Positions 1 through 64,000 of a stretch of DNA of 64,000 nucleotides are shown here, piece by piece. The stretch's first letter is position 1. Every line of letters starts with the position of its first letter. Source of the stretch: Marinomonas rhizomae (lineage in GTDB: Bacteria; Pseudomonadota; Gammaproteobacteria; Pseudomonadales; Marinomonadaceae); contig NZ_CP073343.1 of the NCBI RefSeq assembly GCF_024397855.1, positions 62,001-126,000 on the forward strand. Direction: 5' to 3'. The notes under the pieces were generated by a model that did not search any database, was not told the origin of the DNA, and saw only the letters and a program-made list of their open reading frames with translations. The position numbers were made by a program, and so were the translations under genes.

Positions 1-1097
1 ATAGCTGCTAGTAGTAAATAGATACAAAACTGATATTGAAGAATTTTAGGGTCGATAAGTAGCCCTTCGGTAATAGCTATTAGATGTTTAACTTTTCTCA
101 AGTTCAGGTTGTGTTTGTTGAGCTCACAGAAGATACAAAACGCATCCTGAAGTTGATCCGCTTGGTTGATCTGAGGGAAGCTTTTCAGGTAACTAAAGTC
201 TAAATTTTCAAACGCTTTTTCGGCTTTTATGAACTCCAGTAAATCAGGTTCAGGCAAAACCATTCTTTGGTTAAAAAATCGGCTTAAATACTCTCGGGAA
301 TTAAATTTTTGTCCGTAAACAGCCTTGATTGAATGTTCGAGCTGTTCAGTATCGGTGGATAGCACAAAGATAACGTTTGGAATATCGAAGAGATGCTTCA
401 CCGTTTCTAGCATTTCGATGGCATAGGTTGGTCGGCAACGATCTAGTTCATCAATGAAAATGTAGGTTTTTTCTTTTGGTTCGTCTTTGCTGTTATTGAC
501 GATATTTAAGAGATTTTCTAGTTCTATCTTGAAGTTTTTTGAGAATTGTTTGTGGCGTTTGTGTTGGCCCATTACTTCTAGACCAAATTCCCCAAGTTTT
601 GCATCAAGTTTTGGAGAGTTAATCCCTTTGATAGAATCGATGCCCTTTTCAACAACATCAATTAGCTCTTTGTTGGTTTCTTCTCCCCAAACCCAGTTAG
701 CAAGAATGCCTTTTATTACTGCTGGAGCTACTGCTTTCGTTAATCCTATTAAGTGGCGGGCAATGCTCTTTTCAACTTCTGTAAAGTCATCTCCTGAGTC
801 TTGTTCTTTCACTTGTTCCATTATTTCTGCGACAAGAATAGATAAGGGATCATTAAGATAATCCGACTCCCAAGCGTCAACCTTTATGGTGGTATAGCCT
901 TGTTCTTGCAGCAGCTTTTGCCACTCTTCAACAAAGTAAGTTTTCCCTGTTCCCCACCCGCCATTAAGGTTGGCAACGAAAGCATGTTTTTCCGTATCAC
1001 GGGTATTCAGGTAAGCGGTGAAACGTTCTGCAAGCTGCTTACGTTTTCCGTTAGAAGCGCAGTATTCAAAAGGCTGGGTCGTTTGCTCAGTGCTCAT
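1..1097 (-). CDS. KAP-family P-loop NTPase, C-terminal part outside the window
   Basis: The minus strand is open from an ATG at 1097 through the window edge, giving 365 residues without a stop. Walker A is GGWGTGKT (residues about 46-53) and Walker B ends in IDELDRC (about 215-221). The DELDRC form is the hallmark of KAP NTPases, a STAND-like class often found as membrane-associated or phage-exclusion ATPases. The usual transmembrane insertion between the Walker motifs is not obvious; residues 100-150 are only mildly hydrophobic. The start directly precedes an N-terminus that reaches Walker A at the usual distance. Downstream neighbours are outside the window, so a defence role cannot be judged. 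Family call is strong, function unknown. Confidence 0.85.
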   Translation of the reverse strand, partial: MSTEQTTQPFEYCASNGKRKQLAERFTAYLNTRDTEKHAFVANLNGGWGTGKTYFVEEWQKLLQEQGYTTIKVDAWESDYLNDPLSILVAEIMEQVKEQDSGDDFTEVEKSIARHLIGLTKAVAPAVIKGILANWVWGEETNKELIDVVEKGIDSIKGINSPKLDAKLGEFGLEVMGQHKRHKQFSKNFKIELENLLNIVNNSKDEPKEKTYIFIDELDRCRPTYAIEMLETVKHLFDIPNVIFVLSTDTEQLEHSIKAVYGQKFNSREYLSRFFNQRMVLPEPDLLEFIKAEKAFENLDFSYLKSFPQINQADQLQDAFCIFCELNKHNLNLRKVKHLIAITEGLLIDPKILQYQFCIYLLLAA

Positions 1098-1200
1098 GAG
1101 AAGTCCTTTAATCAGTTACTTGAACAATAACAGATTACGAGAAGCACAAGTAACCTATAAGATAGGCAGTGTTAGTTTGGTTATATTGTAAGAGGTTTGT

Positions 1201-1554
1201 TTGTCCTATTTAGATCAGTTCATGCAGCAGTGGAAAACGTATTTACAACAGCAGCTTTCCCTATGTGGTATGAACTATATAGTCTCGGAGGCTGGTGATG
1301 CTACGGATATTAAGACGAATTCACTGGCGTATTTTACTTGGTTGAGAACGCATTCCATTGAGCTTGTTGGAATTGATGAAGCAAGGGATAACGTGGCGTG
1401 GGTTATGTTGGAAAAGCAGTTAAAAGCCTTTGCGGAAAAAGCCGAAAAAGGCACGTTCAATCTGGTTTCTAAACTGCATCTAGAAGAAAGCCAAATCCAG
1501 ATTGTTCTGAATTTTAATTATGATGACGAGCAACATATCGTGTATGTCAGCTGA
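1201..1554 (+). CDS. small orphan protein, 117 aa
   Basis: I do not recognise this family. The frame begins with TTG at 1201, preceded by AAGAGG at 1190-1195 with five bases of spacing; the next in-frame ATG (residue 8) has no better ribosome site. The protein is mostly polar and alpha/beta in appearance, with no signal peptide or membrane segment. An acidic C-terminal strand carries the sequence NFNYDDEQHIVYVS. It stands alone between the divergent KAP NTPase and the convergent lpdA, and an 18-bp hairpin follows it. It could be an accessory of the NTPase only if coexpressed, which the divergent orientation does not prove. Confidence 0.6.
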   Translation: MSYLDQFMQQWKTYLQQQLSLCGMNYIVSEAGDATDIKTNSLAYFTWLRTHSIELVGIDEARDNVAWVMLEKQLKAFAEKAEKGTFNLVSKLHLEESQIQIVLNFNYDDEQHIVYVS

Positions 1555-1586
1555 CCTTTGTCGTTTATCGTTTCTTTTGCCTTCTA

Positions 1587-1628
1587 TCACCTTAAACAAA
1601 CCAAGAGGCGTTGGTTTGTTTAAGGTGA
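1587..1628. terminator. long perfect hairpin between convergent genes
   Basis: An 18-bp perfect stem (1587-1604 pairing with 1611-1628) closes a 6-base loop, GAGGCG. It lies between the stop codons of the 117-aa gene and lpdA, where a bidirectional terminator is expected. Neither strand shows a clear T-run after the stem, so it may instead be a transcript-end stabiliser. Confidence 0.6.
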
Positions 1629-1649
1629 ATATCAATCAAAATAAGACTA

Positions 1650-3056
1650 TTACGCTCTTTTCGCTTTCTTGTTCGGCAAGTCTGTAATCGTCCCGGCGCC
1701 AAGTTCTGCTGCCAAGCCGACGGTTTCGTGTAGGCTTGGGTGGGCGTGGATGGTTAAGGCTATGTCTTCCAGTGTGGCACCTAGTTCGATGGCTAGGGTC
1801 AGTTCTCCGAGTAATTCCCCTGCATGAGAACCAACGATGCCAGCACCTAAGACACGGTCTGTTGTTTCGTCATAAATGAGTTTGGTTTTGCCTTGGGTGA
1901 CACCGGAGGCAATGGCGCGTCCACTGGCACTCCATGGAAATACGGCGATTTTAACCGGAATATCCTGCTTTTTCGCTTCAGTTTCGGTTAAACCAACCCA
2001 AGCCACTTCTGGGAAAGTGTAGGCAATAGAAGGAATAGCAAGCGGTTGGAAATCGACCTTGTGACCTGCAATCACCTCGGCGGCGGTATGGCCTTGGTGC
2101 GAGGCTTTATGCGCCAGCATCGGGCCATGAGTGACATCGCCAATGGCGTAAATATTGGGTACAGATGTTTGGCACTTATCATCAGTCAATACAAAACCAC
2201 GCTCGTCTAATTTGACGCCAATGTCTGCAATGCCTGCCGTTTTACCATTAGGCGAGCGGCCAACGGCAACCAGTACTGCATCGACAGCGAGCTGGCGTTC
2301 GCCATCTTTGTCCTTCAAGGTAACGTTTAACGCTTCTGGTGTGGCTTCTATATCGGTTACCTGGGTTTTGGTTAAAAAGCTCATGCGATTTTTGTTGGCT
2401 TGCTCGAACACACGCACTAGATCTTTGTCTGCGCCCGTCATGATTTGTTCGCCAAGTTCTGCGACGGTAATTTTCGCGCCAAGTGATTGGTAAACAGTGG
2501 CCATTTCCAAACCAATAATACCGCCACCAAGCACGAGCAAATGTTCTGGAATACGTTCAAGTTGCAGTGCGCTGGTGGAATCTAAAATCCGTGGATCGTC
2601 ATAAGGCACAAAAGGCAGTTTTATTGCACTAGAACCAACGGCAATAATGGCATTGTTGAATGAAATCTTTTCTTCTTTCCCATCGTTTTTGGTAATTGTC
2701 ATGGATTGCGAGGATTCAAACTTACCTTCACCATAAAAAACCGTGACTTTTCGCCCCTTAGCCATCAGTGCAAGGTTGCTGGTTAGAGTGTCTACGGTGG
2801 ATTGTCTGTGGTGTCGAATCGCTTCAAGGTCGACAGTCGGTTTAGAAAACTGCACACCATGGGACGGTTCTTCGGCCATCAGTATTTTGCCTGCCACATG
2901 CAACAAGGCCTTGGATGGAATACAGCCAACGTTTAGGCAAACGCCACCCAAAGTCGCGTAGCGCTCTATCATGGCGACGTTTAAACCCAAATCTGCTGCT
3001 CGAAACGCCGCTGCATACCCGCCAGGACCACTGCCCAACACTACTAAATCGTACAT
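1650..3056 (-). CDS. lpdA: dihydrolipoamide dehydrogenase (E3)
   Basis: This FAD flavoprotein reoxidises dihydrolipoyl groups with NAD in 2-oxoacid dehydrogenase complexes and the glycine cleavage system. The FAD loop GSGPGG is at residues 8-13, and the redox disulfide CLNVGC (C40 and C45) is intact. An NAD loop (GGGIIGLE) sits mid-protein, and the C-terminal HPSLHE supplies the His-Glu pair of the partner active site. I start at 3056 (468 aa) because AGGAGAAG precedes it at good spacing; an upstream in-frame start adds 18 residues unlike the family and would cross the operator region. No E1 or E2 genes are adjacent, so this is a stand-alone E3. Its promoter region holds two operators shared with the divergent TetR gene, an unusual arrangement for lpd. 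Confidence 0.95.
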   Translation of the reverse strand: MYDLVVLGSGPGGYAAAFRAADLGLNVAMIERYATLGGVCLNVGCIPSKALLHVAGKILMAEEPSHGVQFSKPTVDLEAIRHHRQSTVDTLTSNLALMAKGRKVTVFYGEGKFESSQSMTITKNDGKEEKISFNNAIIAVGSSAIKLPFVPYDDPRILDSTSALQLERIPEHLLVLGGGIIGLEMATVYQSLGAKITVAELGEQIMTGADKDLVRVFEQANKNRMSFLTKTQVTDIEATPEALNVTLKDKDGERQLAVDAVLVAVGRSPNGKTAGIADIGVKLDERGFVLTDDKCQTSVPNIYAIGDVTHGPMLAHKASHQGHTAAEVIAGHKVDFQPLAIPSIAYTFPEVAWVGLTETEAKKQDIPVKIAVFPWSASGRAIASGVTQGKTKLIYDETTDRVLGAGIVGSHAGELLGELTLAIELGATLEDIALTIHAHPSLHETVGLAAELGAGTITDLPNKKAKRA

Positions 3057-3103
3057 TATATTCTTCTCCTCTGGCTGTTTGATGAGGTAGGAAAGTATTC
3101 TAT

Positions 3104-3117
3104 CTATCACTAGATAG
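3104..3117. promoter_or_regulatory. TetR-type operator copy 1
   Basis: CTATCACTAGATAG is an inverted repeat (CTATC / GATAG around ACTA) lying 48 bp upstream of the lpdA start. The same 14-mer recurs at 3160-3173. Identical paired sites in a divergent promoter next to a TetR gene indicate an autoregulatory operator; this is inference from position and symmetry. Confidence 0.7.
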
Positions 3118-3159
3118 GTAGAATATAGCTTGAGTATTCAAGTAGGGTCAATAAAATAC

Positions 3160-3173
3160 CTATCACTAGATAG
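3160..3173. promoter_or_regulatory. TetR-type operator copy 2
   Basis: Exact second copy of CTATCACTAGATAG, 56 bp (about 5.3 helical turns) from the first and 21 bp upstream of the TetR gene start. It resembles the symmetry of classical tet operators (CTATCA-type half-sites). Confidence 0.7.
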
Positions 3174-3194
3174 ATAAATACATGAGATAAGTAA

Positions 3195-3758
3195 ATGACG
3201 ACGGATAAAAACGACACCAAAACGAAAATTATGGACACGGCCGAAGGCTTTATAGTGCAAGGTGGCTATAACGCGTTTAGCTTCCGAGACATCGCTGAAG
3301 CGGTGGGGATCAAAAGTGCGAGTGTTCACTATCACTATCCGACCAAAGCTGACTTGGTCTCTGCCGTGATGGCTCGTTACACCGAATCGTTCTCTATACA
3401 ATTACCCGACCCAACAGACGAAAGCTTAGATCCAAAAATTATGATCAATGGATTCATCGATGGTTTTAAAGCCAAGATAGTTGATCAGCGTGACATGAGC
3501 TTGTGTACTATGTTGACCTCGAATAAGGCCACTTTACCCGAAGCTGTTTGTATTGAGTTAGCCGCGTTCTATCAGCTGATCTTAGATTGGTTGACCCACG
3601 TATTTGTGCGTTTGGATAAGGTTGATAAAAACGCAGGATTTATGAAAGCGAGTCAATTACTGGCTAGTCTCCATGGCGCTTCGATTTTAGTGCAAGGCAC
3701 AAATCAGCCCGATTTTTTTAATCATGCTTTGTCTGATTGGCGAATGGCTTACTCTTAA
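3195..3758 (+). CDS. TetR/AcrR family transcriptional regulator
   Basis: The N-terminal DNA-binding domain (residues about 8-55) has the typical TetR helix-turn-helix with FSFRDIAEAVGIKSASVHYHY. The remaining 130 residues form an all-helical ligand domain of the kind seen in small TetR regulators. Length (187 aa) is normal. It is divergent from lpdA, and both promoters share a duplicated palindromic operator, so it very likely represses itself and lpdA or a wider regulon. The inducer cannot be guessed from sequence. Confidence 0.9.
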   Translation: MTTDKNDTKTKIMDTAEGFIVQGGYNAFSFRDIAEAVGIKSASVHYHYPTKADLVSAVMARYTESFSIQLPDPTDESLDPKIMINGFIDGFKAKIVDQRDMSLCTMLTSNKATLPEAVCIELAAFYQLILDWLTHVFVRLDKVDKNAGFMKASQLLASLHGASILVQGTNQPDFFNHALSDWRMAYS

Positions 3759-3816
3759 CGCTGTAATGCTATATTAAATTACTGCTTCCTTGAGGTAAAA
3801 TTGCTCTTTACGATTA

Positions 3817-4776
3817 ATGAACGAAACGACATTCATGAGCTCACTAGATAAAAATATACATAACCCTCAGTTTAAATGGCGTTTCCTTGCGCCTCGATTT
3901 TGGGCAACTTGGTTGATGGTTCTACTGTCCATCTTGTTGGCTTATGTTCCTTTTCGTCTACGTGACAAATTAGCCGCGAAAATCGTTCCTTTGGTAATGA
4001 AGAAAAATAGCGGCGCTTTAAAGCGTGCGCGCCTAAACATTCAGCATTGTTTTCCAGAAAAGTCGCTAAAAGAGCGAGAAACGATGTTGCGCAAAAGCTT
4101 AGAAACCGGGGCGCAATTTTGCCTAGCTTATGGTGAACTGTTAGTTCGTAGTGAGAAGTACAAAAAAAGCCGCGATGAGGTGATTGGTGGAGAGAATTTG
4201 TTTCCGCTTGTTGAGAAAGGTGAAAATATTATTTCTTTGACGCCACATTGCTGGTCAATTGATTACACGGGCTCTATGCTTGCTTCTCGTGGTATTACCA
4301 TTACGACTATCATGCGCCCACAGAAAAACCCATTATTTGATTGGCTAATGCATAAGCAGCGTATGCAATATGGCCGAGGGGTGGTTTACCCTCGTGATGC
4401 GAGCATCAAACCGTTCCTAAAATCGGTAAGGGAAGGATGCTTAGGGTATTATCTACCGGATGAAGATCATGGTCTTCAGCAATCGGTCTTTGTTCCCTTC
4501 TTTGGTACGGAAAAGGCAACGCTTAAAGGGTTGGGTAAATTAACCAAACTAACGAAAGCCAAAATTATTCCAATGTTTCAGGCTTATAATGCCAAATCTG
4601 GTAAATATGAATTGCACGTGTTTCCGGCGCTTGAAAACTTCCCTACTGGAGATGAAACACAAGACGCCATTGTCATGAATAAAGCATTAGAAGAAATGAT
4701 AGAGTCTCATCCTGAACAATATATGTGGATTTTGAATTTGCTTCGAACTCGGCCTGATGGTACTCGTCTTTATTAG
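3817..4776 (+). CDS. lpxM: lipid A secondary acyltransferase, LpxM/MsbB type
   Basis: The protein adds a secondary acyl chain (myristoyl type in E. coli) to Kdo-lipid A at the inner membrane. It aligns along its length with MsbB/LpxM: the N-terminal FLAPRFWATW block, a single membrane segment near residues 30-48, the catalytic H-x4-D in HCWSID (about residues 144-149), the GYYLPDEDHG block, and the C-terminal EQYMWILNLLRTR. Length (319 aa) fits. The start is uncertain: an ATG at 3835 (MSSLDKN) is equally possible and neither has a strong ribosome site. A terminator follows, so it is probably a single-gene unit. Confidence 0.9.
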   Translation: MNETTFMSSLDKNIHNPQFKWRFLAPRFWATWLMVLLSILLAYVPFRLRDKLAAKIVPLVMKKNSGALKRARLNIQHCFPEKSLKERETMLRKSLETGAQFCLAYGELLVRSEKYKKSRDEVIGGENLFPLVEKGENIISLTPHCWSIDYTGSMLASRGITITTIMRPQKNPLFDWLMHKQRMQYGRGVVYPRDASIKPFLKSVREGCLGYYLPDEDHGLQQSVFVPFFGTEKATLKGLGKLTKLTKAKIIPMFQAYNAKSGKYELHVFPALENFPTGDETQDAIVMNKALEEMIESHPEQYMWILNLLRTRPDGTRLY

Positions 4777-4814
4777 AGAGATGCTCACGAAAACTGTCTA
4801 TTAAGTGATAAACT

Positions 4815-5823
<1,009 letters not shown>

Positions 5824-5850
5824 TTTAAAGCATAAATAAGAGGATACATT

Positions 5851-6651
5851 TTGGATCAATACGCTGTTGTTGGAAATCCGATTGCTCACAGTAAATCGCC
5901 GAGCATTCATGCTCACTTTGCTGAACTAACAAAACAAGAATTGGCCTATTCGACCTTGCTTGGTGATGAAGCAGAGTTTGAAAACCAAGTCAGAGATTTT
6001 TTTGAAAAAGACGGCAAAGGCTTGAATGTTACGGTGCCTTTTAAAGAACGCGCTTATGCAATGTGCGACATCTTAAGCCAGCGCGCAAAACAAGCGGGTG
6101 CCGTAAATACCTTGCTAATGGCTAAGAATGGTGACCTTTTCGGCGATAATACCGACGGAATCGGTATGGTTCGTGACATTGTTACAAACCACGGACAGAG
6201 CTTAACTGACAAACGTATTCTTATTTTGGGGGCAGGCGGTGCTGTGCGTGGCGTGCTTGAACCTGTTTTGTCTGAAAACCCAGAATCTGTCACCATTGCC
6301 AACCGCACTCTTGAGAAAGCACAATCCTTGGCGGATCAATTTGATTGTCTGGCGTCGTCTTTTGAGGCGCTCGAAGGCCATTTTGATATTATTATCAATG
6401 GCACATCAGCGAGTTTATCTGGCAGTTTGCCACCCTTAAAAGGTGAGCTAATAAACTCTGAAACATGGTGCTACGACATGATGTATGGCAAAGGGCGCAC
6501 CATCTTTCTACAGTGGGCCCATGAGCATGGTGCCGATGGCGCTGATGGTCTTGGTATGCTCGTAGGCCAAGCAGCAGAAGCCTTTTATCTGTGGCGACAA
6601 ATTCGCCCTGAAACGGCCAGTTTAGTTGAGGTAATGCGCCAGCAGATGTAA
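5851..6651 (+). CDS. aroE: shikimate dehydrogenase (NADP)
   Basis: AroE reduces 3-dehydroshikimate to shikimate in aromatic amino-acid synthesis. The canonical substrate motif HSKSP is at about residues 13-17, the catalytic lysine lies in NVTVPFKER, the aspartate in DNTDGIG, the nucleotide loop is GAGGAVRG, and NRTLEKA is the NADP-type signature. Length (266 aa) is typical. Start is TTG at 5851 with AAGAGG at 5838-5843. It follows hemF closely and precedes a FemAB-like gene by 41 bp. This is the housekeeping copy; a divergent paralogue lies at 15308-16168. Confidence 0.95.
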   Translation: MDQYAVVGNPIAHSKSPSIHAHFAELTKQELAYSTLLGDEAEFENQVRDFFEKDGKGLNVTVPFKERAYAMCDILSQRAKQAGAVNTLLMAKNGDLFGDNTDGIGMVRDIVTNHGQSLTDKRILILGAGGAVRGVLEPVLSENPESVTIANRTLEKAQSLADQFDCLASSFEALEGHFDIIINGTSASLSGSLPPLKGELINSETWCYDMMYGKGRTIFLQWAHEHGADGADGLGMLVGQAAEAFYLWRQIRPETASLVEVMRQQM

Positions 6652-6692
6652 ATCTAAAGGTATTGGCAATCAGCGATAGAAAGGAAAGTAGT

Positions 6693-7853
6693 ATGAAAGC
6701 GCAATGGTTCAGTTCGGTCGATCAAATAGGCGAAGCCAAATGGCAAGAGGCTATTGGAGAAACGCGATACCCGTTTGCGCAATTTGCTTTTCATCAAGCG
6801 TTAGAACAGAGCAAAAGTATTGGCGACGGAACCGGTTGGTACCCTGAATACTTGCTCGTAATGAACGATGATGACAGCCCACTTGCCATTGCTCCAACTT
6901 ATTTGAAAACCCACTCCCAAGGTGAATTTGTCTTCGATTGGTCTTGGGCAGATGCCTACCAACGTTACGGCATGCGTTACTTTCCTAAGCGTATCTGGGC
7001 GATTCCTTTCTCTCCAGTAACGGGCTTACGTATCTTCTCTCACCTTGATCCAAAAGGTGATGATGACGAGTTTTCTCATCTGTACCCAGCGCTGGCTGAA
7101 TTAATGACTCAAGCCAACCAAGAGCGCGCTTTTTCAAGCTGGCACCTGTTATTTACCAAGCCAGAACACGCAGCGTTATTCGCACCAAACAAAGACTTAC
7201 TGCATCGGGTCTCCTGTCAGTTTCATTGGTTTAATCGTGACTATAAAGACATGGACGATTACTTATCTCACTTTTCTAGTCGCAAACGCAAAACCGCACG
7301 TAAGGAACGAGAAAAAGTCGCTAAAGAAGGCATTAAACTGACTCGCACCATCGGTAAAGACTTAACTACAGCGGACATCGATTTCTTTTATCTGTGTTAT
7401 CAATCCACTTACGCTAAACGTGGACAACAAGGTTATTTGACGCGAGAGTTTTTCGGCCAATTAGCTAAGAATATGGGCGATCAAATCCTCTTGGTGCAAG
7501 CTTTCAGGGGTGATGAAGCCATCGCGGCGTCTTGGTGTTTCTTTGACGATCATTCTTTGTATGGCCGCTATTGGGGCTGTATGGAAGAAGTCGATTGCTT
7601 GCACTTTGAGGCCTGCTATTACCAAGGCATCGAGTTTTGCCTAGAAAAAGGGTTACAGCATTTTGATCCAGGTACTCAAGGGGAACACAAAATCGCCCGA
7701 GGCTTCGAACCTGTCTTCAGCCACAGCGTCCACTACATCGCCCATGAGGGTTTCCGCGAAGCCATTGGCAACTTCTGTGAAGAAGAAGCGCAAGCCGTGC
7801 GTGAGTACCATCAAGATACCCATACGCTGTTGCCGTTTAAGCAGGAAAGCTGA
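6693..7853 (+). CDS. FemAB-like GNAT-fold protein (DUF482 family)
   Basis: About 386 residues matching the conserved bacterial DUF482/FemAB-related family, which has two acyltransferase-like folds and is annotated as putative peptidoglycan-modification or recognition proteins. Visible blocks are FSSRKRKTARKEREK (mid-protein, basic), FYLCYQSTYAKRGQ, SLYGRYWGCMEEVDCLHFE and FDPGTQGEHKIARGF. I start at the ATG at 6693, which has AAGGAAAG just upstream, rather than the TTG at 6663. The position after hemF-aroE suggests cotranscription. Biochemical substrate is not established for the family. Confidence 0.85.
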   Translation: MKAQWFSSVDQIGEAKWQEAIGETRYPFAQFAFHQALEQSKSIGDGTGWYPEYLLVMNDDDSPLAIAPTYLKTHSQGEFVFDWSWADAYQRYGMRYFPKRIWAIPFSPVTGLRIFSHLDPKGDDDEFSHLYPALAELMTQANQERAFSSWHLLFTKPEHAALFAPNKDLLHRVSCQFHWFNRDYKDMDDYLSHFSSRKRKTARKEREKVAKEGIKLTRTIGKDLTTADIDFFYLCYQSTYAKRGQQGYLTREFFGQLAKNMGDQILLVQAFRGDEAIAASWCFFDDHSLYGRYWGCMEEVDCLHFEACYYQGIEFCLEKGLQHFDPGTQGEHKIARGFEPVFSHSVHYIAHEGFREAIGNFCEEEAQAVREYHQDTHTLLPFKQES

Positions 7854-7883
7854 TTACTGCCAATGGCTCGGGAGGAAATTTGC

Positions 7884-8861
7884 TTAATTTGGAGAATCAT
7901 TTCTCTGATACAGCACTGCCAAGGACGACACCAGACCTTCCATTGCTATGCGTAGTTCTGGTGGGCCAATGACTTCTAGTTCGGCACCAAAGCGCAAGAG
8001 TTCCGCGCAGCCGTGTACCGATTCTCCCACTGGAAATTTGGCTCGGTGCCAGCCTGAATCATCCATTGGCTCAATCGTCGCTTGTCTCACCACATAAGAA
8101 GAACTCACGTATTCCATGATCTTAACACCCAACGCGGTTAAACGTACTTCGGCGATAATTGGAAATTGAAGCGCTTCCATACGGCGTAAACTATCCTGCC
8201 AAAACGCGGCTAAATTGAAGTCTTTAGGCCGCTCGAATGTCTCATCCAGTAAGGTCAGTGATTCAATACGAGATACGCGATACGTTCGAACGTCTGTATC
8301 GACCTTCGCCATCAAATACCACTGTCCACCTTTTAAAACGATGCCTAGAGGTTGGGTCTGACGTTGTATTTCGCCTTTCCAACTCTGATAGCGCATGGTA
8401 ATAAGCTGTTGCTCCAATACGGCAGTCATCAATGTTGGCAAGTAGGTGACTTGTTCATCGTCAGAAAACCAATTTGGCGCATCCAGCAAAAATCGGCTCT
8501 GTAAGCGGTCAGATTCGTAGCGCATGTTTTCCGGCAGGGCGGCTTTTAATTTCAATTGCGCGTCAGCAAGAGTTGCTTGCAGCCCCATTTTTTGAGCTGG
8601 ACCGGACAACCCCGTCAGAAACAGTGTTTCGGCTTCCTTCGCGGAAAGTCCATTCAGTCGGGTCCGATAACCATGTAACAGCCGGTAGCCGCCTTGCACT
8701 CCTTGTTCGCTGTAGACGGGGACGCCAATGGCGCTAAGTGCTTCGATATCCCGATAAACCGTGCGGATCGACGTTTCACAGGCGTCAGCCAATGTACGAG
8801 CAGTCACCCTTTCATGGGTCTGTAACATCATCAGAAGTTTCAGTATTCGACTGGCCCGCAT
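7884..8861 (-). CDS. YafY-type regulator: winged helix plus WYL domain
   Basis: The N-terminal 60 residues form an HTH_11-type winged helix (RVTARTLADACETSIRTVYRDIEALS). A central WYL domain follows from about residue 140, containing ITMRYQSWKG and QPLGIVLKGGQWYLMAK, then a WCX-type C-terminal region. WYL regulators sense small ligands or nucleic acids. The gene is divergent from a glutathione S-transferase, with a 21-bp near-palindrome at 8955-8975 between them, so it probably controls that gene. Length (325 aa) is typical. Confidence 0.9.
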   Translation of the reverse strand: MRASRILKLLMMLQTHERVTARTLADACETSIRTVYRDIEALSAIGVPVYSEQGVQGGYRLLHGYRTRLNGLSAKEAETLFLTGLSGPAQKMGLQATLADAQLKLKAALPENMRYESDRLQSRFLLDAPNWFSDDEQVTYLPTLMTAVLEQQLITMRYQSWKGEIQRQTQPLGIVLKGGQWYLMAKVDTDVRTYRVSRIESLTLLDETFERPKDFNLAAFWQDSLRRMEALQFPIIAEVRLTALGVKIMEYVSSSYVVRQATIEPMDDSGWHRAKFPVGESVHGCAELLRFGAELEVIGPPELRIAMEGLVSSLAVLYQRNDSPN

Positions 8862-8954
8862 GGGGTTCTCCTTTGGTTGTACTAAGTAGTCGAGCTATGC
8901 ATTTTGCTAAGTGATAACACCACGCGAGTTTTATTTTGCCAGTATAAAAGAAAT

Positions 8955-8975
8955 ACCTGACATCAGATGGCAGGT
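8955..8975. promoter_or_regulatory. candidate operator of the WYL regulator
   Basis: ACCTG-A-CATC-A-GATG-G-CAGGT: arms ACCTGnCATC and GATGnCAGGT are exact complements apart from one symmetric position. It lies 65 bp upstream of the GST start and 94 bp from the regulator start. Assignment is inferred from symmetry and location. Confidence 0.55.
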
Positions 8976-9039
8976 TTAATCGCTAATATTGCCCATGTAG
9001 TAAGCATTATTTCCCCAACACATTTTTGAGGCAACTGAC

Positions 9040-9699
9040 ATGAGTAATATCCACGACAACACAGCTCGAAACAATGGCACCATCACCTTGTATCATGCTC
9101 CACAAACCAGAGGCACTGGCGTTTTGGTTTTGCTAGAAGAATTAGGTGTGCCCTATGAGATGAAAGTGCTGAATTTTAAAGCAGGAGAAAACCAGCAGCC
9201 GGAATTTTTGGCTATTAATCCTTTGGGTAAATTCCCAACCCTTGTTCACAATGGCACTGTAGTCACCGAACAAGTCGCTTGTTATCTATATTTGGCTGAT
9301 CTTTTCCCTGAAAAAGGTTTGGCACCTGCTTTAAATGACCCAAAACGTGGTGCTTATTTGCGCTGGATGGCCTACCAAGGCAGCAGCTTTGAACCCGCTT
9401 TGATCGACAAAGCCTTTAATCGATCTCCTGTTGAAGCGTCTCAATTAGCTTATGGTAGTTTTGATAAAATGCTGAAAACACTGTTCGACCAAATAGCCAA
9501 AGGTCCTTATTTATTAGGAGAACAACTTTATGCGGTAGATATTCTGTGGGGTATCAGTTTGAAATGGTGTCGTATGTTTGGACTAATCACCACCAACCCT
9601 GTGGTGGATGCTTATATTGAACGCGTCATCTCACGTCCAGCGTTTATTAAAGCTGAACAACAAGACCAAGCACTGCTGCTTGCCCAGGAAAGTGAGTAA
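9040..9699 (+). CDS. glutathione S-transferase family protein
   Basis: The N-terminal thioredoxin fold (residues about 14-95) starts with TLYHAPQTRGTGVLVLLEELG and contains the conserved cis-proline and glutathione-binding segment NPLGKFPTLV followed by TEQVACYLYLAD. The C-terminal helical domain fills the remaining 110 residues. Such enzymes conjugate or reduce electrophiles with glutathione in the cytoplasm; the substrate is not predictable. ATG at 9040 has GAGGCAAC upstream. The divergent WYL regulator is the likely controller. Confidence 0.9.
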   Translation: MSNIHDNTARNNGTITLYHAPQTRGTGVLVLLEELGVPYEMKVLNFKAGENQQPEFLAINPLGKFPTLVHNGTVVTEQVACYLYLADLFPEKGLAPALNDPKRGAYLRWMAYQGSSFEPALIDKAFNRSPVEASQLAYGSFDKMLKTLFDQIAKGPYLLGEQLYAVDILWGISLKWCRMFGLITTNPVVDAYIERVISRPAFIKAEQQDQALLLAQESE

Positions 9700-9737
9700 C
9701 CCCCTCCCAACCTCCCCCTTAGCAGGGAGAGGAGTTA
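9700..9737. repeat. solo REP-like palindromic repeat
   Basis: A C-rich then G-rich unit (CCCCTCCCAACCTCCCCCTT, AGCAGGGAGAGGAG) folds into a hairpin between the convergent GST and hmp genes. It is closely similar to the left arm of the paired element at 12735-12866, which identifies it as a dispersed repeat. It may also serve as the transcription stop for both genes. Confidence 0.75.
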
Positions 9738-9741
9738 AAGA

Positions 9742-10932
9742 TCACACCTCTTGATGCGGGCCGAACAATTCGTAATGAATGCGGTCTGCTTCTACCCCAA
9801 GGGTCAACAATTGCTGTTTAACAAACATCATAAAGCCTACTGGCCCGCATAAGTAAAACTCGCCATTTGTCAGCGGTAAGCTGTCTTTGATGACATCGAG
9901 TTGCATCATGCCGTTTATCACGCCTACCTCTTCGCTGTCGGTTTGCTCGTACCAAGTGTGAACAGACAAGTTTAGTTGCTCTTTAAGGCTGTCTACGTGC
10001 TCTTTGAAGGAGTGTTGGCCTTGGTGAACACAAGCGTGTAAATAGCTTACTGGGTGGCTGTATTGCTGCTTTGCGAGCGTGTTTAGCATGGCTTGCATTG
10101 GTGTTAAGCCGACACCACCAGAAATCAATACCACTGGTGTTTGCTTGTCTTGGAAAACGAAGTCTCCAGCGGGTGGCATAGCTTCAATTTCGTCGCCTAC
10201 GTTTAAGTGATCGTGTAGATAGCTCGACATCACGCCAGCTATGTCACCGTTTCCTTCGCGTTTGACGCTGATGCGATAGCTTTTGCCATTTGGTGTTGTG
10301 GATAGAGAGTATTGACGTATCTCATCGAACTCATTGCCTTTTGGATGTAACTTAACGCCCAAGTATTGGCCGGGCTGATAATCGATTACGGCCCCGCCAT
10401 CGACTGGCTCAAACACGAAACTAGTCACTAAATCAGATTCTGGTGTTTTAGATGCCACGCGGAAACGACGGAAGTCTTTCCAGCCGCCTTGTTGCGCCGC
10501 GCGTTCAGCATAAAGGTCGCCTTCTACCTTGATAAAAATACCCGCTAGTTGTGTGTAAGCTGCTGCCCAAGCTTCTTCTACGTCTTTGGTGAACGCTTCT
10601 GGTGCCAGTTCACGCAAGGTTTCAATCAGGTGATGACCAACGATGTCGTATTGATTTGGTTGGATGTTAAAACTGGTGTGCTTATGAGCGATACGCATCA
10701 CGGCGCTGGTTAGCACTTCTAGATTATCGATGTGTGTAGCGTACGCCGCGATGGCATTGAACAAAGCCGCCGGTTGGCCACCGGTTCTTTGATGCGTCAT
10801 GTTGAACACATCTTTTAGTTCTGGGTTATGAGAAAACATGCGTTGATAAAAATGCTCTGTAATCGCTGTGCCTGCAGAAGCAAGAAGCGGGATAGTGGCT
10901 TTTACTGTGTCTATGTGTTGTTGAGATAACAT
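9742..10932 (-). CDS. hmp: flavohaemoglobin, nitric oxide dioxygenase
   Basis: Hmp oxidises NO to nitrate using O2 and NAD(P)H. The globin domain covers residues 1-140, with the proximal-His helix IAHKHTSFNIQPNQYD. The FAD domain follows, with the flavin signature RQYSLS near residue 205, and the NAD domain contains GGVGLTPM near residue 270 and YLCGPVGFM near the end. Length (396 aa) equals E. coli Hmp. AAAGGA precedes the ATG. It is divergent from norR; a sigma-54 promoter and NorR-type sites in the shared intergenic region indicate NO-induced expression. Confidence 0.97.
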   Translation of the reverse strand: MLSQQHIDTVKATIPLLASAGTAITEHFYQRMFSHNPELKDVFNMTHQRTGGQPAALFNAIAAYATHIDNLEVLTSAVMRIAHKHTSFNIQPNQYDIVGHHLIETLRELAPEAFTKDVEEAWAAAYTQLAGIFIKVEGDLYAERAAQQGGWKDFRRFRVASKTPESDLVTSFVFEPVDGGAVIDYQPGQYLGVKLHPKGNEFDEIRQYSLSTTPNGKSYRISVKREGNGDIAGVMSSYLHDHLNVGDEIEAMPPAGDFVFQDKQTPVVLISGGVGLTPMQAMLNTLAKQQYSHPVSYLHACVHQGQHSFKEHVDSLKEQLNLSVHTWYEQTDSEEVGVINGMMQLDVIKDSLPLTNGEFYLCGPVGFMMFVKQQLLTLGVEADRIHYELFGPHQEV

Positions 10933-10980
10933 TTTTGTATCCTTTTAAGTGGATGATTAAAGTCTTGTTATCTTTTCTAT

Positions 10981-10998
10981 AGCGAAGCCCGTGCCAAC
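10981..10998 (-). promoter_or_regulatory. sigma-54 (-24/-12) promoter of hmp
   Basis: On the minus strand TTGGCACGGGCTTCGC has GG and GC separated by exactly ten bases, matching TGGCACG-N4-TTGC with one mismatch (TCGC). It lies 49-66 bp upstream of the hmp start, and the adjacent divergent gene encodes a sigma-54 activator. Confidence 0.85.
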
Positions 10999-11050
10999 TA
11001 AAAAATAGTTATTTAAATCAGTTGTTTAGATTTTTAACATTAATATAAGA

Positions 11051-11061
11051 GTCAATAAGAC
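11051..11061. promoter_or_regulatory. NorR binding site (distal to norR)
   Basis: GTCAATAAGAC fits the GT-N7-AC NorR consensus and lies in a perfect GAGTC/GACTC inverted repeat. It is about 55 bp upstream of the hmp -24 element, a normal enhancer position. Confidence 0.7.
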
Positions 11062-11094
11062 TCGCAAATTAAAAAGTCCATATGATATGTTTGA

Positions 11095-11105
11095 GTCAAA
11101 TTGAC
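11095..11105. promoter_or_regulatory. NorR binding site (proximal to norR)
   Basis: GTCAAATTGAC is a perfect GT-N7-AC palindrome. A weaker match (GT-N7-AT at 11076-11086) lies between this and the site at 11051, so three NorR dimers may bind as in E. coli. These sites would lie inside the gene if norR started at 11082, supporting the start at 11139. Confidence 0.7.
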
Positions 11106-11138
11106 ACGAACCGTAATTCACCTTATGAGTCGACCACC

Positions 11139-12734
11139 ATGAATCAGGTTTCAAATAACGCCTTACTGAGTTTTGCCCTTGATCTTGCTAGTGCGGTGAC
11201 ACAGCCCAATCGTTTTGAACAATTGGTTTACGCGGTGCGGGCTACGATTAACTGCGATGCTGTTGTTTTGTTGTCTCATAGCCATGGTGTGTTGACGCCG
11301 CTTGCCCAGCGAGGGTTGTCGGATGACATGATGGGACGCCGATTTATTATTGATGAACATCCTCGTTTAAAAGCCATTAGTAGCGACCATTATCCGGTAC
11401 GTTTTCCTGCTGACTCGCCTCTCCCCGATCCTTACGATGGCATGGTGTTAGGTCATGATGAGAATTTACCTGTGCACTCTTGCATGGGCGTTCCGCTGTA
11501 TTTGGAAGGGAAGTTAATCGGCGTTGTCACCTTAGACAGTATCCAGCCGGGCGTTTTTGATGATATTGACGCACGTGCGTTAGAAATCATCGGCACCATG
11601 GCGGCGATGACGTTAAATACCGCCATCTTGATGGAACAATTAGAAAACCAGTCGCAACATGCTCAGAACGTATTAAAAGTAATGGGTGAACAAAGCCATG
11701 AAATGATTGGACAAAGTAAGGCCATGCAAGACCTCAAACAGTCTATTAACTTGGTCGCAGCATCGGACTTTTCCATCTTGATCGAAGGCGAAACGGGCGT
11801 TGGCAAAGAGCTTGTCGCACGAGCCCTGCATGAGCATTCTTCCCGTTCCGACGCGCCCATGGTGTATGTAAATTGCGCTGCGATACCGCACCATCTTATT
11901 GAAAGTGAGTTGTTTGGGCATGTGAAAGGCGCCTTTACTGGCGCGGATCGAGATCGCGACGGTAAGTTTTTATTGGCCGATGGTGGAACCTTGTTGCTCG
12001 ATGAAATTGGTGAACTGCCGCTAGAAGTACAGGGTACTTTGCTTCGTGTTATCCAAAACCAAGAAATCCAAGCGGTTGGCAAAGATCAAATCCGCAAAGT
12101 AAACGTACGTATCATTGCTGCAACCAACCGACATTTAGAGACTGAAGTGGCAGAGCATCGTTTTCGTGCTGATTTGTTTCATCGTCTTAGTGTGTTTCCT
12201 ATTCAAGTTCCTGCGCTGCGTGATAGACAAGGCGACATTGCTTTATTGGCCGGCTTCTTTGCAGAGCGATTCCGCCGTAAATTGGGTCTGCAACAACTCA
12301 CCTTGTCTGCGTCGGCAATCGATTTATTAGACGCTTATCACTGGCCCGGAAATGTGCGCGAACTGGAACATGTTATTTCTCGTGCTGCGCTATTTTCTAA
12401 AGCAGAGAGCTCAAAGTCAGAAAGCGCAAAAGCCGATAATCCAACGGGTATTACCGTTATCACTTCGGCTCATTTAACAGGGTTACAAATTGATAATAGT
12501 GCTAAAGAAAAGATACAGAAAAATGAACTGGAACCGCCGCGCTTAGAAAAACACAAACCAATCGATTTGCGTTTAGAAACAGAAACTTATCAACGAAATC
12601 TAATCCGTAAAGCGCTAGAAGAAAATCAAGGAAATTGGACCAAAGCCGGTCAGCAGCTATCTATGGACCGCGCCAACCTAGCGCGCTTAGCAAAACGCTT
12701 AGGGATTGTCGTTGCTAAGGAAATAAGGAGTTAA
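11139..12734 (+). CDS. norR: NorR, NO-responsive sigma-54 activator
   Basis: The N-terminal GAF domain (residues 1-170) aligns with E. coli NorR, including FPADS.LPDPYDG and VHSCMGVP, the region carrying the non-haem iron that binds NO. The AAA+ domain has Walker A GETGVGKE at about 217 and the sigma-54 contact loop GAFTGA at about 264. A Fis-type helix-turn-helix ends the protein (NWTKAGQQLSMDRANLARLAKRLG region). Start chosen at 11139 (531 aa), where similarity begins; an ATG at 11082 would add 19 unrelated residues and cover operator sites. An 80-residue linker before the HTH is longer than in E. coli. It activates divergent hmp. Confidence 0.93.
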   Translation: MNQVSNNALLSFALDLASAVTQPNRFEQLVYAVRATINCDAVVLLSHSHGVLTPLAQRGLSDDMMGRRFIIDEHPRLKAISSDHYPVRFPADSPLPDPYDGMVLGHDENLPVHSCMGVPLYLEGKLIGVVTLDSIQPGVFDDIDARALEIIGTMAAMTLNTAILMEQLENQSQHAQNVLKVMGEQSHEMIGQSKAMQDLKQSINLVAASDFSILIEGETGVGKELVARALHEHSSRSDAPMVYVNCAAIPHHLIESELFGHVKGAFTGADRDRDGKFLLADGGTLLLDEIGELPLEVQGTLLRVIQNQEIQAVGKDQIRKVNVRIIAATNRHLETEVAEHRFRADLFHRLSVFPIQVPALRDRQGDIALLAGFFAERFRRKLGLQQLTLSASAIDLLDAYHWPGNVRELEHVISRAALFSKAESSKSESAKADNPTGITVITSAHLTGLQIDNSAKEKIQKNELEPPRLEKHKPIDLRLETETYQRNLIRKALEENQGNWTKAGQQLSMDRANLARLAKRLGIVVAKEIRS

Positions 12735-12866
12735 AACCCCCTCCCAGCCTCCCCTTTAGCAGGGGGAGGAGCTAAGACTATGTATTATCCCTTCCTCTCT
12801 TAGCAGCTGTAGCTAATGCATTGTGTTCCCTCCCCTTATCTTCAAGGGGAGGGCTAGGGAGGGGTT
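12735..12866. repeat. paired inverted REP-like element (REPIN or MITE-like)
   Basis: Two roughly 35-39-bp units in inverted orientation flank a core of about 54 bp: the left arm starts AACCCCCTCCCAGCCTCCCC and the right arm ends GGGGAGGGCTAGGGAGGGGTT. Each arm can form its own hairpin. A degenerate third unit (CCTCTCTTAGCAGCTG) may be in the core. It sits between the convergent 3' ends of norR and the truncated globin gene. The solo unit at 9700-9737 shows the family is dispersed. Confidence 0.8.
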
Positions 12867-12874
12867 GCAAGCTC

Positions 12875-13300
12875 TTAGCTGTGTCTAGCCGCACTCACCT
12901 GACGAATGCGTTCCGCGGGAAACTCAAGTTTGGGCAATAAATACGCTTTCAAATCTTCTGGATAACCCAATTCATCGAGAGCGGCTGCCATGCAGTTTAA
13001 CCACATGGCTTTTTCTTTTTCGGTGACGATTAAGTGTGCATGGGCTTGAGGTAAGCTGATTGGGCCATATTTTTTCGAGAATAACTTCTCTCCGCCCATC
13101 CAACCGGATAAAAAAGACACCAATTTATCGATGGTCAGCTCAATATTGCTAGGATGCATATCAAAAAGCGGACGAAACTCTGGCGTGCTCTCCATGATGC
13201 GATAGAAGGTTTCAACCAAATTTTGCAGTCCCGTTAAGCCGCCCACGGCTTGTAAGGTAGCATCGCCTTCACCATACGTTGGAGGGTTAGAGTTTGTCAT
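12875..13300 (-). CDS. group II truncated haemoglobin (YjbI-like)
   Basis: A 141-residue 2-over-2 globin. The AVGGLTGLQNLVETFY start of the fold, the MHP segment, FLSGWMGGEKLF before the proximal region, LPQAHAHLIV with the proximal histidine, and the late WLNCM tryptophan (G8) are all characteristic of TrHbO-type proteins. Such globins handle O2, NO or peroxide. Its start codon directly abuts the stop of a small membrane protein gene, giving translational coupling. With hmp and norR alongside, a nitrosative or oxidative stress role is likely but inferred. Confidence 0.92.
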   Translation of the reverse strand: MTNSNPPTYGEGDATLQAVGGLTGLQNLVETFYRIMESTPEFRPLFDMHPSNIELTIDKLVSFLSGWMGGEKLFSKKYGPISLPQAHAHLIVTEKEKAMWLNCMAAALDELGYPEDLKAYLLPKLEFPAERIRQVSAARHS

Positions 13301-13516
13301 TTATTCGGCGTCTTTCTTATTATTGTTTGGCTGGTTTTGTTCTTTTTTGGCGGCTTTTTCTTGGTCCATTTTTATCGAATTTCGATAACCGCCTAATGCT
13401 GCCAACGCACCAATGATGAAGCTCATATAAAGCGGAATTTGAAACAGCATAGTGATACTGATGAAGACGCACCCGACAGCTAAACCTTCGATAAATGGCT
13501 TGAGTTTCTTGGGCAT
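13301..13516 (-). CDS. small membrane protein coupled to truncated globin
   Basis: A 71-residue protein beginning MPKKLKPFIEGLAVG. Two hydrophobic stretches (about residues 11-27 and 29-43) predict a helical hairpin in the membrane, followed by a charged, Lys/Asn-rich cytoplasmic tail. The start at 13516 is set by CGGAGAAC upstream; a longer frame adds 14 residues without a ribosome site. TAA is immediately followed by the ATG of the globin gene. No family function is known to me; a membrane partner for the globin is a hypothesis. Confidence 0.8.
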   Translation of the reverse strand: MPKKLKPFIEGLAVGCVFISITMLFQIPLYMSFIIGALAALGGYRNSIKMDQEKAAKKEQNQPNNNKKDAE

Positions 13517-13829
13517 AAAAGTTCTCCGAGAGATAAAAAATAAACGCGAGTCTAGCAAATTTCCGTGACGATGTGAGCATGATTGTGGAAAAAAGCATCA
13601 CTTATCCAATATTAGAAAGATTGAATTTTATCGAATGTATGAGGTTTCTTTTTGTGGGTAAGTAGGTGCTAAACGAGAACCATACCTGATAATCGCGCTT
13701 TTTTGACCAATTATTGCACAAAGTCACGAAGAACTGCCCTGAATTGTGAATAACTGCTATTATTTTCCACAGATCAGCGCCTTGCTGTTTTTCTATTCTG
13801 ATTGATTTTTATCCACAAGAGAGACCCGT
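13517..13829. other. 313-bp gene-free region with DnaA-box-like cluster
   Basis: No plausible coding frame. It holds four 9-mers fitting TTWTNCACA: TTTTCCACA on minus at 13584-13592, TTATTCACA on minus at 13745-13753, TTTTCCACA on plus at 13763-13771, and the perfect TTATCCACA at 13809-13817, plus a partial match at 13602-13610. The region also contains the divergent promoters of the small membrane protein operon and the MATE gene. No dnaA, dnaN or gidA genes lie near, so an origin is not claimed. Confidence 0.5.
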
Positions 13830-15194
13830 GTGTCAAAGTTATCCCCCAGTTCTATTTTTTGCTCGTATCGTGCAAATGCTGTATTGAATAAAAAAATTTG
13901 GCGCATGGCGTGGCCACCAATGGTGTCGAACATTACCACTCCTCTACTGGGCTTGGTGGATACGGCGGTGGTTGGGCATTTAGGCACGGCAACACACCTT
14001 GCCGCTGTGGCGATTGGTGCGAGCATTTTTAGCTTTCTATTTTGGGCATTTGGCTTCTTGCGCATGGGCTCAACCGGATTGACTGCACAAGCTCTGGGAC
14101 AAGGCGACGAACGACGCGTTCGTGAATTGCTTTTGCAATCGATTTTGATGGGCGTTTTTATCGGGCTCATGCTGATTCTATTCCGAGGGCCCTTGATCGA
14201 TTTGGCGATTACCTTGATGGAGCCCAGCGAGGAAGTCGAACCTTGGGCACGGTTGTATTGTGAAGCGCGGATTTTCAGTGCGCCGGCTGTGTTAGCGGGT
14301 TATGCCTTAATGGGTTGGTTCTTTGGCGTGCAGTATTCCAAAGGGCCGCTGTGGATGTTGTTAGTGATCAATGTCGCTAACATGATTCTCGATTATGTCG
14401 CCGTTTATGGCTTGGGCATGGCGAGTGACGGCGTGGCGTGGGCAACTGTGTTTGCGCATTATATTGGCGTAACGGTCGCTGGCGTATTGGCTTGGCATAA
14501 GTTAAAAGGCTTTTCCGGTCATGTGCCGTTAAGCGTTTTAGCAAAATGGCGCGAATACATGGCGTTAGTGAAAGTGAATCGATATTTGTTTGTGCGGACC
14601 ATTCTCTTGTTATTAGTGATGTTATTTTTTACCGCACAAGGCGCGCGCCAAGGGGATTCTATTCTTGCCGCCAACGCGGTTTTGCTGACATTTTTGATGA
14701 TTATCTCTAACGCCTTGGATGGCTTTGCTTTCTCGGTGGAAGCCTTGTGTGGCGAATATTATGGCCGCAAAGACAAAACGAATTTTAAGAAGGTTATTCA
14801 GCTCTCTACCTATTGGGCGCTGTTCGCCGCTTGTATTTTGATGCTGATATTTTGGCTTTTTGGTAATCAAATCATCGCCTTACTAACCAACGTACAAACC
14901 GTGCGAGACGACGCGGCTCTGTACCTACCTTGGTTGATATTTTTCCCTCTGTTGGGTATTTGGTCCTTTATGTTGGATGGCATTTTCATTGGCACAACCA
15001 GCGTAAAGCAAATGCAAAACACCATGATCATTTGTGTCGTCGGCGTGTTTTTCCCTGTGTGGTTTATCAGCCAAGATCTTGGTAATCATGGCTTATGGCT
15101 CAGCCAAGCCATGTTGTTTATCGCCAGGGCCATCACTTTGTATTGGTGTTATCTGCAGAATATGAAGAAAGGGGTTTGGTTCGCTAATCCTTAA
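13830..15194 (+). CDS. dinF: MATE-family efflux transporter, DinF-like
   Basis: A 454-residue protein with about 12 hydrophobic segments. The first carries WRMAWPPMVSNITTPLLGLVDTAVVGHL-type sequence diagnostic of the DinF branch of MATE exporters, with GFLRMGSTGLTAQA in the next loop. These export cationic compounds by Na or H antiport. The GTG at 13830 with AAGAGAG upstream is the best start, although it is uncertain. A perfect DnaA-box-like TTATCCACA lies just upstream. It is followed by an AroE-like gene 113 bp downstream with its own ribosome site. Confidence 0.88.
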   Translation: MSKLSPSSIFCSYRANAVLNKKIWRMAWPPMVSNITTPLLGLVDTAVVGHLGTATHLAAVAIGASIFSFLFWAFGFLRMGSTGLTAQALGQGDERRVRELLLQSILMGVFIGLMLILFRGPLIDLAITLMEPSEEVEPWARLYCEARIFSAPAVLAGYALMGWFFGVQYSKGPLWMLLVINVANMILDYVAVYGLGMASDGVAWATVFAHYIGVTVAGVLAWHKLKGFSGHVPLSVLAKWREYMALVKVNRYLFVRTILLLLVMLFFTAQGARQGDSILAANAVLLTFLMIISNALDGFAFSVEALCGEYYGRKDKTNFKKVIQLSTYWALFAACILMLIFWLFGNQIIALLTNVQTVRDDAALYLPWLIFFPLLGIWSFMLDGIFIGTTSVKQMQNTMIICVVGVFFPVWFISQDLGNHGLWLSQAMLFIARAITLYWCYLQNMKKGVWFANP

Positions 15195-15307
15195 AACTCA
15201 TTACTTCGTACGCCTCTGTTAACAATTGAAATTTTTATGGCGACTGGGTTTGCTACCATGCGGTGAAGTGTTCTTTTTACAGCCACCAAACATGGAGAAA
15301 ATTCAGT

Positions 15308-16168
15308 ATGTCGAAGAATTTCTTAAGTGAGTTAACCGGTTCTTTTGCCACGCCAGCATTAGAAAACCCCACAGGCGTGATGATGGAAGCCGCGTATCGA
15401 AATTTGGGTTTGGATTGGCGTTATATCAATTGTGAAATTCAGCCCGAGGACCTTAAAAACGCCGTATTAGGTGCGAAAGCCATGAATTGGTGCGGTTTTA
15501 ATTGTTCTATTCCTCATAAAGTGTCCGTTATTGATTACCTTGATGAGTTAGGCGAGTCAGCTCGTATCATTGGTGCGGTGAATACTGTGGTGAACCGTGA
15601 TGGCAAGCTAGTTGGTGAAAATACTGATGGCCGTGGTTTTGTAGAATCTGTGAAATCTAGCTTAGAGCTGACCAACAAACGTGTGGTTTTGTTCGGTGCT
15701 GGTGGTGCGGCACGAGCCGTGGCGGTGGAACTGGCCCTAGCTGGCGTAGCACACATAACTATTGTGAATCGCAACCAAGAGCGCGGCGAAGAGCTTGCCC
15801 AACTGGTTACCGATAACACGTCGGCTGGCGCGGAATATCATGCTTGGACAAAGCAATATCAGATTCCTGCCGAGACGGATTTGGTGATCAATGTGACTTC
15901 TATTGGTTTGTTCCCGAATGTGGACGAAGAGCTTGATATAGATACAGACTCAATTAAAGCAAATATGGTAGTTGCAGATGGAATTTTCAATCCACCGCAA
16001 ACACGATTGATCCAAACTGCTGAATCCAAGGGCTGTACGACAGTAAATGGCTTGGGCATGCTCGTTCAGCAAGGCGCAATTGCTTTTGAATATTGGACGG
16101 GAAAAGCCCCTTCAATTGACGTTATGAAAGCCGCATTGAGCGATGCTTTGGACATTGCAGAAACATAA
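15308..16168 (+). CDS. shikimate/quinate dehydrogenase-like paralogue
   Basis: A 286-residue AroE-superfamily enzyme. The NADP-type loop GAGGAARA, catalytic lysine (NCSIPHKVS) and aspartate (ENTDGRG) are intact. The SxS substrate motif found as HSKSP in aroE is here ENPTG, so both shikimate-contacting serines are replaced (N and T). The cofactor signature is NRNQER instead of NRTxxK/R. It may therefore act on quinate, aminoshikimate or another polyol. Start at 15308 is set by GGAGAA 9-14 bases upstream; an upstream frame is unlike the family. It is convergent with the LldR-like regulator gene. YdiB, RifI2 and Ael1-type enzymes are alternatives. Confidence 0.85.
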   Translation: MSKNFLSELTGSFATPALENPTGVMMEAAYRNLGLDWRYINCEIQPEDLKNAVLGAKAMNWCGFNCSIPHKVSVIDYLDELGESARIIGAVNTVVNRDGKLVGENTDGRGFVESVKSSLELTNKRVVLFGAGGAARAVAVELALAGVAHITIVNRNQERGEELAQLVTDNTSAGAEYHAWTKQYQIPAETDLVINVTSIGLFPNVDEELDIDTDSIKANMVVADGIFNPPQTRLIQTAESKGCTTVNGLGMLVQQGAIAFEYWTGKAPSIDVMKAALSDALDIAET

Positions 16169-16194
16169 TACTCACTGGAATCCCCAAAGGTTGT

Positions 16195-16971
16195 TTACAG
16201 CGGATTCTGGTGCTCGTTTCTGCGTAGCGAGCGCTGGATCCGCGTTTCTTCTTGGCGCATTTTCAGTAAGTTATCTTCCACGAAAACCAAATGCGTATGC
16301 GCCGCCGTGCGAGCTTCTTCGGCGTCGCCAGCCATGATGGCTTGATAAAGGTTGGTGTGTTGTTCCATTACGCGCTGACGAGCGGCTTGCTTCTCAAATA
16401 GATTCCTAAGGTTACTCGAAATACTTTTCGCCAACATGGCATGCAGGCTGCGAAGTGTGTGCAGCAACACCACATTGTGCGCAGCTTCCGCAATGATCAT
16501 GTGAAATTCCACGTCTAACTTGGCTTCCAAGGCGAAAGCTTTGTTTTGGTTGGCTTCTATCAGCTGATTAAAACAGTGTGTCAGCTTGGTTTTGTCTGCA
16601 TCGGTACTGCGCAACGCCGCGTAATAAGCTGCAAGACTTTCTAGCGCATCGCGAAATTCCAATTGGTCGTATAAAAACTCATCGTGGGAACTGATCAAAT
16701 CTTGCAACGGATCTGCAAAGGAAGTTCCTAGCTGCTCGGAAACGTACGTTCCGCCGCCATGACGACTGAATAACACGCCGCGAGCGATCAGCTTTTGAAT
16801 GGCTTCCCGCAACGAGGGTCGAGACACTTCAAAGCGTGCGGCTAATTCCCTTTCTGGTGGCAGTTTTTGTCCAGCGGTAAAGCTGCCTTCTAAAATCATG
16901 CTTTCGAGTTCTTTCATGATGATATCGGAGATTTTAGGCTGCTTAACGCGACCAAACTGATTGGATTCCAT
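16195..16971 (-). CDS. lldR: GntR/FCD regulator, LldR or PdhR type
   Basis: The N-terminal GntR winged helix includes GQKLPPERELAARFEVSRPSLREAI, and the C-terminal FCD helical domain carries the metal-binding Asp/His pattern (DVEFHMIIAEA, then HTHLVFVED). 258 residues from the ATG at 16971, which has AGGA upstream; a longer frame lacks a ribosome site. It is divergent from a D-lactate dehydrogenase, and a perfect TGGTnnnACCA palindrome lies between them. By analogy with LldR it would repress lactate oxidation until lactate binds. PdhR cannot be excluded since both share this operator type, but no pdh genes are here. Confidence 0.85.
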   Translation of the reverse strand: MESNQFGRVKQPKISDIIMKELESMILEGSFTAGQKLPPERELAARFEVSRPSLREAIQKLIARGVLFSRHGGGTYVSEQLGTSFADPLQDLISSHDEFLYDQLEFRDALESLAAYYAALRSTDADKTKLTHCFNQLIEANQNKAFALEAKLDVEFHMIIAEAAHNVVLLHTLRSLHAMLAKSISSNLRNLFEKQAARQRVMEQHTNLYQAIMAGDAEEARTAAHTHLVFVEDNLLKMRQEETRIQRSLRRNEHQNPL

Positions 16972-17139
16972 AGCTTTTCCTAAAAATGTCTTCTTTAACG
17001 GTGGTTTTCTTAATTGCTGTGCATAAGTTAAAAAGTGGTAAAACCAATTAATCTTGCTGCTAAAATTCACGAAATATCTACTAAACTATCAGTTGACAAA
17101 GTTTATCTGACTTCTTACTGTGCCTTATATTTAAAAGGT

Positions 17140-17158
17140 AAATTGGTATTACCAATTT
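17140..17158. promoter_or_regulatory. operator for LldR/PdhR-type FCD repressor
   Basis: AAATTGGTATTACCAATTT is a perfect 19-bp palindrome containing ATTGGTnnnACCAAT, the known consensus of PdhR and close to that of LldR. It is 61 bp upstream of the dehydrogenase start and in the shared intergenic region with the regulator. Confidence 0.85.
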
Positions 17159-17218
17159 GTCTAGCGTTAATTTTTAGTATGAATAATAAAAAACAGGCGA
17201 CTCGCCGTGGGACTTCTG

Positions 17219-20143
17219 ATGAACACAGCCACAACTGATAAAGACTCAATTGCTGATAAAACCGCTCAATATCGCGATGTGTATTTTGCTTTGAAAGACG
17301 CGAAAAGTGGCGCGATTGAGGAATCTCGATTGATCCGTGATCCACTGCGTACCTTGGCGTACGGCACGGATGCGAGTTTTTATCGGCTGATTCCGCAATT
17401 GGTGGTACGAGTTGATAATGAAGTGGAAGTGCAATTGGTGCTGAAAGAAGCCAGAAAGCGCAATTTCCCAGTGACATTTCGAGCGGCAGGAACGAGTTTA
17501 TCTGGGCAAGCGGTAACCGATTCTATCTTGATACAATTGTCTGATAATTGGAAAGGTCATCGAGTACATGAACATGGTCACAGCATTTCGCTTCAGCCTG
17601 GCATAATTGGCGCGCGAGCGAACCAACTGCTTGCGCCCTTCCAGCGTAAAATTGGCCCTGACCCAGCATCTATTAATGCTTGTATGATTGGTGGAATCGC
17701 TGCCAACAACGCCAGCGGCATGTGTTGTGGCACAGCGCAGAACAGCTATCACACTATAAAAAGCGCAAGACTGATTTTTGCCGATGGCTCTTTGTTAGAT
17801 ACCGCGGACGAGGCCAGTCGTTTGGCGTTTGGCAATCGCAACGCTGACTTGCTCGATACGCTCAATCGTTTGTCTAAAAGCGTGCAAGGCAATTCAGAAT
17901 TAGCCGAAAAAATCAGACACAAATATCGTCTAAAAAACACCACGGGATACAGTTTAAACAGCTTAACCGATTACCAAGATCCGTTTGATATCTTGCTGCA
18001 TTTGATGATTGGCTCCGAAGGCACCTTGGGTTTTATCAGTGAAGTGACCTATGAAACCGTGCTTGATCATCCAATAAAAGCGGCAGCGATGATCTTTTTT
18101 GACGATATGGAAATCACCTGTCGAGCGGTGACGGCGTTAAAAAGTTCACCTGTGTCTGCCGTGGAATTGATAGATCGCGCGGGCCTGCGAGCCGTAGAGG
18201 GCAAACCGGGCATGCCGGAAATATTGTCGTCTTTAGGTTCACAGGCGGCCGGTTTATTGGTTGACGTACGCGCGGCTGATGCCGACGAATTAGAAGCCAA
18301 TTTAGCCTTAGTGAAACAAGCATTAAGTGGCCAAGAAACACTGAATCCTATTGAATTTACTCAAGACAAAGTCATCTACGATTCCTATTGGAAGATTCGC
18401 AAGGGCTTGTTCCCTGCCGTTGGTGCGGTGCGACCAGTTGGTACTACTGTCATCATTGAAGACGTCGCCTTCCCTGTCGAACAGCTTGCGGAAGGTGTTT
18501 TGGAGCTACAAGGCGTGTTTCAAAAACATGGTTACCGTGAAGCGATTTTGTTTGGTCATGCATTAGAAGGCAATTTGCACTTTGTTTTTACCCAAGGTTT
18601 TGATGATCCGGAGGAAGTGACACGCTACGAGCAGTTAATGGATGAAGTCGCGCAATTAGTTGCGGTGAAATACCAAGGCTCGCTAAAAGCAGAACATGGC
18701 ACGGGCCGTAACATGGCGCCTTATGTGGAATTGGAATGGGGCAAAGAAGCTTATAACATCATGTGGGAAATCAAACGCGCCTTTGACCCGCAAGGCTTGC
18801 TGAACCCAGATGTGATTTTATCCCACAATGCCAACTTGCATGTGCAGAACCTCAAGCCTTTGCCAAAGGCAAACGACAAGGTAGATACCTGCATTGAGTG
18901 TGGTTTCTGCGAATCCTCTTGTCCGTCCAAATCCATTACCTTAACGCCGCGTCAGCGCATTGTGATTTGGCGTGAGATTCAGCGATTAACCGCAATGGGT
19001 ACAGATCCGAAACGCTTAGCAGAGCTGAAAAAAGAGTATGATTATCAAGGGGTTGATACCTGTGCTGGCTGTGGCTTGTGTTCGATGCAGTGTCCCGTTG
19101 GCATCAATACCGGCGATTTAACCCGTGAATTACGCCATGATCGTCACCCAGACAGCAAAGTCGGTTATTGGATTGCTGATCATTTTGAAGGCGTGACCAA
19201 AACAGCCAAAGTCGGCCTCAACCTTGCCAGCGGCACGCGTCGTATTATTGGCGATTCAGGAATGACGGCCATTACCTCGGTAATGAATAAAGTTTCCCAA
19301 GGCGCTGTACCGAAGTGGCATAAACAAATACCCAGCGCAGCGTCCCCTTTGAAGTCTATTCCTGTTATTCAATGTAATGATATTCAAAGTAATGAGATGC
19401 AAGCGGATGACAGGCAGAAAGAAGTGATTTACTTCCCCAGCTGCGCGACTCGCGTCATGGGCGCAGGGCCGAATGCCGAAGATAAACGCTCCGTCATGGC
19501 GGTGATGTTCTCTGTATTGAAAAAAGCAGGCTACAAAGTCACTGTACCCAAAGACATCGAAAACCAATGCTGTGGCATGGCATTTCAATCCAAAGGCCAA
19601 TTCGACGCTGCCAACCAAAAAGCCAACGATCTCAATAATTTACTACTCGAAGCCAGCGATAACGGACGAATCCCTATCGTCTGCGATGTCAGCCCTTGCT
19701 TGCTACGAATGCAAGAAAGCCTTGATCCTTGTTTAAAACTGCACGAGCAAGTTGGATTTGTATCGACCCATGTCATGCAAAATCTCACGGTGAAGGAAAA
19801 ACTCAGCAAAATCGCCCTGCATGTGACTTGTAGCACAACCCGCATGGGGCTCGCTGACAGCTTCGTACAGCTTGCTCATCAACTGGCTGACGAAGTGGTG
19901 ATTCCGCCAGACATTACCTGCTGTGGCTTTGCTGGCGACAAAGGCTTCTCCACTCCAGAGCTCAACGCCAGCGCCTTGAAAACCCTAGCCAAAGCCGTAG
20001 AAGGCTGCGAAGCGGGCTATTCCAACAGCCGCACCTGCGAGATTGGCTTAACCGAACACAGCGGCATCGAGTATCAATCCATCGTCTACCTTGTAGATCA
20101 ATTAACTCAATCTGTAGGCCGGATGAGGGAGGGACGACCGTAA
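17219..20143 (+). CDS. dld: D-lactate dehydrogenase, FAD and 4Fe-4S (LldE/Dld-II type)
   Basis: A 974-residue membrane-peripheral oxidase feeding D-lactate electrons to quinone. An FAD_binding_4 domain (about 40-270) contains FRAAGTSLSGQAV and PDPASINACMIGG. A FAD-oxidase C domain runs to about 520 with LKAEHGTGRNMAP. Ferredoxin-like 4Fe-4S motifs are CIECGFCESSCP (about 558) and CAGCGLCSMQCP (about 614). Two CCG-type cysteine blocks follow, NQCCGMAF (about 783) and TCCGFAGDKG (about 900). This is the fused form of Pseudomonas and Shewanella D-lactate dehydrogenases. Start at 17219 follows GGGA; a GTG at 17207 is the alternative. The last nine codons and stop come from a REP-like repeat. Confidence 0.92.
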   Translation: MNTATTDKDSIADKTAQYRDVYFALKDAKSGAIEESRLIRDPLRTLAYGTDASFYRLIPQLVVRVDNEVEVQLVLKEARKRNFPVTFRAAGTSLSGQAVTDSILIQLSDNWKGHRVHEHGHSISLQPGIIGARANQLLAPFQRKIGPDPASINACMIGGIAANNASGMCCGTAQNSYHTIKSARLIFADGSLLDTADEASRLAFGNRNADLLDTLNRLSKSVQGNSELAEKIRHKYRLKNTTGYSLNSLTDYQDPFDILLHLMIGSEGTLGFISEVTYETVLDHPIKAAAMIFFDDMEITCRAVTALKSSPVSAVELIDRAGLRAVEGKPGMPEILSSLGSQAAGLLVDVRAADADELEANLALVKQALSGQETLNPIEFTQDKVIYDSYWKIRKGLFPAVGAVRPVGTTVIIEDVAFPVEQLAEGVLELQGVFQKHGYREAILFGHALEGNLHFVFTQGFDDPEEVTRYEQLMDEVAQLVAVKYQGSLKAEHGTGRNMAPYVELEWGKEAYNIMWEIKRAFDPQGLLNPDVILSHNANLHVQNLKPLPKANDKVDTCIECGFCESSCPSKSITLTPRQRIVIWREIQRLTAMGTDPKRLAELKKEYDYQGVDTCAGCGLCSMQCPVGINTGDLTRELRHDRHPDSKVGYWIADHFEGVTKTAKVGLNLASGTRRIIGDSGMTAITSVMNKVSQGAVPKWHKQIPSAASPLKSIPVIQCNDIQSNEMQADDRQKEVIYFPSCATRVMGAGPNAEDKRSVMAVMFSVLKKAGYKVTVPKDIENQCCGMAFQSKGQFDAANQKANDLNNLLLEASDNGRIPIVCDVSPCLLRMQESLDPCLKLHEQVGFVSTHVMQNLTVKEKLSKIALHVTCSTTRMGLADSFVQLAHQLADEVVIPPDITCCGFAGDKGFSTPELNASALKTLAKAVEGCEAGYSNSRTCEIGLTEHSGIEYQSIVYLVDQLTQSVGRMREGRP

Positions 20144-20241
20144 TCCGGCGTTGTTTTGATCGAAGAAAAGGATGATGCCATGTATTTTTTGATATGTGGT
20201 AATGCCGGATTACACCTCGTCCCTCGGTTCATCCGGCCTAC
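20114..20241. repeat. paired inverted REP-like element overlapping dld 3' end
   Basis: Left arm 20114-20150 begins GTAGGCCGGATGAGGGAGGG; right arm 20204-20241 is its imperfect reverse complement, ending TTCATCCGGCCTAC. The arms span 37-38 bp with a 53-bp core. The family is different from the C/G-rich one at 9700 and 12735. The dld stop codon (20141-20143) lies within the left arm, so the repeat overlaps coding sequence. It may stabilise or terminate the transcript. Confidence 0.85.
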
Positions 20242-20346
20242 AAAACTGTCTAGTCAAAGGACACCTAGCGGGCGTTCTCGCTTTAGCGCCGAAGCGAGGG
20301 TTGATCTAGTGACAGGTACCGAAAAATCTGAAGGCAAAACTGCGGA

Positions 20347-21153
20347 CTAGAGCATAAACGTCGAGTACAAGCCAAATCCGCAGACGGTGAGTAGCGCCCA
20401 GCCGACGAATTGGAAGAAGACGGGTGTTTCGGCTTTTTGAATGCGGTTGTGTAGTTTTTGTCCAAAGACGTGACCAATCAAGGCGCAAGGTAGTAACCAC
20501 AATTGATGGATCAGTTGTAAGTCGATATCGGCGATGAGAAAGGACACCATTTTGATCATTACCAGAATGAACCAAAGTACGAATAAGGTATCACGCAGTT
20601 GGTGGCGTGGGACCTTGGTGGCGAAGACGGAGACGATGAGCGGTGCGCCGATTAAGGAGGTGCCGCTAACGTAACCGCCAAGCATGAGGAAAATGGTGTC
20701 GAGGAATTTGTTGTTGGTATAAAACGGCTTATTCAATATGTAAGACACGGCAAAAACGGCGACGATGACAAAAATCACGCCTGTCACTATGTTGCCCGGT
20801 AAGGTTAATAAGCCAAATACACCGATCAATTTCGGCACTATCATGATGCCGAGGGCTTTTTTTAAATAACCCCAAGCGATGTTGCCCTGTGCTTCTTGTG
20901 GTGCTTCACCGCGCTCAGCTGCGAGCTTGGCTTGTTGTTTTGTCGCTCTTGATCCTTGCCATGCAATCCAGCTGGAAAACACCAGAAGGTGGATGGAAAT
21001 GATCGGTAAAAATAACAAAGGATCGTTTTTTACTAACAATAGGAAAGGCAAAGCGAGTACGGCGCCGCCAAATCCTAAGCCACTGCGGACAAAGCCGCTC
21101 CATATAAAAATGGCGCCGATTAAGGCGTATTGCCACCAGAGTAAGTGTTCCAT
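20347..21153 (-). CDS. TSUP (TauE/SafE) family membrane transporter
   Basis: 268 residues with about eight hydrophobic segments in two similar halves. The first half holds IWSGFVRSGLGFGGAVLALPF and the second YVSGTSLIGAPLIVSVFA, the paired glycine/proline motifs of TSUP permeases. Members export sulfite, sulfoacetate or related organosulfur anions. Nearby genes do not identify the substrate. GATCAACATGG context has weak Shine-Dalgarno support, but the length and N-terminus fit. Facing dld across a repeat element, it is probably transcribed alone. Confidence 0.88.
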   Translation of the reverse strand: MEHLLWWQYALIGAIFIWSGFVRSGLGFGGAVLALPFLLLVKNDPLLFLPIISIHLLVFSSWIAWQGSRATKQQAKLAAERGEAPQEAQGNIAWGYLKKALGIMIVPKLIGVFGLLTLPGNIVTGVIFVIVAVFAVSYILNKPFYTNNKFLDTIFLMLGGYVSGTSLIGAPLIVSVFATKVPRHQLRDTLFVLWFILVMIKMVSFLIADIDLQLIHQLWLLPCALIGHVFGQKLHNRIQKAETPVFFQFVGWALLTVCGFGLYSTFML

Positions 21154-21236
21154 GTTGATCCTTGTTTAGAGCGGGTCTGTCGTTATTCGAATGATAGTGT
21201 AACCAAAGTTGTCTTTTTAAACTCTTGCTTTTTAGG

Positions 21237-22127
21237 CTAAGGGCTTGAGTGAAACCATGTTTGCTGCTCGAGAAACTGAGTTAATTCGTCGCGCAATAAT
21301 TTGGCTCTGGCTGATAAGCTACGTCGATAAGGCCAGACAAGAAAAATCTCTCGATTTTGACCACGCCATTCAGGTAAAACTCGAACCAGTTCGCCCGTTT
21401 CAAGGGCATTCATCACCATACTCATGGGCATTAAGGCAATGCCTGCACCCGCTTTAGCAAGATTTAGGGTGATGGTCATATCGTTACTAAGGTGTCGGTG
21501 TTCTTTGTTGAGTGGATGAAGATCTCCTTGCTGATTCATCAGTAGCCAGTCAGAAAAAATATGCGATGCAATGCTCGGCGCTTGCTGTAAGTCTTCTATC
21601 GTTTTAGGGAGTAAGAAGGAGGCTTTTGGTGAAGCAACTAAGATTGGAACAATGTGGCCTAGTTTCTTCTGAATCAATGATGAGCTGGGTTGATTGCCTG
21701 AACGTAGAGCAATGTCAGCTCGAGTGTCTCTGATGTCTTGAAGGGAATTGCTAAGCTCGATATTTAATTCGATGTTGGGATGTCTCTGAACAAAATCTTG
21801 CCAAAATGCATCCAATGGCCCACTGCCTAAATTCACCGGTGCGAGCACTTTGAGGTCGCCTATTAGACTGTTAAGCGTTTGATCTAAATTAGAAATACGC
21901 TGGTCTAATGCATCGATAAACTCGGCGCATTCTTCGTAGTAACTTTCTCCTACCGGCGTGAGCTTGAGGCCTTTGGTAGAACGATGTAGTAACTCACAGC
22001 CAAGTTTTTGCTCAAGAGCGCTGATACGGCGAGATACGGTGGCGATAGTCATATCAAGATGCTGGGCAGCAGCCGTCAGACTATGTTTATTGGCGGCAGT
22101 GATAAAAATCTTTAGGTCATCAAGCAT
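21237..22127 (-). CDS. LysR family transcriptional regulator
   Basis: The N-terminal HTH (DLKIFITAANKHSLTAAAQHLDMTIATVSRRISALEQKLG region, residues 4-45) is canonical, followed by a two-lobe periplasmic-binding-like effector domain (about 90-290). Length 296 aa is standard. It is divergent from a small DUF2798 membrane protein gene, the classical arrangement for LysR control of a neighbour. Two AT-rich palindromes in the intergenic region are candidate binding sites. The CrgA-like branch (many regulators of small-molecule stress) seems closest; the effector is unknown. Confidence 0.92.
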   Translation of the reverse strand: MLDDLKIFITAANKHSLTAAAQHLDMTIATVSRRISALEQKLGCELLHRSTKGLKLTPVGESYYEECAEFIDALDQRISNLDQTLNSLIGDLKVLAPVNLGSGPLDAFWQDFVQRHPNIELNIELSNSLQDIRDTRADIALRSGNQPSSSLIQKKLGHIVPILVASPKASFLLPKTIEDLQQAPSIASHIFSDWLLMNQQGDLHPLNKEHRHLSNDMTITLNLAKAGAGIALMPMSMVMNALETGELVRVLPEWRGQNREIFLVWPYRRSLSARAKLLRDELTQFLEQQTWFHSSP

Positions 22128-22145
22128 TTTGCATTTTCGTAATTT

Positions 22146-22177
22146 TGATTTTAAAAAATCAGTATATTTACAAATAT
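22146..22177. promoter_or_regulatory. two AT-rich palindromes, candidate LysR sites
   Basis: TGATTTT-AA-AAAATCA (22146-22161) and ATATTT-AC-AAATAT (22164-22177) lie immediately upstream of the lysR start and 100 bp before the DUF2798 gene. The spacing of two adjacent dyads suits a LysR tetramer. Confidence 0.45.
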
Positions 22178-22276
22178 TGTTGTTTGCTAGTATGAACTAA
22201 GAGTTTGAGTCGTTTACTTACTTTTCGTCTGGGGCACTCTATTTAGAGAAGGCGATAAGTTAATCAGGAGAGAAAA

Positions 22277-22492
22277 ATGAAACACAGAATACTGTTTGCC
22301 ATCTTAATGTCGTTTACTTTGTCATTGGTGATGTCAGCGTGGATTACTTTTTTGAATATTGGCGCTAGAGCTGATTTTATTGAATTATGGATGCATTCTT
22401 GGGTGCTCGCTTGGCCAGCTGCTGGCATTATTTCTTTTATTGCTGGGCCGTTTTTGCATGGTTTAGCGCATAAATTAGCGGCTAAAATCTAG
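22277..22492 (+). CDS. DUF2798 small membrane protein
   Basis: A 71-residue protein with two transmembrane helices (about 6-26 and 43-63) joined by a loop, containing LMSFTLSLVMSAWITFLN and WVLAWPAAGIISFIAGPFL, the pattern of the DUF2798 family. No function is established. TCAGGAGAG gives an excellent ribosome site. Divergent from a LysR regulator that probably controls it, and closed by a strong terminator. Confidence 0.88.
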   Translation: MKHRILFAILMSFTLSLVMSAWITFLNIGARADFIELWMHSWVLAWPAAGIISFIAGPFLHGLAHKLAAKI

Positions 22493-22532
22493 TATTCAAG
22501 ATAAGGCTTCCTTAAGTATAGAGCCAGAAACG

Positions 22533-22560
22533 AAAAACCCGCTTGGTCAGCGGGTTTTTT
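22533..22560. terminator. bidirectional intrinsic terminator
   Basis: AAAAACCCGCT pairs with AGCGGGTTTTTT around TTGGTC. A-run and T-run on both flanks allow it to end the DUF2798 transcript and the convergent AGCS gene. Confidence 0.88.
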
Positions 22561-22601
22561 GTGTTTGAAACAAGGCTAAGCCTGTTTTACAACAGTAGAA
22601 C

Positions 22602-24008
22602 TTATTTGCTTGGCTTTTCATCCCAAACGGTTAAGTCGATATCATCACGAATTTCTGGGTAGTCTTCTGAATTGAATACTGGTGTATGTGTTTTCAATTG
22701 ATTGAAATAGTCTTTGGTCAATTTCACAACTAAACCAGATAGCATCATGATGGCAATTAAGTTGATAGTTGCCATTAGACCCATAGCCGCATCAGCCGCA
22801 TTGAATACCATAGCGACGCTTTCGTAAGCACCCCAAGGGATCATGGCTAGCGCTAAAACTCGTAGAATGAAAATGCCTGGTTTGTTTGCCCATTTTAGGT
22901 AAGTTAGCGCGTTTTCTGCGTAGCTGTAGTTACCAATGATGGACGTAAAGGCAAAGAAGAAGATAGCGACGGCGACAAAGTACTGACCTGCGCTGCCCAC
23001 ATGATGCGTCAAGGCGGTTTGCGTTAAGTTAATCCCTGTTTCACCATTACCCAAAGCACCAGATAGCAAGATCATTAATGCAGTGGCAGTACAGATCAAA
23101 ATGGTATCGATGAATACACCTAAAGACTGCACCATACCCTGTGATGCTGGGTGATGAGGATTTGGTGTCGCTACGGCTGCGATATTTGGCGCAGAACCCA
23201 TACCCGCTTCATTAGAGAACAAACCACGTTTAACCCCGTTTAGCATCGCACCTAATACACCACCAGCAGCTTGTTCGATACCAAACGCGCTTTTGAAGAT
23301 TAATGCAAAGGCTGCAGGCACGTCGTTTATGTTGCTGAAAATCACATACAAAGCGAGCAATAGGTACAATACCGCCATGAATGGCACAACGATTTCAGCA
23401 AAACGAGCGATTTTCTTGATGCCACCAAAGATAACAATCGCGGCCAGAGCCATAATCACTAAGCCTGTTACACCTGTGTCTACACCGAATGCGCCTTTCA
23501 TTGCTCCAGCAATCGAGTTAGCTTGCACCGCGTTGAAGACCAAACCGAAAGCCAAGATAAGCGCGAGTGAGAAAACAGCGCCAGCCCAAGGAGCTTTTAA
23601 TCCTTTGCTGATGTAAAACGCTGGGCCGCCTCGCAGCTGACCATTTTGGTCGCGTACTTTATAAAGCTGGGCAAGGGAGCTTTCCGCGTAAGCGGTCGCC
23701 ATGCCTATGAGGGCAACAACCCACATCCAAAAAATGGCACCTGGGCCACCTAAAAACAAAGCAACAGCAACGCCTGTCATGTTGCCTGTTCCCACACGAG
23801 ACGCAAGGCTGGTACAAAGCGCTTGGAAAGGCGAAATGCCGCCGCGATCTGATTGTGGTGCTTTTAGAACAGTACGAATGAATTCTGGAAACCGACGGAT
23901 CTGAATAAAACCTAGACGCAAGGTGAAATACACACCAACTGCTAGTAGCCCGTAGATGAGGATATAGCCCCAGAAAATAGTGTTTAAAAAGTCTATGATG
24001 GCTGCCAT
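22602..24008 (-). CDS. alanine/glycine:cation symporter (AGCS family)
   Basis: 468 residues with about 10-11 hydrophobic segments. Family motifs are FQALCTSLASRVGTGNMTGVA (split over the second helix), the GPGAIFWMWVVALIGMATAYAESSLAQ block, and GLFSNEAGMGSAPN mid-protein, diagnostic for AlsT/DagA-type sodium:alanine or glycine symporters. GGGAGAGG precedes the ATG. It appears monocistronic. Whether alanine or glycine is preferred cannot be told. Confidence 0.93.
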   Translation of the reverse strand: MAAIIDFLNTIFWGYILIYGLLAVGVYFTLRLGFIQIRRFPEFIRTVLKAPQSDRGGISPFQALCTSLASRVGTGNMTGVAVALFLGGPGAIFWMWVVALIGMATAYAESSLAQLYKVRDQNGQLRGGPAFYISKGLKAPWAGAVFSLALILAFGLVFNAVQANSIAGAMKGAFGVDTGVTGLVIMALAAIVIFGGIKKIARFAEIVVPFMAVLYLLLALYVIFSNINDVPAAFALIFKSAFGIEQAAGGVLGAMLNGVKRGLFSNEAGMGSAPNIAAVATPNPHHPASQGMVQSLGVFIDTILICTATALMILLSGALGNGETGINLTQTALTHHVGSAGQYFVAVAIFFFAFTSIIGNYSYAENALTYLKWANKPGIFILRVLALAMIPWGAYESVAMVFNAADAAMGLMATINLIAIMMLSGLVVKLTKDYFNQLKTHTPVFNSEDYPEIRDDIDLTVWDEKPSK

Positions 24009-24154
24009 GTAGGCCTCTCCCGTTATTCGATAATATCGATTGTTTTATTGTTCGTGGGTTGAATATTGGAAAGATTTTTTTGATAAAAAGACCTTTCCAA
24101 GAAACGCGCGGAGTCGTAAAAAAGTGTGCAAGGGTAGCGATTTTATGGAAAACC

Positions 24155-24203
24155 GCAAGAAAAAAACCACTTCCATGCACATAAAAAGTGCATAAAAGTG
24201 GTT
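24155..24203 (-). terminator. intrinsic terminator of the PheRS-like gene
   Basis: On the minus strand AACCACTT and AAGTGGTT pair around an inner stem TGCAC/GTGCA, followed by a run of seven T residues. It begins 29 bp after the stop of the upstream gene. Confidence 0.85.
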
Positions 24204-24231
24204 GGGGGGTTGTAGGTGTTGGCCGTTTGAA

Positions 24232-25356
24232 TTAGTTTGCTAAGTAGTTATGTCCTTGATTTAGCGATAAATAAATTTCATTTCTCAGTTCGTTAGCGAG
24301 ACGAGTTGGTACGCTTTTGGTTGGATGACGCAAACTAATGCGTAACAGTAAATTGACGTGTGAAGGCGTCATTCCTAGCCTTTCTACCGCTGATTTTGGT
24401 AACTGTTGGTATTGTGTTCGAGATAAAAGTTTAAGCTCTTCTAGCCAATGGGCTTGTTCTCCTAAGGCGATACGAACTTGATCGCCGATAATGTCCATAT
24501 CGCAATTTTGGTCCACCACAATCGAAATATCTCGCTCGGCTTTGGGTTGTCGCGAGACGGGCCTCCAAGGGGATAAATCGAGCATTTGTTGCTCAATCCG
24601 TGGATCTGGATCTCGAAGCAATCGAATGTCGGGAATGCCTTTGCGCAGCATCAGTATTCTATCCAATCCTAACCCAATGGCGACGCCTGTATAGTCATTG
24701 CCTGGCCAACCATTTCTGGTTAATAAGTCTGGATCTATATTGCCGCACTCGCCTACTTCAATAAGACCTTGATCTTCCACAGCGTCTAGCTGAATGCCAT
24801 TCATGGTGTAAGGGTGCGGCGATTTGGATTGTTGTACGACATGATTCGGTAACAAGGTTTTCATCAGCGCTGAAATGGATTCTTTCAATATCTGATTGTC
24901 TTCTGCTTGATGTTTTGGCAATACAATCCAGATGTCCAGTTGATGAGGTTCTGCGCAATGCCAGCGATCAATGCAGTCGCGACGATAAACCAATCCGTGA
25001 CTGATTATCCCTATAGACTCCGGTCGCAGACTTTGCCAACTCTTTAACCAGGTTGGCACAGTACTGGATGTTTGCGTGCGTAGCATTAAGCTATTTGAAA
25101 TATAGCGGCTGTAGCGAGCGTCTCTTGATGCACCATCGGTCGGATAACCGAGGGCGTCGTAGTTTTCGTAGACCGGCACGATAGGATTGGCATTTACACG
25201 TTGTAAGTAACAAGGCCAAAGTGATGAAACTGCGGTTTCAGCTTCGCTAATGAGTTGCTGCATGGCATGTATGCCGTGACAAGGGTTGCTCAGGTCGCGT
25301 AGAGACAGTGCGTGAAGTAATTGCTCGTGGGTTAGATAGTTGTTGTGTGTAGACAT
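24232..25356 (-). CDS. single-chain phenylalanyl-tRNA synthetase-like protein
   Basis: A 374-residue class II synthetase fold resembling PheS fused to the FDX-ACB tRNA-binding domain of PheT, the architecture of mitochondrial PheRS. Seen: LMLRTQTSS (as PheS RLLRTQTS), motif 2 VYRRD, HQLD where PheS has HQME, IEVGECGNIDP, and motif 3 GLGLDRILMLRKGIPDIRLL. FDX-ACB begins at ERDISIVVD (about residue 280). The PheS FPFTEPS segment, whose two phenylalanines cradle the substrate ring, reads HPYTMNG here. The alanine of GFAFG is kept (GVAIG). No N-terminal coiled coil. Start at 25356 follows GGAG by seven bases. Catalytic residues look preserved but substrate choice probably differs; not the housekeeping enzyme, which has two subunits. 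Confidence 0.82.
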   Translation of the reverse strand: MSTHNNYLTHEQLLHALSLRDLSNPCHGIHAMQQLISEAETAVSSLWPCYLQRVNANPIVPVYENYDALGYPTDGASRDARYSRYISNSLMLRTQTSSTVPTWLKSWQSLRPESIGIISHGLVYRRDCIDRWHCAEPHQLDIWIVLPKHQAEDNQILKESISALMKTLLPNHVVQQSKSPHPYTMNGIQLDAVEDQGLIEVGECGNIDPDLLTRNGWPGNDYTGVAIGLGLDRILMLRKGIPDIRLLRDPDPRIEQQMLDLSPWRPVSRQPKAERDISIVVDQNCDMDIIGDQVRIALGEQAHWLEELKLLSRTQYQQLPKSAVERLGMTPSHVNLLLRISLRHPTKSVPTRLANELRNEIYLSLNQGHNYLAN

Positions 25357-25408
25357 AATAAAGCTCCATAAATCCAAGATAAAAAATTCAATGCAATCTT
25401 TTGGATTC

Positions 25409-25428
25409 CTCCGAGTCAGGACTCGGAG
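25409..25428 (-). promoter_or_regulatory. leader hairpin (segments 2 and 3) of PheRS-like gene
   Basis: CTCCGAGTC and GACTCGGAG form a 9-bp perfect stem 53 bp before the start codon. Segment 3 can alternatively pair with an identical upstream copy of segment 2 at 25486-25495, giving mutually exclusive folds. No immediate T-run follows; a run of six T lies about 20 bases further on. Confidence 0.6.
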
Positions 25429-25447
25429 AGAGCTTGTCTTTGAAAGG

Positions 25448-25534
25448 TTATTTCAGAAAGAGCAAAGCCGCCGCGTCCAGTTTAGGGACTCGGAGGCTGA
25501 TAAATCGATGTGATCGTGCAATAAGATACGTCAT
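25448..25534 (-). CDS. possible 28-codon leader peptide
   Basis: An ATG at 25534 opens a 28-residue frame (MTYLIARSHR..., ending AAALLFLK) that stops at 25448, before the hairpin at 25409-25428. Codons for LRVP fall exactly on the upstream repeat GGACTCGGAG. There is no Shine-Dalgarno, but a predicted promoter would start transcription at or next to the ATG, so leaderless translation is conceivable. It is not rich in Phe codons (two). Treat as a candidate only. Confidence 0.35.
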   Translation of the reverse strand: MTYLIARSHRFISLRVPKLDAAALLFLK

Positions 25535-25541
25535 GCTTTTG

Positions 25542-25570
25542 ATACTAGCAGGCTCGATTAGGAGGGACAA
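25542..25570 (-). promoter_or_regulatory. candidate promoter for leader and PheRS-like gene
   Basis: On the minus strand TTGTCC (25565-25570) and TAGTAT (25542-25547) are separated by 17 bp, each matching four of six sigma-70 positions. The -35 lies within the stem of the upstream gene's terminator-like hairpin. Confidence 0.4.
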
Positions 25571-25596
25571 GATCCTTTGATGCAGATCTTGTCCCT
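25564..25596 (-). terminator. terminator-like hairpin after NimA-type gene
   Basis: GGGACAAGATC pairs perfectly with GATCTTGTCCC (11 bp) around ten bases, starting just after the stop of the upstream gene on the minus strand. Only a weak T-rich tail (TCCTAAT) follows. Confidence 0.6.
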
Positions 25597-25600
25597 GAGG

Positions 25601-26251
25601 TTAAAAAGCATCGGGAGCCTTGGGCGCTGGATAGTGCGCCGTTTGACTCGGGTCTTGCTCAATCGTGCCCCACTCTCTTTTTAAGGGAACAACACCTGCC
25701 CACACTGGCCAGTCGTTATCGGCTGGATCATCGACAGGAGGCTCAGCTCGGAATTTGACCGAGGCTTCGTCTATTTTGATACGCACGACTCCCGTCGCTT
25801 TGATCTCTTGCTCGTTGACGGGGCGCAATGTTTCCCAGCGACCTGGACTTACTTTATCTAGGAAAAGTTTGAATTGATGCACTTTTTCTTCTTTGTCTTC
25901 GACCAGCTCTGGTACGCCAAATAAGGTTACGGAACGATAATTTACTGAATGGTGAAATGCCGAGCGCGCCATTACCAAACCATCTAACTGCGATATATTA
26001 ATGCAGACCTTTTCAGCTGCATCAATGGGACCTTTGATGTTGCGCGCCTTAGAATGCCCATGCCAATACAAATAGTCGCCGTCACGCCAATGGCACGTTG
26101 GTGTAACGAAGACTTGGCCATCTTTAGTTTGTCCTACATGGCACATTAGCGCTGCATCAATAATGTCTAGCGCTAGGTCTTTATCATAAGAGGCTCTGTT
26201 CGGCCCTCTTTTTACTTTGCTTAATGCCGTTTCTTCTAGCGACTGACTCAT
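25601..26251 (-). CDS. pyridoxamine 5'-phosphate oxidase-related flavoprotein (NimA-like)
   Basis: A 216-residue split-barrel FMN-binding protein. It opens with KRGPNRASYDKDLALDIIDAAL, the typical start of the NimA/Pyridox_ox_2 family, then HVGQ...VFVTPTCHWRDGDYLYWHGH and YRSVTLFGVPELV. Members reduce nitro compounds or bind flavin nucleotides; the true physiological substrate is mostly unknown. AAGGAGAG precedes the ATG. It is divergent from a MocR/PdxR-type regulator, a pairing often seen for this family and suggestive of B6-linked control. Confidence 0.88.
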   Translation of the reverse strand: MSQSLEETALSKVKRGPNRASYDKDLALDIIDAALMCHVGQTKDGQVFVTPTCHWRDGDYLYWHGHSKARNIKGPIDAAEKVCINISQLDGLVMARSAFHHSVNYRSVTLFGVPELVEDKEEKVHQFKLFLDKVSPGRWETLRPVNEQEIKATGVVRIKIDEASVKFRAEPPVDDPADNDWPVWAGVVPLKREWGTIEQDPSQTAHYPAPKAPDAF

Positions 26252-26280
26252 GCATTCTCTCCTTGTGTCTCAATGGGTGA

Positions 26281-26330
26281 TTGGCTATAACAAGACTTTA
26301 GAGAAAACTGGCTTTTATAAAAATAGCCAG
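26281..26330. promoter_or_regulatory. candidate MocR operator region
   Basis: CTGGCT (26308-26313) and AGCCAG (26325-26330) form an inverted repeat, and TTGGCTATAA (26281) with CTGGCTTTTA (26308) form a direct repeat 27 bp apart. MocR/PdxR proteins commonly bind direct repeats in such divergent regions; the assignment is by position. Confidence 0.4.
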
Positions 26331-26356
26331 AATTAAGATAAAAAAGCAGGCCAGAT

Positions 26357-27853
26357 ATGAAGCACGGCATAGGCAGTTTACGTTTTTCACTTGATGACGA
26401 AGGCGCTCCTTATTACCAACAGTTGATTGAGCAAATCCAGCAAGGCATTGTTTCGGGAGCGTTATCTGTGGGTGACAAATTACCCTCCTCGCGTTTGCTA
26501 GCTGGCTCGTTGGGCGTTTCTCGAAGTACAACCTCACGGGCTTATGATCAGCTAATCGCAGAAGGTATTTTAACCAGCGAAGAAAAGCGTGGTGTGTTTG
26601 TTGCGGCTTTACCCATGGTGAACCATCGCACGACGTCATCTCACCCTATCTCTGCATCTACTCATAAAACGCCACTGACATGGGCATTTGATGCGGGGGC
26701 TGATGTGTCTGTCTTTCCTACCAAGGAATGGGCTGCGAGTATGCGACGTAGTTGGTTAAAGCCGGATTTCACTGTCTTGGAAGGTGGCTATCCAGCTGGA
26801 TACCCTGCTTTAAAAGACGCAATAGTCGATTATTTGTATCGTGTTCGTGGTCTTGACTGCTCGGCTGAGCAAATTATTGTCACGGCTGGCAGTCGGGATT
26901 CACTACTATTATTGCAACATGCGGTTACGTTATTAGGTGGTTCTGGAGGATCGTCAATGAAGTGGTGGTTAGAGGAGCCGACCTATCCGCCAATTCGCCA
27001 AGCTATTGATTCATCTGCCAAAGCGGGTGCCCTTTTGATTGATGAAGATGGACCGTGCTTGCCAGTCAGTGAATACGCTTCGAACGTGGCGGTTGTTACA
27101 CCGAATCGGCAATACCCGCTTGGGGTAAGTATGAGTGCGGCTCGACGACAGCAATGGTTGCAGGCGTTGCAAAATGACTCCACTAGCTGGTGGGTGATAG
27201 AAGACGATTACGACAATGAGTTTGTCTATCAGGGGCGAAGCAATGTGCCTTTTATGCAAACGGCGAGTGTGCATGATCAAACCCGAGATCGAGTGTTCTT
27301 TGTTGGGAGTTTTTCGAAAGTGCTGTTCCGTGGTTTACGGCTTGGCTTTATTGTTGCGCCCAAGAAACATATCGAAACATTACATAAAAGTCAGCGAGTG
27401 CTGGGGTCATCTGCATCCTTGCCAATACAGCCTGCAGTAGCAGACTTTATGATTCAAGGTCATTTTGATCGCCATGTAAATCGAATGCGTCGTCATTATC
27501 GACTTAAACGAGATGTTCTATTAGCGCTATTAGAGCGTCATTTAGCGACTTGGTTCGAATGGAAGAAGCCTCGCGGTGGCATGCATGTATTAATTGAATT
27601 AAAGTCTGCCTTTGTTCCTATCGTGCAAACTGATGTGGCTTTAGATCAGCTAATAGCCGAAGAACTTAAACTTGATGATGTACAACTTTCTCCTTTGTCT
27701 GACCACTACATTTATGCACAAAAAGAATCTAATAATTGTCGATTTGGTTTTTTATTAGGTTTTAGTGGTCCAAAAGAGGAAGAAATGACGTATATAGTGA
27801 ACATTCTTCAAAATTGGTCACGTGCGAATTTGGTAAAAAAGAAGCCTTACTGA
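26357..27853 (+). CDS. MocR/PdxR-type GntR-aminotransferase regulator
   Basis: 498 residues: an N-terminal GntR winged helix (YYQQLIEQIQQGIVSGALSVGDKLPSSRLLAGSLGVSRS region, 15-80) fused to a fold-type I aminotransferase domain (about 105-490). The PLP-binding aspartate region is VIEDDYDNEF and the Schiff-base lysine is in GSFSKVLFRGLRLGF. Such regulators respond to PLP or amino-acid adducts. It probably controls the divergent NimA-like flavoprotein gene and itself. Confidence 0.93.
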   Translation: MKHGIGSLRFSLDDEGAPYYQQLIEQIQQGIVSGALSVGDKLPSSRLLAGSLGVSRSTTSRAYDQLIAEGILTSEEKRGVFVAALPMVNHRTTSSHPISASTHKTPLTWAFDAGADVSVFPTKEWAASMRRSWLKPDFTVLEGGYPAGYPALKDAIVDYLYRVRGLDCSAEQIIVTAGSRDSLLLLQHAVTLLGGSGGSSMKWWLEEPTYPPIRQAIDSSAKAGALLIDEDGPCLPVSEYASNVAVVTPNRQYPLGVSMSAARRQQWLQALQNDSTSWWVIEDDYDNEFVYQGRSNVPFMQTASVHDQTRDRVFFVGSFSKVLFRGLRLGFIVAPKKHIETLHKSQRVLGSSASLPIQPAVADFMIQGHFDRHVNRMRRHYRLKRDVLLALLERHLATWFEWKKPRGGMHVLIELKSAFVPIVQTDVALDQLIAEELKLDDVQLSPLSDHYIYAQKESNNCRFGFLLGFSGPKEEEMTYIVNILQNWSRANLVKKKPY

Positions 27854-28072
27854 TTGTAAGAAAAATGCCTTAGAAGGTTGTTAACCTTAGTAGTTGCGGG
27901 CTATGGCAGCAGGATTTGCTCAAGACAAGAATGTGAATTTTTACAAAAAGACCGTGAAGCAAACATGAACAAAGGCTAAACTAGACTTTGTGCGGTTGTA
28001 TAATTTTTGCTATATTTCGCACACTTAAATTCGTATGAAGCGAGTAAAAACGGCTTTTACACTTTTGATTTT

Positions 28073-28462
28073 ATGAATCGGATGGATAAATTGAACAAAT
28101 TTCAAGACATTCAGCATCACTATGTGCATTCGGTATCCAGTGTCTTGGCGGATTCTTTACGCCATGCTGCCACCGTGTCTTGCTTGTTTTTGATTTTTTT
28201 CTTACTGATTGCTGCACCTCTCTCTGTTGATAACCAAAGTGTTATTAATATCGACCCTATTTTTAATGCGGGGCTAGCCTCTAGCCTCGTATTTATAACT
28301 CTATTATTGGTTAGTTATTGGTCCGTTATGGTCAATATCAACCCCGCTCGCCAGAAATTGGCCTTCTCTTTATTTCATGTGTTTGCTCCTAATGAGCAAC
28401 CCAGTCGTGCTGAGGCGCGATGCATGATGAGATGTGGAGCTCCCCTTTTCAGATTTAGGTGA
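28073..28462 (+). CDS. putative two-helix membrane protein
   Basis: Not recognised. A 129-residue frame with a polar N-terminus (DKLNKFQDIQHHYVHSVSSVL), two hydrophobic helices (about 37-58 and 74-95) and a short basic Cys/Met-containing tail. The start is uncertain: ATGs at 28073 and 28082 and a TTG at 28091 all lack a convincing ribosome site. It precedes cyoA by 157 bp with a short GC hairpin between, so it is probably a separate unit. It might be a minor respiratory accessory, but there is no direct evidence. Confidence 0.5.
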   Translation: MNRMDKLNKFQDIQHHYVHSVSSVLADSLRHAATVSCLFLIFFLLIAAPLSVDNQSVINIDPIFNAGLASSLVFITLLLVSYWSVMVNINPARQKLAFSLFHVFAPNEQPSRAEARCMMRCGAPLFRFR

Positions 28463-28547
28463 TCCAAAAAGCTATTGCTGCGTTAATTCTGTTAACTAGG
28501 TAATAGTCTTTGTACTGTTTTCAGTGTGGTGATCTTTACTGAAATAC

Positions 28548-28570
28548 CCGGCATTTGCCGGATTTTCGTT
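28548..28570 (+). terminator. short terminator-like hairpin upstream of cyoA
   Basis: CCGGCA-TT-TGCCGG followed by ATTTTCGTTCT, between the small membrane protein gene and cyoA. Confidence 0.5.
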
Positions 28571-28619
28571 CTGTTGCTTGGTTGTCAGGTGGCAGTTTTG
28601 TGAACATAAGGGTTAGAGG

Positions 28620-29648
28620 ATGATTCTCTTGTTAACTCGTATCCTAAGTAAAGTCGCTTTGGCGCTAATGGTGGGCTTGCTCGCCGGTTGTCAGGGTGGT
28701 GTGCTCGATCCTAAAGGGCAAGTAGGTATTGAAGAGAAGCAACTAATTATTGTTGCGACTTTGTTGATGCTGCTTGTTGTGATTCCTGTCATCTTCATGA
28801 CACTGTATTTCGCTTGGAAATACCGTGAAGGCCGTGACGAAATTTACGAACCAAAATGGTCGCACTCCACAAAAATTGAAACCATTGTTTGGGCTATTCC
28901 AATTGTTATCGTCATCATTCTTGGTGTGATTACATGGAAATCTACTCACTCATTGGATCCTTACAAGCCTTTGAAATCGGATAAAGATCATATCAATGTT
29001 CAGGTCGTTTCTATGAACTGGAAATGGTTGTTCATCTATCCTGATTTAGGCATTGCTACAGTCAACGAACTGAGATTCCCAGCTAACGTTCCTGTCGCTT
29101 TCCAAATTTCATCTGAAGGCACAATGAACTCGTTCTTCATTCCTCAATTGGGTAGCCAAATTTACTCAATGGCAGGCATGGTGACTAAACTTCACTTGAT
29201 TGCAAATGAGCCAGGTACATTTGATGGTATCTCTGCAAACTACAGTGGTGCTGGTTTTACTGGGATGAAATTCAAAGCAATCGCTACGGAAACTGAAGCT
29301 GATTTTGACGCTTGGGTAGAAGGTGTGAAAGCTGGATCTCATAATGTCATCAATAATGGCATATTGGATCAAACATCCTATGAAAAGCTTGCTGAGCATG
29401 ATTTAGATGAGCATCACATTGAACCGACTCCAGTTCAGTACTACAACTCAATTGCATCGAGTATTTTCATGAACAACGTTACGAAGTTCATGAAAGACCA
29501 TGGTCAAGTTGAATTGCTGAAAGAAACGTCTTTTGAACCTAAAATGATTCATGGCGAAATGGGTCACGGTGAGATGAATCACAGTGATATGAATCATGGA
29601 GAGTCTGAAGACTCATCGCATGATATGCATACGGAGGCTGGAAAATAA
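28620..29648 (+). CDS. cyoA: cytochrome bo3 ubiquinol oxidase subunit II
   Basis: 342 residues. A lipoprotein signal peptide ends in the lipobox LAGC (Cys about 22), followed by two transmembrane helices (about 42-64 and 83-103) and a periplasmic cupredoxin domain. The CuA ligands of cytochrome c oxidases are absent, as expected for a quinol oxidase, while [23 protein letters not shown] matches CyoA (broken by no gap). The C-terminus carries a 30-residue His/Met-rich tail ([18 protein letters not shown]) that E. coli CyoA lacks. It overlaps cyoB by one base. First gene of cyoABCDE, the aerobic proton-pumping oxidase. Confidence 0.95.
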
Positions 29649-31627
29649 TGTCTGCACTCTTAGGCAAACTATCGTGGGACGCTCTTCCGTACGACCCGAT
29701 TGTTATCGGCACATTGTGTGTCGTTGCGATCGCTGGTTGTGTACTTGCTTTCCTACTTATTAAACACAAATTGCTTGGTGTACTCTGGAATGACTGGTTA
29801 ACGTCTGTTGACCATAAAAAACTGGGTATTATGTATATCGTTCTAGCATTGGTAATGCTTATTCGTGGTTTCGCGGATGCCATTATGATGCGTTTGCAGC
29901 TCGCGCTTGCAACGAACGGTGATCCAGGCTATTTACCTCCAAGCCACTATGACCAAATTTTCACGGCTCACGGTGTCATCATGATCATCTTTATGGCGAT
30001 GCCATTCATGATCGGTTTGATGAACATTGTTGTACCGCTACAAATTGGTGCTCGTGATGTGGCTTTCCCATTCCTAAACAACTTAAGCTTTTGGCTAGCT
30101 GTTTCTGGTGCGGTATTGGTAAATATTTCCTTAGGCCTTGGTGAGTTTGCTAAAACTGGTTGGGTGGCTTATCCACCGTTATCAGGATTGGAATACAGTC
30201 CAGGGGTCGGGGTTGACTACTACATATGGGCGCTGCAGATATCCGGTATAGGTACGACATTAACAGCAGTTAACTTCTTGGCGACTGTTTTCAAAATGCG
30301 TACGCCAGGTATGAAGTTGATGGATATGCCGATCTTCACTTGGACCTGTACTTGGGCCAATATCTTGATCGCCGCATCATTCCCAATTTTGACTGCTGTA
30401 CTAGCGATGTTGACACTTGACCGTTACTTAGACTTCCATTTCTTCACGAATGATGGCGGCGGTAACTCAATGATGTATATCAACTTGTTCTGGGCATGGG
30501 GTCACCCTGAAGTGTACATTCTTGTACTTCCAGCATTTGGTATCTTCTCTGAGATCGTTTCTACCTTTACTGGTAAGCGTTTGTTCGGCTACAAATCTAT
30601 GGTTTGGGCGACAGCGTCGATTTCCATTCTTGGTTTCATCGTATGGTTGCATCACTTCTTTACCATGGGTTCCAGTGCGAACGTCAATGCCTTCTTTGGT
30701 GTGATGACAATGATCATCGCGGTACCAACAGGTGTGAAACTATTTAACTGGTTGTTTACTATGTACCGTGGTCGCCTTCGTGTGACTGTACCGGTTCTTT
30801 GGACGCTTGGTTTCATGGTGACGTTTACTGTCGGTGGTATGACAGGTGTACTACTAGCAGTACCTGGTGCTGACTATGTATTGCATAACAGCTTGTTCTT
30901 GATTGCCCACTTCCACAACACCATCATTGGTGGTGCGGTATTTGGTTATCTAGCTGGTTTCGCTTTCTGGTTCCCTAAAGCAATGGGCTTCCACCTCAAT
31001 GTTAAATTGGGTAAAGCGGCTTTCTGGTGCTGGTTGGTCGGCTTCTTCTTAGCCTTTATGCCTCTTTACGTACTGGGTTTCTTGGGTATGACTCGTCGTC
31101 TTAACCACACGGATAACCCAGACTGGAACATCTGGCTATATATAGCGGTTGTTGGTGCTTTTGTTATCCTTGCGGGTATCATTTGTCAGTTCCTACAATT
31201 GTATGTCAGCTTCCGCGATCGTAAGGACAACATGGATACCACTGGTGATCCATGGAATGGTCATACGCTTGAGTGGTCTACAGCTTCTCCGCCGCAGTAC
31301 TATAACTTTGCTGAACTGCCTGTTGTTTCTGATATCGATGCGTTTACCGATATGAAAGAAAAAGGCACTGCTTATGTTCGTAAAGAAAGCTACGCACCTA
31401 TCCACATGCCTAAGAACACTAAGGCTGGGATTATCATTGGTGCCCTTATTACGGCATTTGGTTTTGCAATGATCTGGCATATTTGGTGGTTGGCAATTGT
31501 TGGTTTGGTGGGTTCAATCGTGACCTTTATTGCTCGCGCTTACACCTCAGATGTTGATTACTATGTTCAGCCTGATGAAATCGCTCAGATCGAAAATGAG
31601 CACCTAGATAACGTGGCTAAGGGGTAA
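29648..31627 (+). CDS. cyoB: cytochrome bo3 ubiquinol oxidase subunit I
   Basis: 659 residues and about 15 membrane helices. This subunit holds haem b, haem o3 and CuB and pumps protons. [17 protein letters not shown] carries the CuB histidine and cross-linked tyrosine, HHFFTMG the other CuB histidines, and HFHNTIIGG the haem ligands. The N-terminal [21 protein letters not shown] and C-terminal extension match CyoB length. ATG overlaps the cyoA stop (TAATG), so the genes are translationally coupled. Confidence 0.98.
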
Positions 31628-31629
31628 TC

Positions 31630-32253
31630 ATGAGCACTACACATATGAATACGCACGACGCTCACGAAGCTGGTGCACATCACGACGAACACCATGATAC
31701 TGGTGGAAACACTGTATTTGGGTTCTGGATTTACCTAATGACGGACTGTTTGTTATTTGCATCCGTCTTCGCTACCTACGCTGTGCTTTTCATGAACACA
31801 GCTGGGGGCGTGTCTGGTAAAGATATTTTTGAGTTAGACTTTGTGTTGGCTGAAACTGCGGCGTTACTTGTTTCAAGTATCACTTACGGTTTTGCAATGA
31901 TTTGCGCGCACAGCAAAAACAAAAAAGGCACCCTATCTTGGTTGGCTGTTACGTTTTTATTAGGTGCTATATTCATTGCGATGGAAATCTATGAATTCCA
32001 TCACCTAATTGTCAACGGTCATGGTCCACAAGCTAGTGCGTTTTTGTCTGCCTTCTTTACCCTTGTGGGTACTCACGGCTTACACGTAACTGCTGGTCTG
32101 ATCTGGATGTTTATCATGATTATGGAAGTAACTAAAACAGGCCTAACAGCACGAGCAGTAACTCGTCTTAGCTGCCTTAGCTTGTTTTGGCACTTCTTGG
32201 ATGTTGTTTGGATCTGTGTATTCACCGTTGTTTATCTGATGGGGGCGATCTAA
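31630..32253 (+). CDS. cyoC: cytochrome bo3 ubiquinol oxidase subunit III
   Basis: 207 residues with five membrane helices of the COX3 fold. The N-terminus is His-rich ([14 protein letters not shown]), then [21 protein letters not shown] and [18 protein letters not shown] are typical CyoC blocks. It starts two bases after the cyoB stop and overlaps cyoD by one base. Confidence 0.97.
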
Positions 32254-32573
32254 TGAGCGATCATTCTTCTGAAGCGCATTCACACGGTAGCGTGAAGTCA
32301 TACCTAACAGGGTTTATCTGGTCTGTAATTTTGACTGGTATTCCATTTTGGATGGTAATGACTGAAGCGTTCGATAAAGGTCCAACTTATATAACAATCG
32401 TATTGTTAGCCGTTGTTCAGATCTTTGTTCATTTGAAGTATTTCCTTCATTTGGACTTCTCTGAGCAAGGTAAGCTGGACACTTATTCATTTATATTCTC
32501 TGCTGTAATTATTGTGATGGTTGTCGCGTTATCCGTATGGATTATCTACGCTTCCAACGCAATGATGATGTAA
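32253..32573 (+). CDS. cyoD: cytochrome bo3 ubiquinol oxidase subunit IV
   Basis: 106 residues and three membrane helices, matching CyoD (short His-containing N-terminus, then VKSYLTGFIWSVILTGIPF and VQIFVHLKYFLHLDFS). I start at 32253, where ATG overlaps the cyoC stop; the frame is open further upstream inside cyoC but this is overlap. It assists assembly of the oxidase. Confidence 0.96.
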   Translation: MSDHSSEAHSHGSVKSYLTGFIWSVILTGIPFWMVMTEAFDKGPTYITIVLLAVVQIFVHLKYFLHLDFSEQGKLDTYSFIFSAVIIVMVVALSVWIIYASNAMMM

Positions 32574-32644
32574 GTAGAGTCATTTGATGATTATGCGGAC
32601 TTCTTTCATTATAAGTAATGAGTGTCCGATGGGAGCCTATAAAG

Positions 32645-33535
32645 ATGTTTAAGCGTTATCTTCAGGTAACAAAGCCAGGCATCATTATGGGCAACCTCAT
32701 CTCTGTTGCGGGGGGCTTCTTTTTAGCCTCCCGTGGCGAGATTGACTGGATTCTTATGCTAGCGACAGTGGTTGGTTTGTCGTTGGTCGTTGCTTCTGGC
32801 TGTGCCATTAACAACTATGTTGATAGAGATATTGATGCCAAAATGCAACGCACGCGTAACCGCGTGACGGTAAATGGTGAGATGTCAGGTAAAGCGGCAT
32901 TTTTCCACGGTATTTTGTTAGGTGTTATTGGTTTTGCTTTGCTGTCGTATTTTACGAACTGGGTTGCAGTGGCTTTTGCTGTATTCGGTTATGTGGTTTA
33001 CGTCGGTTTATACACTCTGTATTTCAAGCGTAAGTCCGTTTATGGGACTTTTGTTGGTAGTTTATCTGGCGCTGTTCCGCCGGTTGTGGGCTATTGCGCC
33101 GCAGCAGGTCAGTTCGATGCAGGTGCTGCTATCTTGCTTACTATGTTTTGTATTTGGCAAATGCCACATTCCTATGCAATCGCTATTTTTCGCTACAAAG
33201 ATTACGAAGCGGCAGGGATTCCTGTCTTGCCTGTGTCACAAGGTATCGCGAAAGCAAAACGCCATATAATTCTACATATTGCTGCTTTTGCAGTCGTCGC
33301 AGCACTTTTACCGCTGACGGGTTATGTTGGAATTGGCTTTATGGTTGTTGCACTGGCTACCAGCCTTTGGTGGCTAGCGATGGCGTTACGAGGCTACCGT
33401 CCTGGGATTGATGTAAATGGATGGGCACGACAAGTGTTTTTCTTTTCCATTATCACTGTAACGGCGCTTAGTGTGACTATGGCATTGGATTTTAATGAAG
33501 TTTCTCCAAACTTATTGGTGTTTGCTGCCCATTAA
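32645..33535 (+). CDS. cyoE: protohaem IX farnesyltransferase (haem O synthase)
   Basis: 296 residues, a UbiA-family membrane prenyltransferase that makes haem O for the bo3 oxidase. The first prenyl-diphosphate/Mg site is [18 protein letters not shown], the second region contains [13 protein letters not shown]. About nine helices. GGGAG is nine bases before the ATG at 32645; an earlier start at 32618 is not supported. The operon ends in a strong terminator. Confidence 0.96.
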
Positions 33536-33547
33536 TCCATGCTTTTC

Positions 33548-33575
33548 AAAACGGGCTTTTTAGCCCGTTTTTTAT
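33548..33575 (+). terminator. intrinsic terminator of the cyo operon
   Basis: AAAACGGGCT pairs with AGCCCGTTTT around TTTT and is followed by a T-run. Confidence 0.9.
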
Positions 33576-33726
33576 TTCCCCTCCTGTGTTTATCTTGATA
33601 ACTTTCTATTTGTCTCATTATTGGTTATTTTGAAGCCTGCCCGTTGAGTTTCGTATTTTTAAAATATTCCCGAAATGGTAGGAATAAATTTTTGCTCTGA
33701 TTCTAAAATCAAAAAGGACGATGTGA

Positions 33727-35385
33727 ATGAAAGCGCTTTTCACCTATTTAGCCCCCGCTTTGATGCTTTTTTCATTAGGCAGCAACTCGGTTTATGCTGT
33801 TAATTGCCAAACATTAATCACAAAAGCGCCTCAGAACGTAGAAATTAAAACCACAATGATGGGCAGAGACAAGGATGTTAGAAGTCCATATTGTTTGGTG
33901 TCAGGCGTTATGTCCCAGCGTATGGGGCTTGATAGTAAATTCTACGCGATCAAATTTGAGCTACGCTTGCCTAACTTTTGGCAAGGTCGTTTTGCTTATC
34001 AGTTTAATGGTGGTAACGACGGTGAAGTGAAGCCAGCGTTGGGTGCAATGACAGGCCTGCTTAACTCTCAATATGCGATCAATCAAGGTTTTGCTGTTGT
34101 CTCAAGCGACGGTGGTCATGATGCACAAGCTAATCCAGAATCAGGCTTGGTTGGTCCTGCCGTGTTTGGTCATGATCCAGAAGCGCGTCGCGATTATGGC
34201 TATAGTGCAGTACAAAAGTTAAATCCTGTTGCGCGCTCTTTAATTGAAAGCTATTACGAATCTCCTATCAAATATTCATACGGTCTTGGCCAGTCAAATG
34301 GCGGACGCATGGCGATGGTTGCTGCAACGCGCTTCCCCGATATGTTTGATGGTCTGTTGGTGGGGTATCCTGGCTTTAATTTACCAAAAGCGGCATTGCA
34401 GCATGCTTGGGATGTTCAGGCACTGCATCGAGTAAGCGACGATATTAGTCAATCGTTAACAAAACGAGATTTGAAAGTCTTCGCAAAACGTATACTTGAT
34501 CAATGCGACACCTTAGATGGGATTAGCGATGATATGGTGTTTGCAGCGGATGCTTGTCAAAAGGTATTCGAGCCAAAGGCATTGGTATGTAAAAGCAATT
34601 TTGATCGAGACTGTTTGTCGTTAAATAAGATAGGAGCCTTGATGCGCATGCATATGGGGCCACATAATTCGAAAAACCAGGCGTTGTACACTGATTGGAT
34701 ATATGACACAGGCATTCGTTCTGATAACTGGCGCATGTGGAAAGTAGAAAGCACGATTTCAGACTGGAGCAATAAGCCGATTAATGTCGTGATGGGTGGA
34801 GCTTCATTAGCACATATTTTTACCACGCCTTATACGAATGTTTCAGGTGATATTTACTCATTAGAAGACTACTTACTTAAGTTTGATTTTGATAAAGATG
34901 CGCCGAAAATTTATGCGACGAATAAGCGATTCAAAGAGTCTGCAATGACCATCATGACGCCACCAGATGCTGCCAAGCCAAAGTTGACAGAGTTCAAGCA
35001 GCATGGAGGGAAAATGATGATTTTCCATGGCAATAGTGACCCGGTTTTCTCCGTGAAAGACACCATACGTTGGTATGATTTTTTGGACTTTATATTGGAA
35101 GGTCGCGCTTCAGATTTTGTTCGCTTGTATCGTGTTCCTGGCATGCCTCATGGGCAAGGCGGTCCATCAGCCGATCAGTTTGATATGCTGCAGCCTTTGA
35201 TTTCATGGGTAGAAAAGCAGCAAGCACCTCAATATATTGTTGCTGCCACGCGCGCGGACAATCCAGAAATAACCGCGCGTATGACTGGGATAAAGCGCCC
35301 TTTGTGCCCTTATCCATCTTACGCTAGATACAATAGGGGCGACTTTCTTCTGGCGACGTCTTTTCAATGTGTGGTCGCCAAATAA
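33727..35385 (+). CDS. secreted tannase/feruloyl esterase family hydrolase
   Basis: 552 residues with a Sec signal peptide (cleavage near NSVYA|VNC). The alpha/beta hydrolase nucleophile is in GLGQSNGGRM (Ser about 191), the aspartate in HGNSDPVFSVKDT, and the histidine in PGMPHGQGG. A calcium-type CDTLDGISDD loop and the C-terminal RPLCPYPSYARY are family landmarks. In characterised family members cysteines flank the Ser and His (CS-D-HC disulfide); here both positions are changed (Gln and Gly). So the substrate and stability may differ from tannase, feruloyl esterase or MHETase. It stands alone after the cyo terminator. Confidence 0.88.
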   Translation: MKALFTYLAPALMLFSLGSNSVYAVNCQTLITKAPQNVEIKTTMMGRDKDVRSPYCLVSGVMSQRMGLDSKFYAIKFELRLPNFWQGRFAYQFNGGNDGEVKPALGAMTGLLNSQYAINQGFAVVSSDGGHDAQANPESGLVGPAVFGHDPEARRDYGYSAVQKLNPVARSLIESYYESPIKYSYGLGQSNGGRMAMVAATRFPDMFDGLLVGYPGFNLPKAALQHAWDVQALHRVSDDISQSLTKRDLKVFAKRILDQCDTLDGISDDMVFAADACQKVFEPKALVCKSNFDRDCLSLNKIGALMRMHMGPHNSKNQALYTDWIYDTGIRSDNWRMWKVESTISDWSNKPINVVMGGASLAHIFTTPYTNVSGDIYSLEDYLLKFDFDKDAPKIYATNKRFKESAMTIMTPPDAAKPKLTEFKQHGGKMMIFHGNSDPVFSVKDTIRWYDFLDFILEGRASDFVRLYRVPGMPHGQGGPSADQFDMLQPLISWVEKQQAPQYIVAATRADNPEITARMTGIKRPLCPYPSYARYNRGDFLLATSFQCVVAK

Positions 35386-35396
35386 CCTGTGTCAGG

Positions 35397-36146
35397 TTAG
35401 CGCCCACCGCCAACATCAATAAAGCCGCCAGTGGAATAACTGGATTTGTCGCTAAGAAACCAGAGAATCGCTTCGGCGACCTCTTCTGGTTGTCCTCCGC
35501 GCTGCAGCGGTAAATTAGGTCCTATGCGATCCACTCGGCCCGCTTCGCCGCCATCAGCGTGCATGTCGGTATATATTAAGCCAGGTCTGACCACGTTAAC
35601 TCGAATGCCATCGCTAGCCACTTCTAAGGCAAAACCCTTGGAGAAAGAGTCGACGGCCCCTTTGCTAGCGGCATAATCCACATACTCATTTGGTGAACCA
35701 TAAACAGAGGCCAGAGAAGATACGTTGACGATTGCTCCGCCGTCACCACCTTGGCTCTTAGCCATGTCTTGGAAGGCTTCTTGGCAGCATTGCATGGTGC
35801 CAAAGACATTGGTTTGAAAGACTCGCTGCCAGCGCTCTGGTTTGGTATCCACAAATCGCGCTTGTTGATCTAGTACGCCCGCGCTATTTACCAAAGCCTT
35901 AATAGGCCCCCAGTTACGTCGAATCGTGGCAAACATTTTACTGACTTGTTCTGTGTCGCTTATGTCCGCTTGTACGCAATGTGCTAGTCCGCCAGATGCG
36001 ATGATGTCAGTGGCGACGTTTTCTGCAGAAGTCGCATCTTTTCGATAGTTGATAATAACTTCATAGCCGTGTTGAGCCGCGAGTTTCGCCGTCGCTGCGC
36101 CTATGCCTCTCCCTCCACCAGTAATCAAAAGTATGGGTAATTTCAA
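35397..36146 (-). CDS. SDR-family oxidoreductase
   Basis: 249 residues, classical short-chain dehydrogenase: TGGGRGIG at about residue 9 for NAD(P) binding, NSAGV at about 88, catalytic Ser in NVSSLASVYG and YAASK. The C-terminal GQPEEVAEAILWFLSDKSSYSTGGFIDVGGG is the FabG/glucose-1-dehydrogenase pattern. YRKD after the second strand suggests NADP. AAGGAGAG precedes the ATG. It is convergent with the esterase, with 11 bp between stops. Substrate unknown. Confidence 0.92.
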   Translation of the reverse strand: MKLPILLITGGGRGIGAATAKLAAQHGYEVIINYRKDATSAENVATDIIASGGLAHCVQADISDTEQVSKMFATIRRNWGPIKALVNSAGVLDQQARFVDTKPERWQRVFQTNVFGTMQCCQEAFQDMAKSQGGDGGAIVNVSSLASVYGSPNEYVDYAASKGAVDSFSKGFALEVASDGIRVNVVRPGLIYTDMHADGGEAGRVDRIGPNLPLQRGGQPEEVAEAILWFLSDKSSYSTGGFIDVGGGR

Positions 36147-36312
36147 ATCACTCTCCTTGCGGTTTTATTTACTCTTAACAATAACGTGCCCATCTGACTA
36201 AAACCAGATTCTACCTCCTCTGACATTAAGGATTTTTGAGCGACTATTCTTCATAAATTGAGGAAGTATTAGGCATCTTTATAAAGCCAGATTGAATATA
36301 GTAAGTAATGTA

Positions 36313-36325
36313 TATAATAATTATA
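36313..36325. promoter_or_regulatory. AT-rich palindrome at MarR-emrAB promoter
   Basis: TATAAT-A-ATTATA is a perfect palindrome containing a -10-like hexamer, with TTGAAT at 36292-36297 as a possible -35. It is 24 bp before the MarR start, a usual autorepression site. Confidence 0.4.
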
Positions 36326-36348
36326 AGATATTAAATTTGGTGATTTGA

Positions 36349-36774
36349 ATGCAAACAAACAACATTGGTTTTCTTCTAACTGACATCATTCGTCTCATGC
36401 GTAGGGAGTATTTAAAAAGCGATCTATGCATGACTCCAATGCAGGCGCGGGCACTGGTTTATGTTTCTCATTACGAGGGGATTCGACAAGTGCAATTGGC
36501 TGAAATGCTGGATATTCAGCCCATCACGCTTGCCCGTTTAATCGATCAATTGGCGGAAGATAATTTGGTCGAACGTCGTCCCGATCCAAAAGATCGTCGA
36601 GCCTATGGATTGTATTTAATGGCGAAGTCGGCGCCATTGTTAGAAAAAATCGATGTTGAGGTGAAGCGAGTTCGTGAGAAAGCGCTGCAAGGCTTAACAG
36701 ATGAGCAAGTAACAGTTCTTCAAGGTGCGCTCTCTGTCATGCACACAAATTTATCAGCTGAATCGTCATTATAG
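36349..36774 (+). CDS. MarR family regulator of the efflux operon
   Basis: 141 residues with the MarR winged helix: MTPMQARALVYVSHYEG, then VQLAEMLDIQPITLARLIDQLAEDNLVERRPDPKDRRAY, the conserved DxRxR wing. It is the first gene of a MarR-EmrA-EmrB set, 24 bp before emrA. It probably represses the set and releases on binding a hydrophobic drug. Confidence 0.93.
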   Translation: MQTNNIGFLLTDIIRLMRREYLKSDLCMTPMQARALVYVSHYEGIRQVQLAEMLDIQPITLARLIDQLAEDNLVERRPDPKDRRAYGLYLMAKSAPLLEKIDVEVKRVREKALQGLTDEQVTVLQGALSVMHTNLSAESSL

Positions 36775-36798
36775 AATTTACCTGGGGAAATACTGGAA

Positions 36799-37863
36799 AT
36801 GAGTGAACAAGAAAATATTCCATCCGTGCCAAAGCAAGTAGAAAAACGCACGACTCGTCGCATTTTATTAATAGCATTTCCGCTAGTGGTGATCTTAGCT
36901 TCTGTGTTTGTTTATATGAAAGGCGGTCGCTATGTTGAAACCGACAACGCTTATGTGCAGTCAGATATCACGACAATCAATGCTGAGGTGTCTGGTGCTA
37001 TTCAGACGATAGCCGTCAAAGAAAACGAAAAAGTTGCCAAAGGTCAGTTGTTGTTCAGTATTGACGCTACGCCATTTAAAGTCGCGGAAGCCAAAGCACA
37101 AGCTCAACTCCAGCAAGTCAGATTGAATATCTTGGAACAAAAAGCCGCTTACGAAGAGAAAAAAGCGGAGATTAATCAGGCAGAGAACGAATTTGCTTTT
37201 AATCAACGTGAAGAAAAGCGTCAGGCAAATCTATTAAAGCAAAAATTTATTTCTGACACTCAGTTTGACCAAGCCAAACAGGCAGCTGAAGTTAGTGAGC
37301 TTAAGGTCGCCACATTGAAAAAAGATTTGTTTCGCTTGAAAGAAGCGTTAGGCGGAGATCCAAGCGCTCCACTGGAAGATCACCCTAGTTATCAGGCCGC
37401 TCAAGCAGCGCTAGATGAAGCAAGAATTAATCTTGGGCACGTTAATGTGAGAGCGCCAGCATCCGGAGTGGTAGCTAAGGTTCCAAATAGCGGAGAATAC
37501 GTAACAGCAGGTTCCACCTCTATGGTGTTGGTGTCTGATGAGCAGCAATGGATTGCAGCGAACTTCACCGAAAAAGATCTGACTTACGTTCAGCCTGGCC
37601 AAGAAGTTGAAATCGAAGTGGATGCGTACCCTGGAGTGTCATTACGAGGTAAGGTGGAAAGTATCAGCCCTGCGACGGGATCTGAATTCTCTGTGATTCC
37701 AGCCGAAAATGCGACGGGTAATTGGGTGAAAATAGCCCAGCGTCTTTCAGTGAAAATTCTTGTTGATGCCAATCAAGATACGCCAGTATTGCGTACAGGT
37801 TTTAGCTCAAACGTCACAATAGACACAGAACATCAGCGCCGTTTATTCGGTCTAGCTTTGTGA
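36799..37863 (+). CDS. emrA: EmrA-type membrane fusion protein
   Basis: 354 residues of the HlyD/EmrA family. One N-terminal transmembrane helix (about 21-40) is followed by a barrel/lipoyl half-motif (RYVETDNAYVQSDITTINAEVSG region), a long coiled-coil hairpin (about 95-190) and the second lipoyl half (INLGHVNVRAPASGVVAKV). It links the inner-membrane pump EmrB to an outer-membrane channel not encoded here. Lies between marR and emrB. Confidence 0.93.
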   Translation: MSEQENIPSVPKQVEKRTTRRILLIAFPLVVILASVFVYMKGGRYVETDNAYVQSDITTINAEVSGAIQTIAVKENEKVAKGQLLFSIDATPFKVAEAKAQAQLQQVRLNILEQKAAYEEKKAEINQAENEFAFNQREEKRQANLLKQKFISDTQFDQAKQAAEVSELKVATLKKDLFRLKEALGGDPSAPLEDHPSYQAAQAALDEARINLGHVNVRAPASGVVAKVPNSGEYVTAGSTSMVLVSDEQQWIAANFTEKDLTYVQPGQEVEIEVDAYPGVSLRGKVESISPATGSEFSVIPAENATGNWVKIAQRLSVKILVDANQDTPVLRTGFSSNVTIDTEHQRRLFGLAL

Positions 37864-37873
37864 GGCGATAGAT

Positions 37874-39400
37874 ATGGCGCTTACGCAAAGCCTAAAAACG
37901 GAGGGCGCTGGCACGAATCGCATGATGATCACGATCTCTGTGATGTTAGCGACCATCATGCAAGCCTTAGATACCACTATTGCAAACGTAGCCCTGCCAC
38001 ACATGAAAGGCGCTATGGGAACGACTCAAGATCAGATTTCTTGGGTGCTGACGTCTTATATCGTGGCGGCGGCGATTTGTATGCCATTGACGGGGATTTT
38101 GTCCGCTCGAATTGGCCGTAAGCGTTTGTTTATGTGGTCAATTGTGGGTTTCACCGTATCGTCTATTTTATGTGGTGCGGCACAGTCGTTAGACCAGATT
38201 GTATTATTCCGTCTGCTACAAGGTGTGTTTGGTGCGAGCTTGGTGCCCTTGTCTCAATCTGTATTACTTGATACTTACCCTAAAGAAAAACACGGTTCAG
38301 CCATGGCTATGTGGGGCGTGGGTGTCATGGTGGGGCCAATCTTAGGGCCTTATCTTGGTGGCTTGTTGACCGAATATTACAGCTGGCGTTGGGTGTTTTA
38401 CATTAATGTGCCATTTGGCATCGTTGCTTGGCTTGGTCTTGCAGGCTTCTTAGAAGAATCAAAACTCGATAAGAAACGCAGCTTTGATATGTATGGCTTC
38501 GTGCTGCTGGGGGTTGCGATTGGTAGCTTGCAAATGATGCTTGACCGAGGCGAGTCGCAGAACTGGTTTGCCAGCTTGGAAGTTACCATCGAAGGTCTGC
38601 TAACCCTTGTTTGTGGTGCTATGTTTTTAGCGCATATTTTTACTCACAGCCATCCGTTCATCGATCCAAAAATGTTTCGAGATAGAAATTTCAGTGTTGG
38701 TATGGTGTTCATTTTTATTGTTGGCATTATTTTATTGTCTTCAATGGCCTTGCTGCCGCCGTTTATGAGTTCATTAATGGGGTATCCCGTTGTGGATATC
38801 GGTGCGATATTGGCTCCAAGGGGGTTTGGCACCATGGCAGCGATGATCATTGTGGGGCGTTTATCGAATAAAGTGGATGCACGCTTGTTCATTACTTTGG
38901 GCTTGGTGTTGATTACCTACTCTATGTGGGAAATGACGTTATTCACTACGGAAGTAACGGCGTGGGATATTATTCGTACTGGTTTGGTACAGGGAACAGG
39001 CTTAGGTTTTATTTTCGTTCCTTTATCAACTATCAGCTTTGCGACCTTGGATCCCCAATACCGAAACGAAGGTACGTCTATGTTTAGCTTGCTGAGAAAC
39101 ATTGGCAGCAGTATTGGTATTTCGGTAGTGACAACCTATTTGGCGCAGCGGACGCAGATCAATCATGCTGCATTTGCCGATTATATTAATCCCTTCAGTC
39201 TTGGGCTACAGATGGCACAAGAACAGGGCGCTTATAATACGACTACAGAGGCCGGTTTAACGGCGCTAAACCAAGTTGTGACTGGCCAGGCCGCTACCTT
39301 GGCGTACTTGCAAGATTTTCGCTTGATGATGTGGGTGACATTAGCTGCATTGCCTTTGGTGCTTTTATTAAAAGGAAAATCGAAACAAGCTAAAGCATAA
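37874..39400 (+). CDS. emrB: EmrB-type MFS drug exporter (DHA2)
   Basis: 508 residues, 14 predicted helices. LDTTIANVALPHMKG in helix 1 and GPILGPYLGGLLTEYYSWRWVFYINVPFG (split motif C and following block) are the DHA2 signatures. It exports hydrophobic compounds with EmrA by proton antiport. It begins 11 bp after emrA. Confidence 0.94.
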   Translation: MALTQSLKTEGAGTNRMMITISVMLATIMQALDTTIANVALPHMKGAMGTTQDQISWVLTSYIVAAAICMPLTGILSARIGRKRLFMWSIVGFTVSSILCGAAQSLDQIVLFRLLQGVFGASLVPLSQSVLLDTYPKEKHGSAMAMWGVGVMVGPILGPYLGGLLTEYYSWRWVFYINVPFGIVAWLGLAGFLEESKLDKKRSFDMYGFVLLGVAIGSLQMMLDRGESQNWFASLEVTIEGLLTLVCGAMFLAHIFTHSHPFIDPKMFRDRNFSVGMVFIFIVGIILLSSMALLPPFMSSLMGYPVVDIGAILAPRGFGTMAAMIIVGRLSNKVDARLFITLGLVLITYSMWEMTLFTTEVTAWDIIRTGLVQGTGLGFIFVPLSTISFATLDPQYRNEGTSMFSLLRNIGSSIGISVVTTYLAQRTQINHAAFADYINPFSLGLQMAQEQGAYNTTTEAGLTALNQVVTGQAATLAYLQDFRLMMWVTLAALPLVLLLKGKSKQAKA

Positions 39401-39428
39401 GCAAAACTTCTATTCAGGTAAAAACAGT

Positions 39429-39458
39429 AAAAGCTCTGATTTTTCAGAGCTTTTTTGT
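39429..39458 (+). terminator. intrinsic terminator after emrB
   Basis: AAAAGCTCTGA pairs with TCAGAGCTTTT around TTTT, followed by T residues. Confidence 0.88.
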
Positions 39459-39587
39459 TTAATCGATGCCCTTTAGCGGTTTTCCTTCTTTCGATCAATC
39501 ATGACATAAGCTAGTACTGTCTAAAGCCACACGTTATCATGCAGGTTATCTGGGATTTGATTTGGTTAGTTTTGTTTGGAGGCCGTC

Positions 39588-40196
39588 ATGAGTACATTAG
39601 ATCGACACTTTATTTTGGGCTATGGCAGCCTAATTAATGGTGAGAGCCGTGCAAAAACCGGTGAAACAGGCAAGGTTTGGCCTGTTAAATTACATGGGTT
39701 CGAGCGTCATTGGTCAGTAATGTCTGATGTATATGGTATGAGCTCTGTTGCTGTAATCCATGCTCCTGAAAAAGCCTGCAACGGTGTATTGGTTGAAGTG
39801 CCTTACGATCAATTTCCATTATTTGATGAGCGAGAGCAAGGCTATCAAAGAGCCGTAATCGATGCCCAACAATTAACTGCGTATCAAGACCATCCTTTAC
39901 CAGAAGGCACTTATTGGGTTTATCACACTGACGATGTGGTTGATCCCCATGATGAGTGCCCTATTGCACTAAGTTACCTAGATGTCATTTTGTCTGGTTG
40001 CTTAGAACATGGTGATGATTTTGCACAAGACTTTCTAACATTAACCAAAGGCTGGTCATCGCCTTTGCTGAATGATCGAAAAGCACCTCGCTATCCGCGA
40101 GTGCAACCAGAACTTCCTACTGCGCGCTTGAATACCTTATTAGCGCCGGTAACCACCTTATCTATTAAAGAGCTATCTGTAACTTATGAATCTTAA
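39588..40196 (+). CDS. gamma-glutamylcyclotransferase-like (AIG2/GGCT fold)
   Basis: 202 residues. The GGCT fold signature LGYGSLIN begins at about residue 9, and a conserved glutamate lies in FDEREQGY. The second half (residues 115-200) is longer than ordinary GGCT domains. These enzymes release 5-oxoproline from gamma-glutamyl compounds, although the activity here is untested. GGAGG at 39578-39582 sets the start. The last codons overlap the rsmC start by 11 bp, so the two are coupled. Confidence 0.82.
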   Translation: MSTLDRHFILGYGSLINGESRAKTGETGKVWPVKLHGFERHWSVMSDVYGMSSVAVIHAPEKACNGVLVEVPYDQFPLFDEREQGYQRAVIDAQQLTAYQDHPLPEGTYWVYHTDDVVDPHDECPIALSYLDVILSGCLEHGDDFAQDFLTLTKGWSSPLLNDRKAPRYPRVQPELPTARLNTLLAPVTTLSIKELSVTYES

Positions 40197-41247
40197 CTCG
40201 ACGAGCCAATTATTGGTGCGCAACGAAGAAGACTTGGTTGGCAAAGTATTATTTGCTAACCCTGAAGACACTTATCCACTTGATCTAAGCAAAAAAGCCG
40301 ATGTGTCTGCTTGGTGCCAATCTAAAACCTTTTATGATGCTTTGTTGCGAGTTGGCTTTGCGGACGCAAAACTGTTTTTGTCCGAGCAATGGGCGCCAGA
40401 GAATGGCAATGATTTCGATCATATTGTGATCTATCAGCCTAAAGCGAAAGAGTTATTAGACTATCTTCTTGCGGCGGTTTTGCCTCTGTTAAAAGATGGC
40501 GGTCAAATTTGGCTGGTGGGCGATAATAAAAGCGGTGTTAAATCCTCTATGAAGCGTTTAGAGGACGGATTAGACGACGTTGGTAAGCGTGATGGTGCAA
40601 AACACTGCTTGCTTTATACAGGCTACAAGCGCCGTCCAGCGAAGCCATTCGTATTCGAAGATTGGATTGTGACTTGGCAACAAGATGTTGCAGGGCAAAC
40701 ATTAACGCTATGTAGCTTGCCGGGCGTTTTTGGTCATGGAAAATTAGACAAGGGCACCGACATTTTATTGAACCAGCTAAGCCAGCATCGCTTTATGAGC
40801 GACGTTGCCAGCGCACGAATACTCGATTTCGGTTGTGGTGACGGTATTATCGCCCTTTGGCTACACAACAAAACGGGAGCGCGCATCACCGCGTTGGACG
40901 ACAGCGTGTTAGCGTTGAAAGCGACGGAACTGACCTTCGCTGCAAACCAAGTCAGCGACGCGGTTACCGTTATTGCTTCCAATGGCTTAGGTGAAGTGAA
41001 AGGCCGCTTTAATTATGTTGTCACTAATCCACCATTCCACAGTGGCGTGAATACCGACTACAGCATTGCAGAAAGCTTCTTTATGGCGGTGAAGCAACAC
41101 CTTACCTTAAACGGTGAGTTGTTTGTGGTTGCCAACGATTTCTTACGTTACCCGCCAATCTTAGATGCGGCGCTGGGCTCGCATACTCGACTGTATCGAG
41201 ACAAAGGCTTCGCCATCTATCACGGTCGCCAACCAAAGAAAAAATAA
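40186..41247 (+). CDS. rsmC: 16S rRNA m2G1207 methyltransferase
   Basis: 353 residues with two Rossmann-like halves, as in RsmC: a degenerate N-terminal half (LVGDNKSGVKSSMKRLED aligns with E. coli VGENRSGVRS) and a catalytic C-terminal half with the SAM loop ILDFGCGDG and the base-methylating motif NPPFHSG. LCSLPGVFGHGKLDKGT matches the family linker. RlmG is the nearest alternative, but the N-terminal block and length favour RsmC. Overlaps the upstream gene. Confidence 0.88.
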   Translation: MNLNSTSQLLVRNEEDLVGKVLFANPEDTYPLDLSKKADVSAWCQSKTFYDALLRVGFADAKLFLSEQWAPENGNDFDHIVIYQPKAKELLDYLLAAVLPLLKDGGQIWLVGDNKSGVKSSMKRLEDGLDDVGKRDGAKHCLLYTGYKRRPAKPFVFEDWIVTWQQDVAGQTLTLCSLPGVFGHGKLDKGTDILLNQLSQHRFMSDVASARILDFGCGDGIIALWLHNKTGARITALDDSVLALKATELTFAANQVSDAVTVIASNGLGEVKGRFNYVVTNPPFHSGVNTDYSIAESFFMAVKQHLTLNGELFVVANDFLRYPPILDAALGSHTRLYRDKGFAIYHGRQPKKK

Positions 41248-41268
41248 CGCCCCAGCTTTTGCGAAACG

Positions 41269-41302
41269 AAAACGCCCATTTGAAAAAATGGGCGTTTTTT
41301 TA
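41269..41302 (+). terminator. intrinsic terminator after rsmC
   Basis: AACGCCCATT pairs with AATGGGCGTT, with an A-run before and seven Ts after. Confidence 0.9.
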
Positions 41303-41383
41303 GTTTTTATAGCATGGTTTTTTAATACAATTGATGCGGAGTCACAACGAGATTTTTCTGTTACCTCTTCACTCTAAGGTATA

Positions 41384-42001
41384 TCAGCGATCAGTAAGTG
41401 CAAGCTTTACACCCAATAAAGCGAAGCTAGCCGCAAAGGTTTTTTGCAAGTACTTTGCTATGTGAGAGGAACCTATCAAGTATTTACGCGCTCTACTGGC
41501 GAGAGCTCCATATAGAATGAAAACAATGAGCGTCATTGCCATAAAAGTACCGCCAAGCAATAGCATTTGGCTGGTCGTCGAACTGATATTTGAATGAATA
41601 AATTGCGGTAAAAACGCCAAGAAGAAGATAGTCAGTTTTGGATTTAACACATTGATAAGACAACCTTTTAGAGCGACTTGGAATAAATTAATCTGCTTAT
41701 CTTCAGTCTTTTCTAATGCGAACCCACCAGATTCACGCCACATTCCCCAAGCTAAATAAAGTAAATAAGCCACACCGACGAATTTCACCACTTGAAATGC
41801 CAATGCGCTGGTATTCAGAATAACGGCTAAGCCAAAAATACTGGCTAGCATCGAAGGGACTATGCCCAAAGTGCAACCTAATGCCGCAGAGAATGAAGCA
41901 CGAGTCCCTTGAAAAAGCCCTGTTGAAATCGTGTAGATGACACCCGTTCCCGGAATAAGCACCAGAATTAATGAAGTGATTAAGAATTCCATACTAATCA
42001 T
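41384..42001 (-). CDS. LysE/RhtB-family amino-acid exporter
   Basis: 205 residues and about six hydrophobic segments. The N-terminal LILVLIPGTGVIYTISTGLFQGTRASFSAALGCTLG (two segments) and the LYLAWGMWRE loop, then LKGCLINVLNPKLTIFFLAFLPQF, are typical of RhtB-type exporters. Exports amino acids or homoserine lactones; substrate not predictable. No local regulator. Confidence 0.9.
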   Translation of the reverse strand: MISMEFLITSLILVLIPGTGVIYTISTGLFQGTRASFSAALGCTLGIVPSMLASIFGLAVILNTSALAFQVVKFVGVAYLLYLAWGMWRESGGFALEKTEDKQINLFQVALKGCLINVLNPKLTIFFLAFLPQFIHSNISSTTSQMLLLGGTFMAMTLIVFILYGALASRARKYLIGSSHIAKYLQKTFAASFALLGVKLALTDR

Positions 42002-42095
42002 TATTCATACCTTTCAATCTTTTTAGAGTTTTAAAGATGACAATAAACTGAACAAAAATAAACCAAAAGATATTTTTACTTAGTCTCTTTTGCTA

Positions 42096-43229
42096 TCAAG
42101 CGCCAATCAACAGTCGGCTTTTTGATCCAAATAAACGTTTTAGTTTCCCTATCAACCACACCGATCCATAGAACTGGAAAATAAACAAACATACCGATGA
42201 GATAAGGCTATAAGCCATGGTGGTATTGGGTTCGATATAGCCAGCATTGAGCAATAAGTATTTGGTATTACCCCAAATCATGCTGAGTAAGGGATGCAAA
42301 AAGAAAATCGCGAAGCTAATAGAGGCGAGCATTATCAAGTGTTTGCCAAGTGCAGGCCAAACGAGATGATAGCAAAACCCGACAAATAACACGCACAGGC
42401 CCATTTTTTGAATGAACTGTAAATCAATACCCGCCCATTCAAATGCCGCTTTATGATAGCCACCTGCATGGAATAGCACACTAGATTGCAGCCAGACTGT
42501 TGTGATTACTGCGATAATCGCAGCGATCAAAAAGTAACGGTAGTGTTGCTTCATCCAATCTAAATACTGTGAGTACAGCATGCCCACTAAATAGAAAGGG
42601 GTAAAATACACAACAGACTGCAGCACATTGATATTGCCATCTGGGCGGTGAATCATGACGGCGGTGATTGAAAATAATGCCAAGATAGTTAACTGAGTCA
42701 ATAATGGCAGTTTTAAATAACGAAAATGCAGTCCAGAGCAAAGAAAAGTCGCCATAATAAAAGGGATATACCAATGGGGAAACAACACAAAACCTTGCAG
42801 TATGAGCTCCCAGCACATTGATAAAGCCTCCATTACAGTAACGCGATCAACGAACAGAAAAACGAAGAAATTGACTACAATGGCAAACGCTGACACCGAC
42901 AAGAATGGCACTAATACGTTCTGCACCTTCTTTGACATAAAATTTTTATAATCAAAGCGTTGAGCAAAGATGTGATGAAAGAAAAAGCCCGAAATAAACA
43001 CAAAAACGCCCGTGCCACCGCGAATGATATTCTCTAGCCAAACAGGGAAGCCGTCATTGGTGTTGGTAATGGAATGCCCTAATACAATTAGTACAATGGC
43101 TAACCCACGTAGATAATCAAATTCAATAACTCGAGAGGACTTCTTGGCTTTCGACTGGTTGGATTCGACAACAGACGATTGTTGGGGCGTCTTGATGACT
43201 ATCAGAGTGGGTTTTTGCGTAATGTTCAC
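42096..43229 (-). CDS. acyltransferase 3 family membrane protein
   Basis: About 377 residues with ten hydrophobic helices. The first helix carries FDYLRGLAIVLIVLGHSI, the R/H signature of acyltransferase 3 (OafA, WecH, NolL type) enzymes, which O-acetylate surface sugars. A polar Lys/Ser-rich stretch precedes the helices. Start uncertain: GTG at 43229 has GGATG nearby; the frame is open to a TTG at 43292 with no ribosome site. It is monocistronic and flanked by unrelated genes, so the target polysaccharide is unknown. Confidence 0.85.
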   Translation of the reverse strand: MNITQKPTLIVIKTPQQSSVVESNQSKAKKSSRVIEFDYLRGLAIVLIVLGHSITNTNDGFPVWLENIIRGGTGVFVFISGFFFHHIFAQRFDYKNFMSKKVQNVLVPFLSVSAFAIVVNFFVFLFVDRVTVMEALSMCWELILQGFVLFPHWYIPFIMATFLCSGLHFRYLKLPLLTQLTILALFSITAVMIHRPDGNINVLQSVVYFTPFYLVGMLYSQYLDWMKQHYRYFLIAAIIAVITTVWLQSSVLFHAGGYHKAAFEWAGIDLQFIQKMGLCVLFVGFCYHLVWPALGKHLIMLASISFAIFFLHPLLSMIWGNTKYLLLNAGYIEPNTTMAYSLISSVCLFIFQFYGSVWLIGKLKRLFGSKSRLLIGA

Positions 43230-43444
43230 TGGCTTACATCCATGAAAGTGAGAAATATAAGCTATTAAGTCGCCAGTTCTGTTGCTAATCAATATAGCTT
43301 GCAGACAGAATCTAAAATTTTACGTTAATCATGCATTTTCGACGATATTCTTACGAATTTAGCGACAAATGTAGGTAAAAAGTTGCCAATCTGCTAGAGT
43401 CGCATCCTACTATTATTTATGCCCCCTAACACTAGGAAATCATT

Positions 43445-43903
43445 TTGAACAACAACGACATTTTACGCCGCCTTCGCTATACCTTTGACCTGAAAGAACT
43501 GGATATAGTGGACATTTTTGCCTCTGCTGATGGTATCGCCTCACAAGAGCAAGTCACCAGCTGGCTGAAGAAAGAAGATGATGCAGGCTATGTTGAAATG
43601 ATTGACGTGGAAATGGCGACATTCCTCAATGGTTTTATTAACACTAAACGCGGCAAGCGTGAAGGCCCACAGCCTGTACCGGAAAAGCGCCTGACCAACA
43701 ACGCTGTATTTATGAAATTACGCATAGCCTTGAACCTACAAGCAGAGGAAATCCTCGACATCATGTCGCTAGCAGAATTCAACTTAAGCAAACATGAGCT
43801 AAGCTCTTTCTTCCGCAAACCAGACAACCGCCACTACTGCGAATGCAAAGACCAAATCTTGCGTAACTTCTTAATGGGATTGCAAAAGCAATTTCGCGTG
43901 TAA
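43445..43903 (+). CDS. YehS/DUF1456 family protein
   Basis: 152 residues made of two repeats of a helical DUF1456 module: NDILRRLRYTFDLKELDIVDIF at the N-terminus and NAVFMKLRIALNLQAEEILDIM at about residue 80, each followed by a helix and a LSSFFRK- or SWLKK-type element. Cytoplasmic; function unknown, possibly nucleic-acid binding. TTG start at 43445 with AGGAAA upstream. Confidence 0.9.
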   Translation: MNNNDILRRLRYTFDLKELDIVDIFASADGIASQEQVTSWLKKEDDAGYVEMIDVEMATFLNGFINTKRGKREGPQPVPEKRLTNNAVFMKLRIALNLQAEEILDIMSLAEFNLSKHELSSFFRKPDNRHYCECKDQILRNFLMGLQKQFRV

Positions 43904-43934
43904 TTTCTAATCTTTTAGAACTTCGTGCTTTCAA

Positions 43935-43972
43935 TAAAAAAGCCGCTGCCGACTAGGCCGCGGCTTTTTTAT
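43935..43972 (+). terminator. intrinsic terminator after yehS-like gene
   Basis: AAAAAGCCGC pairs with GCGGCTTTTT, with an inner GCC/GGC pairing, followed by a T-run. Confidence 0.9.
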
Positions 43973-44088
43973 TGTCTTTTCACCTAGTGTACAAAGATTG
44001 CACTATATGGATATTTGGATACGCATTCCTTTGCGATATTAACCCTCTAATTATAAATATAACTGTGAATGAATAGGGTGGTATCCAT

Positions 44089-45153
44089 ATGTTGATGAAA
44101 AATAAAGTCGCACAAGCGGTCATTATTGCAGGCTTATCTTCTCAAGGTTTTGCGCTTGAATTGGGTGATTTTAACGGTACTCAATTTAGTGTAGGCGGTT
44201 ATATTAAAGCTGAGGGTGTTTTCAATAATCCCGATGAGAGCCGTAGTACGTTTGAAAGTAGTGCTAGCCAGTCACGCTTGAACTTTACGACTAGCCGTCA
44301 AGAAGGCGATCATAAACTGAGAGGCTTTATTGAAGGCGATTTCCGAGGCGCTTCTTCAGTATTTCGTCTACGCCATGCAACATTGACGGTTGATAATTTA
44401 ACGGTGGGTCAGACTTGGACTGGGCAGTTTTTCGCCAATGCACCTTTTGATACTGAAATGATTAACTTCTATGGAACGGGTATTGGTACGGTTTCAGGGA
44501 ACGGAGCAGTAGTCCGACCTGACCTTGTTGCGCATTATGCAAAGGCTGGCTTGCGTTTAACTGCACAGGATCCTCTTTATAGTCATGCAAACCTTCCTGA
44601 TTTGGTTGCCGGATATACTCATAGAACTGCAGAAGGCCATGCTTATAACGTGTCGGTTACAGGTCGAGACGTCGACACAACGCCGTCTGATACAAACGAT
44701 AGCGAGTCGAAATTTGGTGCCGCATTGTCTTTGGCAGCAAAGCTTAAATTTGGTGACACTAGTGTGTCTGTAAGCGGTTTTTCTGGTACGGGTGCTGCAA
44801 TATATGCAGGTTGGGGATACAACGGAGCCGCTGGAACAGCTGGCTCAGCCGAATTAGATAGCAATGGTGACCTGTTAACAATCACTGGCTTTTCCGCGGG
44901 TATTGGCCATAAAGTGAATGATAAGTTACGAGCGAATCTACGTTATGGTCAAGTGTCGACAGATGCTTCAAGCTTGGCTGATGATACGCTGACCATTACC
45001 ACAGCGAACATGATTTACACTTACCTTCCAGGGCTTGATATTGGTGTCGAGCTACGAGATCAAAGTGCCGCGACTAATGGTGCCGCGAGCGGTAGCATTG
45101 TAACGCGTCCTGCTGGACAGCAAGTTGAAGTCATGGCGATGTATAAGTTCTAG
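44089..45153 (+). CDS. outer-membrane porin (DcaP-like)
   Basis: 354 residues with a signal peptide (cleavage near SSQGFA|LEL) and an alternating beta-strand pattern ending in aromatic Phe (VEVMAMYKF), as needed for Bam-dependent assembly. The N-terminal TQFSVGGYIKAEGVF and the RLNFTTSRQEGDHKLRGFIEGDF block are typical of DcaP-type porins for dicarboxylic or aromatic acids. AGGGTGG precedes the ATG. Adjacent AraC regulator is convergent, and a strong terminator separates them. Confidence 0.87.
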   Translation: MLMKNKVAQAVIIAGLSSQGFALELGDFNGTQFSVGGYIKAEGVFNNPDESRSTFESSASQSRLNFTTSRQEGDHKLRGFIEGDFRGASSVFRLRHATLTVDNLTVGQTWTGQFFANAPFDTEMINFYGTGIGTVSGNGAVVRPDLVAHYAKAGLRLTAQDPLYSHANLPDLVAGYTHRTAEGHAYNVSVTGRDVDTTPSDTNDSESKFGAALSLAAKLKFGDTSVSVSGFSGTGAAIYAGWGYNGAAGTAGSAELDSNGDLLTITGFSAGIGHKVNDKLRANLRYGQVSTDASSLADDTLTITTANMIYTYLPGLDIGVELRDQSAATNGAASGSIVTRPAGQQVEVMAMYKF

Positions 45154-45170
45154 TAAAGAGCACTAGCAAG

Positions 45171-45211
45171 AACAGACTGGGTCTTACCCTTTTGCCTAGT
45201 CTGTTTTTTTT
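45171..45211 (+). terminator. intrinsic terminator after the porin gene
   Basis: AACAGACT pairs with AGTCTGTT and is followed by a long T-run. Confidence 0.88.
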
Positions 45212-45220
45212 AACTCTAGG

Positions 45221-46177
45221 TTAATGAGTAAAATGCCTTAGCGTTTGAGAAGGCAATTCCCCAATTTGTTCTCGGTATTGAGCTGAAAACCTTCCCAAAT
45301 TCGTAAAACCATACTCCAACGCGACTTGTGTCACATTTCTAACGCGTTCATTGTTCTTTAATTCGGAATGAATACTTTCTAACTTTAGGCGGCGTATGTA
45401 AGCGGACGGCGTTAGTCCTGCTTCTCTTTCAAAGAGGTTATATAAGGATTTGCGGCTAATCTGGCACACCTTGGCCAATTCATCGATTGTTATGTCTGCT
45501 GTAATATTGTCTAGCACATAATTACGCACGCGTTCTACATGACGGTGTAGCGACAAAGTAGACTGAGGCTGGGTAAAGTTGCTCTTGAACATGGTTAGAA
45601 TTGCACTATTAAATAGTCGACAGTAGTAGATCAATGCTCGGTCGCAAAGAGTGCGTTTATCCTGCTGTAACATGTCATTAAGTAGGTTAAATAAAGGCCC
45701 TGTCATTGGGAATACATTGGCTTTATGCTCGAATTGAATTGGGTCTTTTGTCGTTACATAGCCGAATTTTCGTGCGGTCTGGTGTAAAAAATCGGTTGGA
45801 ATTTTAACAATTAACTTTCGGCAGTTTTTAGAGTTATTGGATTCAAATCGAGTGCCTGGCATGACTAAAATAGAGTCACCAGCCCGCAGTGTACGTACCT
45901 CGTTATTAGACTTACCGATGCTTTGACCGGCGAGAATGATATGCAGGAAATAAGCATTTGAAACGTTAGATGCGCGAATATTTGTGCTGTTGCCAGCTTC
46001 GTACTCTAAAATAGAAAGTGGTCCGAACTCCTTAAACGTTAACTTTGCAAGTTTCTGAAGGGGAGAGCTTTGAATGAAATAATACTCTCCAAACGCCTTA
46101 TCTCGTAAAATGTTTGTTAGCGTTTGCGAAGAAGCTTCTGCGACCTGAAGGTCGTAGATAGAAAAATCAAACTTCAT
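45221..46177 (-). CDS. AraC family transcriptional regulator
   Basis: 318 residues. A cupin-like N-terminal AraC_binding_2 region (residues 40-190) precedes a C-terminal double HTH (about 215-315) with ITIDELAKVCQISRKSLYNLFEREAGLTPSAYIRRLKL and VTQVALEYGFTNLGRFSAQYREQIGELPS. It resembles regulators of aromatic catabolism (AntR/XylS branch). Convergent with the porin gene, so its target is not obvious. Confidence 0.92.
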   Translation of the reverse strand: MKFDFSIYDLQVAEASSQTLTNILRDKAFGEYYFIQSSPLQKLAKLTFKEFGPLSILEYEAGNSTNIRASNVSNAYFLHIILAGQSIGKSNNEVRTLRAGDSILVMPGTRFESNNSKNCRKLIVKIPTDFLHQTARKFGYVTTKDPIQFEHKANVFPMTGPLFNLLNDMLQQDKRTLCDRALIYYCRLFNSAILTMFKSNFTQPQSTLSLHRHVERVRNYVLDNITADITIDELAKVCQISRKSLYNLFEREAGLTPSAYIRRLKLESIHSELKNNERVRNVTQVALEYGFTNLGRFSAQYREQIGELPSQTLRHFTH

Positions 46178-46363
46178 ATTTACACCAATGCATTAATTAT
46201 TTTTATAAGTCTGCAATCTTGGTAAAACAATGAATCTGTTCTACTGCATTGATCCAGTGTAATACTTGGTGGTTTGACTTAGTCATCCAATTTTGTGCTG
46301 ACTTCATAAATTATTGGTATAGTAAACAATATCAATTATTTTTTTGACAGATGATAGGAAGCG

Positions 46364-46483
46364 ATGAGAGACCTAACGGTAAGTAATTTGCTAGCAAGAG
46401 AATGGAAAGCGTTTTTGCCTAGTGGCGAAAAACGGCTTCATTTTCTAATAGAGAAGAACCGAGAAGTCGACTTGGTCTCTTGA
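46364..46483 (+). CDS. possible 39-aa ORF, weakly supported
   Basis: ATG at 46364 has AGGAA at 46356-46360 and opens a 39-codon frame (MRDLTVSNLLAREWKAFLPS...) that overlaps the pbpC 3' end on the opposite strand. Composition is plausible for a basic, cytoplasmic peptide. No homologue is recognised; the ribosome-site spacing is short. May be chance. Confidence 0.2.
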   Translation: MRDLTVSNLLAREWKAFLPSGEKRLHFLIEKNREVDLVS

Positions 46484-48733
46484 GCCCGCTTGGTCTATTA
46501 ACGTGAGTTGATAATTACCGGACGTTAGGTCTTTTAAGGTGGTTTGTCTTTGCTGGTCTGGTAACAAAACACCGTTTAAAAACCAGTAGAAAGGCGCTTC
46601 GCCTCCTTCGGCTGAAATACGGATATTGCGATTTTGTTGCTTAGGTAGCTGAAACGCATCTTGATCGGTGAGCCCATGAATACGGACTGCTGATTGGCGA
46701 ATGATATTGCCTGTTGTTTCACATCTAGGGTCCCAGCTCGGAATCCGGGAAGATCGGTGTTGTTCAGGTGTTAGCCAATTATCTAAGGGGGCAGGCCAAA
46801 CGGTGGCCTTTTGGCGTTTGGCTTCGACCTGACAGCTGATATTGACCCGTAACTTGGAATCATTCGCTTGCCAGAATTGAAATTCTGCTTGGTTGAATGG
46901 CTGCTCTAGCGCTGCTGTGTTGTACCAAGTCTTAGGAATGGTGCCATCGACGATATAAGCGCTGTGGCTTTCCTCGCAATCCGTTTTAACCACGTCACCT
47001 TGTGGCCAACATATGTCTACTTTAGACACGCTGTCGGGCATTTGTGGGGCTGGACGTTGATCATTGAGCCGTTGATAAATATTGTTTAATAACGGCACAG
47101 CGGTGACTTGGCCGTAATGGCCTGGCATGGGAACACCATCGGGTCGGCCAATCCAAACGCCTAAGGTGTAATGCTGGCTCACTCCAATCGCCCAGGCATC
47201 ACGGAATCCATAGCTTGTTCCGGTTTTAACCGCCAAGCCAGAAACAGAATCTGGATTATCTAATAATATTTTTCGAATAACCCAAGCAGCGCCTTCACTC
47301 AAAAGCGGTTGCTGTGATTGTGGGTCGGTAGGACTAAAGCGCAGTTGTTGTGCTTGGCCTTTGTTTCCAAGGCTGGTGTAAGCATAGACAAGATCTTCTA
47401 AGTCAGAGCCAACGCCACCGAGAGCCACTGCCAGATTAGGCTTTGCCCCGATCGGGAGTTTCAGCTCGATGCCTGCTTTTTTCATTTTTAAGAAAAAGTA
47501 AATCGGCTTGAGCTGCTCCAGAACTTGTACGGCAGGAATATTTAAGCTTTTTTGCAGAGCATGGGTGACAGAGACTGGCCCACTGACGCCACCGTTAAAA
47601 TTGTCGGGTTGATAGTCTCCAAACTTAAGCGGCACATCCATTAATAAGCTTTCGCTATGAATTAAGCCTTCATCCAATGCCATACCATAAATAAAGGGTT
47701 TCAGTGTTGAACCTGGTGATCGGGTTGCCTGAACCATATCCACATAAGCGAAACGGCTGCTGTCATTGAAATCCGCCGATCCTGCGTAGACTTTTACCTT
47801 GCCTGTCTCGTTTTCGACAACCAAGGCTGCAGCCGAGACTTTTTGCCCAATTCCATGGACATAATTTCTCAGTAGGTTACTGATCTGGCCTTGCCATTGA
47901 GAGTGGATAAAGGTTTTGATCTGAGGTGCAGTGCTTTGTGTTACCAATCGGCGGGCGAGCAATGGCGCCGATTGGTAGTCTTGTTTGGTTATGGTGGGAA
48001 TGTCTTCGATTAATGCGTCGTTTAAGCGCTCTGTTGACCACTCTTCCAGTGTTACTAAACGGCGCATCAACTTGTTCCTAGCTTGCTGGGCGCGTTCGTT
48101 ATGTCGATCTGGTCGGTAATAGCTGGGTGCTTGTGGCAAAACCGCCAAAAGAGCCGCTTGGGCGTCTGTCAGTTGTTTCACCTTATGACCAAAGTAACCC
48201 AAGGAAGCGGCTTGAATGCCTTCGTAGGTGCCACCAAAGGGCGCATGGTTGAGATAATAGGTGAGTATGTCTGCTTTACTAAAATGCCACTCTAATTGCA
48301 GAGCACGGACGATTTCTTTGAGTTTCCCCCATACGGTTCTGGGTTCTGGGTAACGTATGCGAGCCACTTGCATGGTCAAGGTTGAGCCGCCAGAGACGAT
48401 GTCGCCTGTGCTTATCCATTGCCAAGTGGCGCGAGTGAGCGCAAAAAGATTAACACCGGGATGATCATAAAAGTATTGATCTTCGTAAGTAATGAGCGCT
48501 TCGAGGTAGTTTGGGGAAACCTCGTCTAATGTTACCGGAAAGCGCCACACGCCGTTTTCATCAGCAAAATTACGTAAAATCGAACCATCCTCAGCAAGAA
48601 CGGTTTGGCTCAACGAGCGGGATTCCAAGTCGACTGGCACAAGCTTGTCGAATAACAAGAAAGACAAAAACAACAGTATTCCGGCGATGGGCAAACAAAC
48701 CCATAACCGGAATCGACTATTCAACAGTGCCAT
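46445..48733 (-). CDS. pbpC: penicillin-binding protein 1C
   Basis: 762 residues. A membrane anchor (about 9-28) is followed by a GT51 glycosyltransferase domain with catalytic EDQYFYDHPGV and GGSTLTMQVAR, then a transpeptidase domain with SPGSTLKPF (SxxK), KSLN (SxN) and VKTGTS, and a C-terminal BiPBP_C beta domain. This polymerises and may crosslink peptidoglycan. Its ATG overlaps the stop of the upstream alpha-2-macroglobulin gene by one base, the classical PBP1C-A2M pairing. Confidence 0.96.
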   Translation of the reverse strand: MALLNSRFRLWVCLPIAGILLFLSFLLFDKLVPVDLESRSLSQTVLAEDGSILRNFADENGVWRFPVTLDEVSPNYLEALITYEDQYFYDHPGVNLFALTRATWQWISTGDIVSGGSTLTMQVARIRYPEPRTVWGKLKEIVRALQLEWHFSKADILTYYLNHAPFGGTYEGIQAASLGYFGHKVKQLTDAQAALLAVLPQAPSYYRPDRHNERAQQARNKLMRRLVTLEEWSTERLNDALIEDIPTITKQDYQSAPLLARRLVTQSTAPQIKTFIHSQWQGQISNLLRNYVHGIGQKVSAAALVVENETGKVKVYAGSADFNDSSRFAYVDMVQATRSPGSTLKPFIYGMALDEGLIHSESLLMDVPLKFGDYQPDNFNGGVSGPVSVTHALQKSLNIPAVQVLEQLKPIYFFLKMKKAGIELKLPIGAKPNLAVALGGVGSDLEDLVYAYTSLGNKGQAQQLRFSPTDPQSQQPLLSEGAAWVIRKILLDNPDSVSGLAVKTGTSYGFRDAWAIGVSQHYTLGVWIGRPDGVPMPGHYGQVTAVPLLNNIYQRLNDQRPAPQMPDSVSKVDICWPQGDVVKTDCEESHSAYIVDGTIPKTWYNTAALEQPFNQAEFQFWQANDSKLRVNISCQVEAKRQKATVWPAPLDNWLTPEQHRSSRIPSWDPRCETTGNIIRQSAVRIHGLTDQDAFQLPKQQNRNIRISAEGGEAPFYWFLNGVLLPDQQRQTTLKDLTSGNYQLTLIDQAGSRDQVDFSVLLY

Positions 48734-51700
48734 TAACGAGGCTGTATTTCCAAGGTCGTAATCGACGTACCAATGGCACGGTAATTAGGACGATACATGT
48801 CCTCTACAAAGGGCGGTGCGACCTGATAAGTCCCCGGTGTGACAGCACGAACTAGGTAATAGAGCTTCTTCACAGATTTATCGGAAAGGCTCACGGAAGC
48901 CACAAAGCGATCATCCCGATATTCTTGATAGAGTAGGTTGTTTTCACGGAAGTAACGACCAAGCGGCTTTTCGTCAATCATAATGCTGTCCAGGTCGACA
49001 CTGGCATTGCTGAGGTTTTGGTTCTCTAATTCCAAGCCTGCTGGCAAAAGGTCAACCACTAAGGCGTCTGGGATGCGTAAGTCATCATCAACCGTAGACA
49101 CATTCAATTCCACAATGAGCAAATCCCCACTGGTTAACTGCGTCGGTGTTGTCGGCTTGCCTGTAAGGTCGTAATACTGACGACTAATGCGTAGCCCTTC
49201 GCTGTAGGGCTTTGGTGTGTCTTTCGGTGCGCCTTGGTATTGCAGGCTGACATACAATTTTTGGTCGTCTGCGGTAATGCCTTTGAGCTTGCGCAACTGG
49301 TCGGCATCGAATACAGAATTGAACGCCTGTGTTTTAACGAGCGATTGATCCCCAGACGGCAATTGGATACTGGCACGCCATTCACTGTCTTTGTTCGCGT
49401 ATTGGCGAGCAACTTTTAATAGGGCGATGCGCTCTTGTGTGCTGAACCAACGCTTGCTTTGTAGGCTCTCAATCATTTTATCGGCCAGATTGCCGTCATC
49501 CAGACCAAGCTCTAAGGCAACCGCAAGGCTAAGGGCTTGATCGCGCACAATAGAGCCGTAATCTCGATAATAAGCATATTGTTTGCGGTCAATCTTTAGA
49601 GCCAGTTCAAGTGCTTTTTGGGCTCTTGAGGTGTCATTTAATAGATGCAATGCACCTGCTAAGTGCATCCAAGCAAGACCTGACTCATCGAAGGATGGTG
49701 TTGATTTGGCATGGCTGGAAGCAACCGTGTCGTCATTATTGGTCATCGCCTGATCATAAAGACGGCGGACGAAACTCAAACTAATGGCATCAGCTTTGGC
49801 TAAGACAAACGCGGCGTAAGCGCGATAAGAGAACGCATAATAATCGGCGCTGTCGCTCCACATATCGCTTTCAGGGTTATTGTTGACAAAGAAGGTCAAT
49901 CTTTCGATGGCGCGTTTTAGCATATCATCATCAACGACAACGCCTTGTTTACGCGCATCGACTAAAAACTCTGTCGCATAAACAGTGCCCCAGCGAGATT
50001 CCCAACTGCTCGAATCCCAGTAACCAAAGCCACCGTTACTCAACTGTTTAGCTTTAAGCTTTTCAATCCCATCCTGGATTTGTGTTAGGCGAAAGGCTTC
50101 GCTAAATGGTTGTTTGAATTCTTGTTCAATACTGTCATTCAAGTCGAGCTGACTGACCATGTCTTCGTTTAACAACAGCCAAGGGTAAGTCGAGCTGGTG
50201 GTTTGTTCTAAGCAACCATAGGGATAGTGTAATAGGTTCTCGAATTGGCTTCTAAAGTTGATCGCAGGACGATTAGAAATGGTCAGCATGGCTTGAATGC
50301 TGCTATCTCGTAATGTGCTTAGGTCAAAATGAGGCTTCCACTGTTCGTCTGGCTCAAGCGTCGCACGTAATTGGTTCGTTGCCCAAGGATAAGGGCTTCG
50401 CACACCAAGTCGCCACGTTCGCGTGATATTGATGTCGTCGCCGTTGGTGGCATTAAGTGTAATGACACCTTGGCCTTCCATGTCCGAGCCTTTGATAGGA
50501 ATGGAAAGCACGGTTTTTTCTTTATCGGCAAGCTCTAGGTTCTGCTGCAAACCTTCGCTAATGATGGCGCCATTTACTTCTACACTGACATCAAATGTCT
50601 GCTTGGCATCGGAAAGGTTATGCAGGTCAATGCTGATTTGGCTCTTATCACCCATCGCAAGGAAACGCGGCATGGCAATTTGCGAGACAAGCTTGTCAGC
50701 GACAATCATTTCGTTGTGAGCGCTGCCGTAACTGTGATCACCATAGACCACGACCATCCATTCCAATTTGCCATTGAAATTAGGCAGATCAAAACTGACA
50801 TCGGCTTCGCCATTGACGAGAGCAACCGGCTCACTCAGGAAGGAGATAATTTGCACATCAGATTTTGGCTTTTTACCGCCGCGGCTGAGTTCGGCATCAG
50901 ATTCATTAAAGGCATCGCCACCAAATTTCTGGCGGATCATGTCATAACCTAAGTTATTAATAATCTTGCCATAGATATCGAAATACGCCGATTCAAAACG
51001 ACGCGGAGCATAAAAATACTGCTCAGGTTGAGGTGGTTTATAGCGCGTAATATTCAGCACGCCTTTATCAACAAGAGCCACCGTTGCATAAAGCGGTTGA
51101 TTCCCAAGTACTGATACATTCGCTACCTTAATATGCGCGCTAACTACTTTGTTTGGCTGAACTTTTTCTTCGGTGGTCAGCTCTACGTCGGCAATGGCAT
51201 CTGGGCGAATGATGGGTAAATGCACAATTCCTAAGGCGCGTTTTGGTGCGACTTCGGTGACTTGGTCCGCTGGCGTTAACACCATCGCTGTGACGTATAA
51301 GTCGTGTCGATTCCAATTCTGTTGTACATCGAAACTAACTTCATTTGTGCCTTTTTCGATGTTCTTATGCAGGCTGTATTGAACGCCATTAGTGGATTCC
51401 ACATTAATAATGCCATCACCAGCAACAGGACTGGTTAAACGCAATGTTGCTTTATCACCGGGCTCGTAGTGATCTTTATCCAACGACATTTGCAGCATGT
51501 CAGGTTTTAGATTGCTACTGCTTTGATTATTCCAACTCCATTCTGTGTCAAACTCGAAGGTGCTTTTCGCACCCGTTTCAGAGGTGACTTCTAAAATATA
51601 CGTGCCCCATTGCACAGGAAAATCGACGGTGACGGCGTCGTCTTTGACGGCAATATTTTCATTACCAACCGTATAAATATGGCTCTGATAATTCCAGTAC

Positions 51701-53634
51701 CAGCCTCGGGATTCGTTGTATTCCCAGAAGTACTCTCGGTAATTTCGAGACAGGCGAACACTGAGTTTGTCAGCAACCTGTTCCCCTTCTTGATCGACAC
51801 TCAATAACTTAAATTGCAGCGTTTCATTGGATGCAGGTCGACCTTTAAATAATGGCTGGATACCAACCAATTTTTCGTAGTCTGGTAACTGTATGACGTT
51901 CTGATTACGCGTCACTGGGCGGCCACCACTTTCGTAAACGCTGGCACTGACATTGTAGCGTAATGGCACTGGCATATTGGCCCAGTTATCAGGGATGGAA
52001 ATCATCCCTTTGCCATCCTTATCCAGTTTGATAGGGCTAGTTTTTAAGGTTCGGCCATTGATTTTTTCGTTGGCGTTGCCGAAGTAGTACTCTTTTAGCG
52101 ACGGAAACGGTGTGGTAGAAGGTGTGACTGTGATAACCGCATCGGCATCATTGCCTGCGGCAGGCGCGCCATAGAGATAATCGCCTTGAATGGGAACATC
52201 AAAACTGCCTTTAGGAGCATAGCGAGTTTTATTGGGAGCATCATCGTAAAACGAAAGCGTTAGGGTTTCCGGCAAAAAATCTTCGACCTGAAACCAGTAA
52301 GTATCCACATAGTCGCCCTTGATGCTGACTTCAAGGCGCCATTTGCCGGTGGGTGCGTTGTCGCCTAACTGGAAGCCTGTTTGATAAAGGTTGGTGCCGT
52401 CAGGCTGCCAAGTGAATTGCTTTTTACGTTCGCCACGAGCATCGTAAAGCTTAGCTTGTAGGGGCAAAGGTGCGACTTTTTGGCCGTCAAAATCGCGTAG
52501 CAATAAATTAATCGACACCTCTTCACCGGGACGATAAAGATCTCGCGGGCCGTACATAAACATCTGATAAGGGCGATGTAAGCTTGGTACATTTGGGTAA
52601 GCCGATAAGTCTAATTCGTCTCGATCTAATTTTAAAAAGGTAATACTGTCGCCATGACGAGCAATGACGGCTTGTGGCAGGTCATTGGTCGATAATTGAT
52701 AGCTACCGTCTTGTCCACTGGTTGCCGCTTGTTCGTGGGCTGCTTGCTTTTCTGTTTTTGGCCACAAGAAACGCAAATTGACGTTAGCCATTGGTTTTGC
52801 TGTGGCAATGGAATGACTGTAAACCACCAACGAATCTTTGTATTTTCGGGCGTGTAACCCTATGTCTGTGATGGTGAAAACCGCCGTGTCGTAGGCGTAA
52901 TCATAATCACCAGGCTTGCGAATAATGGCGACATAAATGCCCGGAGCATTCTTTTCTAAGACGGGATCTAAATTTAAATTGTAGGTTTTACGTTGATTGG
53001 CTTTAGCGTCATTTTCATAGCGTGCAGAATGCACTAAGTCTGCGTATTGCTTTAAGCGCTTGAGGCTATAGTAATCATTCATGCCTTGAAAGGACGTTTC
53101 ATCAAGGAAGCGGTCTAAAGCGTCATCACGAACCCGAAAAACATCTAAATCCACTGTTTTTTGGTTGATGACGGTAACAGGAATACCATTTTGAATATTA
53201 CCGACTAAGAAACTTCCGTTGCCTGAGAAGTTCGCACCGGGAACAATTTCACGGGTTTTTACCGTACGTTCAAAGTCGTGAGCATTGCCTTCGCTGTCTT
53301 TTTCTAAGAGGTTGTTACCAACCACTGACTTGGGCTTGCTGTGTACTTTGACTGTGTATGCGGTGCTAGGCTCAACAAACGGTAGTACCCATTGGCGGCC
53401 ATTATTTTGTGGTATCCATATATTGCCAGTGGTGGGGTTGGGGGTCACAGAAATGAATTTGCTTAGATCGCTTTGAGGGTCAATGGCTTCGGTAAAACGA
53501 ATCACCAAGGCGGGAGCCTTGTCTTGAGTGGTTTCGCTGACATCAGAAATATAAAAATCCGCCGCGTGGAGCGTGCTGGAAAGCAGCAACAAACTCATCC
53601 AAATGAGGTGGAGACCGGATAGAACTGACCGCAT
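48733..53634 (-). CDS. alpha-2-macroglobulin family protein (YfhM-like)
   Basis: About 1633 residues, one of the largest bacterial periplasmic proteins. A Sec signal peptide (MRSVLSGLHLIWMSLLLLSS, then LHA|ADF) is followed by macroglobulin MG domains, the thioester CLEQ motif at about residue 1141 (YGCLEQTTSS) and a TED-like helical domain, then C-terminal MG domains. It traps attacking proteases and protects the wall next to PBP1C. No lipobox cysteine follows the signal peptide, unlike E. coli YfhM. Start at 53634 has AAGGGA upstream; an ATG at 53643 abuts that site. Confidence 0.93.
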   Translation of the reverse strand: MRSVLSGLHLIWMSLLLLSSTLHAADFYISDVSETTQDKAPALVIRFTEAIDPQSDLSKFISVTPNPTTGNIWIPQNNGRQWVLPFVEPSTAYTVKVHSKPKSVVGNNLLEKDSEGNAHDFERTVKTREIVPGANFSGNGSFLVGNIQNGIPVTVINQKTVDLDVFRVRDDALDRFLDETSFQGMNDYYSLKRLKQYADLVHSARYENDAKANQRKTYNLNLDPVLEKNAPGIYVAIIRKPGDYDYAYDTAVFTITDIGLHARKYKDSLVVYSHSIATAKPMANVNLRFLWPKTEKQAAHEQAATSGQDGSYQLSTNDLPQAVIARHGDSITFLKLDRDELDLSAYPNVPSLHRPYQMFMYGPRDLYRPGEEVSINLLLRDFDGQKVAPLPLQAKLYDARGERKKQFTWQPDGTNLYQTGFQLGDNAPTGKWRLEVSIKGDYVDTYWFQVEDFLPETLTLSFYDDAPNKTRYAPKGSFDVPIQGDYLYGAPAAGNDADAVITVTPSTTPFPSLKEYYFGNANEKINGRTLKTSPIKLDKDGKGMISIPDNWANMPVPLRYNVSASVYESGGRPVTRNQNVIQLPDYEKLVGIQPLFKGRPASNETLQFKLLSVDQEGEQVADKLSVRLSRNYREYFWEYNESRGWYWNYQSHIYTVGNENIAVKDDAVTVDFPVQWGTYILEVTSETGAKSTFEFDTEWSWNNQSSSNLKPDMLQMSLDKDHYEPGDKATLRLTSPVAGDGIINVESTNGVQYSLHKNIEKGTNEVSFDVQQNWNRHDLYVTAMVLTPADQVTEVAPKRALGIVHLPIIRPDAIADVELTTEEKVQPNKVVSAHIKVANVSVLGNQPLYATVALVDKGVLNITRYKPPQPEQYFYAPRRFESAYFDIYGKIINNLGYDMIRQKFGGDAFNESDAELSRGGKKPKSDVQIISFLSEPVALVNGEADVSFDLPNFNGKLEWMVVVYGDHSYGSAHNEMIVADKLVSQIAMPRFLAMGDKSQISIDLHNLSDAKQTFDVSVEVNGAIISEGLQQNLELADKEKTVLSIPIKGSDMEGQGVITLNATNGDDINITRTWRLGVRSPYPWATNQLRATLEPDEQWKPHFDLSTLRDSSIQAMLTISNRPAINFRSQFENLLHYPYGCLEQTTSSTYPWLLLNEDMVSQLDLNDSIEQEFKQPFSEAFRLTQIQDGIEKLKAKQLSNGGFGYWDSSSWESRWGTVYATEFLVDARKQGVVVDDDMLKRAIERLTFFVNNNPESDMWSDSADYYAFSYRAYAAFVLAKADAISLSFVRRLYDQAMTNNDDTVASSHAKSTPSFDESGLAWMHLAGALHLLNDTSRAQKALELALKIDRKQYAYYRDYGSIVRDQALSLAVALELGLDDGNLADKMIESLQSKRWFSTQERIALLKVARQYANKDSEWRASIQLPSGDQSLVKTQAFNSVFDADQLRKLKGITADDQKLYVSLQYQGAPKDTPKPYSEGLRISRQYYDLTGKPTTPTQLTSGDLLIVELNVSTVDDDLRIPDALVVDLLPAGLELENQNLSNASVDLDSIMIDEKPLGRYFRENNLLYQEYRDDRFVASVSLSDKSVKKLYYLVRAVTPGTYQVAPPFVEDMYRPNYRAIGTSITTLEIQPR

Positions 53635-53743
53635 GACAAGCATCCCTTTTGCGTTTTATAGGCAATGGATTCTATAAGCTCATACAGTGGGTTACAAGGT
53701 GAATAGATAGCGTTCCATAGACCAAAGGAGTGCTTAGCGCTTA

Positions 53744-53768
53744 ATAAAAAAACGCCCTTGCGGGCGTT
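53744..53768 (-). terminator. intrinsic terminator of the dpp operon
   Basis: On the minus strand AACGCCC pairs with GGGCGTT around GCAA and is followed by seven T residues, 38 bp after the dppF stop. Confidence 0.9.
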
Positions 53769-53805
53769 AATATAGACAAAACCTAAAGTGAGGGCTGCTA
53801 GCGGC

Positions 53806-54834
53806 TTACGCTGCTCCCACTTCAATCGCTTCAATACGGTTTTCTTCCACAGCATGACAAGCAATCATGTGGCCTTGTTCTTGCTCCGCTTGATCGTCTA
53901 ATCTCAGCAATGGAGTTTCGCTTTTGCAACGGTCGTTGGCATAGCTGCAACGTCCGTGGAAAGCACAGCCAGAAGGCGGATTAAGCGGTGAAGGCAGTTC
54001 GCCTTGCAGCTTAATACGAACGCGACGTTTATCTGGCGAAAGCTGCGGCGTACTAGACAACAAAGCTAAGGTGTAAGGATGTTTTGGGTTCTCGAACAGC
54101 TGCTCGCGAGTCCCTTGTTCAACCACTTTACCTAGATACATCACCATGACGTCGTCAGCGATGTGTTCGACCACTGACAAATCGTGGGAGATGAACACAT
54201 AGCTCAAACCAAATTCTTCCTGTAAATCCATCATCAAGTTCAATACTTGTGCTTGAACCGATACGTCCAGTGCGGACACAGGCTCGTCAGCGACGATGAC
54301 ATTTGGGTCGAGCATCAAGCCACGAGCAATGGCGATACGCTGACGTTGGCCACCCGAAAACATGTGCGGGTAACGGTCGTAATGTTCGGTTTTTAAGCCG
54401 ACTTTCGCCATGATAGTGAGGGCTTTTTCTTTGCGTTCTGCTTTGGAAAGCTTGGTATTAATCACCAAAGGTTCTTCTAAAATAGCGCCGATTTTCTTAC
54501 GCGGGTTTAATGAACCATATGGGTTCTGGAAAATGATTTGGATCTTCTGGCGCAGCTTCGCTTGAGCATCTGCGCTCAAGGTAAGTAAGTCTTCACCAAG
54601 GTGCGCTAGCTTGCCGCTGGTCGGTGTTTCAATCATGGTCAGCATGCGGCCAAGAGTGGATTTACCACAACCAGATTCGCCTACTACCGCAAGAGTTTTG
54701 CCTTTTTCAAGATTGAAGCTAATGCCGTCGACAGCTTTTACCACGGCATCCGGTTTAAACAGACCTTGTTTCACATGGTAATGCTGCTTTAAATCTTCGG
54801 CTTTTAAAATTAACGTGCTATCGGATTGGTTCAT
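53806..54834 (-). CDS. dppF: dipeptide ABC transporter ATPase DppF
   Basis: 342 residues. Walker [10 protein letters not shown], signature [14 protein letters not shown], Walker [15 protein letters not shown], and the C-terminal oligopeptide-transporter domain with [14 protein letters not shown]. Start at 54834, where ATGA overlaps the dppD stop. It forms the ATPase pair with DppD to power peptide import. Confidence 0.95.
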
Positions 54835-55799
54835 GCGGCTGGTCTCCCTTCGCTGTCCAATGGCGTATGGCATTTCACTTGGCGATCAAGGTCGCCTTGG
54901 TTTGCAGGTTCTACCTTACGACAATGATCGGTTGCATAAGGGCAGCGCGGGCTTAGCAAGCAGCCCAACGGGCGGTCGTATTGACCTGGAACCACACCGG
55001 GTAACGCTTCAAGGCGTGCTTTGCCAGAGGCAGACTCTGGCAAAGAAGCCAGTAAGGCTTGCGTATAAGGGTGTCTCGGTGTGCTGAACACTTCCGACGC
55101 TGGGCCAGATTCGACAATTTGACCCGCGTACATGACGATAACGCGATGAGCCACTTCGGCCACGAGAGCCAAATCGTGAGTGATCAGCACCAAGCCCATT
55201 TGCTTCTTGCGTTGCAGCTCAATCAATAGATCAATGATCTGCGCTTGAATGGTCACGTCTAGAGCGGTTGTCGGCTCGTCTGCGATCAATAAACGCGGAT
55301 CACAGGCAATCGACATGGCGATCATGACACGCTGGCTCATACCACCTGAAAGCTGATGAGGATAATTGTCCAAACGCGATTCCGGTGCCGGAATACCGAC
55401 TTGTGTTAGTAACTCAATAGCACGGGTTTTCAGCTCTTTCTTGCTGCCGCCTTGGTGCGTTTTCAATGCTTCCATAATCTGATAACCCACGGTGAAACAT
55501 GGGTTAAGACTGGTCATTGGATCTTGGAAGATCATCGCAATGTCGGAGCCGGTGAGCTTACGACGTTGTTTTTCTGGCATGGCTTGCAGATCTTGACCAT
55601 CGAAGGTTAATTGATCTGCGCTAACTTTACCTGGGAAATCGATCAAGCCCATGATGGACAATGAACTCACACTCTTGCCTGAGCCAGATTCCCCAACGAT
55701 GCCGAGAACTTCCCCTTCTTCGACCTTGTAACTGATGTTATCCACGGCGCGAAAATTGCCGAAGGTAACGCTTAAATTTTCCAAATGTAACAGTGACAT
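54831..55799 (-). CDS. dppD: dipeptide ABC transporter ATPase DppD
   Basis: 322 residues with Walker [10 protein letters not shown], signature [16 protein letters not shown], Walker [15 protein letters not shown] and the C-terminal Cys-containing OppD/F domain ([15 protein letters not shown]). Four-base overlap with dppF and an 11-bp gap from dppC show tight operon organisation. Confidence 0.95.
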
Positions 55800-55810
55800 A
55801 ACAACCTCTC

Positions 55811-56725
55811 TTACTGTTTCAACTTGGGATCAAGGGCATCACGCAAGCCATCGCCCATGAGGTTAAACGCCAGTACTGTGATCAAAATCATCAAACCGGG
55901 GAAAGTAACCACCCACCACGCGCGCTGAACAAACTGCAACGCATCGGCCAACATAGAACCCCATTCAGGAGTCGGTGGTTGTGCGCCAAGGCCTAGAAAG
56001 CCAAGGGCTGCCATATCTAGGATGGCGCTGGAGAAGCCTAACGTTGCTTGCACGATCAATGGCGCTAAGCAGTTGGGCAAGATACAGATAAACATCAGAC
56101 GCAGTGGACTCGCACCGATTACGCGAGAAGACGTCACATAATCTCGGGACATTTCTGCCATGGTCGCCGCGCGAGTCAAACGCACATAATGCGGTAGTGA
56201 GACAATGGAAATCGCCAAGGCCGCATTCACGATGCTTGGCCCTAAGATCGCCACGATAGCAATCGCCAACAACAAGCTTGGCATCGCCAACATGATGTCG
56301 ACAATACGCATGATGGCGGTATCTATCATGCCTTTAAAGTAGCCAGCAATCAGACCCAGCAGAATGCCCATGATCAAAGACGCGGTAACCGCGACCAAGC
56401 CAACGGCAATAGAAAGGCGCGAACCATAGATTAGGCGAGATAAGATATCTCGCCCCACATCGTCTGTACCCAAAACAAAAGACCAGTTACCACCGTCTAG
56501 CCATGCTGGTGGCAATAACAGCGCATCGCGATATTGGTCAGAAGGTGAGTGCGGCGCAACAAAATTGGCAAAGACGGCCATGAAGCAAATGATCGCAATT
56601 ACGACTAAGCCAGCTACAGCGCCTTTGTTGCTGCTGAAATAATGCCAAAACTCTTGCAATGGCGTCATTGGTACTGGCGCAGTCAATGGAATGTCTGTCG
56701 TGGACGTTTTTGTAGATGTTGTCAT
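55811..56725 (-). CDS. dppC: dipeptide ABC transporter permease DppC
   Basis: 304 residues, six helices, with an N-terminal OppC_N segment and the EAA loop containing ARGL-type signature here as [39 protein letters not shown] is typical DppC. AAGGAGG with four-base spacing sets the start at 56725; the frame extends 14 codons further upstream without support. Confidence 0.94.
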
Positions 56726-56735
56726 AAACGCCTCC

Positions 56736-57746
56736 TTATCGGCTGTGTCGAATTCGTGGGTTAACAATGCCGTAAGTGATATCCACCAAAAGATTCACGA
56801 CAATGATGATACAAGCGACAATCAAAATACCGCCTTGTACAACGGGGTAATCACGGCGTCCGATAGATTCGATCAACCATTTACCAATCCCCGGCCAAGC
56901 AAACACGGTTTCAGTCAAAATGGCGCCGGATAACAAAATACCCACTTGCAAACCAATTACGGTAATCACTGGGATCAAGGCGTTACGTAACGCATGAATC
57001 ACGATGACTCGCCAAGGAGCGATGCCTTTCGCGCGAGCGGTACGAATGTAATCTTCGCTTAATACTTCCAACATAGAAGAGCGCGTCATACGGGCAATAA
57101 CCGCCATAGGAATGGTGCCGAGAACAATACTTGGCAAGATCAGGTGCGAAACGGCAGAAGCAAACGCACCCTCTTCACCGGACAATAATGAGTCAATCAG
57201 CATAAAGCCGGTAACGTCGTCGATCCAGTACACCACATCGATCCGTCCAGAGACGGGTGTCCAACCCAGATTAACGGAAAATACCAACATCAATAGTAGC
57301 GCCCACCAAAATATGGGCATGGAATAACCGGTCAGTGAGAAGGTCATCACCGAATGATCAATTACCGTTCCACGTTTTACCGCAGCAAAAATACCCGCGG
57401 GCAAACCGATCAAAATAGCGAAAATAGCCGCACAAAAAGCCAACTCAATGGTGGCTGGGAAAAGCGTAAGGAATTCTTTCATTACCGGTTCTCTGGTAAT
57501 GAGGGAGTTGCCTAAATCACCTTGTAAAACGCCGGTGACATAGTGGTAGTACTGAACATATAACGGCTTGTCAAAGCCTAGTTGAGCACTTAATTCAGCG
57601 TGGCGTTCTGCGCTCACACCGCGTTCACCGGCCATGACTTCAATTGGGTCACCGGGGATTAAGCGAATAAGGGTAAAGGTCAGCAAGGTGATCCCGAGAA
57701 AAGTCGGAATAACAAGGCTTAAGCGACGGAAAATAAATTGGAACAT
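56736..57746 (-). CDS. dppB: dipeptide ABC transporter permease DppB
   Basis: 336 residues, six helices. MFQFIFRRLSLVIPTFLGITLLTF and IRLIPGDPIEVMAGERG are DppB/OppB start signatures; the EAA loop reads RTARAKGIAPWRVIVIHALRN. It lies 120 bp after dppA, and a strong hairpin in the gap may reduce its expression relative to dppA. Confidence 0.95.
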   Translation of the reverse strand: MFQFIFRRLSLVIPTFLGITLLTFTLIRLIPGDPIEVMAGERGVSAERHAELSAQLGFDKPLYVQYYHYVTGVLQGDLGNSLITREPVMKEFLTLFPATIELAFCAAIFAILIGLPAGIFAAVKRGTVIDHSVMTFSLTGYSMPIFWWALLLMLVFSVNLGWTPVSGRIDVVYWIDDVTGFMLIDSLLSGEEGAFASAVSHLILPSIVLGTIPMAVIARMTRSSMLEVLSEDYIRTARAKGIAPWRVIVIHALRNALIPVITVIGLQVGILLSGAILTETVFAWPGIGKWLIESIGRRDYPVVQGGILIVACIIIVVNLLVDITYGIVNPRIRHSR

Positions 57747-57798
57747 AAAGGACGGGCTCTCTTGAGATATTAGATGATCGAGCGTAGAGCTCGGTCAG

Positions 57799-57836
57799 CA
57801 AAGTACTTACTCACGTCCCAGCGAGTAAGTACTTTG
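57799..57836 (-). terminator. strong intercistronic hairpin between dppA and dppB
   Basis: CAAAGTACTTACTC pairs perfectly with GAGTAAGTACTTTG (14 bp, 10-base loop), starting 30 bp after the dppA stop. No T-run follows on the minus strand, so it is better read as an mRNA-stabilising or partial-termination element raising binding-protein dosage. Confidence 0.7.
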
Positions 57837-57866
57837 TTGTCCAAAGGACGTATTTCTAAACGTTGA

Positions 57867-59459
57867 TTATTTGCTTACGTTGTAGAAGTAGTGACCACCA
57901 AGTGGATCAATTTTGTAACCTTTAACTTCTTTACGGATTGGCTCGTAAACCACTGAGTGAGCGATAGTGATCCAAGGCGCTTCACGTTTGAAAACAACCT
58001 GAGCTTCTTCGTAGTCTTTCGTACGTTCCGCTTTATCAGAGGTTTGTTTTGCTTTTAGAAGCAGGTTGTTGAACTCTTCGTTACACCACTGTGCACGGTT
58101 AGAGCCTCCAACAGCATCACAACCTAGTAATACATATAGGAAGTTATCTGGGTCACCATTATCACCAGTCCAACCTAACAGTACGGTATCGTGTTCACCT
58201 TTCTTAGAACGGTTTAAGTACTCACCCCATTCGTAGGAAACAATTTCCGCTTTTACACCGATTTTAGACCAGTCTTCTTGCATGATTTCAGCCATACGAC
58301 GCGCATTTGGGTTGTATGGGCGTTGTACTGGCATTGCCCAGATGTTAGTGGAGAAACCATCTGGATAACCTGCTTCAGCAAGCAATTTTTTCGCTTTTAC
58401 TGGATCGTATGGGTAATCTACAACGTTTTTGTTGTAAGACCACATAGTTGGTGGAATTGGGTTTTTAGCCGCTTTACCTGCGCCTTGGAAAACCGCATCA
58501 ATGATCGCACTCTTGTCTGTTGCTAAGCTTAGAGCTTGGCGAACACGAACATCAGTGAATGGTTTTTTCTGCGTGTTAAATGCCAAATAACCAACGTTCA
58601 AGCCTTCTTGGCTCATTAGGTTGATGTTTGGGTCCGCTTCCATTTGCTTAAGGTCAGCTGGATTGGGATAAGGCATCACATCACACTCGCCCGCTTTCAA
58701 TTTTGCGTAACGAACAGAAGCGTCTGGTGTGATAGAGAAAACAAGACGATCGATTTTTGCTTTACCTTGCCAATAGTCTTTAAACGCTGTGTAGCGGATC
58801 AAAGAATCTTTTTGATACTGAACTTTTTGGAAAGGACCGGTAGCAACTGGATCAATGTCCAATTTCTCAGGTGTGCCCGCTTTCATGTAAGCGTCAGCTT
58901 GTTCTTTAGAGAAGATAGACGCAAAATCCATTGCAAGGTTAGCAATGAAAGGCGCTTCTGGTTTCGTCAAAATGAACTTAACCGTGTAGTCGTCGATCTT
59001 TTCGATTTTCTTGATTAGCGTGTCCATGCCCATGCCAGTGAAGTACTCGTATGAGCCACCAGACACAGAGTGGTAAGGATTGTCTTTGTTGCCTTGACGA
59101 TCAAAAGTGAAGATCACATCGTCGGCATTAAAATCACGTGTTGGTGTGAAGTCTTTTGAAGTGTGGAATTTCACACCTTTACGTAAATGGAAAGTGTATT
59201 CAAGGCCATCGCTTGATACATCATAGCTTGTTGCTAAGCCTGGTTCTGTTTCTGTCGTACCCAATTTGAATTCGACTAAACGGTTGAACATGTTTTTCGA
59301 TGTCGCGTCGAAAGTAGTACCAGCAGTATAGAATGCTGGGTTAAAGCCCTCAGGGCTACCTTCTGAACAATAAACCAGTGTTGTTGCAGCGTGAGCGGAA
59401 GTGCTGATTGCTCCAGCGGCCATGAGTGCAAGCGTCAGTTTTGCTAACCCTTTTTTCAT
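57867..59459 (-). CDS. dppA: dipeptide-binding protein DppA
   Basis: 530 residues, periplasmic. Signal peptide MKKGLAKLTLALMAAGAIS ends at AHA|ATT. TLVYCSEGSPEGFNP, FTFDRQGNKDNPYHSVSGGS, VFSITPDASVRYAKLKAGEC and MPVQRPYNPNARRMAEIMQ align closely with E. coli DppA, so dipeptide (and haem or aminolevulinate) binding is expected. GGAGAG precedes ATG. First gene of dppABCDF. Confidence 0.97.
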   Translation of the reverse strand: MKKGLAKLTLALMAAGAISTSAHAATTLVYCSEGSPEGFNPAFYTAGTTFDATSKNMFNRLVEFKLGTTETEPGLATSYDVSSDGLEYTFHLRKGVKFHTSKDFTPTRDFNADDVIFTFDRQGNKDNPYHSVSGGSYEYFTGMGMDTLIKKIEKIDDYTVKFILTKPEAPFIANLAMDFASIFSKEQADAYMKAGTPEKLDIDPVATGPFQKVQYQKDSLIRYTAFKDYWQGKAKIDRLVFSITPDASVRYAKLKAGECDVMPYPNPADLKQMEADPNINLMSQEGLNVGYLAFNTQKKPFTDVRVRQALSLATDKSAIIDAVFQGAGKAAKNPIPPTMWSYNKNVVDYPYDPVKAKKLLAEAGYPDGFSTNIWAMPVQRPYNPNARRMAEIMQEDWSKIGVKAEIVSYEWGEYLNRSKKGEHDTVLLGWTGDNGDPDNFLYVLLGCDAVGGSNRAQWCNEEFNNLLLKAKQTSDKAERTKDYEEAQVVFKREAPWITIAHSVVYEPIRKEVKGYKIDPLGGHYFYNVSK

Positions 59460-59582
59460 TGTAACTCTCCATTAACATAATTATATTCGTGTCAAACACG
59501 TGGGAAGTCGAATCAAGGTATTCGTTACTTTTGTGATTATCTTGGGTAGGTTAAGAGCCTTCTTTTTAGTTCGAGTTTTTAC

Positions 59583-59629
59583 AGTTTTTTAAAACAAACC
59601 CCATCCAAACTCCTAGTTCGAATGGGGTT
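59583..59629 (-). terminator. candidate minus-strand terminator upstream of dppA
   Basis: AACCCCAT pairs with ATGGGGTT across a 17-base loop; the minus strand continues TTGTTTT, then A residues. It would end a transcript entering from the 59.6-60 kb side, or an independent small RNA. Confidence 0.4.
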
Positions 59630-59942
59630 GCTCTGCCTCGTCCCTGAGCCCCCTTTAGCTATGAATGATGAATCTGAATAAACAGAAGCATCAAAAATAG
59701 CGTCTTTGAAGATTACTCAAGCCCATTTAAATAACCAATCGAAATAACGATATGGCCTATGCGTGTAATGAATACAAAATTTCTATAAAGCAGGGAAAGC
59801 CTTGATAACAAAGGCTTTACAGGACACTTTCTACGTAAGGAATATGGAAAAAAAAGGATTGTTTTTTTAGAAAACATGCAGAAAATTGAGAAAAGAGAGA
59901 TTGAAAGAGGGCTTTTAACGAGGTATTAAATCTATATAAAGA

Positions 59943-59976
59943 CAGTTTAGTGCTTCCTCAGAGAAACACTAAACTG
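59943..59976 (-). terminator. hairpin after the HIBADH-type gene
   Basis: CAGTTTAGTG pairs perfectly with CACTAAACTG around 14 bases, 17 bp after the stop codon on the minus strand. The tail TCTTTATATA is only moderately T-rich. Confidence 0.6.
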
Positions 59977-59992
59977 CACATAACACTAAAAA

Positions 59993-60862
59993 TTAGGCTT
60001 TTTTATCGAGCGCTTTTATTAGAACAGAAGTGTCTTGACGACCACGGCCTTCCGCCATGAGATCTTGATAATCCTGGTCAACGGCCTGGGTTAATGGAAT
60101 CTTGATCCCCATTTTTTCTGCTTGGGCAAGACACAGACCTAAATCCTTATGCATCCATTCAATCGCAAAGCCAAAATCAAACTCGTTTTTCGCCATGGTT
60201 TCACCGCGGTTTTCTAATTGCCATGAGCCAGCCGCGCCATATTTTAAGGTGTCGACCAATGAAGCGATATCTAAACCAGCCTGTTGGGCGAAACGAATCC
60301 CTTCAGACAAACCGGACAATACACCACCGATGAGAATCTGGTTTACCATTTTTGCAATCTGACCGTTACCGACAGGACCCATTAAGCTGGTGGCTTTTGC
60401 GTAGCAATCTAATACAGACTGAGCTTTATCCAAATCGCTTTGCGAACCACCTATCATCACGGTTAATACACCGTTTACGGCACCTGCTTGGCCACCAGAA
60501 ACGGGCGCATCCATAAAGTGGAAACCACGTTCTTGCGCTGTTTGATGAAGTTCTTTAGCCACTTCAGCTGAAGCGGTTGTGTGATCAATAAAAAGCGTGC
60601 CCACTTTGGCTTGTTGGAATACGCCTTCAGGGCCTAAGTAAATAGCGCGCAAATCATCGTCATTGCCGACGCAAGTTAAGACAATATCAGCATCTTGGGC
60701 GGCAATGGCAGGCGTTGTTGCGAAAGTGCCTGTGTATTCCTCACACCAGTTTTGAGCTTTTTGAGTCGACCGGTTGAAGACCACAACAGCATGACCTGCT
60801 TTACTTACATGTCCTGCCATTGGGTAGCCCATGGTTCCAAGTCCGATGAAGCTTACTTTCAT
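59993..60862 (-). CDS. 3-hydroxyisobutyrate dehydrogenase family oxidoreductase
   Basis: 289 residues of the beta-hydroxyacid dehydrogenase family: FIGLGTMGYPMAGH for NAD(P) binding, DAPVSGGQAGAVNG for the substrate, and GNGQIAKMVNQI with the catalytic lysine. NRST after the second strand suggests NADP. Closest classes are 3-hydroxyisobutyrate dehydrogenase (MmsB) and tartronate semialdehyde reductase (GarR/GlxR). No valine or glyoxylate genes adjoin, so the substrate is open. AAGGAGAA precedes the ATG. Confidence 0.9.
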   Translation of the reverse strand: MKVSFIGLGTMGYPMAGHVSKAGHAVVVFNRSTQKAQNWCEEYTGTFATTPAIAAQDADIVLTCVGNDDDLRAIYLGPEGVFQQAKVGTLFIDHTTASAEVAKELHQTAQERGFHFMDAPVSGGQAGAVNGVLTVMIGGSQSDLDKAQSVLDCYAKATSLMGPVGNGQIAKMVNQILIGGVLSGLSEGIRFAQQAGLDIASLVDTLKYGAAGSWQLENRGETMAKNEFDFGFAIEWMHKDLGLCLAQAEKMGIKIPLTQAVDQDYQDLMAEGRGRQDTSVLIKALDKKA

Positions 60863-61305
60863 TGCGTTTCTCCTTACTGCGTTTGTTCAAGTTGCTATAA
60901 ATCATACGCATTTGTCGGTTAATTACGAGGTACAAAAAAGAGGGAAATCAGGCATACAGATAGTGAAAAAGAGTCAGATATCGGCCTTTCTACTACATTT
61001 TTTGCTTTATTTCGATTCTGCGTATTTTTCACCCACCCTGTGGATAACTTTGTGTAAGAAAAACACAGCGACCGATTATTTCGTAAAAAAGCGCCTATTG
61101 GCGAATAATCGTGCATATTTTATACGATTTTCATTCTTTCCTTTTGCTCTTGTAGGAATTACCTCTTTTGTCAAGGCCTATAAATAACAAAATGCTGAAA
61201 AAGCGTCTTAATGCATCTAGTTCCTTCAGATTGGTTTGTTTTTAATCAAGACGCTGGTTTTGTGTGGTGATATTTAAAAAATCAATTTAAAACAATGGCT
61301 TAAAC
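60863..61305. other. 443-bp gene-free AT-rich region
   Basis: No plausible gene. One perfect DnaA-box sequence TTATCCACA occurs on the minus strand (61039-61047). The rest is AT-rich promoter-type DNA; no hairpin with a T-run was noted. Confidence 0.5.
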
Positions 61306-61926
61306 CTAAATGCGATCTTTGATTAAAGGGTAGATGGCGTTTGCTAAGTGTTCATTTCCTTGCGTGTCTAAATGAACCCCATCGACTTCACAGGGTTGTA
61401 AAACCCCAGCCGCGTTGAGAAAAATACATTGGTTCTTAGAGGCAATATCTTGGTAGTACTGATGAAAATATTGTGATTTTTCAATGGCTCCGTCAAAACT
61501 TTCAGCAACAGAGCCCGTTGGGGATAAAATATTTGGCGGAGCGACTATGACAAGGGTTGGCGCAGGAAAACCATTGTCATTCGGCATTCTTGACTTTTCG
61601 ATCAGTTTCTCGACGCCTTTTGCGGCCTCATAGGCACCAACATGGAAATGTCGCTTCAAATCATTAGTGCCTAACATCAGGATCAAAATATCGACAGGGC
61701 CAAAGGTTTCTAAGGCGGCTTGAAGGTATGACAGACCATTGCGACCTTCTAAGAAAGGGTCATTCCAGATGGTGGTTCGTCCCGGTAAACCAAAATTAAT
61801 CACTTGGTGCTGGTGGCCTAATAAGTCGTTCAACAAGGTCGGCCAACATAGATGTTTTGGGTAACGTCCACCATTAGGTATCCGCCCCCAAGTAAGAGAA
61901 TCCCCGTAACATAAAATAGTAGCCAT
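61306..61926 (-). CDS. SGNH/GDSL-family esterase
   Basis: 206 residues, without a signal peptide. The SGNH blocks are complete: YGDSLTWG (nucleophile Ser about 9), GLPGRTT (Gly), MLGTNDLKR (Asn) and DGVHLDTQGN (Asp-His). Close in layout to arylesterase/acyl-CoA thioesterase I-type and carbohydrate esterases of marine bacteria. GGAGC precedes the ATG. Divergent from the aldehyde dehydrogenase, so coregulation is possible. Substrate unknown. Confidence 0.9.
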   Translation of the reverse strand: MATILCYGDSLTWGRIPNGGRYPKHLCWPTLLNDLLGHQHQVINFGLPGRTTIWNDPFLEGRNGLSYLQAALETFGPVDILILMLGTNDLKRHFHVGAYEAAKGVEKLIEKSRMPNDNGFPAPTLVIVAPPNILSPTGSVAESFDGAIEKSQYFHQYYQDIASKNQCIFLNAAGVLQPCEVDGVHLDTQGNEHLANAIYPLIKDRI

Positions 61927-62019
61927 GATTTGCTCCTTGCATTAATAATGAGTCATTAGATAGTGTAGTTAATCTACGGCGTTTGATCACAAAATAATAA
62001 CGAGCTGTGAGAGGCCCAT

Positions 62020-63450
62020 ATGAATATAGTTTCTTCTACTTTCTCTTCGAAAGATGATATTCACTCGGCTTTTTCTCGTCTGAAAAAGGTGACTCAGCAA
62101 AATGCCTTTCCCTCTGCCCAAGAGCGCCGACAAGTTCTTATTCGTCTGCAAGCCTCATTAATGGATCATGAAACCGTTTTATTAGAGGCATTACGAAAAG
62201 ATTTTGGGACACGTGCCCATGAAGAGTCTCGGTTGATTGAACTTGTTCCTTTGCTTGGGGAAATAAAACACGCAAAGCGTTACCTTGCTAAATGGATGAA
62301 ACCGTCCAAACGTCATGTTCACATCAGCACCTTACCTGCCAGTGCTCAGGTGTTCTATCAGCCAAAAGGTGTGATAGGGATCATCTCACCTTGGAATTAC
62401 CCTGTGTTGCTTTCCCTAGGGCCTCTGGTGGGGGCGTTAGCCGCTGGTAATCGAGTGATGATGAAGTTGTCTGAGTTCTGTCCTGAAACCAATCGAGTGT
62501 TACGCGATGTAGTGACTCATGCGTTAGGAGGCGATTGGGTGGAAGTGATTGAAGGCGAGGCAGATATTGCTAATGAGTTTAGTAAGCAACCTTTTGATCA
62601 CATATTATTTACTGGCTCGACGTCCGTTGGCCATATCATTATGCGTAACGCTGCCGAGCATTTAACGCCAGTGACTTTAGAGTTGGGCGGAAAATCTCCG
62701 TTGTTGGTCGCACCATCAGCGGATTTGCGTGATACGGCTAAGAAGCTGGTCTTTGGAAAAATGCTCAACGCAGGACAAACCTGTGTCGCGCCTGATTACG
62801 TTATGTGTCATGCCGAGCAAAAGCAGACCTTAATCGATTATATCAAACAGGAGCTCGCAACTTATTATCCAGAAGGTGTGTTGAGCCCTGATTACACGAG
62901 TTTGATTAATACTCGCCAATTAGACCGCCTGAAAGGCTATCTAGACGAAGCCAGAGCCGCTGGTGTAGTGTGTGAGAATCTAATGTCCCAAGGGCCAGAG
63001 GAAAGTGATGGTAGGCTGGCATTGCATGTGCTGTATCAACCTGATGATTGGTTGAGCGTGATGCAGGATGAGATCTTCGGGCCTTTGCTGCCCATTTTAA
63101 CTTACAACGATCTATCCGACGCCTTGTCTTATATTCAGCAACGACCTCGGCCGTTATCCATGTACTTGTTTACGCAACACAATGAAGATCAAAAGCGATG
63201 CGAGGAAAATATTGCCAGTGGCAGCTTGGTGATCAACCATACCCTAGTGCAAGTGGCGCAAGCGGATTTGCCCTTTGGAGGCATTGGCGCATCGGGCATG
63301 GGCGCTTATCATGCTGAAGAAGGCTTTCGCACCTTTTCCCATAGCAAATCGGTATTACGTAAACGTGGGCCGAATGTTCTTGGTTTGTTAAGGCCGCCAT
63401 ACGGACGTTGTATTCATCGGTTAGTCGCAAAATACTGGCGATGGCTTTAA
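62020..63450 (+). CDS. calB: coniferyl-aldehyde-type aldehyde dehydrogenase
   Basis: 476 residues, aldehyde dehydrogenase superfamily, CalB-like branch. GIISPWNYPVLLSLGPLVGALAAGNRVMMK (two blocks) binds NAD, TLELGGKSP carries the general-base Glu, and NAGQTCVAPDYV the nucleophile Cys. The C-terminal GLLRPPYGRCIHRLV is typical of membrane-associated ALDH3 relatives. Oxidises coniferyl or other aldehydes; the exact substrate is inferred only from family. GAGAGG precedes ATG. Confidence 0.88.
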   Translation: MNIVSSTFSSKDDIHSAFSRLKKVTQQNAFPSAQERRQVLIRLQASLMDHETVLLEALRKDFGTRAHEESRLIELVPLLGEIKHAKRYLAKWMKPSKRHVHISTLPASAQVFYQPKGVIGIISPWNYPVLLSLGPLVGALAAGNRVMMKLSEFCPETNRVLRDVVTHALGGDWVEVIEGEADIANEFSKQPFDHILFTGSTSVGHIIMRNAAEHLTPVTLELGGKSPLLVAPSADLRDTAKKLVFGKMLNAGQTCVAPDYVMCHAEQKQTLIDYIKQELATYYPEGVLSPDYTSLINTRQLDRLKGYLDEARAAGVVCENLMSQGPEESDGRLALHVLYQPDDWLSVMQDEIFGPLLPILTYNDLSDALSYIQQRPRPLSMYLFTQHNEDQKRCEENIASGSLVINHTLVQVAQADLPFGGIGASGMGAYHAEEGFRTFSHSKSVLRKRGPNVLGLLRPPYGRCIHRLVAKYWRWL

Positions 63451-63458
63451 TAAAATAA

Positions 63459-63490
63459 AAATCCCACGCTGATCTCTCAACGTGGGATTT
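63459..63490. terminator. bidirectional terminator
   Basis: AAATCCCACG pairs with CGTGGGATTT across 12 bases between the convergent aldehyde dehydrogenase and chemoreceptor genes. Confidence 0.8.
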
Positions 63491-63514
63491 GTCGTTCTAC
63501 TGTATTTTATATAT

Positions 63515-64000
63515 TTATTTCAACGCATTGAGTCGATTCGCAATGGCGTCGATCTCTTTACTCATGCGACTAAGCTGACTAGAGTCGCTGGCGTTACTGC
63601 CAGTTAACTCTTGCAAGCGAGAGACAAACTGGCTCAAGTCCTGTGACACTTTTTGCTGTTCGCCAGCGGCCACCGAGATTTGCGTTGCTTGATCTGTGAT
63701 CTGAGAGAAAGCGCTCACCACTTGTTGTAAGTGATTCGCTGTCGACTCTGCAGTTGACACGGCACGTTCAGTTTCGCTGTGCCCCAGTTCCATAGAGCTA
63801 ACGGATTCTTTCGACGCAACCTGCAAGCGTCCTAGCACTTGCTCTATTTCCACCGCTGAGCTTTCACTCTTCGCGGCAAGGTTGCGAACTTCATCGGCCA
63901 CTACCGCAAAGCCTCGACCTGTTTCCCCTGCTCGAGCCGCCTCAATCGCCGCGTTAAGAGCAAGTAGGTTAGTTTGCTCAGCAATGTCACGAATCACACC
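63515..64000 (-). CDS. methyl-accepting chemotaxis protein, C-terminal fragment
   Basis: The minus-strand frame is open to the window end and gives the last 162 or so residues of an MCP. It includes the hairpin tip signature [37 protein letters not shown], where CheA and CheW bind, followed by a heptad-rich coiled coil. No CheB/CheR pentapeptide at the C-terminus (ends RLNALK). The sensor domain lies outside the window, so the ligand cannot be judged. Confidence 0.95.

Follow-up and report, generated by a model that had tools for sequence, protein, structure and literature searches.

Streptomyces coelicolor harbors an auxiliary tryptophanyl-tRNA synthetase (TrpRS) that is controlled by attenuation, has a leader with Trp codons and is resistant to indolmycin. 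Self-immunity is the role given to another synthetase, the leucyl enzyme (LeuRS) AgnB2, in an excerpt of PMC5059758. The gammaproteobacterial pheST genes are preceded by a classical attenuator, described in the excerpted part of PMC1262725 as a leader ORF with a Phe codon and alternative hairpins. In peptide biosynthesis, the structure 6zsv is CgnB of the crocagin pathway, as stated in an excerpt of PMC10070186, and the excerpted part of PMC12636437 concerns other peptide enzymes. The literature search, which covered open-licence papers, returned neither a description of the SrmL family nor an earlier self-immunity enzyme of the phenylalanyl-tRNA synthetase (PheRS) class.

Here we analyze a stretch of 64,000 nucleotides from Marinomonas rhizomae (contig NZ_CP073343.1, positions 62,001 to 126,000), further called the window, which encodes a PheRS-like protein of this family (Table 1). 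We propose a function for what NCBI calls a "mystery ligase", and the proposal is open to testing.

Results

The reading frame of srmL lies on the minus strand, from the ATG at 25356 to the stop ending at 24232; the initial annotation had given the correct coordinates, and the plus strand over the same positions is packed with stops. By its sequence the product is a member of the NCBIfam family NF051887, "PheS-related mystery ligase SrmL", as it scores 463.3 bits over positions 1-349 of the 349-position profile (curated cut-off 300). The class II core, PF01409, is found with 105.5 bits (cut-off 19.8), and the scores with the PheRS models lie below their cut-offs (pheS_mito 96.8 of 258 bits, pheS 86 of 237). 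The proposed layout of mitochondrial PheRS, a PheS-type core and an FDX-ACB domain in one chain, is borne out by a near full-length structural match to the mitochondrial enzyme (mtPheRS), with 342 residues aligned over model residues 1 to 370; about 210 core residues are aligned in the PylRS rows of the same comparison, and the rmsd to the tRNA-bound mtPheRS 3tup is 17.1. The FDX-ACB domain is weak by sequence in the window protein (17.5 bits, cut-off 31.1) and exceeds the cut-off in a huge-phage homologue, L233 (38.3 bits).

The host genome (4.37 Mb, one contig) contains a separate pheS match (357 bits, in an open frame of 331 aa) and a pheT-type FDX-ACB domain within an open frame of 797 aa, and srmL is therefore, as had been supposed, a second gene besides pheST. 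Since these matches lie elsewhere in the genome and the alignment sets HPYT on FPFT, neither an absence of pheST nor a misplaced FPF segment speaks against the initial annotation. Rfam and tRNA scans of the 64-kb window gave no match. An operon of srmL with the downstream AGCS transporter gene was considered and rejected: a terminator-like hairpin lies between the two genes, and the transporter is not 3' of srmL in loci L038 and L039.

Table 1. Positions of srmL and of its upstream elements in the window
Feature	Coordinates	Strand	Remark
srmL, 374-aa single-chain PheRS-like protein	24232..25356	minus	stop included
srmL ribosome-binding site GGAG	25364..25367	minus	predicted paired, unpaired probability 0.04
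Hairpin 3:4 (CTCCGAGTCCTGACTCGGAG)	25409..25428	minus	without T-run in the window
Partner stretch AAGCTC of the ribosome-site pairing	25430-25435		read from predicted fold
Leader ORF MTYLIARSHRFISLRVPKLDAAALLFLK	25448..25534	minus	stop included; equivalent in 19 window-type loci read
Hairpin 1:2	25466..25498	minus	begins within leader ORF, directly past control codons
CGA-TTT (Arg-Phe), candidate control codons	25502..25507	minus	in 19/19 window-type leaders

When the protein was aligned to E. coli PheS and human mtPheRS, the pocket replacements FPFT to HPYT and HQME/HQLE to HQLD proved to have been placed correctly, and a third change emerged, GCG to ECG. The altered pocket is conserved among homologues: the phenyl-binding FPF segment is replaced by HxY in all 60 sequences of a set that comprises a 61-member cluster less L096 (L085, L086 and L095 lie outside that cluster). 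His188, Tyr190, Asp148, Glu210, RRD and the motif-3 Arg (P0001 numbering) are invariant in this set and also hold across 16 diverse members including one phage protein. The catalytic motifs are likewise kept, as was claimed, with RRD and GLGLDR/GMGLDR in 60/60 sequences. The invariance of His, Tyr, Asp and Glu in the pocket could point to a synthetase whose substrate is another amino acid or a modified Phe and whose tRNA is tRNA-Phe or a different one, and the joint loss of HxY and ECG in L085 of Pseudomonas, which reads CGF at the former segment, fits such an enzyme as well. However, the leaders described below contain Phe codons, and the window protein and all 16 aligned rows have Ala at the position of E. 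coli PheS A294, which we take to gate para-substituents; we consider a substrate other than Phe unlikely. As a separate observation, L085 and its near copy L086 (6007-7143) form a divergent Pseudomonas branch of SrmL, yet dN/dS between them is 0.08.

The SrmL family is rare. Scores above the cut-off were obtained in 1 of the 398 genomes of a phylum sample and in 10 of the 390 of an order sample, the window's own genome being included in each, as well as in 29 of 298 Pseudomonas-group genomes. The GTDB contig scan yielded 63 loci, namely six from Marinomonas, one from a Paucimonas MAG, one distant locus from Chitinophagaceae (L096) and the rest from Pseudomonas; its patterns were taken from the window protein only, so distant members are missed. 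A full srmL copy is present in 4 of the 35 genomes of the window's genus. Another Marinomonas genome, G009, holds a broken srmL remnant (L186:6413-6777) whose neighbours resemble those of the window. Plasmid-borne srmL occurs in Azotobacter chroococcum and Glutamicibacter nicotianae, and a plasmid of Corynebacterium diphtheriae has a fragment of the gene flanked by erm(X) and tet(65). The Glutamicibacter copy (L189:9004-10122) adjoins a chloramphenicol efflux gene and has its own CGA-TTT leader. The position of srmL beside resistance genes on plasmids may reflect hitchhiking.

Upstream of srmL a leader ORF and two hairpins were recognized (Table 1). Equivalent leaders were read in 16 window-type loci, with the fragment L190 and the remnant L186 left out, and in three more. 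The six bases CGATTT are invariant in the 13-leader alignment A3 and lie outside the predicted stems; since the bacterial leaders keep CGA just as strictly as TTT, the amino acid sensed could be Arg. In 16/16 folded leaders hairpin 1:2 begins within the ORF, 6-11 bases after the first base of CGATTT, and its outer stem varies among loci in paired fashion (AGCC/GGCT, GACC/GGTC, CACC/GGTG). The second hairpin, which was chosen by script and set by hand for L205 in nascent-RNA folding, is followed by a T-run in L180, L188, L200, L201, L203 and L204, where it resembles an intrinsic terminator. In L189 and the window group this T-run is absent, and in the window group the hairpin is part of a predicted fold in which the ribosome site of srmL is paired.

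A pattern written from these leaders matched upstream of srmL in 14/14 srmL genomes among 16 searched, as expected from its origin. Away from srmL it matched four times in the 16 genomes, each time within a longer open frame; its reversed control gave two matches, and no match was found in the two Marinomonas genomes without intact srmL. Apart from the four matches inside longer frames, the pattern is confined to srmL, and therefore the element goes with srmL alone. The window genome's own pheS, examined as a positive control, has no evident Phe leader.

Predicted equilibrium folds mostly remained unchanged when strand 1 was blocked. In nascent-RNA folding strand 2 shifts to strand 3 in 14/16 leaders, and pairing with a shuffled strand 3 is almost as extensive (mean 6.9 vs 5.5 pairs). 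The 2:3 duplexes differ weakly between own and cross-locus combinations (-13.7 vs -13.1 kcal/mol), the own one being better in 12/16. The anatomy of the leader appears to be that of ribosome-mediated attenuation, and folding does not prove the switch itself. Judging from their upstream regions, Pseudomonas-type srmL genes are without the leader, an in-frame CGATTT being found in only 1 of 53 loci. About 105-145 bases upstream of Pseudomonas-type srmL a TCTGTAG...TTCTGAAA-like element recurs, and its pattern was matched in 11/53 loci.

Six homologues come from huge phages, each over the SrmL cut-off and each with HxYT, EPHQ and ECG. One is an uncultured phage record of 634,780 bases (L209), and five are IMG/VR contigs of 181-578 kb (L230-L234); the latter were matched in a scan of IMG/VR with alignment A4, and a scan with the L209 protein gave no match. 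Right before srmL, L209 has a leader, MNTNTTFNFFFSHKMV (4 Phe of 16 residues), and a terminator. The leader of L233, MNMLNKNNFSFFMFDFFGTQARGAILLKE (6 Phe of 29), precedes a terminator-like hairpin with six T, which was read from the fold and was not flagged by the automatic search. The stretch around srmL includes 17 tRNAs in L230, where tRNA-Phe(GAA) is the first tRNA to be met in either direction from the gene, and 24 tRNAs in L234, where going upstream from srmL a tRNA-Val comes first and tRNA-Phe second. In L232, where 17 tRNAs were counted in the stretch, srmL is preceded by a HisRS-like fragment (150 bits, cut-off 287), a SerRS over its cut-off (440 bits vs 302) and a TrpRS-like gene under its cut-off (129 bits vs 177). 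Thus, five of the six phage copies have a Phe leader or tRNA-Phe or synthetase neighbours; L231 has neither a leader nor tRNA or synthetase genes nearby.

A divergent neighbour of srmL (or its remnant) from one protein family, further called the partner, is present in 35 of the 55 loci L040-L094, in 29 labelled full (L063 in two pieces) and in 6 partial; absent or cut partners mean less in L079, L050 and L054, which are near contig ends. None adjoins srmL in the 6 Marinomonas loci. Partner members have no convincing Pfam match, and besides the partner no neighbour found by clustering is common to more than 13 loci. The partner profile matches the PDB entries 6zsv (8e-23) and 6zsu (CgnE, 4.6e-12), and the Glu, His and Asp positions, presumably with a metal role, are invariant. 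The interval between srmL and the partner contains, on the strand of the latter, a small ORF whose length is about 29 to 50 aa depending on the start and which ends with NFGWAPLAWAxxx or a variant in 31/35 loci (29 and two diverged); the pattern in Pseudomonas and Paucimonas is F[GST]W[APS]PL[AVS]W. In L093 (4657-5604, with the small ORF upstream), L090, L068 and others the two genes look like a minimal crocagin-like pair. In L181 (5487-6587) and L182 (5593-6714) a CgnB-like gene is accompanied by the related peptides FGYYPLTKW and FGFYPLTKW, and the two genomes concerned have no SrmL match.

Among the 298 Pseudomonas-group genomes the partner was found in 23, SrmL in 29 and both in 14, which leaves 15 SrmL genomes without a partner match and 9 partner genomes without SrmL; partners above 400 bits occur in 12 genomes, all with SrmL. 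The absence of an adjacent partner changes 10 times on a 60-row SrmL tree, and 7 times when only well-supported branches are counted; L070 (stop inside), L087, L088, L095 and the loci from L151 on were left out of this tree. SrmL without partner is under purifying selection, with dN/dS of 0.06-0.17 in 9 pairs, and the two pairs in which one or both loci have a partner give 0.07 and 0.08. The retention of srmL after loss of the partner and peptide would be the pattern expected of a self-immunity gene, which is not proof of one. The same retention, together with the altered pocket, would also suit a catalytically idle SrmL that serves as decoy or sensor by binding an inhibitor or uncharged tRNA-Phe; with the motif-2 and motif-3 residues intact in every one of the 60 sequences and with purifying selection, this seems very improbable to us.

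The precursor-like peptide and the CgnB-like gene that stand divergent from srmL in Pseudomonas and Paucimonas, with the profile matches to CgnB and CgnE, could instead suggest that SrmL is a peptide-tailoring ligase, which would adenylate an amino acid and join it to the conserved peptide. Yet the partner profile has no match in 14/14 window-type genomes searched, and in the window genome no CgnB or CgnE homologue was found at E up to 1. Additionally, about half of the Pseudomonas-group srmL genomes (15/29) do without the partner, partner-peptide loci exist in genomes that lack an SrmL match, and phage srmL copies sit among tRNAs and synthetases. We regard a role in peptide tailoring as quite unlikely.

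Discussion

An auxiliary PheRS is the best reading of SrmL because of the Phe codons in the leaders, the tRNA-Phe and synthetase neighbours and the fold of mtPheRS. The same three features favour Phe and tRNA-Phe over the suggestion of the initial annotation that the amino acid is a different one or the acceptor something other than tRNA. We therefore consider it rather probable that SrmL is an attenuator-controlled single-chain PheRS working in parallel to PheST; the use of Phe, the charging of tRNA, the sense in which the switch works and resistance are what we infer. The single chain would activate Phe with ATP and load tRNA-Phe alongside PheST. The leader of the srmL mRNA would be translated, and at a shortage of Phe-tRNA the ribosome would stall at CGA-TTT and mask strand 1; strand 2, now free, would pair with strand 3 and thereby keep the terminator or the ribosome-site lock from forming. 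SrmL would then be made when the ordinary PheRS fails, and srmL is probably switched on upon failure of Phe loading onto tRNA. By means of its altered pocket the enzyme could remain active when, for instance, a PheRS-directed inhibitor blocks PheST, and we infer that it is possibly resistant to a PheRS-directed peptide. With lower confidence, such resistance would account for both the altered pocket and the spread of the gene.

Several points count against the PheRS reading. The His and Glu in the near-invariant HxY/HQxD/ECG pocket are not obviously suited to Phe. The window protein misses both PheRS model cut-offs, and L085/L086 are conserved although L085 lost HxY and ECG. The folding results, the invariance of CGA and the lack of an evident Phe leader at the window genome's own pheS weigh on the same side. 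Finally, the leader is absent from Pseudomonas-type genes and no context signs accompany srmL in phage L231.

The Pseudomonas loci allow a wider, tentative picture which we hold possible and rather doubtful, with SrmL as a self-immunity enzyme of the PheRS class: a minimal crocagin-like pathway, consisting of the F-G-W-A-P-L-A-W-A precursor and the CgnB-like metalloprotein, would make a PheRS inhibitor, srmL would protect the Pseudomonas producer, and solitary attenuator-controlled copies, acting as a defence, would have reached Marinomonas, plasmids of actinobacteria and huge phages. Such a peptide would be a possible natural inhibitor of PheRS, an antibacterial target. The huge-phage and peptide-gene-pair relatives suggest a role for the unexplained SrmL family, single-chain PheRS are suggested to exist beyond mitochondria, and the conserved leader would predict when the SrmL enzyme is made.

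The window protein belongs to the same family as the model NF051887, whose name gives no function. Human FARS2, the mitochondrial PheRS (3cmq, 5mgv), shares 24% identity with it, and its FPF, GCG and HQLE segments are replaced in SrmL. The LeuRS-type self-immunity synthetases represented by AgnB2 in the excerpt of PMC5059758 are likewise second synthetase copies, and Pseudomonas-type srmL stands beside possible inhibitor genes; however, SrmL is a different synthetase, and no inhibitor is known for it. The Pseudomonas partner is homologous to crocagin CgnB/CgnE (PMC10070186, excerpt), whereas the window genome is without the partner. The auxiliary TrpRS of S. coelicolor is likewise a spare synthetase, and SrmL is possibly induced via its leader peptide, but that enzyme is a class I TrpRS with a Trp-codon leader, unlike SrmL. 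As in the pheST attenuator, to the extent that the excerpt of PMC1262725 describes it, a leader ORF and hairpins lie upstream of a PheRS-type gene, and the srmL leader is distinguished by its invariant codons, CGA-TTT.
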